Origin: Terriglobia bacterium
Lineage (GTDB): Bacteria > Acidobacteriota > Terriglobia > JAIQFV01
Assembly: GCA_020073085.1 (NCBI GenBank)
Contig: JAIQFV010000003.1
Location: 124,001 to 188,000 of the forward strand
Direction of reading: 5' to 3'
DNA: 64,000 bases
Part shown: positions 1-64,000 of the stretch, piece after piece
How the letters are laid out: each line of letters opens with the position of its first letter
Position numbering within the stretch: the stretch's first letter is position 1
Program-made: the position numbers and the translations under genes
The notes under the pieces: generated by a model
Seen by the model: the letters and a program-made list of their open reading frames with translations, nothing else
What the model was told of the DNA's origin: nothing
The model's database searches: none

Positions 1-649
1 TCATATAGAAGGCCCCCGCCAATCCGGTCCAAAACGTCCCGATGCAAAGCGAGATCATCTTGTAACGGGTGGTGTTGATTCCCATGCTCTCTGCCGCATC
101 CTGGTCTTCTCGAATCGAGACAAAGCAATACCCCAGTTTTGAATGGACGGTGAAACGCATGCAGAGAACCGTCAGGACCATCATGAACAGGATGATGTAG
201 TAGTAGGGCAACTTCGAGGAAAAGGTCGGCATAATCAGGATCCCGACCATTCCATTGGTCACGGGCTCGGCGATCTTGGCAGCATCTTTCAAAACCTCAT
301 TCAGGGCCAGGGTGGCCAGGGCGAAATAGGCCCCACGGAGTCGAAAGGTGATCCATCCGAACGGGAAGGCCACCGCTGTCGCCAGCAGGCCGCCGGTGAC
401 CATCCCCCACCAGGGAGAGATGGCGTAATGGTATGTGAGCAGTCCCGCGGCATACGCCCCGCTCCCAAAGAAGGCGGCGTGACCAAATGAAACCCGTCCG
501 GTGTAGCCGGCGAGGAGGTTCCAGGCGGAACCAATGATGACCCACATCATGAAGAGGATGATCAGATGTTGGTAGTATTCCTGCCGCAACAGGAGCGGGA
601 GTACGATCAGGGCCAGCAGGAAAATCAGCGGGTAAAGGTTTCTTTTCAT
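1..649 (-). CDS. livM: Branched-chain amino acid ABC transporter permease LivM, partial (C-terminus beyond window)
   Basis: This is the second membrane subunit of a HAAT-type uptake transporter, forming the inner-membrane channel with LivH. I translated the reverse strand from ATG at 649. It begins MKRNLYPLIFLLALIVLPLL and is rich in membrane helices. It contains the LivM motif AGYTGRVSFGHAAFFGSGAY at about residues 47-66 and, near the window edge, the cytoplasmic loop SIREDQDAAESMGINTTRYK that contacts the ATPase. About 216 codons are visible; the family is usually 300-350 aa, so roughly a third lies to the left. It starts 12 bp after livH stops and is clearly in the same operon. The ATPases livG and livF are not in the window and probably follow to the left. 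Substrate could be branched-chain amino acids, urea or short amides; sequence alone does not decide. Confidence 0.93.
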   Translation of the reverse strand, partial: MKRNLYPLIFLLALIVLPLLLRQEYYQHLIILFMMWVIIGSAWNLLAGYTGRVSFGHAAFFGSGAYAAGLLTYHYAISPWWGMVTGGLLATAVAFPFGWITFRLRGAYFALATLALNEVLKDAAKIAEPVTNGMVGILIMPTFSSKLPYYYIILFMMVLTVLCMRFTVHSKLGYCFVSIREDQDAAESMGINTTRYKMISLCIGTFWTGLAGAFYM

Positions 650-661
650 CGGGGTGATTCT

Positions 662-1537
662 TTAAATCTTCGTCAATCGCTTGAAGCCACTCGGGAGAAA
701 GACCAAAACACCCACAAAAATGACCATGCCGATAATGTTTTCATAATCCATTCCGAGATACGTGGAGCCCAGGCTCTCTGCGATCCCCAGCGTGAGCCCC
801 CCCAAGATCGCGCCCACTGTCGAACCCAAACCCCCGAGAATGGTGATCACGAAGGCCTTCGATGTAAAGGGCCCGCCGATGTCCGGAAAAACATAAAAGA
901 CCGGCGCCAGCAGGGTGCCGGCGCAAGCAGCGAGTGCCGAGCCCAAGCCGAACGTGATGACTGTGATTCGTCCGGTGTTGACCCCCATCAGGGTGGCCGC
1001 CTCCTTGTCCTGCGCCGTCGCCCGGATCGACCGGCCGAGATCCGTTTTCATTAGAAAAAGGAACATCCCGAGGGTAAAAATCACTGCGATCCCAAAGGCG
1101 ATCGTGAGCGCCACGCTAAAGGAGATGTGTCCCAGGAAAAAAGTCTTGTTGGAGTAGGTGGTGCTCACCGACCGGTAATCGGACTTGAAAATGAAGCGAA
1201 TGACTTCGGTCAGGACCATACCGATCCCTACGGTCATTAATACCTGATTGTGCGGCAGGATCGTGTCGACCTTCAGGAGGGGGTTCAAGAAATACTTCTG
1301 AATCAGGACTCCCAGCAAAAAAAGCGCGGGCATGGCGATCGCGAGCGAGAGGTAAGGGTCGATCCGGAGGACTGAGAAAAGCACATAGGTAATGTACATG
1401 GACACCATCATCAACTGCCCCTGGGCCAGATTGATGATCCCCATGACCCCCATGATGAGGGTCATTCCAATCCCGATCAGGGCATACAATCCTCCTTTGA
1501 GTACACCGGCAACCAGCGTTTGCCAGAAAACATCCAT
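662..1537 (-). CDS. livH: Branched-chain amino acid ABC transporter permease LivH
   Basis: Inner-membrane permease partner of LivM. The 291-aa product begins MDVFWQTLVAGVLKGGLYAL and carries the LivH signature GVMGIINLAQGQLMM near the N-terminus and the conserved loop RSIRATAQDKEAATLMGVNT in the middle. About eight hydrophobic segments and the length match the family. I chose the ATG at 1537 because GAAGGAG lies about 8 bases upstream; the open frame extends 17 codons further to 1588 without a better site. It sits between livK (109 bp gap) and livM (12 bp gap) on the same strand, giving the usual binding protein-permease-permease order. Family is certain; substrate is not. Confidence 0.94.
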   Translation of the reverse strand: MDVFWQTLVAGVLKGGLYALIGIGMTLIMGVMGIINLAQGQLMMVSMYITYVLFSVLRIDPYLSLAIAMPALFLLGVLIQKYFLNPLLKVDTILPHNQVLMTVGIGMVLTEVIRFIFKSDYRSVSTTYSNKTFFLGHISFSVALTIAFGIAVIFTLGMFLFLMKTDLGRSIRATAQDKEAATLMGVNTGRITVITFGLGSALAACAGTLLAPVFYVFPDIGGPFTSKAFVITILGGLGSTVGAILGGLTLGIAESLGSTYLGMDYENIIGMVIFVGVLVFLPSGFKRLTKI

Positions 1538-1645
1538 CCCTCGCTCCTTCTGGGTGACGACAGGATAGTGTGCACAATCACCGCGCAACCCAATCAGGTT
1601 ACTCGGGAGGCGAATCCCTCAATTCCGGAAATCAGAGCGCACAGC

Positions 1646-2851
1646 CTACTTGCGATCCCGCCAGGGCGGGGTTGGGAAAACATACCCCTTCGTCGCGACG
1701 TTTCGAGGCCACACGGTCTCCAGTTTTCCCTTTTGCCATTGCACCATAAAAGTGGGCAGCCGGTTTTGTTGCGTCTTTTTGCCATAGGAGACAAATTTGA
1801 CGGGACCGAAGGCCGTCTTCGTGTCGGTGGCGGCCAGGGCATCCCGGATGTCGCTGGGGCTGATGCTGCGGGCGCGCTGCAGGGCATCGGCAATCACATA
1901 GAGACAGGCATAAGCCTCGGTACCGTGATATTCCGTGATCGATTTAAAACGTGCATTATATTTCTTGTAGTAATCCATGGCCCCGGGGTAGGGGACGGCC
2001 TCCGACCACAACGTGGCCGAATAAACAAAGTCAGCCGACGCCTGGGCGTTCTCCCGGAATTCCGGCAGCGTAAATCCGGCGCCACCGCCGACAAAGAGTT
2101 TGGGATTGATGTCGAGTTCCTTGGACTGGCGCATCAGCAGGGCAGCGTCCATCACGTAGGAAACCATGTAGATCAATTCCGGGTTCATCGACTTGACTCG
2201 CGTCAGAATGGGCTTAAAATCCACCGCGTTGGCGTTGTATGCCTCCTTGAGCAGAACCTGGATGCCCAGATTCTTAAGATTGCCTTCGAACGACTTGGAA
2301 CTCGACTGTCCAAAGCTGGTGTTCTCATAGAGAATGACCGCGGTCTTGGGTTTCGCCACTTCTTGGAGAAAGGAGGTGACGGCCTCCGGATACTCACTGG
2401 CGGGGGGGTTGATTCGAAACACATAACTGTAACCCTTCTCCGTGATCTCATCGGCCGAACCAGTTGTCACCAGGAAAGGGACATTTTTCTGCTGGGCCAG
2501 GGCAGTAACACCGATACTGACGGCACTGGAATATCCTCCGGTCAGCACGGAAACCTTGTCCTGGGAGATCAGCTTTTCCACGGCCGAGCGACCCACGTCG
2601 GGCTTTCCCGTGTCATCCTCAAAGATGAGTTCAATCTTCTTCCCTTTGATTCCGCCTTTCCCGTTGATCTCATCGAGGGCCAGTTGGAATGAGTTCCTCT
2701 CAATCTCCCCAAAGGCGGCTTCGCTGCCGGTCAAGGGGAGAACCACTCCGACTTTAATCGTTTGGGAAGGGACATTGACGGCAGTGGCGCAGACCGAAAG
2801 GGTGACTGCTGTGAGAAACACTAACATCTTCTGGGCGGGTCTAATGGTCAT
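1646..2851 (-). CDS. livK: Branched-chain amino acid ABC transporter substrate-binding protein LivK-like
   Basis: Periplasmic ligand-binding protein (periplasmic binding protein type 1 fold, Leu/Ile/Val-binding family) that delivers substrate to LivHM. The 401-aa product has an N-terminal signal peptide (about residues 1-25, hydrophobic MLVFLTAVTLSVCATAV). The mature part opens with IKVGVVLPLTGSEAAFGE and later has LALDEINGKGGIKGKKIEL, both hallmarks of the family. A strong GGAGGAGAA ribosome site sits directly before ATG at 2851. First gene of the liv operon. An unusual stretch of six G on the minus-strand complement near 2401 lies inside the frame without breaking it. Ligand cannot be predicted; Acidobacteriota carry many copies of this family with diverse ligands. 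Confidence 0.93.
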   Translation of the reverse strand: MTIRPAQKMLVFLTAVTLSVCATAVNVPSQTIKVGVVLPLTGSEAAFGEIERNSFQLALDEINGKGGIKGKKIELIFEDDTGKPDVGRSAVEKLISQDKVSVLTGGYSSAVSIGVTALAQQKNVPFLVTTGSADEITEKGYSYVFRINPPASEYPEAVTSFLQEVAKPKTAVILYENTSFGQSSSKSFEGNLKNLGIQVLLKEAYNANAVDFKPILTRVKSMNPELIYMVSYVMDAALLMRQSKELDINPKLFVGGGAGFTLPEFRENAQASADFVYSATLWSEAVPYPGAMDYYKKYNARFKSITEYHGTEAYACLYVIADALQRARSISPSDIRDALAATDTKTAFGPVKFVSYGKKTQQNRLPTFMVQWQKGKLETVWPRNVATKGYVFPTPPWRDRK

Positions 2852-3331
2852 TTCTCCTCCAATTTGCGGGTATCGCGTTCCGGCCGTTCACTCCCGGCGA
2901 GGATTTCGTGATGCTTGGGCTTTAGTAGCCTCGGGGAGCATTTTGCTCAGTGGGGATCGCTGAAAAAAGGCATGGTGACTCGCCTGACGAAAAAATCGCA
3001 CGCCCGAGCTTGCCAATGGGATCATTGGGCTGGCGATCTCGCGCACTCTTAGGATCCTGCCCCCCAGAGCGACATCTCCGATGAGTAACAGATTCTCTTT
3101 CGAATCGAAGCGGGCGAATCATAACATTCTCTTGGTTCTGTTCCAACGGGAACGTTATCCTCTTAAGTGAGGCGGCAGCTGGATATGAACCCGATCTCGC
3201 TGTGTCAAGTCTGACGGGATAACCCGAAACTCAAGGCTAGTCAGTTCGAGGCCTTGATTGTCACTATTGTTTCATTCACAATAGGTACTGAAAAGGGAGG
3301 GTGTTGAGACGCCGAAATACATCCATATCGG
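2852..3331. other. Intergenic region upstream of livK
   Basis: 480 bases between the liv operon and a decayed fragment. Short open frames here (for example one on the minus strand at 2922-3146) have no recognisable family or good start signals. It should hold the livK promoter, but I could not assign a convincing -35/-10 pair. No RNA gene is visible. Confidence 0.5.
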
Positions 3332-3637
3332 GTGCGAGCGCCTTGTCCGAATTTACTCTATTTTGATCCGGGGACGTATCAGCATGTTTATACCGAGTAT
3401 GTCGATGCTGATATCTCCGGGCTTCCTCGTCTTAATTCCGAGCGGCTCCAAGAAAAATTCGACGGCTTTAAGTCGATTGATGGATTGAATCTTCCGACCC
3501 ATTGGCGAATTCAATTAACTACGAGCAGAGCTCCAAACTCTGCTTCTCTTTATAGATTCCGGAAGTCAACCGAGTGGCAGATCAACATCACCGCGATCTT
3601 AAATCGTTCCAACGCGGACGAGAGCGTCCTGCATTGA
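3332..3637 (+). pseudogene. C-terminal remnant resembling acidobacterial outer-membrane lipoprotein-sorting-like proteins
   Basis: An open stretch of 101 codons beginning at a GTG without a ribosome site. It contains LLYFDPGTYQHVYTEYVDAD and DGLNLPTHWRIQLTT. Such 'FDPxTYxHVxTEY' and 'DGLxLPTxW' strings are typical of the C-terminal half of a family of secreted acidobacterial proteins related to LolA-like lipoprotein-sorting factors. The frame is closed by a stop only eight codons upstream (TGA at 3305) and nothing resembling the N-terminal half or a signal peptide precedes it. I therefore read it as a 5'-truncated remnant. The family link is from memory of such proteins and is tentative. Confidence 0.35.
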
Positions 3638-3728
3638 CAGGAGTGTTCTCGACGACAAGACGATGGACTTTGATGCCAATCGACCCGCCGCCGGAGACTT
3701 GTGATTCAGCCCCCGATTAGGGCCCCCC

Positions 3729-5342
3729 ATGGAATCGTCCCAGGAGATTGGCCCGATGCCCGTACGTGCGCAAGAGCTGCCCGAGAGACAGATTCGTAAT
3801 GAAAATCAAGAGACGAATTCCGGGTTCACCACCGGTCCGGCCATAGTGGCCTATCTCGCCGCCTTTAAGTTGGCCCTGCATCTTGCGACGGCCGGCGTGT
3901 ACGGACTGTTCATAGACGAGCTCTATTTCCTGGCTTGTGGCGAGCACCTGGCCTGGGGCTACGTCGATATGCCGCCTCTGACGGCCTTCCAGGCATGGCT
4001 CACACGCGCCCTCTTTGGCAACTCGATGGTCTCAATCCGGCTCTTTGCCGCGCTCGCCGGGGCCGGCCTCATTCTAGTGACGGGCGCGATGGTGCGCGAG
4101 TTGGGAGGAAAGCGATTTGCGCAGGCGCTGGCGGCGATTGCCGTGCTCATCGCCCCCGGCTTCCTCGCCTTCGACAGCTACTTGTCAATGAACTCGATTG
4201 AACCTCTGATCTGGATGGGATGCGCGCTCATTCTGATCCGCATCATCAAGACCGGCGACCCGCGGCGGTGGGTCTGGTTTGGCCTGCTCGCCGGGGTGGG
4301 ACTCGAAAACAAGCAGACCATGGCGCTCTTCGGATTTGGCTTGGTCGCGGGGCTTGTGCTGACAGCGGAACGGCGTTTGCTAATGAATCGCTGGTTTCTG
4401 CTGGGGGGCGCCATCGCGTTTGTGATTTTTCTTCCCAACTTGATCTGGAATATTCAGCATCACTTTCCCCTTATGGAACTGCTTGCCAACATCCGGAGGA
4501 ATGGACGGGATATCGTCCCCGGTCCTCTCCGCTACATATGGATCCAAATCTTATTCTCTCCGCCGACTGCGGCCCCGATCTGGATGGTGGGGCTTTGGCG
4601 GCTTCTGATTTCGCGCGACGGGAGAAGTTACCGGTTGCTGGGTTGGGCCTATCTCGCCATGCTTGCCGTGTTGCTGGTGACTCATGGGAAGATCTACTAT
4701 CTCGCGCCAGTCTATCCGATGCTGATGGCGCCGGGGGCGGTCGCGATCGAAAAGTGGTTGGAGTTCGGCCGTCTGCGATGGCTGCGCCCGGCGTATGCTT
4801 CATTGCTGATCCTGACGGGTATATGGATCGCTCCGACGGTAATGCCCATTCTCCCGCCGGACACGTATCTCTGGTACACGAAGACGTTTCACATTGAACA
4901 ACCCCGGTTCGAACGTCGTGCCACCAATGCGATGCCCCAGTTTTTTGCCGACCGTTTCGGCTGGCCGGAGATGGTCGAGGCGGTCGCAAAGGTCTACAAC
5001 AGGCTGCCCCCTGAAGAGCGCGCCAGGACCGCCATCTTTGGCAACGATTTCGGCGAAACCGGCGCCATCGATTTCTATGGCCCCCAGTTCGGCTTGCCCA
5101 AGTCGATTGGCAATCACCTCAGCAATTGGGATTGGGGGCCACGCTCCTATACCGGCGAGATCGTTATTGTGTTGGGCGGCAGGCGGGAAGGAGAGGAACG
5201 ACATTTTGAAAGCGTCGAGGCGGTGGGCGAAATCGGTCACCCCTACGCCATGAAGCAGGAACATTTCACACTCTTTCTGTGCCGCAAGCCCCGGGGATGG
5301 ACGCTTCAACAGATCTGGCCGCAACTGAAGAACTGGAATTGA
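3729..5342 (+). CDS. Membrane glycosyltransferase, GT39/ArnT-PMT type
   Basis: A GT-C-fold membrane enzyme that would transfer a sugar from a polyprenyl-phosphate donor to a lipid, protein or glycan on the outer face of the inner membrane. The 537-aa protein has about ten hydrophobic helices. The first periplasmic loop has the acidic signature FIDELYFLACGEHLAWGYVD (about residues 61-80), matching the D/E catalytic-loop motif of PMT_2/ArnT proteins. A soluble C-terminal part of about 150 residues follows. Annotated from ATG 3729 with only a weak upstream site; a start at the Met ten codons in is also possible. Single gene with no partner. Acceptor unknown. Confidence 0.85.
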   Translation: MESSQEIGPMPVRAQELPERQIRNENQETNSGFTTGPAIVAYLAAFKLALHLATAGVYGLFIDELYFLACGEHLAWGYVDMPPLTAFQAWLTRALFGNSMVSIRLFAALAGAGLILVTGAMVRELGGKRFAQALAAIAVLIAPGFLAFDSYLSMNSIEPLIWMGCALILIRIIKTGDPRRWVWFGLLAGVGLENKQTMALFGFGLVAGLVLTAERRLLMNRWFLLGGAIAFVIFLPNLIWNIQHHFPLMELLANIRRNGRDIVPGPLRYIWIQILFSPPTAAPIWMVGLWRLLISRDGRSYRLLGWAYLAMLAVLLVTHGKIYYLAPVYPMLMAPGAVAIEKWLEFGRLRWLRPAYASLLILTGIWIAPTVMPILPPDTYLWYTKTFHIEQPRFERRATNAMPQFFADRFGWPEMVEAVAKVYNRLPPEERARTAIFGNDFGETGAIDFYGPQFGLPKSIGNHLSNWDWGPRSYTGEIVIVLGGRREGEERHFESVEAVGEIGHPYAMKQEHFTLFLCRKPRGWTLQQIWPQLKNWN

Positions 5343-5532
5343 GTCTTCAAATTGATTCTTCATCCTTGAGTCTTCCTCGGCACAGCGATATACTCCGTGC
5401 GCAGTACGTCACGCCCCTGGAATAGGTCCCCGGATTCCAATGACTCTCAAATGACCGGGGTGGCCACCAATTTTCCTAACGTGATCCAAGTGCTCACAAT
5501 CCAGCCATTGTTCTCAAGGAGGAACTACATTC

Positions 5533-7719
5533 ATGAAATTTTTACGTTCGATCGCTTTCCTCGTCGCCGTGCTCCTGATGACGTCCGCCCTGTTGCTCGC
5601 GGAAGAGGGGATGTGGATGCCGCAGCAAATCCCCGAACTTGCCGCCCGGCTTCAGGCCATGGGCTTCAAGGGGGATCCGAAGGCGTTTGCTGACCTGACC
5701 GGCCAGCCCATGGGCGCCATCGTGTCGCTCGGGGGTTGCACGGCATCGTTCGTGTCGCCCGACGGTCTCATCGCGACCAACCATCACTGTGTCACGGGGA
5801 CGCTTCAATTCAACTCCACCCCTGATCGCAACCTGCTCCGTGACGGCTACCTGGCCAAGACGCGTGGTGATGAACTCTGGAATGGCCCGAGTTCGCGTGT
5901 TCTCGTCACGACCTCGGTGACTGAAGTAACCTCGGCCATCACCGGTAACATTGATCCAAAACTCACCGACCGCCAGCGCTACGATCTCATCGAACGCCGC
6001 ATTAAAGAGCGGGTCGCCTCCTGCGAAAAGGGCGGCCTGCGCTGCAACGTAGCGTCCTTCTTCTCAGGTCTCAAGTATTTTGAGATCGCGCAGATGGAGA
6101 TCAAAGACGTCCGGCTGGTCTATTCGCCCCATGAAGGGATCGGCGTGTTTGGGGGCGAGACCGATAACTGGCGTTGGCCGCGCCACACTGGCGACTGGTC
6201 GTTCCTGCGAGCTTACGTGGGAAAGGATGGAAAGCCGGCCGAACATTCCAAGGATAACGTCCCGTACCATCCCAAGCACTGGCTGAAAGTGTCGTCTGAG
6301 GGCGCCAAGTCGGGTGAACTGGTCTTTGTGGTCGGCTATCCGGGCCGGACGTCGCGTCACCAGACCTACTCCGAGGTGAAGGAAACGACCGAATGGTCTT
6401 TTCCGCGGTCGATCCGTCTGGCACAGGAACAGCTGGCCATTCTCGATAAACTCACCAAAGACAACAAGGCGGTTGCCATCAAGGTGGCCGGTCGTGTACA
6501 GGGACTGAACAACGGCTTGACCAATCAGAAGGGCATGCTCGAGGGACTTTCGAAGGGCGGCGTTCTTTCCCAGAAGGAAGTCCAGGAGAAGTCGCTCGAA
6601 AAATGGATTGCAGCGACTCCGGAACGACAGAAGAAGTGCGGCGACATCCTGCCGGCCCTCCGCGGGCTTCAAGCTGAGAGCGAGAAGACCCGCGAACGCA
6701 ACGCCGTCCTGGGAAGCGTCATCTCATCGTCTTCATACCTGGGTGCGGCGCAATCGCTCTATATGCTGTCGACTCAGCGGCCCAAGAACGACCTTGACCG
6801 TGAGCCGGGATTCCAGCAACGTGACTGGGGCCGCTTCAAAGAGGGTCAGGACCGCATGCAGCGAACCCTGGATGCGACCGTCGACCGCACCCTTTTGCGA
6901 TGGGCGCTCGGAATGGCGGCGGCGCTTCCTGCCGACCAGCGCATAGAGCCGCTCGACAAGGCTGCTGGATTTCAGGCAGGCATGGCGAAGGCGGACGCCG
7001 ATAAGGCTATCGAGGCGTTCCTGGATACCTTGTATGCCAACACCAAAATGGCAGATAAGGACTTTCGTCTTGGCCTGATGGAGAAGAGCACGGCGGATCT
7101 CGAAACCACTAAAGACTCCTTCATCATGCTGGCGGCAGCACTCCACCCGTTACAGGAAGCGAACCGGGAGATCGCCAAGAACCGGGCCGGCGCGTATGCC
7201 CGCCTCCGGCCGCGATACATGGAGGCGCTCCTGGCTAGGTCGGGTGGACTGGTTCCTCCCGATGCCAACAGCACCTTGCGGGTTACTTACGGGACGGTGA
7301 AGGGTGTGGATTCGAAGGATGGACTCTTTTACAAAGACCACACCACGCTGGCCGGGATCGTTGAGAAGCAGACCGGTGAAGGTGATTTCAACGCGCCGCA
7401 ATTCCAACTCGACGCGATCAAAAAGGTCCGGGCAGGGGAAAAGACTCCTTACTGGGACGCCTCTCTCAAAGACGTGCCGGTGAATTTTCTTTCGACTGTG
7501 GACACGACGGGCGGAAACTCCGGCTCCCCGACGCTCAACGCCAAGGGTGAACTGGTGGGCCTGCTTTTTGACGGCACTTACGAGACGGTGGCCTCGAATT
7601 TCCTTTTCGACAAGGCCAAGACCCGCTCCATCCACGTCGACAGCCGTTACATGCTGTGGAACATGACCGACGTCGACGGTGCCGGGAATTTGCTAAAGGA
7701 AATGGGAATCATTAAGTAA
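5533..7719 (+). CDS. S46 family dipeptidyl-peptidase, DPP7-like
   Basis: Secreted serine exopeptidase that removes N-terminal dipeptides from oligopeptides. The 728-aa product has a signal peptide (about residues 1-23, ending LLLA-EEG). It has the chymotrypsin-like triad of family S46: His85 in IATNHHC, the Asp segment DNWRWPRHTGDW (211-222), and Ser663 in TGGNSGSPTL. Eighteen residues after the Ser is Gly (LLFDGTYE). In characterised enzymes this S1-pocket position is Gly in DPP7 (hydrophobic P1) and Arg in DPP11 (acidic P1), so DPP7-like specificity is inferred. AAGGAGG lies about 10 bases before ATG. Full length for the family. It stands alone, with a hairpin just downstream. Confidence 0.94.
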   Translation: MKFLRSIAFLVAVLLMTSALLLAEEGMWMPQQIPELAARLQAMGFKGDPKAFADLTGQPMGAIVSLGGCTASFVSPDGLIATNHHCVTGTLQFNSTPDRNLLRDGYLAKTRGDELWNGPSSRVLVTTSVTEVTSAITGNIDPKLTDRQRYDLIERRIKERVASCEKGGLRCNVASFFSGLKYFEIAQMEIKDVRLVYSPHEGIGVFGGETDNWRWPRHTGDWSFLRAYVGKDGKPAEHSKDNVPYHPKHWLKVSSEGAKSGELVFVVGYPGRTSRHQTYSEVKETTEWSFPRSIRLAQEQLAILDKLTKDNKAVAIKVAGRVQGLNNGLTNQKGMLEGLSKGGVLSQKEVQEKSLEKWIAATPERQKKCGDILPALRGLQAESEKTRERNAVLGSVISSSSYLGAAQSLYMLSTQRPKNDLDREPGFQQRDWGRFKEGQDRMQRTLDATVDRTLLRWALGMAAALPADQRIEPLDKAAGFQAGMAKADADKAIEAFLDTLYANTKMADKDFRLGLMEKSTADLETTKDSFIMLAAALHPLQEANREIAKNRAGAYARLRPRYMEALLARSGGLVPPDANSTLRVTYGTVKGVDSKDGLFYKDHTTLAGIVEKQTGEGDFNAPQFQLDAIKKVRAGEKTPYWDASLKDVPVNFLSTVDTTGGNSGSPTLNAKGELVGLLFDGTYETVASNFLFDKAKTRSIHVDSRYMLWNMTDVDGAGNLLKEMGIIK

Positions 7720-7733
7720 ACGTTATGCTGTGT

Positions 7734-7756
7734 GGGGCAGACGTCCTTGTCTGTCC
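7734..7756. repeat. Hairpin of the GGGCAGAC/GTCTGTCC type
   Basis: An imperfect inverted repeat, GGGCAGAC (7735-7742) and GTCTGTCC (7749-7756) with a six-base loop and one G-U pair, 15 bp after the S46 peptidase stop. Similar 'GGCAGAC..GTCTGCC' hairpins are common extragenic elements in this phylum. It is not followed by a T-tract, so an intrinsic terminator is doubtful. Confidence 0.45.
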
Positions 7757-7858
7757 TTTGCCAAATCAGGGGACTCGCACCTCCTGCTCTATCATCTTGA
7801 TGGATTCGAAAAGAAGGTGCCGTCCCTTTTTGATTCAGAGATTACTCCGGAGGTGCAC

Positions 7859-8290
7859 ATGAGGACAGTCAGTTGGATTCTGCTTTTACTGGTTGGCGCC
7901 CTGACCCTTCTGGGTGGCATGGCGTCGGCCTATGTTGCGTTGAGTCAGTCCCCGGATGGGCTGGTGGGGCCTGGCATGACCTTGATTGATGTTCCGGCGC
8001 CGGCCGACGTGGTTCGCACAATACGCGCACGTCGTGTGACCGCCGCCGCTTACGCCGCCACCTATGCCCTGCTTTTCCTTGCCGTGGTCCTGTTTCCTTA
8101 CCGGCGCGGCGAGGTGTGGAGCTGGTGGGCCATCCTCGTGGCCTCGCTGGTCCTTCTTTTAGTGATTGTCCTGCGGGTGCCCATGCTCGGAACCCGATCT
8201 GCGGTCGGCGTGGCTCTGATCCAATTTGGTATTGTGATCATCGCCTTGCTGCTCGATGTCGGGCGGCTGCGCCGGACGACTCCAGCTTGA
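7859..8290 (+). CDS. Four-helix membrane protein, function unknown
   Basis: A 143-aa product beginning MRTVSWILLLLVGALTLLGG. I see four hydrophobic segments (about residues 5-25, 65-82, 90-108 and 115-135). A polar loop between helices 1 and 2 has MTLIDVPAPADVVRTIRARR. A GGAGG site lies 6 bases before the ATG at 7859, which is preferred over the upstream in-frame GTG at 7730 because that one would prepend non-hydrophobic residues and run through the hairpin. No family recognised. No operon partner: the nearest genes are 140 bp upstream and over 300 bp downstream. Confidence 0.7.
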   Translation: MRTVSWILLLLVGALTLLGGMASAYVALSQSPDGLVGPGMTLIDVPAPADVVRTIRARRVTAAAYAATYALLFLAVVLFPYRRGEVWSWWAILVASLVLLLVIVLRVPMLGTRSAVGVALIQFGIVIIALLLDVGRLRRTTPA

Positions 8291-8613
8291 GGGTTTGGGT
8301 TGCAGCTTCGGAGCGCATTGATCGACCATTCGCGGATCGAGATCCTCTAAAGGGTTGGGGGGCTCTGCCCCGCACTCTTGCCGAAAGCCTGTGACTTTCC
8401 GGAGGGGCCGAAGCCCAAATAAGACTTTGCCGTGCATCCGAGAGGCCAGAGCAACAGCGCCGATGTAAAGCTTCTCAACAAATCAAGTTCATTTTAGATT
8501 GATGGCTTTTAGCCTCCTGCTTTCCTGGTTTCCTAATCATTAGGTTGTTCAGCTATTGTCGCCCCAAATTTAGATGGTACGTTTCCAACCGTTGATGTGA
8601 GAGGAGAGACAAG
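8291..8613. other. Intergenic region, nothing convincing
   Basis: About 320 bases between the small membrane protein and the next gene. Open frames here are overlapping shadows with no ribosome sites. A-T rich stretches around 8470-8570 could hold the promoter of the gene at 8614, but I cannot fix a -35/-10 pair. Confidence 0.5.
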
Positions 8614-9021
8614 ATGATTTCCTGCCGTCTAGCGTTGTGTGCTGAATCAGTGGTCAAAGATGCCGATACCAACTCCATCTCGGTATTCAATATTTTTGAA
8701 GAAATGGTCCCCAGCGGTTTTCCATTTGCGTTGCCCAAGATGAATTGTCTTTTTTTCACAGAATTTCATGGCGAACAAGGACAAATCGTCCCCGCTTCGC
8801 TGCGTATTACCTGGGGCGAGACCGAGCTCTTCAAACGACCCATCCAGATTGACTTCCGAGAAAATTTCACGAGTCGTCTTATCTTTCACTTTCATGGGAT
8901 GCCGATCCAGGGTCCCGGCACGGTCCGGGTGGCGCTTATTCACGAAGATCAGGACATCGGCGGGTGGAGTTTTGAGATAAGGGAGGCACCACAGCCGGAG
9001 GCCGAGACGAAGGAACCTTAA
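8614..9021 (+). CDS. Small cytosolic protein, possibly DUF6941-like
   Basis: A 135-aa soluble protein starting MISCRLALCAESVVKDADTN, preceded by GAGAGGAGAG. The opening 'LALCAESVVKDADTNSISVF' (an early beta strand, a Asp, then 'isvfni') resembles the DUF6941 family, whose members are small beta-rich proteins of unknown role. No catalytic motif is visible. The C-terminal tail (about residues 120-135) is Glu/Pro-rich and probably disordered. There is no signal peptide or membrane segment. Function unknown; family assignment is tentative. Confidence 0.7.
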   Translation: MISCRLALCAESVVKDADTNSISVFNIFEEMVPSGFPFALPKMNCLFFTEFHGEQGQIVPASLRITWGETELFKRPIQIDFRENFTSRLIFHFHGMPIQGPGTVRVALIHEDQDIGGWSFEIREAPQPEAETKEP

Positions 9022-9064
9022 AGGAGTTCTGGAGTCTCAAGAATCGGCGCGAGGAGAGGATAAG

Positions 9065-9229
9065 ATGGCAAGCATGCTTCGTATTCTCTTCATGGGGATG
9101 TGTATAGGTCTGGCCGTCCCCGTGGGAATTCCATCTTCCGCCGAGAGAGGATTTTCGGAAATCGTCAAGAAAGCATGGTCTGCCCTGGAGAAGAATTTCG
9201 TGGATCCCACCTACAGACATCAAGGCTGA
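9065..9229 (+). CDS. 54-aa ORF with signal peptide, probably a truncated gene
   Basis: Read directly from the sequence: ATG at 9065 follows AGGAGAGG, and the product has a signal peptide (MASMLRILFMGMCIGLAVPV) and then KKAWSALEKNFVDPTYRHQG before a stop at 9227. 'W..L..NFVDPTY' resembles the start of the mature region of S41-type processing peptidases and related proteins. It may therefore be the surviving 5' end of a larger secreted protein, cut by a frameshift or deletion. It could equally be a genuine small secreted peptide, since the ribosome site is good. Confidence 0.4.
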   Translation: MASMLRILFMGMCIGLAVPVGIPSSAERGFSEIVKKAWSALEKNFVDPTYRHQG

Positions 9230-9343
9230 GCCGAGGTGCTGCAGATCGAGACGACGTTGTGATTTGAAAGCCCCGGCGGGCCCCGGCGACGTCTCGCACC
9301 TGGTGGGGTATCAGATTATTCGGAAGGCGAGAAGCTTCACTCT

Positions 9344-11563
9344 GTGATCGGACAACTGATCGGACCCTACAGGATCACTGCGGCGCTTGGAGCCGGCGGG
9401 ATGGGAGAGGTCTATCTGGCCGAGGATACACGGCTGGGCCGGCCGGTGGCGATCAAGTTCCTGCCCCCCGAATCGGTGGCCAATGAGGTCGCCAGGAAGC
9501 GCCTGATGCGGGAAGCACAGGCGGCAGCCAAGCTCGACCATCCGAATATCTGTACGGTTCACGACGTGGGGGAGGAAAAGGGCAGGACGTTTATCGTCAT
9601 GCAATATGTGGAGGGGGAGACCCTCGCGGACCGGCTGAAACTGCAGTCCATGGGATTGAGAGAGTCGATGGACATCGCTCTGCAGGTGGCGGATGCCCTG
9701 GTGGAGGCGCATTCCCGCGGAATCATCCATCGCGATATTAAGCCCCAGAACATCATGATCACCCCGAAAAATCAGATCAAGGTCCTGGACTTCGGCTTGG
9801 CAAAAATAGTCGAGAGCGCCCCACCGATGAAGGTCGGATCTCGGACCGAGAGTTTTGCCACTGAGCCCGGGTTGTTAATGGGGACCGCGCCGTACATGTC
9901 GCCGGAGCAGGTTCAGGGAAAGCCTGTTGACGCCCGGAGTGACCTCTTCTCATTTGGTGCGGTGCTGTACGAGATGCTTGCCGGACACCGGGCCTTCGAG
10001 GGAGAGTCGGGCATTGCGGTTGTCAGCGCGGTCTTGCGTGACGAACCGGCCCCGCTCAGCGGGGTTCCGTCCGAACTGGCGGGGATTGTAAGCCGTTGCC
10101 TTCAGAAGGATCCGGCCAGGCGCTTCACTCAAGCTTCCGATGTTAAATCGGCACTGGAGCGACTGCTCCACGCGACGGGGAATTCGCGCGAGCCCGCCCC
10201 ATCCATTGCCGTCCTTCCTTTTGCCAACCTGAGCGCGGACAAAGAGAACGAGTACTTTAGCGATGGGCTGGCGGAGGAGATCCTGAACGCCCTCAGCCGC
10301 GTCCCTGATCTGAAGGTCACCGCCCGGACGTCCGCCTTCGCCTTCCGCGGCAAGGAACAGGACATCCGCAAGATCGGCGAAGCATTGGACGTGCGCACGG
10401 TGCTTGAAGGCAGTGTGCGCCGCTCGGGAAATCGTATTCGCGTGACGGCGCAGCTGATTAATGCCGCTGACGGATACCACCTTTGGTCCGAACGCTATGA
10501 CCGTGAAATGACGGACGTCTTTGAAGTGCAGGATGAGATTGCGAAGGCCATCGTCGACATGCTCAAGGTGCGGCTGGTTGGAGAAAGAACGGCCCTGGTG
10601 CGCCAGGCGGCGAACCTTGAGGCCTATTATGCCAATCTAAAAGGCTGGTACCATTTTTTCAAAATGAGTCCGCCGGAGATGGCTCGCAGTAAGGCTTGCT
10701 TTGAGGAGGCCATCGCCCTCGATCCGGGCTATGCACCGGCCTATTTGGGACTTGCAAGATGCTTCCTCATTAGCCCCGTCATGGGTGGAAGACCGGCCCT
10801 CGAGGTGATGCCCCTGGCGAAGGCTGCGGCCCTCAAAGCGGTCCAGCTGGACGAAAGGGAGCCGGAAGGCCATGTGCTTCTAGGACAAGTGGCGGGTCAG
10901 TTTGAATACGACTGGGGTGAGGCGCTGCGGCGGTATCAACTCGCCCTCGCTCGCGAGCCGATGTCGTCGAGGGCCCGTTTCAGCTGTGCCCAGTTTATCC
11001 TGATGCCGCTCCATCGCTTTGATGAAGCGATCGCCGTGATTGAGCCTGCGCTCAAGGCAGACCCTTTTTCACCCCTGCCGCGGGCGGCGCTGGCAGAGAT
11101 ACTCAGCGCCCGAGGATCCGATGATCTCGCCATCGAGGAACTGCATCGGCTCCTCGATTTCCAGGACATCTGGTTTGCCCACTGGATCCTCGGCCTGATT
11201 TACACGAAGAAAGGGATGGCGTCGGAGGCGATCGCTGCATGGGAAAAAGGACTTCAACTCGTGCCGTATCCGGCAATGATCGGTGGCCTGGCGGGGCAAT
11301 ATGCAATGGCTGGAGATCGGACCCGTGCGGAGGGGCTGCTCGCCCGACTGGACTCTCCGGAGCTGGCTCACGGATGCGCCATGGGCTACGGTGTTTTCCA
11401 TGTGATTTGCTCGGAACTCGACCTTGCCGCCGATCAATTCGAAAGAGCAATTGAAGCGCGCGATCCCAGCGCCACCTTTCTCAGTTGCATGCCCGTGGTA
11501 CAAACCGTCGGACGGCGGCGGACGCTGTTACAGAAAATGAACCTGACGGACGTCGGATCGTAG
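9344..11563 (+). CDS. Serine/threonine protein kinase with TolB-like and TPR domains
   Basis: Eukaryotic-type kinase of the PknB group. In the 739-aa product the kinase domain (about 1-275) has the glycine loop GAGGMGEVY (16-24), Lys38 in VAIK, Glu57 in helix C, the catalytic loop HRDIKPQN (129-136) and DFG (149-151), so it should be active. Residues about 286-410 form the FlgO/TolB-like N-terminal fold often seen in adenylate-cyclase-associated proteins (SIAVLPFANLSADKENEYFS). Residues about 425-735 are TPR-like helical repeats (for example AIALDPGYAPAYLGLARCFL). No transmembrane segment is evident, so it is probably cytosolic. Start is GTG at 9344 with a weak ribosome site. A 53-aa partner starts 13 bp downstream. 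Such kinases are expanded in Acidobacteriota; substrates are unknown. Confidence 0.92.
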   Translation: MIGQLIGPYRITAALGAGGMGEVYLAEDTRLGRPVAIKFLPPESVANEVARKRLMREAQAAAKLDHPNICTVHDVGEEKGRTFIVMQYVEGETLADRLKLQSMGLRESMDIALQVADALVEAHSRGIIHRDIKPQNIMITPKNQIKVLDFGLAKIVESAPPMKVGSRTESFATEPGLLMGTAPYMSPEQVQGKPVDARSDLFSFGAVLYEMLAGHRAFEGESGIAVVSAVLRDEPAPLSGVPSELAGIVSRCLQKDPARRFTQASDVKSALERLLHATGNSREPAPSIAVLPFANLSADKENEYFSDGLAEEILNALSRVPDLKVTARTSAFAFRGKEQDIRKIGEALDVRTVLEGSVRRSGNRIRVTAQLINAADGYHLWSERYDREMTDVFEVQDEIAKAIVDMLKVRLVGERTALVRQAANLEAYYANLKGWYHFFKMSPPEMARSKACFEEAIALDPGYAPAYLGLARCFLISPVMGGRPALEVMPLAKAAALKAVQLDEREPEGHVLLGQVAGQFEYDWGEALRRYQLALAREPMSSRARFSCAQFILMPLHRFDEAIAVIEPALKADPFSPLPRAALAEILSARGSDDLAIEELHRLLDFQDIWFAHWILGLIYTKKGMASEAIAAWEKGLQLVPYPAMIGGLAGQYAMAGDRTRAEGLLARLDSPELAHGCAMGYGVFHVICSELDLAADQFERAIEARDPSATFLSCMPVVQTVGRRRTLLQKMNLTDVGS

Positions 11564-11576
11564 AAGGCAACGGAAA

Positions 11577-11738
11577 ATGGATGTTGATTCTGAAGGAAAG
11601 CGATTGGCAGCGCTGTACTCCAGCATGACGGACGAAGAATTGGAAGAGCTTGCCGGTGATCAAACAGCGCTCACTGATGAGGCGCGCCGGGCGTTAAATG
11701 GGGAGATGTCACACCGGGGACTCAGTTTCATCCCATGA
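11577..11738 (+). CDS. 53-aa acidic helical protein downstream of the kinase
   Basis: A short gene 13 bp after the kinase stop. It starts MDVDSEGKRLAALYSSMTDE and continues with EELAGDQTALTDEARRALNG. The pattern 'RL..LY..MtDEEL.eLA....LT..A..AL..E...RGL' matches a widespread class of short acidobacterial proteins of unknown role, often encoded next to small signalling or membrane proteins. Predicted as two to three helices, no membrane segment. The 3' end overlaps the convergent MerR gene by 11 bp. Probably co-transcribed with the kinase. Confidence 0.6.
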   Translation: MDVDSEGKRLAALYSSMTDEELEELAGDQTALTDEARRALNGEMSHRGLSFIP

Positions 11739-12189
11739 CAATCTTCGTTGGATGCCGCGGCGATTTGCGAATCAACGCTTCAAGTGGAACATCCACGCGA
11801 CCTTGACGATGAATCCCCCTCCCGCACTCCTCCATTGTTTCGCATCGGCAGCAAGCGACCATCGTTTGCAGCAATTCCTGCATGGACTTGATCTGATCCA
11901 TCCACTGAGCGAGTTCTGCGAGCTTTCGCTGTGAGAGTTTCTGCCAGCGCATAAATGCCGGGGTGGTCTTGCGGAAGCCAAAAAACAGGCGCCGAACTTC
12001 GTCCAGCGTGAAGCCAGACTGCTGTGCCCGATGGATAACGGCAAGCCTGTGGAGCGCTGTGGTGTCATAGCGCCGCTGCCCGCTGATCCGGGGGGGTGGG
12101 GGAAGTATTCGCATCTGTTCGTAATAGCGGATCGCGGACGGCCGCAGGCCCGCCTGTCGCGCGACCTCGGAAATGGTTAGTTGTGTCAT
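11728..12189 (-). CDS. MerR-family regulator with a SoxR-like cysteine cluster
   Basis: Activator/repressor of the MerR family, 153 aa. The N-terminal winged helix has LTISEVARQAGLRPSAIRYY (4-23), the wing has ISGQRRYD, and a long dimerisation helix follows (about 75-110). The sensor end carries Cys113, Cys114, Cys116 and Cys122. The Cx1Cx5C spacing of the last three equals that of the [2Fe-2S] ligands Cys122/124/130 of E. coli SoxR, but the first Cys is adjacent to the second rather than three residues before it. It is divergent from a secreted Cys-Cys-Pro-Phe protein gene, and the 148-bp spacer holds a MerR-type operator. Metal, redox or thiol sensing is inferred; the signal is unknown. Confidence 0.9.
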   Translation of the reverse strand: MTQLTISEVARQAGLRPSAIRYYEQMRILPPPPRISGQRRYDTTALHRLAVIHRAQQSGFTLDEVRRLFFGFRKTTPAFMRWQKLSQRKLAELAQWMDQIKSMQELLQTMVACCRCETMEECGRGIHRQGRVDVPLEALIRKSPRHPTKIVMG

Positions 12190-12257
12190 GCCAATATTCT
12201 AAGTCACTCCTGCGGTTGTTGCGTCGATCTGTCGACAACTTTTTACAGAAATCTTGC

Positions 12258-12288
12258 TTGCCTTCAAGTCGACTTGAAGTTGTAAGGT
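12258..12288 (+). promoter_or_regulatory. MerR-type promoter with 18-bp palindromic operator
   Basis: A -35 TTGCCT (12258-12263) and -10 TAAGGT (12283-12288) are separated by 19 bp, the overlong spacer typical of MerR-activated promoters. The spacer contains the perfect palindrome CTTCAAGTCGACTTGAAG (12262-12279). Its core CAAGT..ACTTG resembles the SoxR box. It drives the gene at 12338 and is presumably bound by the MerR protein encoded divergently. Confidence 0.8.
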
Positions 12289-12337
12289 GCTGCTCCGGAC
12301 GCGTAATACAACAAAAACAACCGAACGAGGAGGATGC

Positions 12338-12778
12338 ATGAAGATATCAATTTCAGTCGTGTTAACAATGATAATCCTGGGGTGCATGAGTTTCCCGAAC
12401 CTGGCGTTGGCAGGTCAAACAGGGGGCCGGCGATCCAATACTTCGGCACAGAGCAAAAAAGAGACCCCCTTCTTCTGCGACCGGACGGCGTTGACCCCGG
12501 AGCAGAGAAAGCGCCAGGGAGAACTCAGCACGATCATGAGGTCGGCGTTGCTGGGGGTCCAGGAGTTGCCGGATGGATATGAATTCGAATTTTCCCCGGA
12601 GCCCTCCAACTACCAGGCCCTGACGGAATTCACGCTGCTGGAGCGGGCCTGCTGTCCGTTCTTTGATATCAGCATTCGACTGGAGCGTGATGGCGGCAAG
12701 CTGTGGTGGCGCCTGACGGGCCGCGAAGGCGTAAAGTCGTTCATCCGGCCAGAGTTTTCTCCGTGGTTCAAACGATAA
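12338..12778 (+). CDS. Secreted Cys-Cys-Pro-Phe protein controlled by MerR
   Basis: A 146-aa exported protein. The signal peptide is about residues 1-26 (MIILGCMSFPNLALA then GQ). The mature part has a single Cys in PFFCDRTALTPEQR and the signature LLERACCPFFDISIRLE followed by LWWRLTGREGVKSF. Short proteins with 'LLE...CCPF..F.l.......lRLtGpeG.k.F' are found beside MerR regulators in many soil bacteria; no biochemical role is known to me. A GAGGAGG site precedes ATG 12338; the upstream in-frame start at 12287 would lie within the promoter. The vicinal Cys pair and MerR control suggest metal or thiol-reactive stress, by inference only. Confidence 0.8.
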   Translation: MKISISVVLTMIILGCMSFPNLALAGQTGGRRSNTSAQSKKETPFFCDRTALTPEQRKRQGELSTIMRSALLGVQELPDGYEFEFSPEPSNYQALTEFTLLERACCPFFDISIRLERDGGKLWWRLTGREGVKSFIRPEFSPWFKR

Positions 12779-12895
12779 GCACGCGGGGATTGCCCCCAGG
12801 TTCTAAAGAAGTCCAAAATTGGATCCCGATTCGTGCGGAGGTTTGACACCAGTCCAAAAAGCGATATCATCGTCTCCTCATACGGATCCCTGACG

Positions 12896-13057
12896 ATGAA
12901 AGGCCTTCTTTCTTTTTTGTGTGTCACTGTGGGCGGCGCCATCGGCTGGTGGCTGGGGGCGTTCGTGGGGTTCATGACGGCCGTTCTTCTGAGCATCGTC
13001 GGTTCGGGCGCAGGGCTCTACTTTGCCCTGCGCCTTCACCGGGAATACTTTGAATGA
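12896..13057 (+). CDS. 53-aa small membrane protein
   Basis: Begins MKGLLSFLCVTVGGAIGWWL and continues through a second hydrophobic segment (GFMTAVLLSIVGSGAGLYFA), ending in a basic tail. The Gly-x-x-x-Gly spacing (VGGAIGWWLG) is compatible with tight helix packing. Short proteins of this look are common in Acidobacteriota genomes. The ATG at 12896 is favoured over the GTG at 12833, which would add a polar leader. No function assigned. Confidence 0.55.
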   Translation: MKGLLSFLCVTVGGAIGWWLGAFVGFMTAVLLSIVGSGAGLYFALRLHREYFE

Positions 13058-13171
13058 ACGGACAGGGCACTCCTCCGTCAATTTATACTCTCATCCGCAA
13101 TAGGCGCTTACCTCCTGCCACGACTCAAGGACATCCTCAATAGACGATCCGCTTCGTAAATAAGTCTTCAG

Positions 13172-13209
13172 TTGACATTCTATGTGTACTAGTATAGATA
13201 GTACACATA
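13172..13209 (+). promoter_or_regulatory. Promoter with overlapping inverted-repeat operator of the GntR-ABC operon
   Basis: A -35 TTGACA (13172-13177) and, 17 bp on, TAGATA (13195-13200) as the -10. A perfect inverted repeat with 11-bp arms, TATGTGTACTA (13181-13191) and TAGTACACATA (13199-13209), covers the core promoter with a 7-bp spacer. It resembles YtrA-type GntR operators (GTGTACTA half-sites). The right arm ends on the A of the likely GntR start codon, implying a leaderless or nearly leaderless mRNA and autorepression. Confidence 0.75.
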
Positions 13210-13631
13210 TGTTGCCGTTCCGAGTGGAATTTAAACCAGGGGTTTCCCCCTACCGGCAAATTATCTATGCGGTCGAGAAGAGCCTGGTATGCGGCCAATT
13301 GCGTCCGGGTGATCCTTTTCCCTCAGTGCGGAGTTTGAGTCAGGCTTTCAAGATAAACCCAAACACGGCGCACAAGGTGGTTGCCGAACTCATACGCCGG
13401 GAACTGCTCGAAGTCCGTTCGGGGATCGGGACCATCGTGGCAGATACTCCGCCCCCCTTGCCGCGGGAGCGTAGCGCCCTGCTGAAAGATGATTTAGAAC
13501 GGTTGGTGGTGGAAGCCAAGAGGATGTCCCTGGAACTCGAGGACTTGGTGGAGGCGGTAGAGCAGCATTGGATGCGCCTGTCAGAGAGGAAATCAAGCGA
13601 GCGGGTGGAAGCCGTCAAGCCCAGGAGGTAG
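13209..13631 (+). CDS. GntR-family regulator, YtrA subfamily
   Basis: A 140-aa one-domain regulator. The winged helix (about residues 14-80) includes SPYRQIIYAVEKSLVCGQL and GDPFPSVRSLSQAFKINPNT, the latter being the recognition region. A short helical tail (about 95-135) replaces the usual large effector domain, as in YtrA. I start it at ATG 13209; the in-frame ATG at 13182 lies inside the operator, upstream of the predicted transcription start. It is followed after 5 bp by an ABC ATPase and then its permease, the standard YtrA arrangement in which the regulator represses its own exporter operon. The inducer in characterised cases is often a cell-wall-active compound; here it is unknown. Confidence 0.9.
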   Translation: MLPFRVEFKPGVSPYRQIIYAVEKSLVCGQLRPGDPFPSVRSLSQAFKINPNTAHKVVAELIRRELLEVRSGIGTIVADTPPPLPRERSALLKDDLERLVVEAKRMSLELEDLVEAVEQHWMRLSERKSSERVEAVKPRR

Positions 13632-13636
13632 AAGTC

Positions 13637-14560
13637 ATGAATTCCCCTTTGTGGAGTGAAAATCTAACGCGCCGATTTGGACGGCTCGAAGCGGTCTGTG
13701 ACCTGAACCTGATGGTTCCGGAGGGTAGTCTCTTCGCTCTGTTAGGTCCGAACGGTGCGGGGAAAACGACCACCATCCACGTTCTCATGAATTTGCTCCG
13801 CCCCTCCTCCGGCCGAGTCATGGTGATGGGGAAGGACTCAACGCGTTTGGGGAGTTCGGAATTGGCGCAGATTGGCTATGTTTCCGAAAACCAGAAACTG
13901 CCGGGCTGGATGACATTGGAGCAGCTGCTGCAATTCTGTAAGCCTTTATATCCCACTTGGGATGGTCTTCTCGGCGAAAAGCTCGTCCGCCAGTTTGATC
14001 TGCCGCCGGGAAGAAAGATCCGGACCCTTTCACGGGGGCAGCGAATCAAGGCCGCCATGGTGACGGCCCTGGCTTATCGTCCTCGCCTGCTCGTGCTGGA
14101 CGAGCCTTTCAGCGGATTGGACGTCGCCGTGCGTGAGGAGCTGGTGCAAGGGATGCTTGAATTGGCCGGGCAGGGAGACTGGACGCTCTTCATCTCCTCT
14201 CACGATCTGGAAGACATCGAAAACCTGGTCGACTGGGTGGGCTTCATTAACGAAGGAAGATTGTTGTTCTCGGAGGAGTTGGAACGGCTTCAGGCGAGGT
14301 TCCGCGAGGTTGAAGTCACTCTTCCGGAGGCAGCCGCTGCAGCCACGAACTTGCCCCGAAGCTGGGGGCCACTTCAAGTCGCCGGAAAAGTGCTTCGCTT
14401 CATCGAGACTCAGTATCAGGAAGGGGAGAGTGAAGCCCATATCAGGAGGATATTTCCCACGGCAGAAAATCTCTTCATTTCCCCCCTTTCATTGAGATCC
14501 ATTTTCGTGACACTGGCCCGACAAAGTAAGGGGTCCAGCCGGGAGGAAAAAACGTTATGA
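13637..14560 (+). CDS. ABC transporter ATP-binding protein (exporter, YtrB-like)
   Basis: Nucleotide-binding subunit of an ABC-2 type exporter. The 307-aa product has Walker A GPNGAGKTT, the Q-loop region YVSENQKLPGWMTLEQLLQF, the signature LSRGQRIKA, a Walker B LLVLDEPFSGLD and the switch His in ISSHD. The signature is LSRGQ rather than the usual LSGGQ, as in other YtrB/EcsA-like members. A C-terminal extension of about 90 residues follows the core. AGGAGG overlapping the end of gntR gives the start at ATG 13637. It overlaps the permease gene by 4 bp (ATGA), indicating coupled translation. Confidence 0.92.
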   Translation: MNSPLWSENLTRRFGRLEAVCDLNLMVPEGSLFALLGPNGAGKTTTIHVLMNLLRPSSGRVMVMGKDSTRLGSSELAQIGYVSENQKLPGWMTLEQLLQFCKPLYPTWDGLLGEKLVRQFDLPPGRKIRTLSRGQRIKAAMVTALAYRPRLLVLDEPFSGLDVAVREELVQGMLELAGQGDWTLFISSHDLEDIENLVDWVGFINEGRLLFSEELERLQARFREVEVTLPEAAAAATNLPRSWGPLQVAGKVLRFIETQYQEGESEAHIRRIFPTAENLFISPLSLRSIFVTLARQSKGSSREEKTL

Positions 14561-16197
14561 CGCAGTTCCTCCACCTCTTTAAGAAAGATCTTCGCCGCTT
14601 CTGGCCGCTGCTTGTTGCCTTATTGGCCATTCTGAGTGTTCAAACCGCGTTTCTCTTCCAGGATCCCTTGGCTCGTAATCCTGAACAGATCGGTGGCCTG
14701 CTTAATCGGCTCCCCAGCCAGGTGTTGAATCCATACCTGCTCAACCTCATTCTTCTGGTGATCGTGGCTCTCCTGATTCATGAAGAACCCCTGGTGGGGA
14801 CCTCAGCCTTTTGGTTGACTCGTCCCATTTCGCGAGGATCACTTCTCGCCTCAAAGGGCGTTTTCATACTTCTCTTCCTTGTTGTCGCCCCGGTGGCTGC
14901 CGAGTTTGTTGTGCTTTTCCATTACGGGCTCGAGTCCCAGCGAATCGGCGCCTGCCTGTTCCAAATTCTCATCAATGAGCTGGCGTTCCTCTTCATGGGC
15001 GCCTGCATAGCGGTGCTGACTCCGAGTCTGCCAATCTTCGCCGTTGCGGGCGTCATTGGCTCCATCCTCTGGGCGCTCTCATTCCAGCTCTTTACTTTCG
15101 TGCAGCGCCCCTCCAGCGGGATGGAGATTTTCCTGTCAAGAGAGATCCTGCGAATGATCCTGACGCTGCTGCTTGGGGCTTTTGTCGTGTGTCACCAGTA
15201 TCTAAGCCGCCGCACGGGCCGCTCGGTGGTGATCTTGGCCTTAAGTTTAATTTTGATTCACCCAATCTACCATCTGACGAGCTGGGATCTTGTAGAATCC
15301 TTCCAGTCTTTGACCCGCCCTGAAAACTCTGAAAGCCGCCGCATCGGGCTTGCCTTGCGAGACAAAGCCAGCAACTCCGGCGGCAACGATTGGTGGGTTT
15401 CAGATAGCGACAATTCCCCTGGGCAACAAGCCATATTCGGAGTACTGGAGCTGTCAAATGTCCAACCCTCCTCGATCGTGGTACTCACGCGATTGAAAGG
15501 AAAGCTCGCATTTGACGACGGATCTCAGATTCCTTATGCGAGGGACCGCGAAGAATATTACGGCAATGTGCAAGAGGCTGTCCTGCAGGGACTCAAGATA
15601 CCGGGTCAAACTGCGGCCACTCAACTCATAGAGCTTCTGAAGGTGGAGAAGGGGCTCTTTACTGAAAAGGGAAAGGAGTCGGGAAATTATTCTGGGGAGG
15701 CGCATTTCAGACTTTACCGATATGAGGCGAAGGGAAGCCTACCTTTGAAGGAAGGGGCGCATTTTCAAAGAGGCTCGTACCTTGCGACCGTTTATCGCGT
15801 CGCGCTCGAACCTGGCCAGCTTTCAATCCTCCTTCGCGGCCGGTCAATTGGGTCCTCCGACGAAGGCCCGGTGTATGTTATTAATCGCAACCGACGCCAG
15901 GTCTTGGAATCCGCGAAGCAATTCACTGGTGGCGGGACCGGGCGTCAGCTTCTTCTTGAGGGTGGACCAGCCCTTCAATACTGGGAAACTCAGCTGATTT
16001 ATGATCTGAAGGGCCGGAATGACCTCCGCCGATTTCCCGTCGATGCGGAATGGCTTTCAGGGGCTGAAGTGGTAATTCCGGATCGAATAGAGACAGCCCG
16101 ATTCACACGTACCTTTCAAGTCAAGGATTTCCAGATGGCGGACTATGTCCTCGAAGCTTGGCTCCATCGCCATGGGTTTCGTGGAATTCAAAAGTAA
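14557..16197 (+). CDS. ABC-2 type membrane permease with large periplasmic domain
   Basis: Membrane partner of the preceding ATPase. The 546-aa protein starts MTQFLHLFKKDLRRFWPLLV. It has six hydrophobic segments in the first 240 residues, including VLNPYLLNLILLVIVALLIH with the following conserved HEEPLVGTSAFWLTRPISRG. A non-membrane C-terminal part of about 300 residues follows, predicted to be outside the cytoplasm and beta-rich. The 'SAFWLTRPISRGSLLASK' string is typical of acidobacterial ABC-2 permeases paired with YtrA regulators. Export of an antimicrobial or lipid is plausible; the C-terminal domain is not one I recognise. Confidence 0.85.
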   Translation: MTQFLHLFKKDLRRFWPLLVALLAILSVQTAFLFQDPLARNPEQIGGLLNRLPSQVLNPYLLNLILLVIVALLIHEEPLVGTSAFWLTRPISRGSLLASKGVFILLFLVVAPVAAEFVVLFHYGLESQRIGACLFQILINELAFLFMGACIAVLTPSLPIFAVAGVIGSILWALSFQLFTFVQRPSSGMEIFLSREILRMILTLLLGAFVVCHQYLSRRTGRSVVILALSLILIHPIYHLTSWDLVESFQSLTRPENSESRRIGLALRDKASNSGGNDWWVSDSDNSPGQQAIFGVLELSNVQPSSIVVLTRLKGKLAFDDGSQIPYARDREEYYGNVQEAVLQGLKIPGQTAATQLIELLKVEKGLFTEKGKESGNYSGEAHFRLYRYEAKGSLPLKEGAHFQRGSYLATVYRVALEPGQLSILLRGRSIGSSDEGPVYVINRNRRQVLESAKQFTGGGTGRQLLLEGGPALQYWETQLIYDLKGRNDLRRFPVDAEWLSGAEVVIPDRIETARFTRTFQVKDFQMADYVLEAWLHRHGFRGIQK

Positions 16198-16876
16198 AGC
16201 ATTCGCGGCGGGGGTAAAGGCGGGACCCGAAAGCGTGAGGTCGCTTATTGGGCAAGCGTGTTTTCCACCCTTCAAACGATAAACGGTGGGGGGTATCGCT
16301 CCCAATTGGTAAAGACCTCCAAGACATGGTCTAGGGTGGAATCTTCCTGGCCTCGACATCTTTCTCTGCCCTGAAAGGGCACCCTTCAAGAGCCCAGGGC
16401 AACGCCCTGGGACGGGGCGACCATTCTTGGTTGTTGAGTTGCCCTGAAAGAGCAACGTCGAATATTTTGAATAGACGGAAGTAGCCATCGCGGTGTTACC
16501 GTCTCGTCGCCTTGAAGACTCAATGACCGACCCACCGATCGCTGACCCCCCCTGGATTACACCCTCACAAGAATCAAACATTTGAGATACAGCCTCGTCT
16601 TCTTTGAGGTAGAATCTCTCCCGGAAAAGAATTCGGCGACCCCGCTTCCGGGTCGCCCCACTTCATCGTCAGCCGATCGCCGATGGATGGTGACTCGGTC
16701 CTTCCCAGTGAGTCGGTGCTTTTGTGGGGGTTGCAGTGGTCCGGCTTGAACCGATCCTTTGCAGATTCAGGGTCTCGATCTTGGGCTGGGTGGCGAGAGC
16801 CAATAATCCGCCGGCTTTCAAATGTGGAAAAAACTGCACGGACTTCCTCAGTGGACAGGACTAATAGGGGCGAATC
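16198..16876. other. Long intergenic region with repeats
   Basis: About 680 bases. It holds the hairpin cluster at 16368-16460 and another strong hairpin, GGCGACCC (16635-16642) with GGGTCGCC (16650-16657). The open frame on the minus strand (16057-16581) runs through these repeats and has no family resemblance. The rest, including the leader of the PAS gene, shows nothing definite. Confidence 0.55.
16368..16460. repeat. Cluster of GCCCTGAAAGGGC and CCCAGGGCAACGCCCTGGG hairpins
   Basis: GCCCTGAAAGGGC (16368-16380, 5-bp stem) is followed by CCCAGGGC-AAC-GCCCTGGG (16393-16411, 8-bp perfect stem, 3-base loop) and then a degenerate copy of the first unit, TTGCCCTGAAAGAGCAA, near 16439. This composite is a known style of dispersed extragenic repeat in several environmental phyla. 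A role in mRNA 3' ends or as a mobile REP-like unit is possible. Confidence 0.6.
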
Positions 16877-17545
16877 ATGGAGAATGACCGCAAGACAGAT
16901 GCCGGACCACTGGACAACGAACGATTACTCTTGAGGGCTTTGATTGATAACCTTCCGGACTTGATCTACTTCAAAGACATCAAAGGACATTATATTCTCA
17001 ATAATCGCGCCCACCTGCTGTCGATTGGAGCACCCTCTCAGGAAGATGTACTTGGGAAAACAACCTTCGACTTCCACCCACGCGAGCTGGCGGAGCGATA
17101 TCATCAGGATGAGATGCAGATCGTCTCGACAGGAAGGGCGTTGCTGAACAGGGAGGAGATGGCCTTGCACCGGGACACGGGCGAAAATCGTTGGCACCTC
17201 ACCAGCAAGATTCCTTTGAAGACGGCCCAGGGTGTGGTCACCGGAATTGTCGGCATCAGCCGTGATATTACCGATCGGAAGCTGCTCGAGGAACAAAGAG
17301 ACCGTTATGTGAGCGAGTTGCAGGAGGCGTTGGAAAAAGTGAAGACCCTCAGCGGTCTGTTGCCCATTTGTTCGGGCTGCAAGAAAATTCGAGATGACCA
17401 AGGGTACTGGCAACAGGTGGACAATTACATTATGGAACATTCCACTGCCCGGTTTACGCACGGCCTCTGCCCCGACTGCATTGCGCGCCTCTATCCCGAG
17501 TTGGCAGGGTGCCAGGGAGAGAGCGGGCCAACGAGTGGCGCCTGA
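16877..17545 (+). CDS. PAS-domain signalling protein with C-terminal Cys cluster
   Basis: A 222-aa cytosolic protein. Residues about 15-135 form a PAS domain (ALIDNLPDLIYFKDIKGHYI; ending GIVGISRDITDRK, the usual PAC boundary). A short coiled coil follows (about 136-160). The tail has LSGLLPICSGCKKIRDDQGY and ends HGLCPDCIARLYPEL, giving a CxxC (ICSGC) and another CxxC (LCPDC) that could bind a metal. This tail occurs on many PAS and receiver proteins lacking an output enzyme. No histidine kinase or cyclase domain is present. Stands alone, so its partner is unknown. Confidence 0.85.
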   Translation: MENDRKTDAGPLDNERLLLRALIDNLPDLIYFKDIKGHYILNNRAHLLSIGAPSQEDVLGKTTFDFHPRELAERYHQDEMQIVSTGRALLNREEMALHRDTGENRWHLTSKIPLKTAQGVVTGIVGISRDITDRKLLEEQRDRYVSELQEALEKVKTLSGLLPICSGCKKIRDDQGYWQQVDNYIMEHSTARFTHGLCPDCIARLYPELAGCQGESGPTSGA

Positions 17546-17680
17546 ACAAGCAGGGTGAGCAGACGCCTAGAACAATGGGCCTGAGGATATTACTGGAACC
17601 GCACTAAGGTCTTACTTCTCTCCGTGGGATGTTAATCACAGCAAACCGCAAGCCTTGCCCCTCCTTCAAAACTTCATCCC

Positions 17681-19237
17681 TTACGCGAGTGCGCCGGCGA
17701 GTTCCGGGGCCTGAGGCTCCAAAGAACCCACTGCCGCCTCGACCTCTTCAAGAATCTCACATGACTTGACGAGGGTCTTCATGGCGTTGTGGTCCGAGTA
17801 CAGCGGGCGGTCGGTGTCAAGATGTGCTACATGTCTGCGAACGATGCTGCGCGCCGTTTCGACTCCGGTCCCGGGCCTGAAGTCGCGGAAATCCAGGGCT
17901 TGCGAGGCGGCCATGAACTCGATCCCAAGCACACCGTAAGCATTGTCGATAATCTGATTGTTCTTCAGAGCGGTATTCATTCCCATCGATACAAAGTCTT
18001 CCTGGTCAGCGGCGGCCGGGATCGAACCGATTGAGGCGGGGGCCGAAAGCATTCGTTGCTCCACGATGAGCGTATCCGCTGTGTATTGACTGAGCATCAT
18101 GCCGGAAAACATGCCCGCTCCCTTGGTAAGGAACGCCGGCAGCCCCACACTCAACGCCGGGTTCGTCATCCGGTTGAGACGCCGCTCCGAAAGCACGCAC
18201 ACCATGGTCATGGCCACGCCGACCATGTCCATGGGAAGTGAAACCGGAGAGCCCTGGAAGTTTGCCCCCGTCAGGGTGAGGTCTTCCTCCGGGAGGAAAA
18301 TAGGGTTGTCGGCCACGGCGTTGAGTTCAATCTCGACCTGGTCCCTCGCGAACGCCACAACATCGTGCGCGGCTCCAATCACCTGCGGGGTGGATCGCAT
18401 TGAGTAGGCATCCTGCACCTTGGTCTTGATCTTGCCCGACAGCAGATCGCTTCCCTGAAGGCACTTCATGATGGCGTTGGCGCTTCTCATCGCACCCGGA
18501 AAGCCTCTCAGGGCATGAAGCCTCCAGTCATAGGGTTTCAAGTTTGCATAAAGGGCTTCAAGTGTCATGGCACAGGCGATCTCGGCCTGCTTGAGCCAGC
18601 GGTTGACATCATAGAGTTGAAGGGCGCTCATGGCCGTCATCAAGTTGGATCCGTTGATCGCCGCCAGGCCGTCTCGAGCCTGCAAGCCAGGAACCGGGAT
18701 TCCCGCACGCCTCATGGCCTCACTGCCTGGCAGCCGTTGGTCCTCATAGAACGCCTCTCCCTCTCCCATCAAGAGCAGCGCGATTTGCGACATGGGGGCC
18801 AGATCGCCGCTGGCGCCCACCGAGCCCTTCTGGCAGACCACCGGCGTCACCCCTTTGTTTAACATGTCAACGTAGGTCAGCGTAATCTCGGGACGGCATC
18901 CCGAGTGGCCGCGCGCGTGGACGTTAATGCGGCTCGCCATGGCTCCTCGAACGAATTCAAGGGAGGCAGGATCGCCAATCCCCGCGGCATGGTTGTAAAT
19001 AAGGTACCTCTGAAATTGCTTCACCTGATCGTCATTCAGGACCACCTCGGAAAACTCCCCGATACCGGTGTTGACCCCATACATGATTTCGTGGGCTTCG
19101 ATCTTTCGCTCGAGCATCGCGCGGCACACTTTGATCCGTTCCAAGGCTTGGGGGTGAAGCTCAACCTTTTCGCCGTGTCTCGCGATTTGCACGAGCTGCT
19201 CAATCGTTAATGAAGATCCGTCGAGAACAATAGCCAT
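17681..19237 (-). CDS. MIO-dependent aromatic amino-acid lyase, histidine ammonia-lyase-like
   Basis: Cytosolic enzyme with the autocatalytic MIO electrophile, releasing ammonia from histidine or another aromatic amino acid. Starting at ATG 19237 (AAAGGACAG upstream) gives 518 aa. The numbering then matches Pseudomonas putida HutH: Tyr53 in YGVNTGIG, His83 in YNHAAGIGD, and the MIO tripeptide Ala142-Ser143-Gly144 in GSVGASGDLAPM. The QEDFVSMG segment keeps the Glu (about 413) typical of HAL and of tyrosine aminomutases, where PAL/TAL have NQD. The residue before His83 is Asn rather than the usual Ser. No hutU, hutI or hutG is nearby, so histidine degradation is not supported by context. It could be a lyase or an aminomutase. 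Confidence 0.9.
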   Translation of the reverse strand: MAIVLDGSSLTIEQLVQIARHGEKVELHPQALERIKVCRAMLERKIEAHEIMYGVNTGIGEFSEVVLNDDQVKQFQRYLIYNHAAGIGDPASLEFVRGAMASRINVHARGHSGCRPEITLTYVDMLNKGVTPVVCQKGSVGASGDLAPMSQIALLLMGEGEAFYEDQRLPGSEAMRRAGIPVPGLQARDGLAAINGSNLMTAMSALQLYDVNRWLKQAEIACAMTLEALYANLKPYDWRLHALRGFPGAMRSANAIMKCLQGSDLLSGKIKTKVQDAYSMRSTPQVIGAAHDVVAFARDQVEIELNAVADNPIFLPEEDLTLTGANFQGSPVSLPMDMVGVAMTMVCVLSERRLNRMTNPALSVGLPAFLTKGAGMFSGMMLSQYTADTLIVEQRMLSAPASIGSIPAAADQEDFVSMGMNTALKNNQIIDNAYGVLGIEFMAASQALDFRDFRPGTGVETARSIVRRHVAHLDTDRPLYSDHNAMKTLVKSCEILEEVEAAVGSLEPQAPELAGALA

Positions 19238-19629
19238 ACTCTGTCCTTTCACGAAACTGAGGATTGAAACTGTCTCCAAGGAGAGGAGAGAGCATCTCCG
19301 AATGGGGTGGACCTAAGTAGATGCGTACGGATAGAAAGCCTCCTCCGATCAGCCATCCCTGAAATGGCCGAAATCTAGATTCATAATACGCAGTCGTAAC
19401 GCTTGGCTCAAGGGAAAATAGATAAGAGGGACAGTCCCCCAAGAGCGGGGACAGTCCCTTAGATCGTCCCTTTCAACGTTCCTCACCTCCTTCCACTCAA
19501 AACATCGCTTCTCTTAAGTATCGAAAGACTGTAAACTGTTTCGTGTCCACCTCGCAGGAGGCGCGATGTGGGCACCATCCTTGCTCGCCCTGATACTCAT
19601 CAGGCGCATCCAACCAGAGGTGAACATCC
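19238..19629. other. Divergent intergenic region
   Basis: 392 bases between the lyase and the DUF362 gene, transcribed apart, so it should carry two promoters. The only structure I see is the pair of GGGACAGTCCC motifs listed separately. No RNA gene is visible. Confidence 0.5.
19428..19458. repeat. Paired GGGACAGTCCC motifs
   Basis: Two copies of the near-palindrome GGGACAGTCCC, at 19428-19438 and 19448-19458, 9 bases apart. The same motif builds the long palindromes at 62021-62071 and 62328-62366, so this is a dispersed extragenic family in this genome. Confidence 0.65.
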
Positions 19630-20610
19630 ATGAAACGTCGCGATTTTCTCAGGCATTCTGCCGCGGGGGCAGCCGCATTGTCGGTGCTGGGGCGGGAACT
19701 ACTGTTGCCGGCAGAGGTTAAGAAGGCGAAGGTGGCCCTGGTCAAGACCCAGGATCGAATCCAAGGCATCCAAGCCGCCTTAAAACTGCTTGAAGTTCCC
19801 TCGCCGAGAGGGAAGAAGGTTTTGATTAAGCCGAATTTCAACACGGCAGATCCGACGCCGGGCTCCACGCATAATGACACGCTCCGCCAGCTGGTGGCGG
19901 AGATGAAGGCGCGGGGTGCGGCCCATATCGCGATTGGCGAGCGGAGCGGCCCGCCGAAGACGAAGTCGGTGATGGAGGAAAAAGGCATCCCCGCCCTCGC
20001 TCAGGAGCTCGGATTCGATATCATCAATTTCGAGGACTTGCCGCCGGACGGCTGGGTGCACATCAACCCGCCGGGCAGCCACTGGCAGAATGGATTCGAT
20101 GTCGCCCGGCCTATCACCGAGGCTGAATACCTTCTCTGGACCTGTTGCCTCAAGACGCATGCCTATGGCGGCATCTTCAGCATGTCGATCAAACTCGCGG
20201 TGGGGGTGACGCACAAGAGCTTGATGCGCGAGCTTCATGGCGCCCGACAAACCCATATGCGTCGCATGATTGCCGAGATTCACCAGGCTTTCAGGCCTCA
20301 ACTCGTCGTCATGGATGGGTTGGAGGCGTTTGTGGACGGCGGCCCCTCCAGCGGCAAGCGGGCCAACCCCGGCGTTATGATCGCAGGAACGGACCGCGTC
20401 GCGGTCGACGCCGTGGGTGTGGCAGTTCTTAAGCATTTGGGTTCGAACGACGCCATTATGTCCCGAAAAATTTTCGAACAGGAACAGATCCAACGCGCCG
20501 TCGAGCTGGGCCTGGGAATCGGAGGCCCCGGTCAGATCGAGATCGTGACCGCCGATGCAGTGAGTCGCGGTTATGGTGATGAGCTCAAAGCAATTCTGGC
20601 CCAGGGTTGA
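19630..20610 (+). CDS. Tat-exported DUF362 protein
   Basis: A 326-aa protein with a twin-arginine signal, MKRRDFLRHSAAGAAALSVL, implying folded export, probably with a bound cofactor. The DUF362 region includes KKVLIKPNFNTADPTPGSTH, LLWTCCLKTHAYGGIFSMSI and VVMDGLEAFVDGGP, which are the usual family blocks. DUF362 domains are often joined to ferredoxin domains; no 4Fe-4S CxxCxxC cluster is present here. A GAGGTG site lies before the ATG. Single gene. The biochemical role of the family is not established. Confidence 0.87.
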   Translation: MKRRDFLRHSAAGAAALSVLGRELLLPAEVKKAKVALVKTQDRIQGIQAALKLLEVPSPRGKKVLIKPNFNTADPTPGSTHNDTLRQLVAEMKARGAAHIAIGERSGPPKTKSVMEEKGIPALAQELGFDIINFEDLPPDGWVHINPPGSHWQNGFDVARPITEAEYLLWTCCLKTHAYGGIFSMSIKLAVGVTHKSLMRELHGARQTHMRRMIAEIHQAFRPQLVVMDGLEAFVDGGPSSGKRANPGVMIAGTDRVAVDAVGVAVLKHLGSNDAIMSRKIFEQEQIQRAVELGLGIGGPGQIEIVTADAVSRGYGDELKAILAQG

Positions 20611-20664
20611 GATGGAAAGGTTGAATCCACTTCCGATCGTATCGTCCGCGTCGAGATCCGCCTT

Positions 20665-21450
20665 TCAAAGAGGGTTCTTGAAATAGCGGTGAGGGCTCGC
20701 TCCGAGCATCCTTTTGAACATCGAAATGAATGCACTGGGGGTGCTGTAGCCCGCCTCCAGGGCAGCAGTTGTAATATTTTCCCCCCCGGCAAGCAACCGC
20801 ATGGCATGCATGAGGCGAAGTTGCTGCCTCCATTTCCCGAAACTCATGCTGGTTTCCAGTTGGAATAACCTTTCCACAGTTCTCTTGCTCGCCCCGGCAG
20901 TCTTGCAGAGTTCTTCCAGGGGGCGTTGATCGCCCGGATCATTCAAAAGAGCTTGGGCCACCCTGACGGCCCTGGAGTCTCGAGGGCTGGGGAGCTGAAG
21001 AGGGATGGCGCGGACGGTCTCCAGCTGGTCAACAAGGAAGTCGAGCAGGTGAGCCTGGAGGGGGACTTTGCTGTTTAACCGGGGGAATTTGCAGGCGTGG
21101 AGAATCAACTCCCTCAGCAGCAGCGTTACATTCACGACACAACAGCTCCTCGGCAGAGCCTGCACGAGGGATGGTTTCAAGTACAAGGTTCGCATGGACA
21201 CGGCGCCGGACATCGTAATTCCATGGGGAATCCGGGCCGGAATCCACACGGCCCGCTGGGTAGGAACCACCCAGGTGCCCTCCTCGGTCCGCACCGTCAT
21301 GACCCCCTGGGAGGCGTAGACGAGCTGATCACGGTCATGATAATGCCGGGGGATAACATAGCCGTCCGGGAAGTCGTAGGTGAGCGTGGTGACCCGGGCG
21401 CTAGGATGGCCCCGCCGATCAAAAAATGCCCCTTGTCGCGTCTTCAACAT
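20665..21450 (-). CDS. AraC-family regulator with cupin sensor domain
   Basis: A 261-aa transcription factor. The N-terminal cupin (about 15-110) has the metal-binding-like string VIPRHYHDRDQLVYASQGVM and VWIPARIPHGI. The C-terminal double helix-turn-helix (about 155-258) has PLEELCKTAGASKRTVERLF and ITTAALEAGYSTPSAFISMF ending in MLGASPHRYF. Divergent from a VOC protein at 21535 with an 84-bp spacer, so it may control that gene. The effector is unknown. Confidence 0.9.
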   Translation of the reverse strand: MLKTRQGAFFDRRGHPSARVTTLTYDFPDGYVIPRHYHDRDQLVYASQGVMTVRTEEGTWVVPTQRAVWIPARIPHGITMSGAVSMRTLYLKPSLVQALPRSCCVVNVTLLLRELILHACKFPRLNSKVPLQAHLLDFLVDQLETVRAIPLQLPSPRDSRAVRVAQALLNDPGDQRPLEELCKTAGASKRTVERLFQLETSMSFGKWRQQLRLMHAMRLLAGGENITTAALEAGYSTPSAFISMFKRMLGASPHRYFKNPL

Positions 21451-21534
21451 TTCTTGTCATAATATCGAAAGAAAGCAAGGCCGTCCAGGGGTAAGATCTC
21501 CCCAGCTTTTCCAATAAACAAGTAAGGAGGGCCT

Positions 21535-21912
21535 ATGCTCGGTTCCTCGAAGATCATGGCGTTCGTTCCCACTCAGGATTATAAGAAAGCCCGGGCGTTC
21601 TATGAAGGGGTGTTGGGTCTTGGCGTTGTGAGCGAAGATCGATTTGCGCTGGTGATGGATGCCGCCGGGATCAGGGTGCGGATCACGAAGGTTCCCGACT
21701 TTAAACTTCACAAGTATACAATCCTGGGGTGGGAAGTCTCCCAGATCGAAAAAATAGTGTCGGGACTCGAGCAGCGGGGAGTCCAGTTCGAGCGGTACGG
21801 ATTGCCCGGACAAGACGAACACGGGATCTGGACAGCGCCCGGTGGCGACAAGGTGACCTGGTTCAAAGATCCCGACGGCAACATTCTGTCTCTGTCGCAA
21901 CACAGCGCTTGA
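21535..21912 (+). CDS. VOC (glyoxalase/bleomycin-resistance fold) protein
   Basis: A 125-aa single-domain VOC protein, opening MAFVPTQDYKKARAFYEGVL (from residue 8) and ending APGGDKVTWFKDPDGNILSL, the two canonical blocks of the paired beta-alpha-beta-beta-beta fold. The usual first-strand His is replaced (FVPTQD), and a Glu near LGWEV may be one metal ligand, so it is unclear whether it binds a metal. Strong AAGGAGG before the ATG. Likely target of the divergent AraC regulator. Substrate unknown. Confidence 0.88.
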   Translation: MLGSSKIMAFVPTQDYKKARAFYEGVLGLGVVSEDRFALVMDAAGIRVRITKVPDFKLHKYTILGWEVSQIEKIVSGLEQRGVQFERYGLPGQDEHGIWTAPGGDKVTWFKDPDGNILSLSQHSA

Positions 21913-22508
21913 ATCTGATGGGCGTGCCTGCGAAACAACAACCTCTATCCCCTTGACGCCGGACGAGGGTGCCTCATCGGGTCGGTTGACACGGGTGTAA
22001 ATCCTCGCCTCCTGCTGATCACAAAAACAGTGGGCGTCATCAGGTCCTGACGGGTCGCTTTGGTAGCCCCGCCGCGCCCTTGCGGCGGGGGCTATTCTTT
22101 GAATTCGCGATGACTTATGCAGGGAGAAGGATTCCGCATCACATGGGCATTGGTGCATCCCTAATGGTCCCAGCCAGAAACCACCGGAATGAAATCCTCT
22201 GGCACCCGCCCCCGCCGCAAGAGCGCGGCGAGGCTACCCGAGCTGTATACCCTCGACATTCGCGTGATCATGAGACAAATCCCCCGGATCGCGTCCTCTC
22301 TTTTTTCTTCACTTGACTTCCGCCACTCCCATCATAGATGATTCCCTCATGAAGTCGGAGGCGTGCGAACGGCTGGTTAGTCCAGGGGGCATGCCGGCTC
22401 GCCGGTGACCGGGATGGACGCCTGGATCCGATTTTTTCTGTCCTAACAAATCTGACTCCGATGCTGCCATATTTCGCTGAAACTCTCTCCTAGAAAACGA
22501 GCGTACCC
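21913..22508. other. Long intergenic region with a GGTAGCC-bounded element
   Basis: About 600 bases between the VOC gene and the Mo-hydroxylase operon. The element at 22059-22238 is listed separately. Downstream of it, the stretch 22310-22508 should contain the promoter of the 22509 gene; I could not assign one. No gene supported. Confidence 0.5.
22059..22238. repeat. GGTAGCC/GGCTACC-bounded element with GC hairpins
   Basis: A unit of about 180 bp starting TTTGGTAGCC (22059-22068) and ending GGCTACC (22232-22238). Next to the left end is a strong hairpin of GCCCCGCCGC (22066-22075) and GCGGCGGGG (22082-22090). Near the right end there is a complementary CCCGCCGC-rich segment. The boundary sequence TTTGGTAGCC is shared with the element at 63028-63134. 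Confidence 0.55.
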
Positions 22509-22973
22509 ATGAATGAAATAATCAACTTTAAACTGAATGGCAAATCCACAAAATTGGACGTCGAAGGCGACCGGATGCTTCTCTGGGTTCTGCGCACAGA
22601 CCTGGGACTTACGGGAACGAAATTCGGCTGTGGCGAAAGCCTGTGCGGTGCTTGCACGGTGGTGGTGGGAAAGGAAGCGCTCCGGTCCTGCCAACTTCCG
22701 GTAAGGGAGGTTCGCGGCAAAGAGGTCACGACCATCGAGGGCCTGGCCGGGAATGGGACCCTCCATCCTCTTCAGAAGGCGTTTGCCGAGCTCGGGGCGC
22801 TGCAATGCGGGTTTTGTACCCCGGGGATGATCATGAATGCCTATGCCTTGTTGCTGAAGAATCCAAGACCGACCCGCGACCAGATCATCTCGGGCATGGA
22901 CCAAAACTTATGCCGGTGCGCGGCTCATAAGCGGATTGTCGAAGCCATCGAAAGTGCATCAAGAAAAGTGTAA
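22509..22973 (+). CDS. Mo-hydroxylase small subunit, [2Fe-2S] protein (IorA/CoxS-like), system 1
   Basis: Electron-transfer subunit of a xanthine-oxidase-family enzyme. The 154-aa product has the plant-type [2Fe-2S] set Cys41, Cys46, Cys49 and Cys61 (FGCGESLCGACTVVVGKEAL) and the second cluster set Cys100, Cys103, Cys135 and Cys137 (CGFCTPGMIM and NLCRCAAHKRIVEAI). It has no signal peptide, so it probably rides with the Tat-targeted large subunit. The large subunit begins 65 bp downstream. No FAD subunit is encoded nearby, as in isoquinoline 1-oxidoreductase (IorAB) types that pass electrons to cytochromes. Confidence 0.92.
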   Translation: MNEIINFKLNGKSTKLDVEGDRMLLWVLRTDLGLTGTKFGCGESLCGACTVVVGKEALRSCQLPVREVRGKEVTTIEGLAGNGTLHPLQKAFAELGALQCGFCTPGMIMNAYALLLKNPRPTRDQIISGMDQNLCRCAAHKRIVEAIESASRKV

Positions 22974-23038
22974 TGACAGATTGAGAATCCCACAGTTTTA
23001 GATGGTTCGGAATACTATTTGAGAATTTGAGGGTCATC

Positions 23039-25189
23039 ATGCAAAAAGAAGAATTCGCGGTGATGGAAAGGCCGTCTCCCAACGCCCCACGATTACTGAA
23101 GCGGCGCGACTTCATAAAGATTTTTGGTGGAGGAATCATCGTTTTTTTCACCGTTGACGTGTTGGACTTCTTCGGGCAGGAACCCCGGAGAGGGTATCCG
23201 ACCGATTTCAATGCCTATCTTCGGATTGCCGAAGATGGCCAGGTGACGGTTTATTCGGGAAAGATTGAGATGGGGCAGGGCGTCATCACCTCGCTGGCAC
23301 AGATGGCGGCGGACGAGCTTGGCGTTTCGCTGGAATCCGTCCACATGGTGCTCGGAGATACGGAACTGTGTCCATGGGACATGGGGACATTTGGATCGAT
23401 GTCGACGCGCTTCTTTGGGCCGGCGCTCCGCGCGGCCGCTGCGGAGGCGAAGGCGGTGTTGCTGGATCTGGCTTCGGAGCAGTTGAAGACCGCCAAGGAT
23501 AAGCTGAGCGTCCAGAATGGAACTATCTTTCTCACCGGCGACAAGAACGCCCGCGTCACCTTTGGCCAGTTAGCAAAAGGACAGAAGATTACACGCAAAC
23601 TGGATGGAAAGGCCGTAACGAAATCCGTGTCGGAATTTACGGTCATGGGCAGGCCGGTGAACCGAATGGATGGCGTATCGAAGGTGACCGGCAAGGCCCA
23701 GTATGCCGGGGACATGAGGCTGCCCGGCATGATGTACGCCAGGATCCTCCGTCCGCCTGCACACGGGGCCACCCTGAAGAATGCCGATACCTCGGCAGCT
23801 GAGAAAATGCCCGGGGTCACCGTGGTTAAAGAAGGAGGCCTGATTGCTGTTCTGCATCCGGATCCGGAAGGAGCGGAAAAAGCCCTTGCCAGTATCAAGG
23901 CTGAATTTGATATTCCCAAGGCAACGGTCAACGATAAGACCATCTTCAATCATCTCCTCGGCGCCGCCCCTCCCCTGCAGGAAAGAGAGCGGAAAGGGGA
24001 TCTGGCGGAGGGGGAGAAGGCGGCCGTGGAGGTCTTTGACCGAAAATATGTGAATGGCTATGGCGCGCATGCTCCTATCGAAACCCATACCGCTCTTGCA
24101 AGGGTCGAAGGTGGAAAGGCAACGGTTTGGACCTCGACTCAAACGCCGTTTCCGAACCAACAACAGATCGCTCAAGCCCTCGGCTTCCCTCCAGAAAATG
24201 TCCGGGTGATCACGCCCTTCGTGGGCGGTGGGTTTGGCGGGAAGAGCAGCGCTGGCCTTCAGGCAATTGAAGCCGCGAAACTGGCCAAGATTGCGGGGAA
24301 GCCGGTCCAGGTGGCTTGGACTCGCGCTGAGGAGTTCTTCTACGATACGTTCAGGCCGGCGGCAGTGGTCAAGGTCAAATCCGGCGCAGACAAAGCGGGC
24401 AAGATCTGCCTGTGGGATTATCACGTGTACTTTGCGGGCGCGAGAAGTGCCGAGCAATTTTATGATGTCCCGAACAATCTCATCCGGGTCTATGGTCAGT
24501 GGGGAAGGGATCCGGGGAAAACGCATCTCTTTGCTACGGGACCGTGGCGTGCTCCCGGAGCGAACATCAATGTTTTTGCGAGGGAGTCGCAGATCGACAT
24601 CATGGCGGCCAAAGCAAAGATCGATCCGCTGGAATTCCGCTTGAATAACACTTCCGACAAGAGGATGCGGAGTGTCCTCGAAGCGGCGGCTGAAAAATTT
24701 GGCTGGAATAAAGCGACCCTTCCGAGCGGACGCGGTTACGGGATTGCGTGTGGTATTGATGCGGGAACTTATGTGGCGACGATCGCTGAGGTTCGGGTCG
24801 ATCAGTCCAGCGGTAAGGTGAAGGTCAAGCGGATGGTGTGTGCCCAGGACATGGGAATTGTCATCAATCCGGATGGCGCCCGGATGCAGATGGAAGGGTG
24901 CATGATGATGGGGTTGGGGTACGCGTTATCGGAGGAGGTTCGGTTTAATGGCGGCGAGTTACTGACAAAGAATTTTGATACCTATGAATTGCCTCGTTTT
25001 TCCGGGTTGCCGGAGATTGAGGCTATTCTCGTAAAGAACGACGCGCTGACACCTCAAGGTGGGGGAGAACCGGCGATCGTGCCGATTGGTGCGGCAATTG
25101 CCAACGCCATTTACGACGCCGCCGGCATCCGTCTGTTCCAAATGCCCATGACACCGGAAAGAGTCAAAGAAGCGCTCAAGGGGATGTAG
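23039..25189 (+). CDS. Mo-hydroxylase large subunit, molybdopterin-binding (IorB-like), system 1
   Basis: Catalytic subunit holding the Mo-cytosine-dinucleotide cofactor, 716 aa. It carries a Tat-like twin arginine in LKRRDFIKIFGGG (about residues 20-32), after which it would be periplasmic or membrane-associated. Family blocks are GKIEMGQGVITSLAQM, MGRPVNRMDGVSKVTGKAQY, FVGGGFGGKSS (Mo-pterin loop) and, at the C-terminus, GGGEPAIVPIGAAIANAIYD with the catalytic Glu. I start it at ATG 23039; the TTG four codons earlier is possible. Pairs with the 22509 subunit. Substrate unpredictable: relatives oxidise N-heterocycles or aldehydes. No MocA/XdhC maturation gene is in the neighbourhood. Confidence 0.92.
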   Translation: MQKEEFAVMERPSPNAPRLLKRRDFIKIFGGGIIVFFTVDVLDFFGQEPRRGYPTDFNAYLRIAEDGQVTVYSGKIEMGQGVITSLAQMAADELGVSLESVHMVLGDTELCPWDMGTFGSMSTRFFGPALRAAAAEAKAVLLDLASEQLKTAKDKLSVQNGTIFLTGDKNARVTFGQLAKGQKITRKLDGKAVTKSVSEFTVMGRPVNRMDGVSKVTGKAQYAGDMRLPGMMYARILRPPAHGATLKNADTSAAEKMPGVTVVKEGGLIAVLHPDPEGAEKALASIKAEFDIPKATVNDKTIFNHLLGAAPPLQERERKGDLAEGEKAAVEVFDRKYVNGYGAHAPIETHTALARVEGGKATVWTSTQTPFPNQQQIAQALGFPPENVRVITPFVGGGFGGKSSAGLQAIEAAKLAKIAGKPVQVAWTRAEEFFYDTFRPAAVVKVKSGADKAGKICLWDYHVYFAGARSAEQFYDVPNNLIRVYGQWGRDPGKTHLFATGPWRAPGANINVFARESQIDIMAAKAKIDPLEFRLNNTSDKRMRSVLEAAAEKFGWNKATLPSGRGYGIACGIDAGTYVATIAEVRVDQSSGKVKVKRMVCAQDMGIVINPDGARMQMEGCMMMGLGYALSEEVRFNGGELLTKNFDTYELPRFSGLPEIEAILVKNDALTPQGGGEPAIVPIGAAIANAIYDAAGIRLFQMPMTPERVKEALKGM

Positions 25190-25264
25190 GCCAATCCGAG
25201 TGTGGAAACCAGAGCGACTGAACTGATCCTCTGCCCGCAGAACGCTGACCGCTGCCTGCTCTTT

Positions 25265-27694
25265 CTATTCATACCTCAATGCCACTAACGGATCAATCCG
25301 AGTGGCTCGCCGTGCAGGGATAAGACAAGCGAGGATTGCGACTGCGGAGAGGGCCAGCGAAATGGTCAGGAAAGTCACCGGATCCGCGGGGCTGATCCCA
25401 AAGAGCATGCTCCGCGCCAAGCGCGTGACCCCGAAAGCACCCAACAGACCCAGGGAGATTCCGATTCCTGTGATGAAGAGTCCATGCTTGATGACGAGCG
25501 AAAGGACATCTTTGCGCTGAGCGCCCAGGGCCATGCGGATGCCAATCTCATGACTCCTTTGCATGACCGAATAGGCCATCACACTGTACAGTCCGACCGT
25601 GGCCAGGACTAACGCCAGGATCCCGAACAGCCCCAGGATGGAAGCAGCCATGCGAGGCGCGAAGACCGGCGTCTCCATATAATCCGAGAGGCGGTGGAAG
25701 TCGAAGAGTGGGAGGCGGGAATCCAACGAACGCACGACTTCCCGGACGGCGGACTGGTACGCAGCCGGATCTCCTTGGACGCGGACCACCACGGTGGCAT
25801 CGGAGTGATAGAACTGGATAAGAGGGAAGAACATGTACGGGACGGGATCTTCTCCCAGACTTTCATACTTGCCGGTCTTCACCACGCCAATCACCTCGCA
25901 GCTCGCCGAACCCGCTTGGATCTTCTGTCCCAGCGGATCTCTCCCGTTCCAATACCGATCGGCCATGGCCTGGTTAATGATCACATAACGCTGGGTGGAG
26001 GCCTCGTCCTGGAGGGTAAAATCCCTCCCTTTCAGGATGGGGGTCCGCATGGTATGAAAATATTCCGGCCCCACCCAATTCATGGAGATCACCACCTCTT
26101 CCTTAGGCTTCGGCACGTAGCCGTCAATGGTCACGCTCATTGAATTTGTTCCCGTGAATCCAAGGGGCAGCCGGCGAATAAGGCTTGCGGACTGTACCCC
26201 GGGAAGCGTCTGAACGCGCTCCAGTAATTGTTTTTGAAAGACCTTCCCTTGCGGGGTTGAGTACCCGCTGGCCAGGAGATCGTAGGAGGCGACCAGGACG
26301 TTGTTTGGATCAAACCCCGGGTCGATGGTTTGGGCCTTTCGCAGGCTTTGTAGAAAGAGGGCCGCCCCAATCAACAGGACCAGGGAGAGCGCCACTTGGG
26401 CGGTCACCAGCGAGGTCCGCATTCGCGATTTTCCGTGCGTGCGGACGGTTTCGTCTTTGAGCGCCGTAACGAGATGGAGGTTCGAGGAATGCATCGCCGG
26501 CATCAAACCGAAGATCAGACCGGTCAGGACGGAGACCAGAAAAGTAAACAGGAGAACGCGTCCATCGGTTTCGATGGTCAGTTGAATCGGCAGGTTGGCA
26601 GGGGGAGTAAAGGTGCGCATGAGACTTGCCCCCCAATGCGCCAGCCCCAGGCCCGCCGTTCCTCCCAACAGGGCCAGGAGAGTGCTCTCTGTGAGTAACT
26701 GACGCACCAGGCGGCCGCGACTGGCGCCCACCGAGAGGCGAATCGCAATTTCCTTGCGTCGTCCCAGGCTGCGGGCCAGAATCAAATTGGCGACATTGGC
26801 GCAGGCGATGAGCAGGACGACGCCGACCACTGCCATCAGCACCGTCAACACGGGCCGGAATATTTGGGGAGCCCCGAAATGAGATTTCCAGATGGGGAGA
26901 AGAGTGGCCGTTCGACCCGAGTTGGTATCGGGATATTGCGCGGCAAGCTCATGGACCAAGGAGTCGATGGTGGATTGGGCCGGGGCCATCTTGACTCCCG
27001 GTCGAGGACGGACGAAGACCAGCAGCCAGTGGCTCCCCCGCACATCGAGCATGCTTGTCCCGGTGGAGATCTGGCGCTGCATCATGATCGGGATCCAAAG
27101 ATCCATGGAGAGACTCACGAAGGACCCATAAAAATTCCTGGGGGCGACGCCAATGATGGTGAAGGGCTGACTATTCAAGGTCACGGTCTTTCCCAGGATG
27201 TCCGGATCTGAATTGAAGCGCCGTGCCCACAGGCCGTAGCTCAACACCACCACCGGATAGGCCCCGGGCACTCTTCCTTCTTCGGGTCGAAAGGTGCGTC
27301 CCAGCGCAGGCTTTACCCCCATCACATCGAAGTAGTTTCCAGAAACCACCTCCCCCCACACACGATCCGTCCGGTCTCCCGCGCTCAGACCCAGGGGGGT
27401 CATCGCATAGGCGGCCAGATCGACCATCCCGGCGGCGTTTTTTTGATAATCGGAGAAGTCAGGGTACGACGTGCTGGTGAAGGACCCAGAAAGGGTTTTC
27501 TCCTCCAGGACAAAGAGGTGATTGGTGTCCGCGACCCCCGGCAAGGGTTGAAGCAGGATCGACTTCACCCAGCTGAATATCGTCGTATTGGCTCCTATGC
27601 CAAGGGCAAGGGAGACGATGGCGACGAGCGTGATGGCCGGGCTTTTCAGTAACATCCGACCTGCATAACGCAGATCCTGAATTAAAGTGTCCAT
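25265..27694 (-). CDS. ADOP-type (MacB/FtsX-like) duplicated permease
   Basis: An 809-aa membrane protein of the 'acidobacterial duplicated orphan permease' class: two MacB_PCD-FtsX units fused, about eight transmembrane helices, two large periplasmic domains and no ATPase domain. The N-terminus has the marker MDTLIQDLRYAGRMLLKSPA, then ALGIGANTTIFSWV. The first FtsX block is in LIACANVANLILARSLGRRK and the second in QRSHEIGIRMALGAQRKDVL. ATG 27694 is chosen because GAGGAGAG precedes it. ADOPs are usually next to a PadR regulator; none is adjacent here, though a PadR lies at 41194. The role (export, signalling or envelope function) is not established. Confidence 0.92.
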   Translation of the reverse strand: MDTLIQDLRYAGRMLLKSPAITLVAIVSLALGIGANTTIFSWVKSILLQPLPGVADTNHLFVLEEKTLSGSFTSTSYPDFSDYQKNAAGMVDLAAYAMTPLGLSAGDRTDRVWGEVVSGNYFDVMGVKPALGRTFRPEEGRVPGAYPVVVLSYGLWARRFNSDPDILGKTVTLNSQPFTIIGVAPRNFYGSFVSLSMDLWIPIMMQRQISTGTSMLDVRGSHWLLVFVRPRPGVKMAPAQSTIDSLVHELAAQYPDTNSGRTATLLPIWKSHFGAPQIFRPVLTVLMAVVGVVLLIACANVANLILARSLGRRKEIAIRLSVGASRGRLVRQLLTESTLLALLGGTAGLGLAHWGASLMRTFTPPANLPIQLTIETDGRVLLFTFLVSVLTGLIFGLMPAMHSSNLHLVTALKDETVRTHGKSRMRTSLVTAQVALSLVLLIGAALFLQSLRKAQTIDPGFDPNNVLVASYDLLASGYSTPQGKVFQKQLLERVQTLPGVQSASLIRRLPLGFTGTNSMSVTIDGYVPKPKEEVVISMNWVGPEYFHTMRTPILKGRDFTLQDEASTQRYVIINQAMADRYWNGRDPLGQKIQAGSASCEVIGVVKTGKYESLGEDPVPYMFFPLIQFYHSDATVVVRVQGDPAAYQSAVREVVRSLDSRLPLFDFHRLSDYMETPVFAPRMAASILGLFGILALVLATVGLYSVMAYSVMQRSHEIGIRMALGAQRKDVLSLVIKHGLFITGIGISLGLLGAFGVTRLARSMLFGISPADPVTFLTISLALSAVAILACLIPARRATRIDPLVALRYE

Positions 27695-27990
27695 GCAGTC
27701 TCTCCTCGTGTGATTCAAAGGCAGCGTGTTGCGTCCAAGGAAGGGGCCCGGCATTCTCTCTTCTGTTTTAACGTAAAGATGGGAAGATAAGTTCCCTGAA
27801 GATTCTGAAATTACAGGAGGTCTCTGCGAGGATCAAATCGAGGTGCTTCCGCGTGACGGCTGCAGACGGATCCGCCCGGGAGATTCCGAACCCTGGGCAC
27901 GGATGAGCTCCATAGCTTTAGAGAGCGGCCGGATGGAAGGGCAGCAGCCCGAACAGCGGGGAAGATCCTCGGCACAGGGGCCGTCGATGG

Positions 27991-28851
27991 CTACTGTGGC
28001 CCCAGGATCAGCGGAAGACCTGTCTTGGAATTGCCGATGATTACGACCTTGGCGTTGGTACCGAGGGCAAGCTTCTCGGTCGCCTCGATGCCTTTCCATT
28101 CCAGCAACTGAGGGCTGATCCCCTGGGCCACGATGCGTTGGAAGTCGGAGATGCCTTGGGCCTCGATGCGCTTGCGCTCGGCTTCCTGTTTCTCCTTTTG
28201 GAGAACGAAGCTCATGCGAAGCGCGTCCTGCTCGGCTTGCTGCTTTGCTTCGATGGAGCTACGCAACATGGCCGGCAACTGGATGTCCCGCAGCAGCACC
28301 CGCTCGACCACAATCCCGCGAGGGGCCAGGGTCTGGGCGAGTTCGTCCTGAATTCGTTGTGCCACCTCCTCGCGCGCCCCTGTATAGAGCGCGTTGGCGC
28401 TGTGGGCTGAGGTCACCCCGCGGATGGCCGCGCGGAGGTTCGGTTCGAGCACCACATTGACATAATTCTCGCCGATCCCCTGGTAGACTTCGGCTGCCTT
28501 GGTCCGGTCGAGCTTGAATATCAATGAGGTGTCCAGGGACATTATAAGACCTTCGTTTGACGGGACGCTGGCCGATTCCTTAATCGTCTGTGTTTGGATG
28601 GACATTTTGTGAACTGACTTGAGGGGATTGATCATGTGCAGACCTTCGGAAAGGGCTTCGCCGGTGACCCGACCGAAGAGCGTCAGAACGCCTACATGCC
28701 CGGTGGGGACTGAAGTCGTCGACGTCCACAGGATTAGAAACGCCACCACCGCAAGGGCGATCTTTCCGATACCCAGGGAAAGGATGTGCTTCGCAGGTGG
28801 AATACGTAAGGTTGAGCCCGAATCTCCGGTGCCCTTCTGAAATAAAGACAT
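27991..28851 (-). CDS. SPFH/prohibitin family membrane protein
   Basis: A 286-aa protein with one N-terminal membrane helix (IGKIALAVVAFLILWTSTT, about 28-46) followed by the SPFH domain (VPTGHVGVLTLFGRVTGEAL) and a coiled-coil tail rich in Glu, Lys and Arg (EAKQQAEQDALRMSFVLQKE). The C-terminus ends GNSKTGLPLILGP, as in prohibitins. Such proteins form large rings at the membrane and often modulate the FtsH protease or fluid microdomains. AAAGGAGG precedes the ATG. No NfeD or ftsH gene is adjacent, so the partner is unknown. Confidence 0.92.
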   Translation of the reverse strand: MSLFQKGTGDSGSTLRIPPAKHILSLGIGKIALAVVAFLILWTSTTSVPTGHVGVLTLFGRVTGEALSEGLHMINPLKSVHKMSIQTQTIKESASVPSNEGLIMSLDTSLIFKLDRTKAAEVYQGIGENYVNVVLEPNLRAAIRGVTSAHSANALYTGAREEVAQRIQDELAQTLAPRGIVVERVLLRDIQLPAMLRSSIEAKQQAEQDALRMSFVLQKEKQEAERKRIEAQGISDFQRIVAQGISPQLLEWKGIEATEKLALGTNAKVVIIGNSKTGLPLILGPQ

Positions 28852-28892
28852 TGTAGCCTCCTTTTTCCTTCTTGCTGGCTTGCCAGCGTTGA

Positions 28893-29366
28893 GGCATTCT
28901 ACCGGGGACGGTCCAATTCATCAACACGCCATTGCATCGGGTGAATGAGCGCGCCCTTCTCTTGAACGATTTGGGGCGGAGACTTCAGGCGGGTGGGTAC
29001 AGCAACGTCAGGGAGCCGTTCGATCGGTGTCAAGGCGTCATTGGCAGCAGTTCGGGGTTTCTCTCATTCTTAAACCAGTTTGAGGCCTATAGGGACCCTG
29101 TCATGAAAAAGTCCCATCTCTTTCTGGCGATCATGATGAGGGAAGGGGACTGGGTGAGAATGGACCCCGAGAACCTGCGGTCCCCCGTCGACTACCATGA
29201 GATGAGAGGCCATCTTCGAATGGGGACGATCTTAATTCAGGATCATCGCCTTGCTTCAAAAATTCAAAGGGGGCTTACCCTCACTGAAGAGGAAGACGGT
29301 GAGATGGCCAGGAAAAGGACGTTTCCAGGTATAACAGGTCTCGACCGGGTGGCTGATCGGTCTTGA
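28893..29366 (+). pseudogene. Fragment of a queuosine-salvage (DUF2419/Qng1-like) protein
   Basis: An open stretch with no start signal, containing FLNQFEAYRDPVMKKSHLFL and DPENLRSPVDYHEMRGHLRM. The 'F..Y.DP..KKS.L...M......W...DPENL.pPVDYH..R..LR.G' layout matches the C-terminal core of queuosine-5'-phosphate N-glycosylase-like proteins (about 300 aa), which free queuine for salvage. Here only about 140 codons survive. The start is missing (TGA at 28890 closes the frame) and the conserved Cys-rich C-terminus is replaced by an unrelated tail. A decayed gene is the best reading. The assignment is from motif memory. Confidence 0.5.
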
Positions 29367-29386
29367 AAGAAACGGCGAGCCGGATT

Positions 29387-30868
29387 TCAGCGGATGAGTT
29401 TCGATGTCTGTTCGGTGCCTGATATGGATTTATCAAGGCGGTACAGTTTCAGATCCTCCTTCTGAAAGATCACGCGGCCAATCCTCGGCAGATCCGGCCA
29501 TGAGTCGGAAACGTTGTAGGCCCACACGTACTCGTATTTTTCATGAACCTTATTCCAGTCGGGAGGGAGGGAGTAGTCCAGGTCCCAGGAAAGCTCGGGT
29601 CGATAGACGCCACTCTTCAAACGCAGGGCCGCCATTCCTGGGACACTCAACAGGTTTGGCAATAACCATCCCCGCCGTATCGCCCCATAGGCCCAGAAAT
29701 GGTAATAGGTGCGACGGACGGGTCCGTCATGGGCGCCATCAATGATCGGCAAAACGCGCGCATCCTTGGGGATGATGTCAAAGGACTGCGCCAGGACGGC
29801 GAGTCGCGCTCTTTCTCCCAGAAAATGCTCGGTAATGTTCTCCATCCGGACAAAGAAAAGCGCCAACGCCACGAGTGCGAGCCAGCGGGCACGCTTGCCG
29901 ACGTGGCAGAGCGAGAGAAACACCACAAACAGAAACGGCAGGACACGCGGGTAAATATCCCAGGCTTCGCCAAAACCCACCGGGAGTATCCAAAATAAAA
30001 TGAACAAGACACCCCCTGCGACGGCCCATTCGCGATTCCACCGGAAATCTGAGTTCCGCCACCACGCCAGCAGAGCGCAGCTCAAAAGACCGAAAAGCGT
30101 GACCCAACCAACCCAAGGAGAATAGCCGCGCATAAACCCTGTCAGCCAATCTATCTTGTCGCCGAAGCCGTCAAAGGCGATCTCATGGGTGGGGGCTACA
30201 CCGAGCGGCAGAGTCAAGTAGAAAAGAATGCCCGGCAGGAACAAGAGCCACGAGTACACGAGTCGCCGGATGGGACTGCGCTTCCACAAAAGATGGGCCG
30301 TGATCACAAGGCCCAAGATCCCGAAGGAAAAAAGATGAGTTGCGTACACACCGATGATGGCAGCCAATGCAATCAGCCAGCGGAGCAGGCTTTGATGATT
30401 CAGAAAACGGATCCATAGTCCCAGCGCCAGGAAGCACAGCGCGACACTCAAATAAAAATTCAGGTATCCGTATAAAAAGAAGACATTGTAGGAAAGGAGC
30501 AGCGCCCACAGAGACAGGGAATCATTCCCCGGGTTCGCCTGGCGCAAGTAGAACCAAACACAGAGCGGCATCGCGAGCAGGCAGAGACTTAAAAAAATCC
30601 GCCCCGCCCATTCCAGGGGGATCAGGTGCTGCATTCCCATGAGGAACGCGTTCATGGTGAGGTAGGGGTAGAAATGCCATTCCTGCCCGTAAAACTCGGA
30701 GAAGTGAAAGCTCGGATCGTCGAGGTGCGTGAGCACAAAGGATTGAGCAAGATGGTTGGGATAGTCAAGGAGCGGCGGAAACTCGACCAGCCAGATGGGG
30801 ATCAGTAGTAGGGCAGAGAGCAGGACCAGGAACAGGATGCGCCTGTGGCGTGGAGTGATACTTCGCAT
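29387..30868 (-). CDS. Polytopic membrane protein, GT-C glycosyltransferase-like
   Basis: A 493-aa protein with about ten transmembrane helices in the first 350 residues, followed by a soluble C-terminal domain of about 120 residues. The first outside loop has EFPPLLDYPNHLAQSFVLTH, an Asp-bearing loop after helix 1, the position of the catalytic acid in GT-C enzymes. Further conserved-looking parts are FGEAWDIYPRVLPFLF and PRIGRVIFQKEDLKLYRLDK. Overall look is that of uncharacterised bacterial GT-C-like proteins. Start chosen at ATG 30868; the open frame starts with TTG at 30886. Stands alone. Function not assigned beyond this. Confidence 0.75.
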   Translation of the reverse strand: MRSITPRHRRILFLVLLSALLLIPIWLVEFPPLLDYPNHLAQSFVLTHLDDPSFHFSEFYGQEWHFYPYLTMNAFLMGMQHLIPLEWAGRIFLSLCLLAMPLCVWFYLRQANPGNDSLSLWALLLSYNVFFLYGYLNFYLSVALCFLALGLWIRFLNHQSLLRWLIALAAIIGVYATHLFSFGILGLVITAHLLWKRSPIRRLVYSWLLFLPGILFYLTLPLGVAPTHEIAFDGFGDKIDWLTGFMRGYSPWVGWVTLFGLLSCALLAWWRNSDFRWNREWAVAGGVLFILFWILPVGFGEAWDIYPRVLPFLFVVFLSLCHVGKRARWLALVALALFFVRMENITEHFLGERARLAVLAQSFDIIPKDARVLPIIDGAHDGPVRRTYYHFWAYGAIRRGWLLPNLLSVPGMAALRLKSGVYRPELSWDLDYSLPPDWNKVHEKYEYVWAYNVSDSWPDLPRIGRVIFQKEDLKLYRLDKSISGTEQTSKLIR

Positions 30869-31193
30869 GATCAGTGCTGGATTCAAGTTTCGAGCAACCT
30901 CAAGGCGAGCCTACAAATCCTAAAGGCTAATGGACGTGAGTGCAACACTAAAGTGAAGGATATCCTAGTGTACGGGGGGAACATCCGCTGTTTCCTAACC
31001 GCCCTGCATCCGTGTTAGAATCCCCCTTCCGTTGCAAGGTGAACTTTGAACAGACGTCCTCGAGCGCGGATCGCCCCGGGGAGCAGTCCTGCATAGCTCC
31101 AGTTCGAAGAGGGGAGAGCGAAACGCCCGCTTGAACGACAGTTAATCAGAGATTCGATAAAAGGGATTCCTAAACTAAAACGCGGAGGTTCAG
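30869..31193. other. Divergent intergenic region
   Basis: 325 bases between the membrane protein and the dienelactone hydrolase, transcribed apart. A tract of G (six) occurs around 30975. I see no hairpin, RNA or gene, and no promoter I can place with confidence. Confidence 0.45.
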
Positions 31194-32105
31194 ATGGGTA
31201 TTTCAAGAGGTAAGTTGTGTGGCACCTTGATGGCAGGTGTCTTGATGTTCTCAGGACCTGGGGCAGTATGGAGTCAAGAGCACGTTCACGCAGAGCCCCC
31301 GGCGAGAATGGCTTCATCGCAGAGCACTCCAGCGGCAGCAAGAGATGAGAGACTCCCGGCTGGAGAGGAGCAGGCCAAAATGGCGCTGGAAAAATCTCCT
31401 CGCCATGGGGAGTACCTCGACATGAAATTGCCTGGGAGCGATCAGAAGATTCGGACCTGGGTGGTATATCCGGAAAGAAAAGATAAAGCGCCGGTAGTCC
31501 TGGTGATCCATGAGATCTTTGGTCTCTCGGATTGGATCCGGGCAGTCGCCGATCAACTGGCAGCAGAGGGCTATATTGCGGTGGCCCCCGACCTTTTGTC
31601 CGGAAAGGGTCCCGGAGGTGGAGGAACGGATTCAGTGTCGAGTCGCGATGACGTGGTGAAACTGATTCGATCCCTGACACCGGAAGAGACGATTGCGCGA
31701 TTGAATGCGGTGCGGGCCTATGCCATCCATTTGCCTGCGGCGAGCGGGAAGAGTGCGACTGTAGGGTTTTGTTGGGGTGGATCGGCCAGCTTCGCCTATG
31801 CTGCCGCGCAACCTGATCTGAATGCCGCTGCCGTGTACTACGGCACGCCGCCTGATGCCGCCGGCCTCGCCAGAATCAAAGCGCCGGTAGCCGGATTTTA
31901 TGGCGGGGATGACGCACGGGTTACAGCCACGGTGGAGCCTGCCACCGCCGAGATGAAGAGGCTCGGGAAGGTGTATGATCCGCACATCTATGAAGGCGCC
32001 GGCCATGGGTTCCTTCGGGCCCAAACCGGCAAGGACGGCGCCAATCTGAAAGCCACTCAACAGGCATGGCCCAGCATGCTGGCGTTCTTTAAGAAGAGCC
32101 TCTAG
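31194..32105 (+). CDS. Exported dienelactone hydrolase family protein
   Basis: An alpha/beta-hydrolase of the DLH family, 303 aa. A signal peptide occupies about residues 1-28 (LMAGVLMFSGPGAVWS), followed by a 45-residue low-complexity linker. The catalytic triad is visible: Cys193 in VGFCWGGSASF, Asp239/240 in FYGGDDARV and His271 in GAGHGFLRA, plus the conserved Glu107 in IHEIFGL. Cys as nucleophile is diagnostic for DLH. The length of the core matches the family. A CGGAGG site precedes the ATG. Substrate not predictable; unusual in being exported. Confidence 0.92.
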   Translation: MGISRGKLCGTLMAGVLMFSGPGAVWSQEHVHAEPPARMASSQSTPAAARDERLPAGEEQAKMALEKSPRHGEYLDMKLPGSDQKIRTWVVYPERKDKAPVVLVIHEIFGLSDWIRAVADQLAAEGYIAVAPDLLSGKGPGGGGTDSVSSRDDVVKLIRSLTPEETIARLNAVRAYAIHLPAASGKSATVGFCWGGSASFAYAAAQPDLNAAAVYYGTPPDAAGLARIKAPVAGFYGGDDARVTATVEPATAEMKRLGKVYDPHIYEGAGHGFLRAQTGKDGANLKATQQAWPSMLAFFKKSL

Positions 32106-32199
32106 AGGCCGACAGGTCGACCTCATCGTGCCGAACGGGGCCTGCTCCCGCGAGGAATCATCCATACCACAAAGGCGCCGAGCCGCGTTGCTCGCCGGA

Positions 32200-34353
32200 C
32201 TACGGCTTCTTCAAGCCACTGGGGACCATGGGGAGCGAGCGCAAACGAATACCCGTGGCATCGAAAATGGCATTACCAATGGCAGGCGCCAGACCCACGA
32301 TGGGGGTTTCGCCCGCGCCAACCGACGGCAGATCCTTTCGATCCAGCAGGACCGTGTCGATTCGAGGAACGTCGCCGAATCGCGGGACTCGATACTTCGA
32401 GAAGCGAGGATTCACAATTCGGCCGTTCTCGAATTCGATGGCCTCGAAGAGTGCTCCTCCCAGACCCATGATGTTTGCCCCTTCAATTTGATTTTGCAGA
32501 TGGTTGGGATTGACAATGGCGCCGCACTCAAAGGCGGTGACGATGCGAACGACTTTAACCTGCCCGGTGGGTGGATCGACAGCCACTTCGACGCACGTGG
32601 CCACATTCCCGCCTTTCTCAAATCCACCGCCGATTCCAAATCCACGGCCGGCCTCTCTCTTAGCCCGGCCCCAGCCGAACCGTTCGGCCGCCGCTTGAAA
32701 TACCGCTCGCAGCCGCTCATCCTTCAAGTTCTTTAAACGGAACTCCAACGGATCCAGTTTCAGGAGGTTTGCCAATTCGTCCATGAAAGACTCGCGGGCG
32801 AAGTGATTTGCAGTGGCGGCAAGCGCGCGATACGAACCCTGCCGCAATGGAGAACGGGTCGGGTGAAACTCGATCTGCTGGTTGGCCACATCATAATAGG
32901 TCCGAATTCCGGCGGCTCCGGAGTTATAGTTGTGAAACTCCCACGCGGTGATGATGCCATCGCGGCGGAGGCCACTGCGGATCTGGATCACTCCAGCCGG
33001 GCGAAAATAGGCCCAGGTGAATTCCTCCCCACGGGTCCATACCAACTTGACGGGGCGCTTGGCGGCACGTGCCAATCGCGCCGCCTCGACGGCGCTCTCA
33101 CCGGTGTGCTTCCCTCCATATCCGGAACCGGTGTCGGGCATCTGGACGCGGACATGGTCTTCGGGAATCCGAAAGGCCTCGGCCAATTCGCTCCGAACAG
33201 CGAAAGGCCGTTGCGTCCCGGTCCAGACCGTGAGTTCCTCTCCGGACCATTGGGCCAGTGCCGCCCGCGGTTCCAAGGGGGCATGGGCAATGTAAGCGAC
33301 CGTATAGGTTTGTTCATGGCGGTGATCGGCGGCGCTGAGCCCTTTCTCCATTGACCCGACCTCGTAGTCCCGGCTTCGTTCGCCCGAGGAATTGGTCTTG
33401 AGATACTCGAAGAGCTCCTTGTGGGATGGCTGCGGTTGAGACTTCCACTCCGCCTGGAGAAGGGTGATGGCACGGGACGCAATCTCATCGCTGGGCGCCG
33501 CCACTCCAATAAAATTGCCATCGTGGACAACCGTAACTCCGGCGATCCTCTCCGCGGCTCGCGTGTCGAGAGACAAGAGCGTGGCGCCGAAGGAGGGTGG
33601 TCGGAGGATCTTGCCATAGAGCATGTCAGGCACCCGCTGATCGGAGGGATAGCGGTGTTTCCCCGTCACGAAGTCCCTTCCATCGACCTTTGGGATTGAT
33701 TTGCCTGCGACCGTCCATTGGCCCGCCGGGGTCAGAGGTTCCTGGGCGGGTATGGCCTGGGTCAAGTGGCGGTCTTTGACCAGGTCGGCATATTCGATCG
33801 TGCGCTTTGATTCGGGATCCATGATCTGGCCGTTAGCGGCCGTCAGTCGGCCGCGGCCGACTTTCCAGTGCTCGGCTGCCAAATCGACCAACAATTCGCG
33901 CGCTGCGGCTGCAACCTTGCGAAGCTGCGGATTCATGGTCGGGGTGGTGCGGCTCCCGAATGTTCCCATGTCGAAAGGGACCAGTCGCGTATCACCCATG
34001 ACCAGGCGGATTCTATCCACACCGATCCGAAGTTCTTCGGCCACTGCCTGGGTGAGCGAAGTCCGGATATTCTGACCCATCTCCACCTTTCCGGTATAAA
34101 TCGTAACAGCACCGGTCTCGGCGATGTGCAACCATGCATCGATCTCCCTGGGAAGCGATTCTCCGGGCTGACGTCTCGCTCCGCCGGACTCCTGCAGGCT
34201 CCAGGCCTCTTTAGGTACGCAGACGATCAACACGCCCGCGCCCAGGACCTTGAAGAAGTCCCGGCGGGGCCATTCGAAATGATAGGTGGGCGCCCCGTGA
34301 ATCTCGTACCGTTCGGGTTCCAGCATTGCGTCCGATTGAGCGTGGCGGCTCAT
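32200..34353 (-). CDS. Mo-hydroxylase large subunit, molybdopterin-binding (IorB-like), system 2
   Basis: Second IorB-like catalytic subunit, 717 aa from ATG 34353. Tat-like motif in WPRRDFFKVLGAGVLIVCVP. Blocks: YTGKVEMGQNIRTSLTQAVA, VAGKSIPKVDGRDFVTGKHR, DTGSGYGGKHTGESAVEAAR (Mo-pterin loop, which is GSGYGGKH rather than the GGGFGGKS of system 1), and SVGAGETPIVGLAPAIGNAI with the catalytic Glu. Its start codon overlaps the stop of the small subunit (TGATG). It differs strongly from system 1 in the cofactor loop, so substrates probably differ. Confidence 0.92.
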   Translation of the reverse strand: MSRHAQSDAMLEPERYEIHGAPTYHFEWPRRDFFKVLGAGVLIVCVPKEAWSLQESGGARRQPGESLPREIDAWLHIAETGAVTIYTGKVEMGQNIRTSLTQAVAEELRIGVDRIRLVMGDTRLVPFDMGTFGSRTTPTMNPQLRKVAAAARELLVDLAAEHWKVGRGRLTAANGQIMDPESKRTIEYADLVKDRHLTQAIPAQEPLTPAGQWTVAGKSIPKVDGRDFVTGKHRYPSDQRVPDMLYGKILRPPSFGATLLSLDTRAAERIAGVTVVHDGNFIGVAAPSDEIASRAITLLQAEWKSQPQPSHKELFEYLKTNSSGERSRDYEVGSMEKGLSAADHRHEQTYTVAYIAHAPLEPRAALAQWSGEELTVWTGTQRPFAVRSELAEAFRIPEDHVRVQMPDTGSGYGGKHTGESAVEAARLARAAKRPVKLVWTRGEEFTWAYFRPAGVIQIRSGLRRDGIITAWEFHNYNSGAAGIRTYYDVANQQIEFHPTRSPLRQGSYRALAATANHFARESFMDELANLLKLDPLEFRLKNLKDERLRAVFQAAAERFGWGRAKREAGRGFGIGGGFEKGGNVATCVEVAVDPPTGQVKVVRIVTAFECGAIVNPNHLQNQIEGANIMGLGGALFEAIEFENGRIVNPRFSKYRVPRFGDVPRIDTVLLDRKDLPSVGAGETPIVGLAPAIGNAIFDATGIRLRSLPMVPSGLKKP

Positions 34354-34829
34354 CAACTCACCTCCTTCATGGCTTTTGCTGCCCTCCGGACGGCAGCAAC
34401 GATTCGGGGATAGGTCCCGCAGCGGCAAATGTTCCCCTGCATGAACTGCGCGATTTGTTGGTCAGTAGGGTTGTGATTCGTGTTCAAGAGGGGAATCGCT
34501 GCCATGATCATCCCGGAGGTACAATAGGCACACTGCATCGCCTCCTCTTGGAGGAACGCCTGCTGGAGGGGATGAAGGACATCGTTCTTCGCAACGCCCT
34601 CAATCGTGGTGATTTGTTTTTGGGCAACCGTGCCCACTGGGGTGATGCACGATCGGCGTGCCGTTCCATCGATTAGAACGGTACATGCGCCACATTGTCC
34701 CTCACCGCAACCATACTTGCTTCCGGTCAGATCCAGGTGGTCGCGCAACACGGTGAGCAAGCTGGTTCCAGCGTCCACGTCAAGCTGGACGGCGCTGCCG
34801 TTCACGAATAAATGGGTGATCCTGGCCAT
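34353..34829 (-). CDS. Mo-hydroxylase small subunit, [2Fe-2S] protein (IorA-like), system 2
   Basis: A 158-aa two-cluster [2Fe-2S] protein. Starting at ATG 34829 (GAGGTTAT upstream), Cys41, Cys46, Cys49 and Cys61 form the first cluster (YGCGEGQCGACTVLIDGTAR). The second is in QCAYCTSGMIM and NICRCGTYPRI. Same layout as the 22509 protein and likewise no signal peptide. First gene of a coupled two-gene operon with the large subunit. Confidence 0.92.
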   Translation of the reverse strand: MARITHLFVNGSAVQLDVDAGTSLLTVLRDHLDLTGSKYGCGEGQCGACTVLIDGTARRSCITPVGTVAQKQITTIEGVAKNDVLHPLQQAFLQEEAMQCAYCTSGMIMAAIPLLNTNHNPTDQQIAQFMQGNICRCGTYPRIVAAVRRAAKAMKEVS

Positions 34830-35321
34830 GGTATAACCTCGAATCAACAAGACACATTGATGGAAGAAGGGGCGGCAGACCTCAACGCATGGAGTCCGGA
34901 GAAGAACCTCCGGAGCAAGACAGAAGCCTTCCTACCCCGCCTCGAATCATCCGGCTACCGAAGATTATTCCGGCTCCAGCCATCAGTCACATGATTCACG
35001 ATGCCAGATGATTATACCCTACATGGATGGAAAGTCTCTCGCCGGAACGACAAGAACATTCAGGAAAGAAATCTCAAAGGAACCCCCTAGGGAATCGCGA
35101 AGGGGCCTATGAAGGGCGGGCACGCATTGTTCTTATGCGAAGGTTTCCGTTTGTAGCGCTTCTTGATGGAAAATGTGAGTAGAATAGATCGTGATTGATC
35201 CCTGGGAACGAGAGGCAAGGACTGCTGGCGAGCTCTCTTACGAAAGAGGGTTCCATTGTTAATCGATGTAATCCGTGCGACTTTCTTTACGAGCCAATCC
35301 GCGTGAACAAGGAGCCATGTC
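34830..35321. other. Divergent intergenic region
   Basis: 492 bases between Mo-hydroxylase operon 2 and peptidase E, transcribed apart. Short open frames (for example minus 35087-35365) have no family resemblance. The peptidase E promoter and the Mo-operon promoter should both lie here but are not assignable by eye. Confidence 0.45.
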
Positions 35322-36035
35322 ATGAGCCTGACAGCGAACCGATTACTCTTAATCAGCAACTCCACTCTTTATGGCCGTGGGTATCTCGATCACGCCGAGG
35401 GAGAGATTCGCGATTTTCTCAGCGGGGTAAGAGGGGTGCTGTTTGTACCTTACGCCCTACACGATTGGGAGGTTTACACCTCGAAGGCGCGGCAACGGTT
35501 TGAGGCCATGGGATACACCTTGAATTCGATTCATGAATCGGCGAATCCTCAGACGGCAGTTGAAACGGCGGGGGCGCTATTCATCGGCGGAGGCAATACC
35601 TTTCGCCTTCTGGATAGGCTGTACCAGTTCAAGGTACTGGAATCCGTCCGGCGGAGGGTCGGCGCAGGGATGCCTTACCTTGGCGCGAGTGCGGGATCTA
35701 ATGTAGCGTGCCCGACCATTCGGACCACTAATGACATGCCGATCGTCGAACCCCCCTCCCTCAAGGCGCTGGGTTTGGTGGGTTTCCAAATTAATCCTCA
35801 CTTTTTGGATCCCGATCCGAACTCCCGCCACATGGGGGAAACCCGTGAAGAGAGAATCATCCAATTTCTGGAGGAGAACGAGACCCCGGTGGTGGGGCTG
35901 CGGGAGGGAGCCATGTTGCGGGTGGAACATGGAAACATTCAATTGAAAGGCTGCTCGGGGGCGCGCATCTTTAAGCGGGGATGTGAGCCGGTGGAATTAA
36001 TCCCCGTGGCCGATCTGAATGATTATGTGGCATAA
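35322..36035 (+). CDS. pepE: Dipeptidase E (peptidase S51)
   Basis: Cytosolic alpha-aspartyl dipeptidase that cleaves Asp-X dipeptides. The 237-aa product has the nucleophile elbow LGASAGSN with Ser124, His160 in QINPHFLDP and Asp138 in TNDMPIVEPP, the Ser-His-Asp/Glu set of the S51 family; GALFIGGGNTFRLL is also typical. Length equals the E. coli enzyme. AAGGAG lies upstream of the ATG. Single gene; role probably in peptide turnover. Confidence 0.93.
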   Translation: MSLTANRLLLISNSTLYGRGYLDHAEGEIRDFLSGVRGVLFVPYALHDWEVYTSKARQRFEAMGYTLNSIHESANPQTAVETAGALFIGGGNTFRLLDRLYQFKVLESVRRRVGAGMPYLGASAGSNVACPTIRTTNDMPIVEPPSLKALGLVGFQINPHFLDPDPNSRHMGETREERIIQFLEENETPVVGLREGAMLRVEHGNIQLKGCSGARIFKRGCEPVELIPVADLNDYVA

Positions 36036-36125
36036 GCACAACCCGGAGAATTTCCGGGGAAGCCCATATCCGCCCGACGGGGGTCGTGACAGACCCTGAT
36101 CTCAAATCGGGCTGATCGTCGGAAT

Positions 36126-38735
36126 TCAATGTGGGACGACCTGTAATGCCACCAGGGTCATGTCGTCATGCTGTTGGGCGCCGGCAGCAAAGGCCTCGGC
36201 ACCAGCCAGAATTCGCGCGACGATTTCGTGGGCCCTCAGTCCCTTGCAGCTTTGCGCGGTGTGGACGAGGGCGTCCTCGCCCCACTCCTCATCCTGCAGA
36301 TTCATACTTTCGGTAATGCCGTCGGTAAAGGCCACCAGCAGGTCGCCGGGTTCGAGCCTCAGAGCGCCCTGCTGAAAAGAAAAATGCTTCAATAACCCGA
36401 TCACGGGGCCACCCACTTCCAGCCGCTCGGGAGCCATCCCGATCTTGCCATGTCGGAAGAGCAGGGGAGGATTGTGTCCCGCGTTGACATAGCAAAGTTG
36501 TCGGGTGGCGGGAGCATATTCAGCGAGGAAAAACGTGACATACCGATTGGAGGCCGAAGCTTGGAAGATTAGTTTGTTAATTCGAGTGACAATGCCGCCC
36601 AGGTCTCCGGGGGAGGTCGTCGCCTGGCTCCGCAGGCAGGCCTGCAGATTTGCCATCATCAGGGCCGCCGAAATCCCTTTCCCTGAAACATCCCCAACCG
36701 CGATCGCCAGCCTGCCGTCGGGAAGATCGATGAAGTCGTAATAGTCGCCTCCGACACCCAGCGCCGGCCGGCAGATACCGTCATAGTCCAATCCCTCAAT
36801 GACCGGCAGCTCCTGGGGCAGCAAGCGCTCTTGAACCTCGCGCGCAATTTCAAGTTCGCGGTTCAGCCGCTCGCGCTGCGCAACCTCGTCGGCAATGGCT
36901 GCCGTCAGACGAGCGTTCTCCAGCGCCAGGGCAGTTTGCGAAGCCACCGAATTGAGGAGTCGCAAGTCGGTTCCGGAATAAGCCTCTTCTGACCTCTTCT
37001 GGCTCAGACTGATGAAACCCAGCAGCCGGTCTTTGACAAGGAGTGGCAACAGCAGCTCCGCCTGGAGTTGTCCCAGCCTCTGGCGTTCCTCTTCGCTCAC
37101 CTCGGGAGAGGTCTGAACCCAGCTATCGGGATCGGTCAGGTAGATGCGGGCGGGTTCCTTGCTTTCGCGCAAGCGCTCGACGGTTCCCCCACGAGGAAAT
37201 GTAACGTCCAGGGTGCCATCATACCCGAGCGCATAAGCGGGCCGGTAAGGTCCGAGGGCGTCGAGCAACACGGCAATGCGGGGCACATGCAAGGATTCGG
37301 CGATTCGGCTTGTCACGGTTTCCAGCAAAGGACGGGTCTCGACCATGGTTCGCACTTTTTCACTCAAGTCTGATAGAAGGAGCTCCGCATTGTAGGATTC
37401 GCGGAAGAATCGGCGGTCGATCCACGCCGCCACCCTTTGCATGACCCAGCGGAGACGCAAAATGATGACCATGCCCAGGGCAATGAGGGCAATGGTTTGA
37501 GGCAAGCGGGTTCGGTGAGACGCCACCACATAAGAAATAGTCACCACCAGCCCTGCAGCAAGCGCCCCTTGGAGAATCGTCACGCCACCGCGCGCCAGGG
37601 TGTATTGAACCCCCTGTCGGATTACGACCCGGACATCCATCGCTCTGTGGATCACGATGAGATAGGCCAGTGTCAAAGGGAAGAGGAACGTCATCAGCAG
37701 GCAGGGCAGCTCTATCCAGGGAGGAAAATCATCGAGGGCTCTGCCGGTCCGGCTGCCGACGATCAGCAGGGTGATCGTGGGCGCAAGCGCCAGGAAGATC
37801 CCGGTATATAACAGTCGTAGTCTCCGTTTAGCGTCCGCAGTGGGTTCGAGGAAATACTTGACAATGATCGCTCCGAAGAAGAGCACAATTGCAACCAGGG
37901 GGAGGATCGCAAAGAATCTGCTGAATTTCTGATAGTAAACCAAGAAGTGGGCGCCGAACAGATCATCCTGAAGCAATCCTTCAAACAGCACCACCTGCAT
38001 CACCGAGGAAATACCAAGAGGAACGAGAAGCAGCCATTTCAGCCAGGGGATGCGGCGCTCGAAGGCGAGATGTGACGGAAAATAAAGTCCCAGCAGGAAG
38101 AGCCAAATAAACCAACTTGCAGCAAGCCACAGATGATAGGCGAACGCCAGGTTGCTGATCAGCGTCCCATCCTGATTCTCGAGTCCCAGCGAAAATAGTT
38201 GACTGAAGCCGAGGAGCAACGCCAGCAAAAGCCACGCCAGCGGATCTCTCGGACGGGCCACACTCACCCAGAACCCCAGCACCACACAACAGAAGGGCAA
38301 CAACAAATGAAGAATGACAATAAAAAACCATTGATCTGACGCCGCCGCCTTTCTCGGGACAAAAGGAACGCGAATTGTTTCCTCAGATGGGTAGCCGCTT
38401 TTGTGACGCACCTTCACTGTGAAAAAATCCACGGGCTGCGCAAACTCAACCACCCGGATCAAATCCGATAGGCCTCGATAAGACTTTCCATTGAGGGCGA
38501 GAATCGTATCGCCCGCATGGACCCCCGCCTCCTCGGTCTCCTTGCTCACGGACTGGATGACTGGACTGCCCAGGTTGACGACGCCTGGATCGGTGACAGC
38601 CCAGGCGCGCCCATCAATGTAGTCCAGAACAAATTTCGCGTGGCGGAATTGATACCCAGCCGTGAGTAGAAACAAAAGCGCAAGAGTCACATATAGAAGT
38701 TTTGGGCGAGTGGTAGATTTTAAGATTTGCGACAA
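36126..38735 (-). CDS. PDZ-membrane-GAF-SpoIIE protein phosphatase
   Basis: A large signalling protein (about 870 aa). The N-terminus has one membrane helix (LYVTLALLFLLTAGY), then a PDZ-like domain (EEAGVHAGDTILALNGKSYR). About seven helices follow, then a GAF domain (SEKVRTMVETRPLLETVTSR to SVASQTALALENARL) and the PP2C-type SpoIIE domain: EIAREVQERLLPQELP, GGDYYDFIDLPDGRLAIAVG, DVSGKGISAALMMANLQA, FTDGITES and QHDDMT, with the metal-binding Asp residues intact. Phosphatases of this type usually act on anti-sigma antagonists. The start is uncertain: no ATG exists in the first part, and I chose TTG 38735, preceded by GGAGA. TTG 38807 is the upstream limit. Confidence 0.88.
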   Translation of the reverse strand: MSQILKSTTRPKLLYVTLALLFLLTAGYQFRHAKFVLDYIDGRAWAVTDPGVVNLGSPVIQSVSKETEEAGVHAGDTILALNGKSYRGLSDLIRVVEFAQPVDFFTVKVRHKSGYPSEETIRVPFVPRKAAASDQWFFIVILHLLLPFCCVVLGFWVSVARPRDPLAWLLLALLLGFSQLFSLGLENQDGTLISNLAFAYHLWLAASWFIWLFLLGLYFPSHLAFERRIPWLKWLLLVPLGISSVMQVVLFEGLLQDDLFGAHFLVYYQKFSRFFAILPLVAIVLFFGAIIVKYFLEPTADAKRRLRLLYTGIFLALAPTITLLIVGSRTGRALDDFPPWIELPCLLMTFLFPLTLAYLIVIHRAMDVRVVIRQGVQYTLARGGVTILQGALAAGLVVTISYVVASHRTRLPQTIALIALGMVIILRLRWVMQRVAAWIDRRFFRESYNAELLLSDLSEKVRTMVETRPLLETVTSRIAESLHVPRIAVLLDALGPYRPAYALGYDGTLDVTFPRGGTVERLRESKEPARIYLTDPDSWVQTSPEVSEEERQRLGQLQAELLLPLLVKDRLLGFISLSQKRSEEAYSGTDLRLLNSVASQTALALENARLTAAIADEVAQRERLNRELEIAREVQERLLPQELPVIEGLDYDGICRPALGVGGDYYDFIDLPDGRLAIAVGDVSGKGISAALMMANLQACLRSQATTSPGDLGGIVTRINKLIFQASASNRYVTFFLAEYAPATRQLCYVNAGHNPPLLFRHGKIGMAPERLEVGGPVIGLLKHFSFQQGALRLEPGDLLVAFTDGITESMNLQDEEWGEDALVHTAQSCKGLRAHEIVARILAGAEAFAAGAQQHDDMTLVALQVVPH

Positions 38736-39481
38736 TGGAAATCTCCATTTCAAAGGGAGCGTGTCTTGGATCAGCCGGGAAGAGAATATCCAACCGTGCG
38801 GATCCAAGCAACTACGGATTGGAAATGAAGCCTGGAGAATCCTCCTGGCTAAACAGACGCAGATTGCAAATTCAGAAAGTAAAGATCAAATCCTTTACTC
38901 CCTGTATTCGGGTTACCCGCTTGATCTACTGATCACCCGAATAACGAGGAAAGAAGGGAGTTTTTCCCCGTTTTCCATCTAGACTCCTCTGCCGAAAGTC
39001 GGCCCATAAGACGTCAATATTAAGTTTGGCTTTTTTTTACCATGAGTTAGGAACTTTGTTTGATTTGGGCGTACTGTTGCACATTGTCAGACATCAGGCG
39101 TATTGCAGGATTACGCAAAGGCCGTTGGCCAGGGAAGAATGAAGAGCCCGAATACCTCTCGGTAGGGCGGCTCCTTGCAGAACAGGTCTGGGAATTCTCA
39201 GACCTGAGAAAAGCGCAGTCAGGAGATGATGCCCTTGAGCGTCATGGCCAATGGCTTTTGCGGTTCACTAAGGTCATTGGAAAAGTAGTTTCACTGGACC
39301 GTTCTGAGAAATCAGGGCGGACTCGTTTAGCGTAAGAACGACCCAATTCTCGGCGCAGGTGCTCAATGCCATACCGGGAATGGTAATTTGTTCGCAACGG
39401 GGCACCAAGAAGTTCGGGGAAGCCTCCTCCTTCGGGGGTGCTTTTCATAAGAATAATTCAAAAGAGAAAGGAGCAAGACCC
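38736..39481. other. Long intergenic region
   Basis: About 750 bases upstream of both the phosphatase and the small secreted protein. Open frames (for example plus 38662-38982 and 39060-39335) lack ribosome sites and family resemblance. An A+T-rich stretch at 39020-39065 with a run of eight T could be a promoter or terminator zone; I cannot resolve it. Confidence 0.45.
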
Positions 39482-39808
39482 ATGATTAGAAAAAAGAGAA
39501 TGAGCTCATTGTTGGCGCTGGTGTTTGGAATGGTACTGGTTCTCAGTTCCTTTGTTTTAACCCAGGCGGGCCCATTGCCGGTTTCACAAATGCAGCAGAT
39601 GAATGCCGGTCAGGACAGCCAGCAGACGTGGACAGGAACCATCAAGAAGGACGACTCGGGAAAGTTGATCCTGGTCACAGGTGACGGGAAAATGTTCCAC
39701 CTGACTCCGGAGAATCAGGCCTCCAGTCTGGTTGATAAGTCGGTTAAAGTCACCGGTACCCTGAAAGGTGACGTCATCACAGTGAGTTCAATCGAACCAA
39801 TGGATTAA
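39482..39808 (+). CDS. Small exported protein, DUF5818-like
   Basis: A 108-aa exported protein with a signal peptide (SSLLALVFGMVLVLSSFVLT). The mature part is a compact beta-rich region, TWTGTIKKDDSGKLILVTGD then VKVTGTLKGDVITVSSIEPM. This 'GTI....KLiLv..DGK.y.L........GK.VKVTGTL.gd.I.V.sIe' layout is that of DUF5818-like proteins, which are common and of unknown role in Acidobacteriota. AAAGGAG precedes ATG 39482; the in-frame upstream extension to 39359 is not used. Confidence 0.75.
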   Translation: MIRKKRMSSLLALVFGMVLVLSSFVLTQAGPLPVSQMQQMNAGQDSQQTWTGTIKKDDSGKLILVTGDGKMFHLTPENQASSLVDKSVKVTGTLKGDVITVSSIEPMD

Positions 39809-39988
39809 GGCGACTGTTTGTTCAGACAGGCGCCGATGGTGGTTTATGAAATTGGTGAGAAGAGCGAGCTGTACAGGCGCATCGCTCCAATGACAGAAAA
39901 AAAGAGGCTACTCAAAGAGGGAGGTGTTTACCAAACAAGCGCTTGAATTGATCGGCTTGTTGTTCTGTCCGCGAGCCTTCTTAATTGA

Positions 39989-40408
39989 TTAATCTCGCGA
40001 GGCAGAGTAGAGGCGGCAGGTGGCGCTACCCCCATCTGCCGCCTGCTTCGCAGTGAGGGCACCTCCGCGGAGATTGAGACCAAACTCCGGGGTGATTCGC
40101 GAAGTGCCCACCGCCCCCACCATCATTCCAGTTTCGCGGCGGATGCGATCGGCAAATGGAACCTGAGAGCCGGGGCCAAACGGAATGCGCGCTGCCGGGG
40201 AACTGCCCCGCGAGGAGCAATCCACCAGGTCAACTCCCCGATCCTCGAGCTGATGAACCAGCACGACTGATTGCTCAATATCCCACCCACCTTCGATCCA
40301 GTCCGTGGCATAACCCTCCGGGCTCGAATACTGGCACATCGAGGAAACTGCAATGCGAGTCGGAAGAGTGAGGCCGCGCAATCGAAGCGGTTCAAAGAGA
40401 TGTGGCAT
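39989..40408 (-). pseudogene. Old-yellow-enzyme (YqjM-like) gene with a large internal deletion
   Basis: The frame opens as a normal NADH:flavin oxidoreductase, MPHLFEPLRLRGLTLPTRIA and VSSMCQYSSPEGYATDW. It then jumps straight to EQSVVLVHQLEDRGVDLVDC and VPFADRIRRETGMMVGAVGT, which belong near residue 240 of the roughly 340-residue family. About 190 codons of the barrel, including the substrate His pair, are missing. The C-terminus is also abnormal after GAVG. The frame stays open through the deletion. Such a product could not form a TIM barrel, so I call it a pseudogene. Confidence 0.75.
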
Positions 40409-40415
40409 GGATCGA

Positions 40416-40958
40416 TTACTTTTCAGTGGAAAATCCCTTTCTAATCCAATCCTCCCCGAAGTTGTTTGGGAGATGTAGAACCCGCAGGCGACTAAATTTC
40501 ATTTGTAGCAAGGCCTTGAATGCCGGACGGATGTTGGGGCAATCGGCCCAGGGACAGCAGCCACAATAAAGCACGATTAGACGGTTTCGCGGCAAATCTT
40601 GAACCTGCCTTCTTACCTCTTCGATGCCCCTCGGCGTTGACGCCTGGCCAATATGCTTTGACCCTGGAATGTGGCCATTTTTGAACAGCGTGGGGACTCC
40701 CACATGAAGAACCAGAGGCTTGTCCGGGCCCGACATCTGCTTCAATAAATCTTCAGGTGTGATGAGCTCGCCGGCCATCCACGGATCGCCGGGATGATCC
40801 GGGGACTTCTGAGGACTGAACCCCGGCTTTCCCGCGCCCGAGGCCGGTGGCAATAATCCACCCCCTCTGGCCGCAGTCAATGGGATGGACACCGTGACGG
40901 CAACAACTGCCAGTAAGCAAACAATACCCAGGGCTCTAGCGCAGTCGGCTTTACTCAC
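40416..40958 (-). CDS. Exported rhodanese-like protein with Cys-rich active site
   Basis: A 180-aa protein with a signal anchor (ALGIVCLLAVVAVTVSIPLT) and a Pro/Gly-rich linker. The rhodanese fold follows, running from MAGELITPEDLLKQMSGPDK through NGHIPGSKHIGQASTPRGIE. The active-site loop is LYCGCCPWADCPNIRPAF, with the catalytic Cys in CGCCPW; this extra-Cys form occurs in a subgroup of exported rhodaneses. Start is GTG 40958, behind the strong AAGGAGGAG; the longer frame starting at 41009 lacks such a site. Likely sulfur transfer or thiol redox outside the cytoplasm. It follows the deleted old-yellow-enzyme gene by 8 bp on the same strand. Confidence 0.82.
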   Translation of the reverse strand: MSKADCARALGIVCLLAVVAVTVSIPLTAARGGGLLPPASGAGKPGFSPQKSPDHPGDPWMAGELITPEDLLKQMSGPDKPLVLHVGVPTLFKNGHIPGSKHIGQASTPRGIEEVRRQVQDLPRNRLIVLYCGCCPWADCPNIRPAFKALLQMKFSRLRVLHLPNNFGEDWIRKGFSTEK

Positions 40959-41135
40959 GGGATGATCTCCTCCTTGACTCCCGTTCAAGGGAGTCCGGTC
41001 AATCGCCACGAACTCGTTGGGCGGACCACGGGAAGGATAAGGATAGCACTACCCACCGACTGGAGTACACACTGCATCTGTGAAACGTGTCCTTCCGCGT
41101 CGCCATGGCTGCACGGGAAAGTATAGTCATTCATG

Positions 41136-41174
41136 TTGACAATCAACAGGGCTGAGGGTATCCTTCCTGTTGAT
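41136..41174 (+). promoter_or_regulatory. padR promoter with inverted repeat
   Basis: A -35 TTGACA (41136-41141) and -10 TATCCT (41159-41164) at 17 bp. The inverted repeat ATCAACAGG (41142-41150) and CCTGTTGAT (41166-41174), spaced by 15 bp, flanks the -10. It is placed for autorepression by the PadR protein encoded from 41194. Confidence 0.6.
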
Positions 41175-41193
41175 AATCTAAAGGAGAAAGATC

Positions 41194-41538
41194 GTGGTTC
41201 CATTCAGGGCCGAAGTCCTGCAGGGGACGCTGGATCTGATGGTGTTGAAGATCCTGGAGGTCACGGGTCCGATGCACGGTTACGGGATCGCCCGCCGGCT
41301 TGAACAGATCTCCGAAAACACGCTTCAGATGAATCAGGGGACACTTTATCCGGCCCTTCTCCGCCTTCACAAGAGGGGCTGGATCACTTCAAAGTGGGGA
41401 ACGTCGGAGAACAATCGGCGCGCCCGGTATTACTCGCTGACGAACGGGGGACGCAAGCAGCTGGCTGCTGAAACCAGGAGCTGGGAGCGAAGGGCAGGCA
41501 TCATCGCCCGCCTGTTGCAAGGAGCAGAGGGGGTATGA
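41194..41538 (+). CDS. PadR-family transcriptional regulator
   Basis: A 114-aa PadR protein with FRAEVLQGTLDLMVLKILEV, YGIARRLEQISENTLQMNQG and TLYPALLRLHKRGWITSKWG (winged helix), then a short dimerisation helix (QLAAETRSWERRAGIIARLL). GTG start with AAAGGAG 9 bases upstream. In Acidobacteriota this subtype normally sits directly before an ADOP permease. Here a GNAT gene follows instead, and the ADOP of this window is 14 kb away and on the other strand. It probably represses itself and its usual target. Confidence 0.9.
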   Translation: MVPFRAEVLQGTLDLMVLKILEVTGPMHGYGIARRLEQISENTLQMNQGTLYPALLRLHKRGWITSKWGTSENNRRARYYSLTNGGRKQLAAETRSWERRAGIIARLLQGAEGV

Positions 41539-41714
41539 CGGCTTTCCATTGTGCTACCATGCCGGATGAGTGGAATGAAGAGCCATCAGCTTTTGGTGGA
41601 GAGCTTTCAGCTGTCAGCAAAAACAATCATTCCAGCGGCGGCGGTCTCTTGTTTGCTGGCTCCTGATCACCGATCCGATCTCCGTGGATCCAAGACAATG
41701 AGGAAGCCCAGACG

Positions 41715-42161
41715 ATGATCTCAATTCGCGTGTTCGACAATGAGGATTTGAGCGCGGTACAGAAGTTCTATTCGGAGATGGAGTATTCGGGAGGCCTGAA
41801 CCCATCGGATCGGCTTGTCATCGCCAAGGAGGAGAGCAGAATCATTGGCGTCCTGCGCGTCTGTGAAGAGCAGGGTCACCTGTTGCTCCGGGGAATGCGC
41901 GTTCGACCGGACCGGAGAGGGCAAGGCATAGGAGAGCTCATGCTTGCCGTGGCTGAAACAGTGATCGGACAGCGCACCTGTTATGGCTTGGCCTATCCGG
42001 ATCTGGTGGCATTCTATGGACGCATTGGCTTCATTCCCGTGAATCTCTCCCATGCCCCCGAATTCTTACAAGCCCGATGGGCGGGCTACCGCGAACGGGG
42101 TGTAGAAACGGTTCCAATCATGCGGTCGGTACCGCAAGAGAAGGAGTCGGATATTCAATAG
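41715..42161 (+). CDS. GNAT-family N-acetyltransferase
   Basis: A 148-aa acetyltransferase. Visible GNAT blocks are SRIIGVLRVCEEQGHLLLRG (strands 2-4) and RGMRVRPDRRGQGIGELMLA, the acetyl-CoA pyrophosphate loop R/Q-x-x-G-x-G/A. Strand 5 and the following helix are in CYGLAYPDLVAFYGRIGFIP. Substrate unknown. It lies between padR and a zone of decayed genes, without an operon partner. Confidence 0.85.
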   Translation: MISIRVFDNEDLSAVQKFYSEMEYSGGLNPSDRLVIAKEESRIIGVLRVCEEQGHLLLRGMRVRPDRRGQGIGELMLAVAETVIGQRTCYGLAYPDLVAFYGRIGFIPVNLSHAPEFLQARWAGYRERGVETVPIMRSVPQEKESDIQ

Positions 42162-42167
42162 ATCTTA

Positions 42168-42227
42168 TGCCGTGCGAACTCGATCACATTATCGTCTGGA
42201 CCGGAGTGGGAGCTCCGGGAGCACAGA
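42168..42227 (+). pseudogene. N-terminal remnant of a VOC-like protein
   Basis: Six bases after the GNAT stop, an ATG opens MPCELDHIIVWTGVGAPGAQ, which matches the start of VOC proteins (LDHIivw... first beta strand with its His). After about 20 codons the sequence loses resemblance to the family, so only the 5' end survives. The end coordinate is approximate. Confidence 0.45.
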
Positions 42228-42357
42228 CCACGCATGACAGCGGCCCTTCCGCGGAATTCTGTGAGTGGAGTGTGTTTCTTTGGCTCTATTGCAAAAGTTC
42301 AGCCTTCTCAGCGTGTTTCCTGTCACAATATTCCCTTGTTGTTTTTAGGACCAGCCA

Positions 42358-42560
42358 ATGGACAAACTCTTGGAGGAGGGTGTCGCTTAGTATGGAACCT
42401 GTTTCGTCGAAGACGTTGACCCATGGCATCGCGAATTCCTTGAACACGGCATCCACCTCGTGATTCCCCCGGAGAACACATCGTAGGGGATTCGCGAAAT
42501 GTGCGTTGTGGACCCGAACGGGAACAGGCTCCGATTCGGGACGGACCTCAAGAAAGTACC
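42358..42560 (+). pseudogene. C-terminal half of a VOC/glyoxalase gene with two in-frame stops
   Basis: One reading frame encodes FVEDVDPWHREFLEHGIHLV, then IPPENTS, a stop, then MCVVDPNGNRLRFGTDLK. This is the second half of a bleomycin-resistance/glyoxalase-fold protein. It is interrupted by TAG at 42388-42390 and TAG at 42484-42486, the second at the place where relatives have Tyr before 'G.RE'. Both stops are in the same frame as the motifs. Clear decay, with no intact copy of this subfamily nearby. Confidence 0.75.
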
Positions 42561-42631
42561 TTCCGAAGGCCTGGGGACTTCGGACATCGGAATCGTTGCG
42601 CGCAAGCCGGCGCTTCCCGGGAAAACATCTT

Positions 42632-43552
42632 GTGAATTCAATCGACGTAGCCACGCCAGCCATCTCCGCCCGCGGGATCACGAAACGCTACGGAAAATTG
42701 ACCGCGGTGAACAACCTCCAGCTGGAAGTCAAGCAAGGCGAGATCCTCGGATTTCTCGGTTTGAACGGGGCAGGGAAGACCACGACGATTCGCATCTTGC
42801 TGGACCTGCTCCGGCCGACGAGCGGCAAGGCATTCATCCTGGGACATGACTGCCAGGCGGACGGCCTCAAGGCGCGATCACTCGTCGGCTACCTTCCGGG
42901 AGAGATGGGCTTGTATTCCCACTTGACTGGGCGGGAGGTGTTGGATTTCCTTGCCGGACTCAATCAACAGATTGTCGATCGACAATACCAGGGCGAACTT
43001 CAAGACCGGTTAGAACTCCCGGAAGCCGACCTGCGACGGAAGTTGCGTGAATATAGTACTGGCATGAAGCGCAAGCTCGGGCTCATCCAGGCGTTTCAGG
43101 CTGATCCACCGCTCCTGATCCTGGACGAACCCACAGAGGGCCTCGATCCATTGATGCAGGATTCGTTCTATGAACTGCTGGCGGGCGTCCAGCATCGCGG
43201 TCGAACGATCTTCATGTCCTCGCACGTCCTCTCGGAGGTGGAGCACGTCTGTAATCGGATCGCCCTGCTTCGCAAAGGGGAACTGGTGCTTCTCTCGACG
43301 GTAGAAGATATCCGGGGGCTGGCCCCGCGCCGAGTGCGAGTGTTCTTTTCAGAGGAGGTCAAGCTCGAACAGGATTTGCCACCGGGCCACGAAGCCGTCG
43401 AAATCAATCCCCGCATGTGGAGCTTGCGCGTCGAGGGTCCGCTGGGCCCTCTCCTCAAGCGGCTTTCGGGACTTCCGGTGCGGGACATCGAATTTGAAGA
43501 ACGGCGTCTTGAAGACGTGCTCATCCCATACTATCGCGAAGGGGCGTCATGA
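42632..43552 (+). CDS. ABC transporter ATP-binding protein (ABC-2 exporter)
   Basis: Nucleotide-binding subunit, 306 aa. Walker A is GLNGAGKTT, with the Q-loop region in GYLPGEMGLYSHLTGREVLD, signature YSTGMKRKL (the NatA/CcmA-like form), Walker B LLILDEPTEGLD and switch His in MSSHVLSEVEH. A C-terminal regulatory extension of about 80 residues follows. I use GTG 42632 (SIDVATPAISARGITKRYGK follows); its ribosome site is weak, and the open frame extends back to 42506 through the decayed VOC gene. Overlaps the permease gene by 4 bp (ATGA). Export function, substrate unknown. Confidence 0.9.
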   Translation: MNSIDVATPAISARGITKRYGKLTAVNNLQLEVKQGEILGFLGLNGAGKTTTIRILLDLLRPTSGKAFILGHDCQADGLKARSLVGYLPGEMGLYSHLTGREVLDFLAGLNQQIVDRQYQGELQDRLELPEADLRRKLREYSTGMKRKLGLIQAFQADPPLLILDEPTEGLDPLMQDSFYELLAGVQHRGRTIFMSSHVLSEVEHVCNRIALLRKGELVLLSTVEDIRGLAPRRVRVFFSEEVKLEQDLPPGHEAVEINPRMWSLRVEGPLGPLLKRLSGLPVRDIEFEERRLEDVLIPYYREGAS

Positions 43553-44367
43553 GAGGCCCGTTGATCCTGCTCGCTCATTCGTTCCGGCGGGTGCGGACTC
43601 TCGTCCTGGTGATGGGAGTTTTGCTGGCCGCCTTTCAGGTGTTTCTGATCATTGTGGCGAGATCGCTTCAGTCATCCAATGCGTTCGCGCAGATTGGCTC
43701 GATGATTCCTCCGTTCATGCGCGAGATCATGGGGCCTTCCATCACGAGCTTTCTATCCTTCGATGGACTCGTCTGTGTGGGGTATTTTCACTTGGCCGTG
43801 ATGGGTTCGCTGGTCGCGCTTTCCATGACCCTTTCGACCACCCCGACCTCGGAAATTGAAACCGGCTTCATGGATTTAATCCTGGCCCGCCCCTTGGCGC
43901 GCCACTGGATCATCACGCGATCGATCCTGGTGACGACGGTCTCTACGGTGGCGCTCCTTGTCATGATGATGATCGGCACCTGGGGCGGCCTTAAGACGCT
44001 TGCCCCCAGAGACGTGGCGTGGCCGGCGCCAGGACTGATTCTGTCGCTTGCCGCCAACCTGGGGCTGCTCATGCTGTGCTGGAGTGGAGTCGCCATGGCG
44101 ATCGGCGCCGCATCTCGACGTCGGAGTGTGGCCGGGGCGCTCGTGGGTCTCCTCGCACTGGCGACGTTTCTTCTGGACTATATTGCGCGCGCTTGGCCCC
44201 CGGCCGAATCGGTCGCCTGGATGTCTCCCTTTCGGTATTACAGCCCGTTTGAGTTGTTGATGGGCAGTCCACTGCCAGCCAGGAACCTGATCGTGCTCGC
44301 AGGCATAGCCATAGCGGGATTTGTGCTCGCCTATATTCTGTTCTCCCGAAGAGATATCTCGCAATGA
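43549..44367 (+). CDS. ABC-2 type permease
   Basis: A 272-aa membrane protein with six helices, beginning [20 protein letters not shown] and with the ABC-2 block [20 protein letters not shown] before helix 3. Partner of the ATPase that overlaps its start. Its stop overlaps the start of the acetyltransferase-like fragment at 44364 (ATGA). Confidence 0.88.
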
Positions 44368-44567
44368 CCACAGCCAGGGTCGGCCAGCGGAGCGGGGTGG
44401 CTCGCGTCCTGGTGGCCCGCCTGGGGTTTCGTCTCGAGGGTTATTCGCCCCGCTATCTGAAGATCGCAGGGCGCTGGCGAGATCACGAGCGCTGGGCATT
44501 GCTTCGCGAGAAGTGGGAGGGTCGACGGAGAGTCAAGAGAAGGCGGTTATTGAAGCCACGGAAATAA
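44364..44567 (+). pseudogene. C-terminal remnant of a RimJ/RimL-like acetyltransferase
   Basis: A 67-codon frame overlapping the permease stop. It holds [20 protein letters not shown] then [17 protein letters not shown], which is exactly the end of RimJ-type GNAT proteins ('..vLeklGF..EG....Yl.I.GrWrDH..yaLl.eeW'). The acetyl-CoA-binding part is missing, so it cannot be a working enzyme. The ATGA overlap is by chance or indicates a fusion at the deletion point. It may still be translated. Confidence 0.65.
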
Positions 44568-44692
44568 GGAGTGATTAGGGCCGAGGGGCTAGGCGCCGAG
44601 GCGCACTTGGACTGCAGGCCTAGAGAGAACAAAGGGAAGGGCACCTGTCCCCCAACAGAAGGCAGGTTGAATATTCCAATCGGTTTGAGGTC

Positions 44693-47600
44693 TCATTCAG
44701 ACGCCAGTCCCGACGTGGCGCGACGCAAGCGCAAGCGCTGGGCCCAAGTCTGAAGCCGGTCGAGGTAGAGGTAAACAACCGGGGTAGTGAACAGCGTCAG
44801 CATCTGGCTCAGGATGAGGCCTCCGACGATGGTGAGACCCAGCGGACGGCGGAGTTCAGCCCCGGTGCCCCCCCCGATGGCGAGCGGCAAGGCCCCCAGC
44901 AAGGCCGCCATCGTGGTCATCATGATGGGGCGAAAGCGGAGCAGGCATGCTTGATAAATCGCCTCTAGGGGCGGCTTGCCCCGGATGCGTTCCTCCTGAA
45001 TGGCAAAATCAATCATCAGGATGGCATTTTTCTTAACAATGCCGATCAATAGGATAATCCCGATCAGCGCCATCACGTTGAGGTCGGTATGAAAGATAAA
45101 GATCGCGAGCAGCGCCCCCACACCGGCCGAAGGGAGGGTCGAGAGGATCGTAATGGGGTGGATATAGCTTTCGTAAAGTACCCCCAGCACGATGTAAACA
45201 GCTGCGAGAGCGGTCAGAATTAAAACAGGCTGGCTGGAAAGTGAATCCTGGAAGGCCTGCGCCGTGCCCTGGAAGTTGGCGTGGACATTTGCCGGCAACC
45301 GGATTTCACGCTCTGCCTCTTTGACGTCGCGCACGGCATCGCCCAGCGCGGTGCCCGGCGCCAGATTAAACGAGAGCGTGATGGCGGGGAAGATCCCCTG
45401 ATGGTTGACGGAGAGGGAACTGTACGACGTCTCATAGTGCGAGAACGTGCTGAGGGGGACCAGGCTGCCCGTCTTTGAAGCGACGTAAATGGACTTGAGC
45501 GCCTCCGGATTCTTCTGAAACTCGGGCGCCACTTCCAACACCACATGGTATTGATTCAGGCCCTTATAAATATTGGAGACCTGCCGCTGGCCGAAGGCGT
45601 CGCCCAGGGCGGCGTCAATGGCGGTCATGGAGACACCGAGCCGGGAGGCGGTATCCCGGTCCACGACCAACTGGGTCTCAAGACCGTGGTTCTGCGAATC
45701 ACTGTTCGCATCCCTGAGTTCGGGGATCTTTTTCAGGCGTTCTAACATGAGGGGCGCCCAGTAATTCAAGTCCTGCAGGGTATCGGCCTGCAAGGTATAC
45801 TGGAACTGTGAATTACTCCCGCGTCCGCCCACATTAACGTCCTGGACGGCCTGAAGATATAACGTGGCCCCGGGGATATGGGCCAACTTGCCGCGCAGCC
45901 GGGCGATCACCTGGTCGGCGCTCATCTTGCGCTCCGCCAGGGGCTTCAGCTGAATAAACATGCGTGCCGTGTTCCCGCTGCTGGTTGATGCCGTGACGGT
46001 GTCAACCGTCGCGTCATCCTGAACTATCCTGGCGAAAGCCATCATCTTGTCGGTAATGGCTGAAAAAGAGATGTCCTGATCGGCCACGATGCTTCCTGTC
46101 AATCGACCCGTGTCTTGTTGGGGGAAAAAGCCCTTCGGCACAATGATGAAGAGGTACACGTTGACGCACGCAGTCAGAATAGTCAAAGCCAGCACCACCG
46201 GCTGATTTCGCAAAACCCATCGCAAGCCGATGTGGTAGGTGTTATAAAGCCAGTTAAAGCCCCCTTCGGCGATGCGGTAAGCCATGCCATGTTCGCGCTT
46301 TTCGTGGCGCAGAAAGCGCGCGCATAACATCGGGGTGGTCGTCAGGGACACGAGCAAGGAGACGGTAATAGCCACGCTCAGCGTCACGGCAAACTCCCTG
46401 AACAGCCGCCCCACAATACCGCCCATCAAAAGAATCGGGATGAACACAGCGATGAGCGAGGTGCTCATCGAGATCACCGTGAATCCTATTTCGCGCGCGC
46501 CCTGCAACGTCGCCTGCATCGGCTGCATGCCCGCCTCGAGATGCCGGGCGATGTTCTCAATGACCACGATGGCATCGTCTACCACGAACCCGGTGGAAAT
46601 GGTCAGGGCCATCAAAGAAAGGTTGTCGACGCTATAGCCCAGCAGGTACATCACCCCAAATGTGCCCACCAGTGAAAGCGGAACGGCGATGCTCGGAATC
46701 GCGGTGGCCCAGGGGTTCCGCAAGAAGGCGAACACCACCAAAACCACCAGCACGATGGAAAGCATCAGCGTGATTTCGATATCCTTGATCGAGGCCCGGA
46801 TGGTAGTGGTGCGGTCGAGAATCACACCGAGATGGATGGACGGGGAGATCGAGTTTTGCAGAACCGGCAGGAGCCCGAAGATGCGATCCACGGTTTCAAT
46901 CATGTTGGCCCCGGGCTGGCGGAAAATCGGCATGATCACGCTTGGTTTTCCGTTGGACACTCCGGCATTCCGGGTGTTCTCCACGGAGTCTGTGACCGAG
47001 GCGATCTGATCCAATCGGACGGGCGCCCCGTTCTTCCATGCCACGATGAGAGGGCGGTACTCCTTCGCCTTAAATAACTGGTCCGTGGTGTTGATCTGCC
47101 AGGACTCGTCCTGATTCGAAAGTTGGCCCTTGGGACGGTTCGCATTGGCCGTAAAAAGGACGGAGCGGACCTGGTCCAGACTGATCCCGTACGCGTTAAG
47201 CTGGTTGGGATTCACATCCACCCGGACCGCCGGCCGGGCGCCTCCCCACACAAAAACCTGCCCTACCCCTTCTACCTGAGAGAGTTTTTGGGCCAGAATG
47301 GAGTCCGCGGCATCGTACACCTCCCCGCGGGGTATGTTTTCGGAGGAAAGTCCCAGCAAGAGAATGGGGGCATCGGCTGGGTTGACCTTGCGGTACCAGG
47401 GCTGGCCGGGGAGATCGGCCGGAAGCTGGCCTCGGGCAGCATTGATAGCGGCTTGGACGTCGCGGGCGGCAGCGTTAATGTCGCGGTTCAGATCGAATTG
47501 CAGCGTGACGTTGGTTGAGCCCAGTGAACTGGAGGAGGTCATCTGGGTCACGGCGGCGATGCGGCCGAACTGCCGCTCGAGAGGAGTGGCCACGGCCGAA

Positions 47601-47791
47601 GCCATCGTCTCCGGGCTCGCTCCCGGCAGTCCGGCGTTCACCGAAATCGTGGGAAAATCGACCTGCGGCAAGGGGGCGACGGGAAGAAAACGAAACGCGA
47701 CTGCTCCCGCCATCAGGATCGCCAGGGTGAGAAGCGAGGTCGCGACGGGGCGGCGAACAAAGGGCGCCGAAATGTTCGAAGAAATATTCAA
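44693..47791 (-). CDS. mdtC: RND multidrug efflux permease, MdtC-like
   Basis: Inner-membrane pump subunit of the HAE-1 family, 1032 aa, twelve helices with two large periplasmic loops. Motifs: [20 protein letters not shown] at the N-terminus, the proton-relay Asp pair in [40 protein letters not shown] with the conserved Lys, and [20 protein letters not shown]. Starts 3 bp after mdtB. Two different RND permeases in one operon imply a heterotrimer as in E. coli MdtBC. No TolC-type outer-membrane gene is present, so a partner encoded elsewhere is likely. Confidence 0.95.
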   Translation of the reverse strand: MNISSNISAPFVRRPVATSLLTLAILMAGAVAFRFLPVAPLPQVDFPTISVNAGLPGASPETMASAVATPLERQFGRIAAVTQMTSSSSLGSTNVTLQFDLNRDINAAARDVQAAINAARGQLPADLPGQPWYRKVNPADAPILLLGLSSENIPRGEVYDAADSILAQKLSQVEGVGQVFVWGGARPAVRVDVNPNQLNAYGISLDQVRSVLFTANANRPKGQLSNQDESWQINTTDQLFKAKEYRPLIVAWKNGAPVRLDQIASVTDSVENTRNAGVSNGKPSVIMPIFRQPGANMIETVDRIFGLLPVLQNSISPSIHLGVILDRTTTIRASIKDIEITLMLSIVLVVLVVFAFLRNPWATAIPSIAVPLSLVGTFGVMYLLGYSVDNLSLMALTISTGFVVDDAIVVIENIARHLEAGMQPMQATLQGAREIGFTVISMSTSLIAVFIPILLMGGIVGRLFREFAVTLSVAITVSLLVSLTTTPMLCARFLRHEKREHGMAYRIAEGGFNWLYNTYHIGLRWVLRNQPVVLALTILTACVNVYLFIIVPKGFFPQQDTGRLTGSIVADQDISFSAITDKMMAFARIVQDDATVDTVTASTSSGNTARMFIQLKPLAERKMSADQVIARLRGKLAHIPGATLYLQAVQDVNVGGRGSNSQFQYTLQADTLQDLNYWAPLMLERLKKIPELRDANSDSQNHGLETQLVVDRDTASRLGVSMTAIDAALGDAFGQRQVSNIYKGLNQYHVVLEVAPEFQKNPEALKSIYVASKTGSLVPLSTFSHYETSYSSLSVNHQGIFPAITLSFNLAPGTALGDAVRDVKEAEREIRLPANVHANFQGTAQAFQDSLSSQPVLILTALAAVYIVLGVLYESYIHPITILSTLPSAGVGALLAIFIFHTDLNVMALIGIILLIGIVKKNAILMIDFAIQEERIRGKPPLEAIYQACLLRFRPIMMTTMAALLGALPLAIGGGTGAELRRPLGLTIVGGLILSQMLTLFTTPVVYLYLDRLQTWAQRLRLRRATSGLASE

Positions 47792-47794
47792 CGC

Positions 47795-50700
47795 CTATTC
47801 TCCCGCCGGCTCCCCAAGGGGATTGCCAATCTGCAAATGGACCCTCCGTGCCAACCAGTCAAAGGCCAGGTAAATCACGGGGGTGGTATAAAGTGTCAGC
47901 AGTTGGCTGAGGACCAATCCGCCGACAATGGTGATGCCAAGAGGCCGGCGCAGTTCGGACCCGACCCCTGACCCGAGGGCCAACGGCAATCCACCGAGCA
48001 GCGCCGCCATGGTGGTCATCATGATGGGGCGAAAGCGCAACAGGCAGGCCTCGTAAATGGCATCGAGCGGCGACTTGCCCTCCTTGCGCTCGGCCTCGAG
48101 GGCGAAGTCGATCATCATAATGGCGTTCTTCTTCACGATGCCGATCAGCAGAATCATCCCGATGAGCGCGATGACGCTGAACTCCGTCTTGCACAATAGG
48201 AGCGCGAGAATCGCGCCGACGCCGGCCGAAGGGAGCGTCGAAAGAATCGTGATGGGATGAATGTAGCTTTCGTAAAGGATGCCCAAGACAATGTAGACAA
48301 CGATGATTGCGGCCAGAATCAGGATGGGCTCGTTGGCGAGAGACGCCCGGAATGCAGCGGCCGTTCCCTGGAAACTCGTTTGAATGCTGGGGGGCATGCC
48401 GAGTTCCTGCTTGGCCCCGTCAATGGTGCTGACGGCCTCCCCCAGCGAAGTGCCCGGGGCCAGATTGAACGACAACGTGACCACCGGGAACTGCCCTTGA
48501 TGGTTGATGGCCAGGGCGGTCGTGGAGGGCACAAATCGCGTGAAGGAACTCAGCGGGATCTGCTGGCCCGTCGTCGAGTGCACATAGATGTCCTTGAGCG
48601 AGTTGGGGTCTTTCTGAAACTCCGGAGCCACTTCCAGGACCACGTGGTACTGGTTGAGCTGGGTGAATATGGTGGAGACCTGCCGCTGACCAAAGGCATC
48701 GTAGAGCGTATCGTCAATGGTCTGCGGAAGAATGCCCAGCCGTGAGGCCGTGTCACGGTCAATCTCCAGGGTGGCGAGCAGGCCCAGGTTCTGCTGGTCA
48801 CTGGCAACATCGCGCAATTCGGGAATCTTCTGCATCTTGTCGATCATGCGCGGCGTCCAGTAGGCGAGTTCCTTGGAGTCAACATCCTCGAGACTGTATT
48901 GAAATTGCGTGCGGCTGACGCGATCCTCGACGGTGAGATCCTGCACCGGCTGCATGAATAGCGTGATGCCCCCGACTTTCTGGAGCGCCGGCTGCAGTCG
49001 CCGGATGACATCCGAGGCCGAGAGCCGACGCTCCTCGAGCGGCTTGAGGTTGATTTGAATCCGCCCGCTGTTGACCGTGGTGTTTGCACCATCAATTCCG
49101 ATGAACGAGGAGAGGCTTTCAACGGCGGGATCCTGGAGGATAACACGCGCCAACGCCTCCTGCCGCTGCGCCATCGCCGTGAAAGACACATTCTGCGGCG
49201 CATCCGACACTCCGAGGATGACCCCGGTGTCCTGTACCGGGAAAAAACCCTTGGGAACAAACACGTACAGGAGAATGGTTGCCACCAGCGTGCCCGCCGT
49301 GATGACCAACGTCGTTCCTCGATAGCGCAGGACAAATTGCAGCGTGCGTCCGTAAAAAGCGATGATCGCCTCAAACCACTCTTCCGACTTCCGGTAGAAC
49401 CAGCTCTGCCTGTTCTTCTCGTCGCTCTTCAGCAGCTTGGCACACATCATCGGGGTGAGGGTCAACGACACAACCGCTGACACGAGGATCGTAACCGCCA
49501 AGGTGACTGCAAATTCACGGAACAGCCGGCCCACGATGTCGCCCATGAAGAGCAACGGGATCAACACCGCGATCAGAGACACCGTCAGCGAAACAATCGT
49601 AAACCCGATCTGCTCCGCTCCCTTGAGCGCAGCCTGAAGCGGCGATTCTCCCGCTTCGATAAAGCGGCTGATGTTCTCTATCATGACAATGGCGTCATCG
49701 ACCACGAAGCCAGTGGAGATGGTCAGCGCCATCAGGGTGAGGTTGTTCAGGCTGTAGCCGAGCAGGTACATGACCCCGAAGGTCCCGACAATGGACAAGG
49801 GCACGGCAATGCTTGGGATGACGGTGGCGGAGACACTGCGCAAAAACAGGAAAATGACCATGACCACCAGCGCCACGGTCAACATGAGCGAGAACTGCAC
49901 GTCCGCCACCGAGGCACGAATCGTCGTGGTGCGATCCGTCAGGGCATTGACCTTCACGGAGGCGGGCAGCGAAGCCTGCAGTACTGGGAGAAGCTTTTTC
50001 ACCCGGTCAACCACCCCGATAATGTTGGCGCCCGGCTGCCGCTGGATATTGAGAATGACGGCGGGCTTGTCGTTGGCCCAGGCGGCCTGGTTGACATTCT
50101 CAGCACCATCGATGACCGAAGCCACGTCGCTCAGCCGCACGGGGGCGCCGTTGTGAAAGGCTACAATCAGGGGCCGGTAGTCGTTGCCCGAGGTAAGCTG
50201 GTCGTTTGCCCCGATGGTGTAGGCCTGCTGAGGTCCGTCAAAATTCCCTTTGGCTTGATCCACATTCGCCTGCCCCAGTGATACGCGAAGGTCTTCCAGA
50301 CTCAATCCATAGGAGGCCAGGGCCGTCGGGTTCGCCTTGATCCGCACCGCCGGACGTTGGCCCCCGCTGATGCTTACCAGACCCACCCCGGGAAGCTGCG
50401 AAATCTTTTGCGCCAGGGTCGTGTCGGCCAGGTCCTCCACTTTGGAAAGCGGCAAAGAATCGGACGTGAGTGCGAGCGTCAAGATGGGGGCGTCGGCAGG
50501 ATTGATTTTGGAATAGATCGGGGGATTGGGCAGGTCGCGAGGTAAGAGCTGGGAAGCGGCGTTGATCGCCGCCTGGACTTCCTGCTCGGCCACGTCAATA
50601 TTGAGGTCGAGCACGAACTGCAAAGTGATAATCGAGCTCCCGAACGAGCTCGTGGACGTCATCTGGTTCAGGCCGGGGATCTGGCCGAACTGCCGTTCCA

Positions 50701-50899
50701 AGGGGGAGGTGACCGATGACGCCATCACGTCCGGGCTGGCGCCGGGATAAAATGTAACGACCTGGATGGTGGGATAATCGACCTGCGGCAATGCCGAAAC
50801 CGGCAGTTGCCTGTATGCCACGAACCCCGCGAGCAAAATTCCCACCATCAACAGGCTGGTGGCCACAGGCCGTAAAATGAATGGCCTCGATGGACTCAT
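47795..50899 (-). CDS. mdtB: RND multidrug efflux permease, MdtB-like
   Basis: Second RND pump subunit, 1034 aa, a diverged sister of MdtC. Motifs: [20 protein letters not shown], the Asp pair in [40 protein letters not shown] and [20 protein letters not shown]. Its ATG overlaps the stop of the adaptor gene (ATGA) and its stop is 3 bp before mdtC, so the three genes are one transcript with coupled translation. Confidence 0.95.
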
Positions 50900-52140
50900 T
50901 GCGACCGTCCCCCGGCACCTCTGGCCCCACCGCGCCCGCCTTGACCACCTCTTTGACCGCCTCCGGGTCCGCCCGCCCCAGCCGTTCCACCGGTCGGCGT
51001 CCGGGCATCAATCTTGCTTCCGTCTTGCAGCTTGTCCTGCCCGTCAACCACAACCGATTCTCCGGGCCGGAGCCCTTCGTTGATCCCCACGTAACTGCCC
51101 GAGGTCAAAGCGATCGTCACAGGACGGATTTTCGCGGAGTCGCCACCCGTGACGACATAGACGTATGCTCCCTGTGGACCGCGCTGGATTGCCGCAGCAG
51201 GGACAACGGTGAGGCCGCGGCGGGTATCAACCAGCAGGTGGACGTTGACGAACTGATTCGGGAAAAGGACGTTGTCTTCGTTCCCAAAAACGGCCTTCAG
51301 CTTGTAGGTCCCGGTATTGGGATCGATTTGATTGTCGATCGTGAGGAGCGTTCCGCTGGCCAGTTTTGTCGTGTTGTCGCGGTCGTAGGCGTCGGCAGGA
51401 AACTTCACTCCGTCACGCAGTTTCTTGTAGACCAGCGGGAGCTGATCCTGCGGGAGCGTGAAGATCACCGCAATCGGCTGAAGTTGCGTGATGACCACCA
51501 GACCGTTGGGATCGTTGGCGTGAATGATGTTGCCCTGGTCGACCAGGCGGAGACCAATCCGACCGCCGATGGGCGCCGTGATTCGACAGTAGGTCAAATT
51601 CAGTTTCTGATTGTTGATCTGTGCCTGGTCCGCGCGAACGGACCCTTCGAGCTGATTCACCAGAGCACTTTGCGTATCGAATTGCTGCCGTGGGGTAACC
51701 CCCTCCTGCGATAATTTTTGATATCTTGCATAATCGATTCGGGCCCCATCCAGCTGGGCCTGGTCCTTCGCCAGTTGCCCTTGCATCTGGTCCAACGCCA
51801 CCTGGTAAGGGCGTGGATCAATTTGAGCAAGAAAATCTCCAGCCCGCACGAATTGGCCTTCGCGAAACACCACCTCGACGAGTTGTCCGTCCACCCGACT
51901 CTTCACGGTAACTGTGTTGAAGGCCGTGACCGATCCCAAACCCTCCAGATAGACAGGGACATCTCTACTTTCTACCGGGGCCACAGCAACAGGCACTGCA
52001 CGTCCTGCGCCCGGGCCCGGCTTCCCTGCGGACGCCTCCTGAGAGCGCGCTCTCAGCTTGTAGGCACCCCAGGCGACTCCAGCCAAAAGGATCAGGATCA
52101 GGAGCCAAAGCCAATAGCGTTTGTGCGCGCGCACCTTCAT
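50896..52140 (-). CDS. mdtA: RND periplasmic adaptor subunit, MdtA-like
   Basis: Membrane-fusion protein linking the pump to the outer-membrane channel. One N-terminal membrane anchor ([20 protein letters not shown]), then the lipoyl/barrel-sandwich half [20 protein letters not shown] and [21 protein letters not shown] coiled coil follows, with [20 protein letters not shown] as the second lipoyl half. The C-terminus is an unusual Gly/Arg-rich tail of about 30 residues ([14 protein letters not shown]), probably disordered. Start set at ATG 52140 behind GAGGAGG; ATG 52206 is an alternative. First gene of mdtABC. Confidence 0.94.
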
Positions 52141-52415
52141 TTCCTCCTCTTTGACGCTTGGTGGAATTCGGGTATTACTCCCCTCCAGGGGACTATAGGC
52201 GGACATCATGGCACCTTTGATATATAAAAAGTTCGAATTTATCATGACGCAAACCGGACGTCCATCGTTACATCGAAGAACCGAGTCCGGGGCCGTGGGG
52301 TGAAGACAGCGAAAAACTGCTGCCCCCTTCCACTACCGTCCTTTACAAACTACTCCTGATTTTAACCCTGCCTCTCGTTTACCCGTTCCATCGTCCATAG
52401 AATGATCTTTTGGAC
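52141..52415. other. Divergent region between mdtA and arsR
   Basis: About 275 bases up to the arsR promoter. The far-left part may code for an extra 22-35 residues of MdtA if the upstream ATG is used. No RNA gene or repeat is visible. Confidence 0.45.
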
Positions 52416-52447
52416 TTGATATGTTCAATACTTCTAGTATTATTGAA
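52416..52447 (+). promoter_or_regulatory. arsR promoter and operator
   Basis: A -35-like TTGATA (52416-52421) and -10 TATTAT (52438-52443) with a 16-bp spacer. The inverted repeat TTCAATA (52424-52430) and TATTGAA (52441-52447) covers the core promoter. TTCAATA resembles half-sites of ArsR/SmtB operators. The ATG follows at 52450, about 7 bases after the -10, so the mRNA would be leaderless and self-repressed. Confidence 0.6.
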
Positions 52448-52449
52448 AT

Positions 52450-52806
52450 ATGAAGAAGCCACCTGTCAACAGCCCATTCAATGACATTATCCGGTACGCC
52501 GACATGCTGGCCGCCATGGGAACCGAGTCCCGACTCCATATTGTAAGGCTGCTACTGGCTGCACATCCGGACGGCATGGTGGTCGGTGAGATTCAAGAGG
52601 AATTGGGGATTTCACCCTCTAACCTGTCACATCATCTGGAAAAACTCAAACACGAGGACCTCGTCCAGGTAACCCGGGAAGGCACATTCCTGCGTTACCG
52701 GGCGAATACCGAAGCCCTGAAAGAACTCCTGACCTTTCTGTATGCTGAATGCTGCACGCGCTCAAAGGCCATCGACCCCGATCAAATCGTTCAACTTTCC
52801 ACCTAG
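52450..52806 (+). CDS. arsR: ArsR-family repressor
   Basis: A 118-aa winged-helix repressor. [20 protein letters not shown] and [20 protein letters not shown] (recognition helix) are diagnostic. The C-terminal helix carries the vicinal pair in [11 protein letters not shown], which in arsM-linked ArsR proteins is thought to be the As(III) site, rather than the N-terminal CxC of classical ArsR. No ribosome site before the ATG, consistent with the leaderless promoter. The downstream gene is an arsenite methyltransferase, so the signal is very probably arsenite. Confidence 0.9.
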
Positions 52807-52814
52807 GAGGAACA

Positions 52815-53648
52815 ATGGAGAACCCGAATATCAAGGAAGTGGTAAAACAGAAGTACGGTCAGGCTGCTTTGAGGGTAGTCGGAGGCGCCAAGACCTCCTG
52901 TTGCAGCCCGGTCTCGACCTCCGTCTCGGTGTGCGATGACCCCATCACAAGCAGACTTTACGATCTGGAGCAGACGAGCGGGCTGCCTGACACGGCAGTG
53001 CTGGCCTCCCTGGGCTGTGGCAATCCGACTGCCCTCGCCGAGCTGAATCCTGGTGAGACCGTCCTCGATCTGGGTTCAGGCGGGGGCATTGATGTCCTCC
53101 TGTCCGCCAAACGCGTCGGTCCCGCCGGGAAGGCGTACGGTCTGGACATGACCGATGAAATGCTGGCGCTGGCAAACGAAAACAAGCGGAAAGCCGGAAT
53201 CGATAATGTTGAGTTCCTCAAGGGTGAAATCGAGCGCATCCCACTGCCGGATAATTCCGTGGATGTCATCATCTCAAATTGCGTGATCAATCTCTCGGCC
53301 GATAAGGACCGGGTGCTCGCGGAAGCATTTCGGGTGCTGAAGCCGGGCGGAAGGTTTGCCGTCTCCGACGTGGTGACTCGAGGCGAAATCCCTTCCGACA
53401 TCCGGAAGAGCGTGTTGCTCTGGGTGGGCTGTGTGGCGGGAGCGCTGGACGAGAACGAGTATCGAGGAAAATTGAGAAAGGCGGGTTTTGAAGACATCGA
53501 CCTGGAACCTACGCGCATCTATCGGGTGGCCGATGCCCTGAACTTTTTGACTGATCAGGGGATCGACGTGGCGGTCATCGGCCCGCAAGTGGACGAGAAG
53601 TTCATGAGCGCCTTCATTCGTGCCCGTAAGCCGGTAGACAGCAGGTGA
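52815..53648 (+). CDS. arsM: Arsenite S-adenosylmethionine methyltransferase
   Basis: Cytosolic enzyme that methylates As(III) to volatile or less toxic forms. The 277-aa product has the SAM motif [20 protein letters not shown]. The three Cys needed for As binding are visible: Cys68 in LASLGCGNP, Cys156 in [12 protein letters not shown] and Cys206 in [10 protein letters not shown], which fit CmArsM Cys72/174/224. An extra Cys29-Cys30 pair lies in [14 protein letters not shown] precedes ATG 52815, 8 bp after arsR. The following GTG overlaps its stop. Confidence 0.95.
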
Positions 53649-53776
53649 TCACTGGCGAACACTATCGCGACCAGTTCGAGGCGTCTACGGCCGATACAAC
53701 TTCGACTGGATTGAACCCGGAACCCGCGGCCGTTTTGAATCAAATCGGAATCGATATATTCCGGACAGTGACGTAA
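53645..53776 (+). pseudogene. arsC-like (LMW-PTP arsenate reductase) fragment lacking the P-loop
   Basis: A 43-codon frame whose GTG overlaps the arsM stop (GTGA). It reads YRDQFEASTADTTSTGLNPE then PAAVLNQIGIDIFRT. This is the second segment of thioredoxin-linked ArsC proteins ('..rFEvySAGt.PtglnP.aV.VM.EIGIDIS..'). The preceding P-loop (CxGNSxRSQMAE) is absent, so it cannot reduce arsenate. The match is weak in places (STADTTST for SAGTHPT), but the position after arsR-arsM supports it. Confidence 0.45.
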
Positions 53777-54110
53777 GGCCATGCAGGAATTGTCTGGACA
53801 GCTTCTCTCGGTTTTATGCAAAATGCGGGATGACACCCGGAAGAGCATCCTTGACTTCATGGGGGAAACTTGGATCAAAAGACCTGATTCTGAGAAATCC
53901 TCTGTTCCATGCCGTGGAGGCTACTGGTCGTTCACGGCAAGCTATTTGTAACGAACCATTCGGTGATTTCCGTCCACCATTGTTAGCGAAGCGTTGTTTT
54001 CAATTTAACTGCAAGGGTTGAAGGGCCAGGGCGCGAATTTCGGCATGACGCGGATGGTTTGGGATGCGGAAGGGAACACAACGCTGCAGCATTGATCCAT
54101 GGAGGAAATG
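53777..54110. other. Intergenic region after the ars genes
   Basis: About 330 bases. A 57-codon frame starts at 53780 (MQELSGQLLSVLCKMRDDTR) without ribosome site or family match. Probably more decayed sequence. Nothing else visible. Confidence 0.4.
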
Positions 54111-54506
54111 ATGGCATTTGCTGTTGATTTCCGGGACGACGGACGGACGTTGCTGTTGTCGGGCACGGGAGTCGTGACCGGGCGCGAAATCATTCATGTG
54201 AAAGAAACGCTCCTGACTCAACAGGAGCAGGTGCGCAGTGTTACCCGGGCCATGGTCCTTTTCGCCGAAGTAACGGTCTTGGAGGTTTCGACCGAAGAAA
54301 TCCGCCGGGTCGTCGGATTGGATCAGCAACTGGCAAGGCTGGCCCCTCACCTCGCTGTGGCCATCGTGGCTCCCAAGGATTACATGTTTGGCCTTGCGCG
54401 CACCTGGGAAGCCCTGGTCGACGGCGCCGGTTGGCAGACAGGTGTCTTTCAGACCCGTTCGGATGCAGCGGCCTGGCTGGAGGCGGTCCAGATAACACCC
54501 GGGTAG
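54111..54506 (+). CDS. STAS/SpoIIAA-like small protein
   Basis: A 131-aa soluble protein, MAFAVDFRDDGRTLLLSGTG. Repeating blocks are EVSTEEIRRVVGLDQQLARL, LAVAIVAPKDYMFGLARTWE and TGVFQTRSDAAAWLEAV. This is the layout of the SpoIIAA-like/STAS-related hypothetical family frequent in Acidobacteriota. GGAGG at 54101-54105 lies 5 bases before the chosen ATG; the ATGs at 54099 and 54108 are alternatives. No kinase or phosphatase partner adjacent. Role unknown. Confidence 0.72.
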   Translation: MAFAVDFRDDGRTLLLSGTGVVTGREIIHVKETLLTQQEQVRSVTRAMVLFAEVTVLEVSTEEIRRVVGLDQQLARLAPHLAVAIVAPKDYMFGLARTWEALVDGAGWQTGVFQTRSDAAAWLEAVQITPG

Positions 54507-54829
54507 ACACTGTTGCCACGTTACAACGCCTGGCTACATGATTCCATTCAAACGGTAATGCCTTTGGAGTGCGCAAGCTTGCCTGCGCATTGCTTCGGCC
54601 TCGCCTGTTATCCTGAAGGGGCAATCAGGACCTACAACGTGACATCCATTGAAGGAGAGTTCGAACGGATTGTTTGGGCTGCGATGTGGTATATTCTCCC
54701 CTGAAAAAACCATGAAATTCCTCGGCGGAAGAGTAGCCCTCGTCACTTGGGCCAATCGATGAAGGACCAGCTTGTTCCCATCGATCGCGCGGGGAGCATA
54801 TCAGGTGTGCAGTCAATGAATGGAGCTCT
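54507..54829. other. Intergenic region, nothing convincing
   Basis: 323 bases without a supported gene. One plus-strand frame at 54513-54704 contains no recognisable motif. No hairpin or RNA gene seen. Confidence 0.45.
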
Positions 54830-55126
54830 ATGACTGGTGGTCCGGACCTCTTCCACGGGATAATCGGGGAAATCTGGTATAGGCTTCAGTGCGTTCGGCA
54901 TCTTCGCATTCTGGCCGCCTCGGAAGGCCCTTCGGAAATCCATTGGAGTGGAAGTGGGGACGGAACCGTCAACGTCCAGGACAATGGTCCTCTGGTCATT
55001 TTCAATGAAACAGGGATCTGGCGCACCGGGCAGGTGGGTGAAGTGCACTTCGGGAATGTGTATCGCTGGTCGCGTGCTCAGGACCACATTGGACTGGAGC
55101 ATCTGCTTCAGAGGGCTAGGGTATGA
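54830..55126 (+). CDS. Short protein resembling the start of DUF6314, probably truncated
   Basis: A 98-aa frame from ATG 54830: FHGIIGEIWYRLQCVRHLRI, then NVQDNGPLVIFNETGIWRTG and GNVYRWSRAQDHIGLEHLLQ. DUF6314 proteins have 'G.W...R.i', 'l.Y.E.G.w..g....f.r.Y.W' and a further 60 residues with 'pH.C..D.Y'. The second half is missing here, so the gene seems truncated at the junction with the following GNAT gene, whose ATG overlaps its stop (ATGA). Family call tentative. Confidence 0.5.
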   Translation: MTGGPDLFHGIIGEIWYRLQCVRHLRILAASEGPSEIHWSGSGDGTVNVQDNGPLVIFNETGIWRTGQVGEVHFGNVYRWSRAQDHIGLEHLLQRARV

Positions 55127-55656
55127 CGACCCAAAAACTCACTCCCACAATTCGACTGGGCACGGTGGATGATGCCAGCCTGCTGGCGGAGCTTGGAGCG
55201 CGGACCTTCCACGACACTTTTGCGGCCGACAATGCGCCTGAAGACATGGCGGCTTACCTGGCCTCCTCATTCAGCCCCGAGAAGCAAGCGGCGGAGCTGG
55301 TTGAGCCGGATGTCACCTTTTTCATCGCTGAATTCGAAGGAGCGGCAGCAGGATATGCCCAGATACGAGCAGGGGAGGTTCCGGCCTGTGTCGCCCATCG
55401 CAGGTCGATTGAATTGGTTCGCATGTATGTGTCAAGGGAATGGTTCGGTCGGGGCGTGGGCGAGGCTTTGATGGAGGCTTGTATCGAGGCCGCCGGCCAC
55501 GCAGGATATCAATCGATGTGGTTGGGCGTGTGGGAGCGCAACGGGCGGGCGCAGGCTTTCTACCGCAAATGGAACTTTCAGGTTGTTGGCCAGCATGTCT
55601 TCCAGTTGGGTTCCGATCCTCAGGCCGACTTCCTCATGGAGCGCTCCCAGTCATGA
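55123..55656 (+). CDS. GNAT-family N-acetyltransferase
   Basis: A 177-aa acetyltransferase. Blocks: TIRLGTVDDASLLAELGART, VRMYVSREWFGRGVGEALME (acetyl-CoA loop) and SMWLGVWERNGRAQAFYRKW with QVVGQHVFQLGSDPQADFLM at the end. This layout (LGVWERN..A..FY.kwGF) matches spermidine/ribosomal-type GNATs common in soil bacteria. Coupled to the upstream and downstream genes by ATGA overlaps. Substrate unknown. Confidence 0.9.
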   Translation: MTTQKLTPTIRLGTVDDASLLAELGARTFHDTFAADNAPEDMAAYLASSFSPEKQAAELVEPDVTFFIAEFEGAAAGYAQIRAGEVPACVAHRRSIELVRMYVSREWFGRGVGEALMEACIEAAGHAGYQSMWLGVWERNGRAQAFYRKWNFQVVGQHVFQLGSDPQADFLMERSQS

Positions 55657-56081
55657 AATCGTTCTACGTCCCCCTGCTATTAACGATCGGTGGCAGCATC
55701 CTCTACCATGTCGCCCAGAAATCTCTCCCCAGGACAACCAACCCGCTGATCACCATGATGCTTGCCTATGCCTTGGGAATCTTGATCTTCGTTGTGTGCA
55801 CCGTTTTCTATCATGATCCCAGGCCGTTCTTAGATTCTGTCCGGGAATTGAATTGGGCGGTTTTCGTGGTCGCCTTAGGAGCGGCCTCCATTGAGATCGG
55901 TTTTTTGCTGGCCTACCGGGTCGGCTGGAATATCAGCATCGCCCCGGTGGCCTCCAGCGTCGCAGTCGCACTGTTACTCATCCCGATAGGACTGATCGCT
56001 TTTAAAGAGCATCTGTCGATTGCGAATGTCCTTGGGATCATGTTTTGTGTCGTGGGCTTGATTCTTGTGACGCGCAAATGA
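55653..56081 (+). CDS. EamA/SMR-like small membrane transporter
   Basis: A 142-aa protein with five hydrophobic segments, starting MKSFYVPLLLTIGGSILYHV and ending LSIANVLGIMFCVVGLILVT. The last part (PIGLIAFKEHLSIANVLGIM) is the EamA/DMT hallmark 'l.fgE.ls....lG..li..Gl.l'. The size is one half of a ten-helix DMT transporter, so it would work as a dimer. ATG 55653 overlaps the GNAT stop (ATGA). Substrate unknown. Confidence 0.82.
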   Translation: MKSFYVPLLLTIGGSILYHVAQKSLPRTTNPLITMMLAYALGILIFVVCTVFYHDPRPFLDSVRELNWAVFVVALGAASIEIGFLLAYRVGWNISIAPVASSVAVALLLIPIGLIAFKEHLSIANVLGIMFCVVGLILVTRK

Positions 56082-56148
56082 AAGTTTAATCTTTTCACGT
56101 AGCCTTGCCGACCGATGTTGAGGCTGGCAGGCCAGGAGGAGTGACGAT

Positions 56149-56622
56149 ATGCCAGAGGTCGCCATCGGTGTCGCGGTTGGGCATGTTCTTGCGGTACTCC
56201 GAGAGGGATTTGAAGGACCGGGACGTTGGAATTATTTTTCAGACCGAAGCGCGGTCGCGGGCCTGTTCCGGACCCTTGCCCGTGTTAGCGCGGGCGAGGC
56301 GTCGCGCCCATGGGGTGGAACCTCCATCGCGGCCCACGTGCACCACTTGACATTTGGATTGACGGCCTCGACGGCGTGGATACAGGGCGACCGGATGCCG
56401 CGGGATTGGGCTGAGAGTTGGAGCGTCAGCTCGGTGGACGATGCCGCGTGGGCCGGCATGTTGGAGAAGCTGCGCGCAGGCTATGACGAACTGCGCCAAT
56501 CCGTCGAGACCAAGGCCGCCTCCAGTGCCGAGTCCATGGGAGGAGCCATCGGGGTGATCGCCCACGTTGCTTATCACGTGGGCGCCATCCGCCAGAAACT
56601 TGCCTGCAGCCGGCAAAGCTGA
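56149..56622 (+). CDS. DinB-like protein
   Basis: A 157-aa protein with the DinB/YfiT-like four-helix layout. The first putative metal-ligand region is GGTSIAAHVHHLTFGLTAS and the last is GVIAHVAYHVGAIRQKLAC ('H..YH.g.IrQ'). AGGAGG precedes the ATG. Members act as thiol-dependent transferases or have no known role. Single gene, 68 bp after the transporter. Confidence 0.85.
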   Translation: MPEVAIGVAVGHVLAVLREGFEGPGRWNYFSDRSAVAGLFRTLARVSAGEASRPWGGTSIAAHVHHLTFGLTASTAWIQGDRMPRDWAESWSVSSVDDAAWAGMLEKLRAGYDELRQSVETKAASSAESMGGAIGVIAHVAYHVGAIRQKLACSRQS

Positions 56623-56790
56623 ATGCCTTTTGGCTTCACCGGGCGCCGCCTGATTTCCCATGCCATCCATCAGTGTCGATGATCCTTATGGGCGTGAGCA
56701 TCACGTGATGAAGTTCAGGGTGTCTTCGTACTTGATGAGGGAGAAGCGATAGGGCTTATCAGGGTCGGCAGACTGGAACAGGAGAGCGGG

Positions 56791-57486
56791 ATGTTTGAAC
56801 GATACACAGAGAAGGCCAGGCGCGTGATCTTCTTTGCCCGGTATGAAACCAGTCACCTGGGGGCGCAATCGATAGAGACGGAGCACTTGCTTCTCGGCCT
56901 TTTGCGTGAGGACTCGGCGCTGGTTCGCCGCTTTCTTCCCCCCAGCGAATCAATTGAAGCTGTCCATTTAGACGTTCAGGAGCGCGCCGCCAGGTATGAC
57001 CTGAAAGTGTCCACATCTGTCGATTTGCCCCTGACTCAGGAATCCAAGCGGGTTCTCATGTATGCTGCCGAAGATGCGGAGGCGTTGTCTCATAAAGAGA
57101 TTGACACGGCACACCTTTTGCTTGGACTGCTCCGGGAGGAGAGCTGCGTGGCGTCGGAGGTCCTTCGAGCGCATGGCGTCGAATACTTTTCCGTCCTCGC
57201 ACAGCTCGAGCGGGACAGATCTCTTAGGTCTGGCGGCCGGGACTCCTCAATACCAACCCAGGGTTTTGTGCCGGACAAGGAAACAGCAGTCAGGGTCGCC
57301 GAGGCCGTGTGGATCGGGCTCTACGGTCAAAAGGGAATTGAGTTGCAAAAACCGTATAAGACTGAACTTGAAAACGGAGTATGGACGGTGACGGGCACCT
57401 ATCTCGATCAGACAACTTCGCGTGTGGCGACAGCAAGAATTTCCAAAAGGGATGGGACGATCCTGGGGACCGCCCTGGATGAATGA
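56791..57486 (+). CDS. Clp-N domain fused to an NTF2-fold immunity-like domain
   Basis: A 231-aa protein with two parts. Residues 1-145 are a double Clp N-terminal repeat: MFERYTEKARRVIFFARYET then EHLLLGLLREDSALV, repeated as LTQESKRVLMYAAEDAEALS then AHLLLGLLREESCVASEVLR. No AAA+ domain follows. Residues about 160-231 resemble the NTF2-fold immunity family: PDKETAVRVAEAVWIGLYGQ, QKPYKTELENGVWTVTGTYL and ATARISKRDGTILG. The first half normally binds substrates or adaptors for ClpC; the second is normally a stand-alone immunity or YbbC-like protein. AGGAGAG precedes the ATG. No toxin gene is adjacent. Confidence 0.85.
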   Translation: MFERYTEKARRVIFFARYETSHLGAQSIETEHLLLGLLREDSALVRRFLPPSESIEAVHLDVQERAARYDLKVSTSVDLPLTQESKRVLMYAAEDAEALSHKEIDTAHLLLGLLREESCVASEVLRAHGVEYFSVLAQLERDRSLRSGGRDSSIPTQGFVPDKETAVRVAEAVWIGLYGQKGIELQKPYKTELENGVWTVTGTYLDQTTSRVATARISKRDGTILGTALDE

Positions 57487-57560
57487 ATGTGCAATCCCAA
57501 ATTAATCAGTCGCCGGGGACAAGCTCCCTGGTCCGCTAACGAGAGAGGGGAAAAGACGTC

Positions 57561-58958
57561 ATGGCAATCTCAGATCCCATTCAACATATCGTGGTTCTCA
57601 TGCTTGAAAATCAGTCCTTCGACCGGATGCTGGGCTGTTTGAAGTCGAGTTATCCGTCGATGGAAGGGGTGGAGCCGGACGCGCCGCAATGTAACCCTGA
57701 CTTTCCGGCCACAAATCCTCCCCTATGTCAGGCCAGCACCACATCCGACGGCGTGAACCCTGACCCCAATCATGGGGTGGATAGCGTTTTGAGACAGATC
57801 GATGGTCCATGCCAGGGATTCGTGGCGGATTATGCGCAGGCCCACCCGCAGACGACGACCGCCCAACGCCAGGAGATCATGGCGTACTACAAACTCGGGT
57901 CGCTGCCGGTGATCCACGCATTGGCCCGGTCGTTCGGTGTCTGTGATCACTGGTTCTCTTCGGTGCCCGGGCCCACCTGGACGAACCGGTTTTTTGTACA
58001 CAGTGGAACTTCATTGGGCTGGGTCAAGATGCCTAACGGAATGCATGATCCAAACATTCATGTTTGGGACCAGACCACCGTCTACGACCGGCTCAGCGAA
58101 AAGGGCATTTCGTGGAAAATTTACTATCACGACTTCCCGCATTCACTCCTCCTGGTACGCCAGCTGGAACACCCCTTTGGCTACAGCCGCATGGATACCT
58201 TCTTTCAGGATGCAAAGGGCCAGGCTTCTGAATTTCCACAATACTCTTTCATTGAGCCTGCCTATTTCGAACCCGAGGAAAACGACCAGCATCCACCGAC
58301 CAGCATAACGAAGGGCGAAGTCCTGCTGGCGCAAGTTTACAATGGCCTTCGGGCGAACGCGGAACTGTGGTCGAGTACGCTTCTGGTCATTATCTATGAC
58401 GAACATGGGGGCTTTTACGATCACGTCTCTCCACCCAGTGCATTTCCCCCGGACACGCATGCCGAAGAATATACGTTCGATCGTTTAGGGGTCCGCGTCC
58501 CAGCGCTTCTGGTGTCGCCCTGGGTGAAGGCTGGAGTCATCTCCACGATTCTGGACCATACCAGCTTATTGAAATACGCGACCGAGAAATGGGATCTTGG
58601 GTCCTTGGGAAACCGGACCGCATTCGCCAATTCGTTTGGGGAGGAATTTCAAACGCTCAGTTCTCCCCGAACCGATACACCCAGCTCCATCGCAGTCCCT
58701 CAGATTGCTCCTTCCCCCGCGTTGATGGCGGGACCGCCCACACCCCTGAGCCAGCATCAGCAGGCCCTGATCGCTTACGCTCAATACCTCGAGAGCCGGA
58801 TGGCGCATCTTGAACCGCCCGAGACCATCGTCCGTCGAATGGTCGCACAAGCCGAAGGGCCGGAAAATCAGACCTCCATCGCCAAAGAGCGGGTGGAACG
58901 ATTCTTGGAATTGAAGAGACTAGGCGCAAATCTGAGACCGGTCAACCCTGCGCGTTGA
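57561..58958 (+). CDS. Phosphoesterase of the AcpA/phospholipase C family
   Basis: A 465-aa metal-dependent phosphoesterase. Motifs: HIVVLMLENQSFDRMLGCLK (metal and nucleophile region near the N-terminus), DHWFSSVPGPTWTNRFFVHS, PQYSFIEPAYFEPEENDQHP, LLVIIYDEHGGFYDHVSPPS (second metal site) and RVPALLVSPWVKAGVISTIL. These match non-specific phospholipase C and AcpA-type acid phosphatases. No Tat or Sec signal is visible, unlike many relatives, so it may be cytosolic or exported by other means. GAGAGGGG upstream of ATG. Substrate (phospholipid or phosphomonoester) undecided. Confidence 0.9.
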   Translation: MAISDPIQHIVVLMLENQSFDRMLGCLKSSYPSMEGVEPDAPQCNPDFPATNPPLCQASTTSDGVNPDPNHGVDSVLRQIDGPCQGFVADYAQAHPQTTTAQRQEIMAYYKLGSLPVIHALARSFGVCDHWFSSVPGPTWTNRFFVHSGTSLGWVKMPNGMHDPNIHVWDQTTVYDRLSEKGISWKIYYHDFPHSLLLVRQLEHPFGYSRMDTFFQDAKGQASEFPQYSFIEPAYFEPEENDQHPPTSITKGEVLLAQVYNGLRANAELWSSTLLVIIYDEHGGFYDHVSPPSAFPPDTHAEEYTFDRLGVRVPALLVSPWVKAGVISTILDHTSLLKYATEKWDLGSLGNRTAFANSFGEEFQTLSSPRTDTPSSIAVPQIAPSPALMAGPPTPLSQHQQALIAYAQYLESRMAHLEPPETIVRRMVAQAEGPENQTSIAKERVERFLELKRLGANLRPVNPAR

Positions 58959-59504
58959 TTTGAATCAGGTCCGGACTCCCTGGGGCTTGGGGATGCGGGA
59001 GGGGTTGGACCACCGTGTTCAGTGCCCCCGGTCGGTTCGAAGATGGGTTGGAGGAAGAGAAGGAGTTGAGCAATGTTCTTTGTCCGGACAACCACCCATG
59101 GGTTTATGGAAAGGTATTAGCCCATTCATAGCCGCATTGCCTTGTGAATCACACCCAACACCCACATCCAAATTCCCCCACCGGCAGGTGGGGGATCATT
59201 GAATTTCGGCCTATCACCCGACAACGGCTGACCTGAAAATCCCACCAGCGGTAGCTGGTGGATCGTTCAAATTCGACCTCTCCGTCGTAGGGTGCTCTGA
59301 GCAGAATGGCTTCGGGTCAAGTTTCCGAGGTCATCCGGAAACGGAAGGTGCTTTGTGAAACCATTAACAAGCTTAATACGTCTTCCTATATGATTAGACC
59401 TGCGGAGATGAGGAGGCTCTCTCCGCAGCCGCATCCGTCTCGACTTCCGAAGTGTCCGATAGGAATTTTCCGTTTATTGCTGCCAAACCCCGGGAGGCCT
59501 CAAG
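58959..59504. other. Long intergenic region upstream of the TonB receptor
   Basis: 546 bases. The two hairpin units at 59170-59278 are listed separately. The remaining part upstream of 59505 should hold the receptor promoter; no -35/-10 pair is convincing. Open frames here are out-of-phase extensions of the receptor gene. Confidence 0.5.
59170..59278. repeat. Two tandem hairpin units with GGNA loops
   Basis: Unit 1: TCCCCCACC (59174-59182), loop GGCA, GGTGGGGGA (59187-59195). Unit 2: CCACCAGC (59242-59249), loop GGTA, GCTGGTGG (59254-59261). Both are preceded by AAATTCC/AAAATCC and followed by TCATTGAATTTCGGCC or TCGTTCAAATTCGACC, so the whole unit is repeated every 66-67 bp with covarying stems. 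Confidence 0.7.
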
Positions 59505-61892
59505 GTGATTTCTCCAAGTGTGCGTTGTCTTTTGAAATTGTCCTGGATTTGCGTCGTATGTGTGGTGTTCATAGGCTCGTTCGTTTTCCCCCTGGGACCA
59601 CAAGGCAAGCCAACGAGTGGTGCATCCTCGGCATCCGCGGGCCAAAATCAGAAACAGGATATGGCACGTGCAGACCGCGAGGCGATCCATGGTCGAATCA
59701 GGGACCTGCAGTGCCAGCCGTTGAAAGACGTGGCGATCACCTCAGCGACCCTCAGACTGAAAACCTTCAGCGATGACCGGGGGGAATTCACAATCCATCC
59801 CGCCTCCCCCGACGGGCAGATCCGTTTCGATTTCGAGCTACCCGGCTATTATCCTGAGAGCTTAATTCTTGAATTTAGAAACCAAGATGCTGAAGTCGAG
59901 GTGACGCTCACACCGGTAAGAATCGTCAGACAAGAGGTCACGGTCGTGGCTTCCAGGCTGGATATTCCCTTAAGCACGACCCCGGCTGCAACCTCGCTGG
60001 TGGGGCCGGACACCCTCGATGCCATGTCACGCTCTGTCGCTGTGGATGAAGCGCTTCGTGGCATTCCCGGCGTTAAGGTCGATAACCAGGCCAATGGCGA
60101 GCGTGTGCATATGTCGATTCGAGGGCAGGGCATACTGACGGAGCGGGGAATTCGCGGCATCCAGGTGTTGCTTGATGGCCTTCCCTTGAATGACCCGACC
60201 GGCTTTGTTCCTGACTTGTTTGACGTCGATTGGGCCGGTGTCCAACAAATGGAAATCGTGCGTGGGCCGCTCGCTTTTCTTTATGGAGGAGGATCGGCCG
60301 GCGGCGTCATTGATATTCAAACTCGCGACGCTGGGAACACCTTTCACGGTGCACTTTCGACCTCCGGGGGCTCTAACGGTTTTTATAAGGGGCGCGGCGA
60401 GTTGTCGGGTCCCTTCTCGCACGGTTCTTTCTTCCTGGCGGGATCAAGAGATGCCGGCGACGGCTATCGGGATCACACCGCCTTCTGGTCGGACAACATC
60501 TATGGAAAACTCAGCTTTGATGTCACGTCCCGTCTTCGGCTGAATGCGCTTGTGATGGGTACCGGTTTCTTCAACCAGAATGCCGAAGGATTGAACCTCG
60601 CCTGGTTGCAACAAGATCGACGAATGGCCAATCCGGATGCCCTTACCTACAATGAATATCAGAAGACGATTCGCGGGACTGGCGGTTTGAGCGGGCAGTG
60701 GACGATCTCCGAAGGACAACGACTCTCCTTCACTTTTTACTCACGACGAACTCAGTACGACGAACCGGTTCCTTCCTCGGTCGCTCACCGCACATTGTTT
60801 TCCCCGGGTGGATCGAGCCAGTATGACCTGGAACAGGGGAGCGGTTGGGTCAAGAATCACCTCAGTCTGGGCTTTGACCTGGACGGTCAATTCATTGACG
60901 AATTTCGCCATCCAAATCTGGGAAACGCAGTTGAGGGCACAAGTCTGCTTTCCAACCAATCGATCACCCAGAACCGTGTGGCGGGATATGTGGTGGACCG
61001 GTTGGGACTGGGGACAAAATGGGCGCTGTTGCTTAGCATGCGCTTCGACCACATCGGTAATTCGCTCACGGACTACCTGAAATTTAACGGCCTCGACCTT
61101 TCAGGGGACAGGATCTTTAACCGCCGAACAGGCAGGGTGGGGGTCAATTGGAACCCTAAAGAGCAGATCGGCCTTTATGCCTCGTGGGGTCAGGGATTCT
61201 TGCCGCCGGCCACCGAAGAGCTCTACGCCAACCCGGCCGCCCTGGGTGGGTTCAACCAGTCCCTCATTCCTGCGACTTCTTCGGGTGCAGAAGTAGGGAT
61301 CAGGGGCCACGTCAAGAACCGGTTTTACTTTGACTCCACCGTGTTTCGTCTCGATACGAAGAATGACTTCGAGCGGTACCGCGTGTCTTCACGGCCGCTT
61401 GAAACCTTCTATCGCAATGCCGGCCAAAGCCGCCGCTACGGACTGGAGACTTCGGTCCGATGGTTGCCGACCAGTCGCGTGACCTTCAATAGCTCGTACA
61501 CCTATTCGCATTTCCTCTACACGCAGTATAACAGCATCACCTATCCCGGGAACTTGATTGGAAACCTGCTCCCCAATTCTCCAGTGCATCAATTCTTTGC
61601 AGAGGCCTCTTTTGATTTTCCACAAAAGCTGACTTTGAACGTCAGCACTCAAGCCTTCTCCCGGGCCTACATTGACGCGACCAATCGAACCTGGATCGAC
61701 GGCTATGGTCTGCTGGACGCTCGCCTCAGCAGGACCTGGCAGCGGCGGAAGATCTATGCCACCGCCTTCGTTTACGGAAAGAATCTCACCGGCACCCGTT
61801 ACATCGCCTTCACCGAGCCCGATCCCGACGGAAATTCCTACCAGCCCGGACCGGAGCGGGAGGTCTTTGCGGGGCTGCAGATCCGCTTCTAA
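59505..61892 (+). CDS. TonB-dependent outer-membrane receptor
   Basis: Outer-membrane active transporter, 795 aa. A signal sequence (LSWICVVCVVFIGSFVFPLG) is followed by a carboxypeptidase-like regulatory domain (EAIHGRIRDLQCQPLKDVAI to VEVTLTPVRIVRQEVTVVAS). The plug domain has DEALRGIPGVKVDNQANGER, SIRGQGILTERGIRGIQVLL and EIVRGPLAFLYGGGSAGGVI. A beta-barrel follows, ending GREVFAGLQIRF-type with a terminal Phe (PEREVFAGLQIRF). Start is GTG 59505 with GGGAGG about 8-10 bases upstream. Siderophore or other ligand unknown. Its last 39 codons and 3' flank are duplicated downstream. Confidence 0.92.
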   Translation: MISPSVRCLLKLSWICVVCVVFIGSFVFPLGPQGKPTSGASSASAGQNQKQDMARADREAIHGRIRDLQCQPLKDVAITSATLRLKTFSDDRGEFTIHPASPDGQIRFDFELPGYYPESLILEFRNQDAEVEVTLTPVRIVRQEVTVVASRLDIPLSTTPAATSLVGPDTLDAMSRSVAVDEALRGIPGVKVDNQANGERVHMSIRGQGILTERGIRGIQVLLDGLPLNDPTGFVPDLFDVDWAGVQQMEIVRGPLAFLYGGGSAGGVIDIQTRDAGNTFHGALSTSGGSNGFYKGRGELSGPFSHGSFFLAGSRDAGDGYRDHTAFWSDNIYGKLSFDVTSRLRLNALVMGTGFFNQNAEGLNLAWLQQDRRMANPDALTYNEYQKTIRGTGGLSGQWTISEGQRLSFTFYSRRTQYDEPVPSSVAHRTLFSPGGSSQYDLEQGSGWVKNHLSLGFDLDGQFIDEFRHPNLGNAVEGTSLLSNQSITQNRVAGYVVDRLGLGTKWALLLSMRFDHIGNSLTDYLKFNGLDLSGDRIFNRRTGRVGVNWNPKEQIGLYASWGQGFLPPATEELYANPAALGGFNQSLIPATSSGAEVGIRGHVKNRFYFDSTVFRLDTKNDFERYRVSSRPLETFYRNAGQSRRYGLETSVRWLPTSRVTFNSSYTYSHFLYTQYNSITYPGNLIGNLLPNSPVHQFFAEASFDFPQKLTLNVSTQAFSRAYIDATNRTWIDGYGLLDARLSRTWQRRKIYATAFVYGKNLTGTRYIAFTEPDPDGNSYQPGPEREVFAGLQIRF

Positions 61893-62046
61893 TCCATAGA
61901 TTACGCTGATTTACGCAGATGGGTATGGGGTCAGGCTAGCTCGCGGATTAATCTCTGAATGCATGGGCCAGCCCAAAGAGGGAAGAAAGCGATAAACGCG
62001 ACTCTTCTCGGACCGGTTCGAGGGACTGTCCCTAGGGACAGTCCCT
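61773..62046 (+). repeat. Tandem duplication, copy 1 (3' end of TonB gene plus flank)
   Basis: Spans the last 40 codons of the receptor and 154 bases of downstream sequence, and is followed by copy 2 at a fixed offset of 307 bases. Includes AATCCATAGATTACGCTGAT, a dispersed-repeat-like string, and ends in the palindrome at 62021-62046. Confidence 0.9.
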
Positions 62047-62071
62047 TTTCTGACTGTCCCTAGGGACAGTC
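62021..62071. repeat. GGGACTGTCCC palindromes, first block
   Basis: A perfect 26-bp palindrome at 62021-62046 (arm AGGGACTGTCCCT followed by its complement) and a second, 20-bp perfect palindrome at 62052-62071 (arm GACTGTCCCT). Same core as 19428-19458 and 62328-62366. Confidence 0.85.
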
Positions 62072-62079
62072 CCTTTTCT

Positions 62080-62353
62080 TACGGAGAAAATCTCACCGGC
62101 ACCCAGTACATCGCCTTCCGAGAGCCCGATCCTGACGGGAATTCTTACCAGCCCGGTGCAGATCGAGAGGTCTTTGCGGGGTTGCAGATCCGTTTCTAAT
62201 CCATAGATTACGCTGATTCACGCAGATGGGTATGGGGTCAGGCTACCTCGCGGATTAATCTCTGAATGCATGGGCCAGCCCAAAGAGGGAAGAAAGCGAG
62301 AAACGTGACTTTTCTTGGACTGATGCGAGGGACTGTCCCTAGGGACAGTCCCT
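62080..62353 (+). repeat. Tandem duplication, copy 2 (orphan receptor C-terminus plus flank)
   Basis: Encodes YGENLTGTQYIAFREPDPDG then REVFAGLQIRF and a stop, without the rest of a receptor. Compared with copy 1 the coding part differs at about 17 positions in 120, many in third codon positions, while the first 110 bases of the noncoding flank differ at only a few. It looks like the end of a different receptor paralogue brought here by recombination. Confidence 0.85.
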
Positions 62354-62366
62354 AGGGACAGTCCCT
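62328..62366. repeat. GGGACTGTCCC palindromes, second block
   Basis: The 26-bp palindrome of copy 1 recurs and is extended by one further AGGGACAGTCCCT unit, giving 39 bases of head-to-tail units. The difference from the first block shows unit-number variation between the duplicated copies. Confidence 0.85.
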
Positions 62367-62521
62367 TTCTTTCGGAAGCCTAGAAACAGAATTGCCATTG
62401 AACGATAGAGCTATGCTGCTTTAAAGGTGGCGACCCTTCCTGGAGCGCACGCCCCAGGCTATCCGCGTGCGGCGGGCCGCTCCGCGGCTTTGACAAGGAA
62501 TCAGCCTCGAATTCGAGGGGA

Positions 62522-62980
62522 CTAGACCAAAACCTCGGCTTCTTCTAGCACCGTTTGCTTCGAATCGGGTTGAGGCTTATAAACGAGGATGTTACCGAGG
62601 ACCGTGATGGCAATGCTTTCACGACGATTGTCTCCTGGCGTGCCATCAGGCCGGTGAAAACTCACCACGTGCTCGTTGTAGTACTCGCCCCCACTATCCT
62701 TGCGGCGACAGAAGACCTCCACGGTAGACACCGAATCCTGCCTTCCATATTCCCGAGCCATCTGGATGATGCAGTCCGGTAAGGTTGTGGCGTCGGTGTC
62801 GACAAGCAGAAAAGGCGGATCGATGGGATTCCTCCGTTCCCTGTCTTTATCCGTCGTTTTGATTTCCAGGAGTTTCTCTCCACCCGCGGCAGGCAGCTTC
62901 GCGCGCAATGCATCACCCGCCTTCGATCGAAGTCTACGAACATCATCATCAGTTTTAGGAAAATTCATTGCTTTGATCAT
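62522..62980 (-). CDS. Hypothetical 152-aa protein
   Basis: A soluble, charged protein: MIKAMNFPKTDDDVRRLRSK at the start, RRNPIDPPFLLVDTDATTLP in the middle, then REYGRQDSVSTVEVFCRRKD and ESIAITVLGNILVYKPQPDS. Alternating beta-like strands in the second half. No family recognised. AAGGATT lies about 8 bases before the ATG; ATG at residue 5 is an alternative start. Codon use is similar to neighbours and the frame is long enough to be real. Neighbours give no hint. Confidence 0.6.
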   Translation of the reverse strand: MIKAMNFPKTDDDVRRLRSKAGDALRAKLPAAGGEKLLEIKTTDKDRERRNPIDPPFLLVDTDATTLPDCIIQMAREYGRQDSVSTVEVFCRRKDSGGEYYNEHVVSFHRPDGTPGDNRRESIAITVLGNILVYKPQPDSKQTVLEEAEVLV

Positions 62981-63027
62981 AGGATTGAATCCTTAATGAA
63001 AACAATCTTGAAAGATTAAACCTCTGT

Positions 63028-63134
63028 TTTGGTAGCCCTGATCCGCCGCCTTTTTGGCGGATCGCGGGTTTTTTGCGATCCCCATGGAAAACCCCGTGAT
63101 GCCCGCCTCGGCGGACGGCATCACGGCTACCAAA
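63028..63134. repeat. 107-bp element with 10-bp terminal inverted repeats
   Basis: TTTGGTAGCC (63028-63037) and GGCTACCAAA (63125-63134) are perfect terminal inverted repeats. Inside are three hairpins: GATCCGCC (63040-63047) with GGCGGATC (63056-63063), overlapping GGATCGC/GCGATCC (63059-63065 and 63075-63081), and CCGTGATGCC (63094-63103) with GGCATCACGG (63117-63126). It lies 6 bp downstream of the stop of the Mo-hydroxylase gene and may act as its terminator. Confidence 0.7.
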
Positions 63135-63140
63135 GCTTGA

Positions 63141-64000
63141 TTATTTCTGTTTCTTCCCTCCAGTGAGAAACTTATAGGCGTCGGCCTTGCCGGCAAAGCA
63201 GAATCCCATGTACGCGCCTTTGACATCCTCGAACGGTATTCCGGCCAGCGCCAAAGCCAATCTCTCGGCCGTGATGGGCAGGGCCTTGAGTCTCAGCCCG
63301 ACGGCATCTTCGACCGCATTGGCCACCATTGCTGCTGCGGGAATCATCGTATGCTCGCCCACGCCTCTCGCTCCATAGGGGCCATCAGGCTGCGGGACCT
63401 CAACGATAATAGGAATGACCTCCTGCGGGATGTCCATTGAGGTTGGAATCTTGTAGTCGGTAAAGTTGGCGTTCAGGAGCTTGCCTTTTAGATCGTATCG
63501 CATGTCCTCGTAAAGGACCGTCGCTATTCCTTGAACCATCCCACCCATGATTTGGCTGTTGACAAGGTCTGGATTTACAGCTTTGCCGGCGTCAACCGCA
63601 AGTGTCGCCTTCAGAACCTTCATCTTGCCTGTTTCTTTGTCGACTTCGAGAGTCACCGCCGCGGCGCCGACGGTGTAATGGACGTTGGGATGGCCACCTT
63701 GGCTTGTTTCCGGATCGCTTAGAGCCGATGTGAATTCGGGCATGAAGATACCGCTGCCGAGAATGGGGCCTCCGATGAAGTTTCCTTTCGGCGTCTGGAT
63801 TCCGCTGATGACGAAATCTTTGAATGAGAGTGCAAACTCCGGATGAGTCCGGCACCGGACCTTCTCATCCTCGAGGTAGAGGTCGTCTTTGGCGAAGCCA
63901 TGCACCCGATTCACCACCTCGAACATCTTCACTCGCATGTCGATTGCAGCGGCCTTCACGGCATTGCCGCAACCCCAGGTGACGTGGGAACCGACGGTCT
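63141..64000 (-). CDS. Xanthine dehydrogenase-family molybdopterin subunit, partial (N-terminus beyond window)
   Basis: C-terminal part (about 286 codons) of a third Mo-hydroxylase large subunit, open to the window edge: VTWGCGNAVKAAAIDMRVKM at the start. Family blocks: VHYTVGAAAVTLEVDKETGK, DAGKAVNPDLVNSQIMGGMV, QPDGPYGARGVGEHTMIPAA with the catalytic Glu, and AAMVANAVEDAVGLRLKALP. The form GARGVGE is that of 4-hydroxybenzoyl-CoA reductase/xanthine dehydrogenase rather than the IorB types elsewhere in the window. Partner subunits are expected to the right, upstream of this gene. Confidence 0.9.
   Translation of the reverse strand, partial: TVGSHVTWGCGNAVKAAAIDMRVKMFEVVNRVHGFAKDDLYLEDEKVRCRTHPEFALSFKDFVISGIQTPKGNFIGGPILGSGIFMPEFTSALSDPETSQGGHPNVHYTVGAAAVTLEVDKETGKMKVLKATLAVDAGKAVNPDLVNSQIMGGMVQGIATVLYEDMRYDLKGKLLNANFTDYKIPTSMDIPQEVIPIIVEVPQPDGPYGARGVGEHTMIPAAAMVANAVEDAVGLRLKALPITAERLALALAGIPFEDVKGAYMGFCFAGKADAYKFLTGGKKQK

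Follow-up and report, generated by a model that had tools for sequence, protein, structure and literature searches.

A divergently transcribed pair of a three-cysteine MerR regulator and a CCPF protein recurs across bacterial phyla and is probably a defence against thiol-attacking metals or metalloids

The analysed stretch of 64,000 nucleotides (the window) lies on contig C3 of the 5.79-Mb genome of a Terriglobia bacterium. It carries the gene of a MerR-family regulator and, divergent from it, the gene of a protein with a Cys-Cys-Pro-Phe motif (CCPF), with a palindromic operator in between (Table 1). Since the pair and its control site recur across several phyla, frequently with arsenic, mercury or thiol-repair genes as neighbours, they probably represent a hitherto undescribed defence against metals or metalloids that attack thiols. 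The DNA part of this proposal, namely, the pair with its operator, is well supported, and we are highly confident that this MerR regulates CCPF through the predicted operator. The further reading, in which the regulator is a metal(loid)- or thiol-stress switch driving CCPF as a binding or thiol protein, has about an even chance of being right.

Table 1. Features of the MerR/CCPF locus, in window coordinates
Feature	Position	Strand	Description and evidence
MerR-family regulator gene	11728-12189	-	153 aa; read from the sequence and the open reading frame list
Sensor loop C113 C114 x C116 x5 C122	11824-11853	-	Alignments A4 and A7
MerR-type promoter	12258-12288	+	-35 TTGCCT 12258-12263, 19-bp spacer, -10 TAAGGT 12283-12288
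Operator, perfect 18-bp palindrome CTTCAAGTCGACTTGAAG	12262-12279	none	Sequence; genome and window scans
Likely ribosome-binding site GAGGAGG	12327-12333	+	Ahead of ATG 12338; sequence
CCPF protein gene	12338-12778	+	146 aa, signal-peptide-like N-terminus; Cys47 codon 12476-12478, Cys105-Cys106 codons 12650-12655

What the original prediction stated of the regulator, the palindrome, the promoter spacing and the exported-looking CCPF gene is correct on direct reading of the sequence. The closest orthologous locus, L031, has proteins 84-87% identical to those of the window. A second, imperfect inverted repeat (GTTGTTGCGTCGATCTGTCGACAAC) is located at 12215-12239; its right-end stretch (GACAACTTTTTACAGAAATC) is kept in L031 and may belong to the promoter of the regulator itself. 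Just downstream of the CCPF gene, the window has a cassette of a GntR regulator, an ABC ATPase and a permease (13182-16197), which was not seen in L031 between CCPF and the gene for an aromatic amino acid lyase.

A CCPF-only protein search over 84,980 species genomes yielded 31 loci, which belong to Acidobacteriota, Chloroflexota, Bacteroidota, Eisenbacteria, Rokubacteria and one proteobacterium. A MerR gene is found within 1.2 kb of CCPF at 21 of the 31 loci, and the ±6 kb around them hold only one further MerR. Seventeen of these regulators (two incomplete) fall into the class of the window regulator, and the remaining four (L040, L044, L045 and L059) represent other MerR types, two of them the divalent-metal type with the Cys79/82 ligand. 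The same divergent pair is present on all three Bacillales plasmids (Paenibacillus, Peribacillus and Cytobacillus). In the reverse search, three of 199 genomes of the phylum contained a relative of the MerR at E<1e-18, each with CCPF in a divergent operon; in one of them, the CCPF part is joined to a membrane domain. As an internal contrast, no MerR adjoins the more distant CCxF relatives (L084-L092), and the scanned viral contigs contained neither a CCPF relative nor the operator. The predicted regulator-target pair under a MerR-type operator is thus supported by recurrence across phyla and by conservation of the operator.

The operator had been described as a perfect 18-bp palindrome in a 19-bp spacer with a SoxR-box-like core. 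All of this is seen in the sequence, and the core, TCAAGT..ACTTGA, is identical to that of the E. coli soxS box (CCTCAAGTTAACTTGAGG; NC_000913), with agreement at 14 of the 18 positions. Allowing three mismatches, the window contains one operator site against 0.04 expected, and the degenerate operator occurs without mismatch exactly once in the 5.79-Mb genome; one copy with a single mismatch lies elsewhere (C9:146563), with no clear promoter or target there. We defined a strict operator by TTG at -35 with at least 5/6 consensus positions, a 19-bp spacer, at least 3/6 positions at -10 and a palindrome of at least 6/9. Among the 23 class-linked loci, 13 have such an operator ahead of the CCPF operon, compared with 0.02 expected from first-order shuffles, and one of 22 other CCPF loci has it; weaker copies are visible by eye at most of the remaining class-linked loci. 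The promoter architecture of the window is repeated in relatives, with the consensus TTGaCTTmAAGTnnACTTkAAGttnTA across loci. The operator of G179, whose regulator is 52% identical to that of the window, matches the E. coli soxS box at 16 of 18 positions (CTTCAAGTTAACTTGAAG). In L033, L034 and L037, the MerR gene lies downstream of CCPF and is not divergent, and the operator still stands ahead of CCPF, an arrangement that favours CCPF as the target. At L043, a good operator (TTGACTTAAAGTTGGGTTTAAGATTTATGCT, upstream of 1392) precedes a CCPF gene with no MerR gene in the neighbourhood examined; this CCPF is a possible distant regulon member.

The window CCPF has a hydrophobic N-terminus followed by ALA-GQT, and the Cys-Cys-Pro-Phe motif occupies positions 105-108. 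C47, C105 and C106 are invariant in 27 homologues (alignment A5), as are G80, E102, P107, F108, G128 and K133. The original prediction of an exported target with a vicinal Cys pair therefore holds for the pair, C105-C106; it had overlooked the third invariant cysteine, C47, and export turns out to apply to part of the family only. Most Acidobacteriota CCPF proteins have the signal-peptide-like N-terminus, and those of Chloroflexota, Bacillales and others lack it; the domain thus seems, as judged from its N-termini, to work in either compartment. The window CCPF reached no family in Pfam, NCBIfam or PHROG, and none of its homologues rose above noise in Pfam. The AF2 model (core pLDDT 96-98) has an alpha-beta-beta-alpha-beta-beta-alpha fold, for which Foldseek returned no match at E<=0.001. 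Its best likeness among solved structures, the ArgR C-terminal domain (VIA Z 7.7), is not convincing, and ArgR/I-DmoI-like alpha/beta topologies (Z 6-8) were treated as chance. A match to a galectin chain (2.6e-4) was also rejected: it covers 48 residues, other galectin chains fail to repeat it, and it falls to 4.5e-3 with a profile. At L021 (4688-5302, minus strand; genome G059), a CCPF-like domain under the same operator forms a fusion with a hydrophobic C-terminal domain that contains RCCVVPML.

MerR-family regulators activate long-spacer promoters by untwisting the DNA. By analogy, a dimer bound to the palindrome within the over-long spacer would keep the divergent promoter inactive. C114, C116 and C122 would capture a thiophilic agent, which is most likely a metal or metalloid, for example As(III), Sb(III) or Hg(II), or else a closely related thiol-reactive stress; Arg81-Trp82 of the other protomer is predicted to lie beside the capture site. 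The regulator would then untwist the DNA and allow RNA polymerase to transcribe the CCPF gene. The thiols of CCPF (C47, C105 and C106) would probably bind or buffer the same agent, in the exported protein here and in the cytoplasm in other phyla. For a metal(loid) as the ligand itself, we see the chances as evenly divided; the apparent SoxR kinship of the regulator counts against it and leaves room for redox sensing.

The context of a redox or metal-stress module, as originally proposed, is supported by neighbour genes in relatives, which point to stress on thiols or to thiophilic metal(loid)s, with no preference between the two. YnfA is found at seven of 52 loci, mostly directly adjoining CCPF or MerR. 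Arsenic and mercury genes accompany the pair at L058, where ArsM, behind an ArsR gene, overlaps CCPF by a few bases, at L027 and L028, which are ars islands, at L026 (merA, merR1 and an ACR3-like gene) and at L049 (ArsM 1.7 kb away); these arsenic and mercury associations occur at a minority of the loci, in phyla other than that of the window, and in part on resistance plasmids, where any gene would have them nearby. Neither the window nor its closest orthologue has a resistance gene directly beside the pair. The gene ahead of CCPF on two Bacillales plasmids encodes a small membrane protein that contains CALCCALP. As a candidate MerT/MerF relative it was rejected, since it matched only MerTP_fusion, at E 0.13-0.14, far below the cut-off, a mere resemblance; the likeness of this protein and of the fused Cys-pair domain of G059 to mercuric transporters is suggestive only. 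Exported-looking proteins of the DinB superfamily are encoded beside or near CCPF in the Acidobacteriota loci L035 (501-1124), L039 (1398-1940) and L045 (3072-3719). Elsewhere in the window, 40 kb from the pair, an ArsR-family gene (52450-52806, plus strand), whose product has a Cys pair close to the C-terminus, directly precedes an ArsM gene (52815-53648, plus strand; arsenite methyltransferase, 366.8 bits against a cut-off of 263). The genome thus has an arsenic methylation unit, and one ArsM exceeds the cut-off in its 5.79 Mb.

Thiol-repair genes near CCPF speak for a different reading, in which the regulator is a non-metal thiol-redox or electrophile sensor of the NmlR/AdhR kind. Under disulfide, aldehyde or quinone stress, C114, C116 and C122 would form disulfides or become alkylated, with CCPF repairing thiols together with TlpA, CcdA or thioredoxin. 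Indeed, TlpA, CcdA, AhpC/TSA-like or other thioredoxin-fold genes adjoin CCPF at L018, L035 and L036, and such genes may accompany exported CCPF. Moreover, on a Gemmatirosa plasmid (L030, about 5000), a class member with CGCFRLDDC has a thioredoxin (WCGPC) as its divergent target. NmlR and AdhR are classed as redox-responsive MerR regulators (PMC9909328). However, the ars, mer and YnfA neighbours are left unexplained, and the loop combines the spacing of the CueR metal site (Cys-x7-Cys) with a third Cys. We consider this explanation rather unlikely.

The regulator shows the hallmarks of the MerR superfamily: a winged HTH, a dimerisation helix and an operator in a long, 19-bp spacer. It matches Pfam MerR_1 (1.1e-16) and MerR-DNA-bind (1.1e-11) over the cut-off, and a Pfam search revealed no drug-binding domain. 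Its AF2 model (mean pLDDT 86) aligns equally to SoxR and CadR (VIA-align Z 12.9). The curated models of characterized families are all missed: the window regulator scores 63.4 bits with SoxR (TIGR01950, cut-off 116.9), 75.3 with CueR (TIGR02044, 147.4), 66.3 with mercury-type MerR (150.85), 46.4 with ZntR (167.95) and 44.5 with CadR-PbrR (151.45). The tested relatives likewise miss the SoxR (65.9-80.1 bits), CueR, MerR, ZntR and CadR cut-offs. When the SoxR model was run over 247 genomes of the phylum, two true Acidobacteriota SoxR proteins came on top (184-189 bits), directly followed, at 72-80 bits, by the regulators of G059, G179 and G215, all three adjoining CCPF genes. Furthermore, in a tree built without the sensor columns, the class falls on the same side of a branch as SoxR (support 85/92), as it did in the first tree (96 SH-aLRT). 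This placement is not conclusive. Despite the missed cut-offs, the ranking by the SoxR model and the tree suggest a MerR class on the SoxR side with three, not four, loop cysteines. On a Streptomyces plasmid (L105, 3995-4390), a relative of the regulator, divergent from an MFS transporter, has the complete SoxR motif (CLACGCMNFDSC); this protein may be a transitional form between SoxR and the class with three cysteines.

The cysteines of the window regulator are at 113, 114, 116 and 122 only. C114, C116 and C122 are invariant in 14/14 class members of alignment A7, as is Arg81-Trp82, with Gln-Trp in one Bacillales member. In the alignment, C114 and C122 correspond to C112 and C120 of CueR and to C122 and C130 of SoxR, and C116 to C124 of SoxR. 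The SoxR-like Cx1Cx5C spacing noted originally for the last three cysteines thus holds family-wide, and homologues keep three of the four cysteines rather than two. The suggestion that the first SoxR ligand had moved to C113 is not supported: that residue is confined to the window and the 87% identical L031 regulator, and is Asn, Arg, His, Lys or similar elsewhere. Nor is C113-C114 a ZntR-like vicinal pair, since C114-C115 of ZntR aligns with C114 and the next residue. MerR-type metal sensors use two loop Cys together with residues of the partner chain (PMC9909328). The CueR-type loop pair, C114-x7-C122, is invariant in the class. At the column of CueR Ser77, the window regulator has Phe79, the relatives vary, and the dimer-partner Cys (MerR C82, ZntR C79, CadR-PbrR C77) is missing throughout. 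Lacking both this Cys and CueR S77, the class does not comprise standard Hg, Zn or Cu sensors.

These residues also bear on whether the regulator could be a [2Fe-2S] sensor of the genuine SoxR type, its fourth ligand being C113 or a residue other than Cys. Its last three Cys, Trp82, operator core, position in both trees and rank directly below true SoxR all agree with such a sensor. However, the SoxR cluster has four Cys ligands, CX2CXCX5C (PMC8063818), and the counterpart of SoxR C119 is absent: position 111 is Val, and none of the aligned CCPF-linked class members has a Cys three residues before C114. As the class keeps three Cys, a four-Cys site is unlikely; the score far under the SoxR cut-off also weighs against it, and we judge a [2Fe-2S] sensor distinctly improbable. 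Finally, a fortuitous gene order, or sensing of an organic compound by a regulator whose Cys are structural, is highly improbable given the recurrence of the pair in several phyla, the conserved operator, the invariant Cys in both proteins and the missing drug-binding domain.

Tentatively, the metal(loid) reading can be put in evolutionary terms. A clade on the SoxR side may have dropped the first cluster ligand, so that an Fe-S site became a three-thiolate metal(loid) site. It would have kept a SoxR-like operator and would drive the three-Cys CCPF family, whose members would serve as metal(loid) binders or buffers, periplasmic or cytoplasmic depending on the bacterium. If true, this would be a widespread regulator class linking SoxR with metal-sensing MerR proteins, and it would show how a change in a single ligand can turn an Fe-S redox sensor into a metal sensor or back. 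A three-Cys protein family absent from the searched family libraries would also gain its first assigned function. The operator and two genes form a small system that is easy to test in laboratory strains.

MerR stress regulators are well known, whereas the searched literature and family libraries appear to contain no description of this class or of its CCPF partner. Literature searches returned nothing on a MerR/CCPF pair, nor on YnfA with MerR and mercury, and the accessible part of a paper on a Bacillus ars/mer transposon describes ars genes with no mention there of the pair (PMC6920998). What CCPF shares with solved or known families is a common small alpha/beta arrangement. E. coli SoxR resembles the regulator in the CxCx5C of the last three ligands, Trp91 (W82 here), the operator core, the divergent target and the side of the tree, and differs in C119, in the target, which in SoxR is an AraC regulator, and in the TIGR01950 score. 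CueR, MerR, ZntR and CadR share the fold, the C114-x7-C122 spacing and the palindrome in a 19-bp promoter spacer; the class differs from them by the extra loop Cys116, by the lack of S77 (CueR) or C79/C82 (ZntR/MerR) and by missing all cut-offs. NmlR and AdhR are likewise MerR regulators of thiol-type stress, from which the class is distinguished by its three-Cys C-terminal loop; its operator is presumably similar to AdhR sites.
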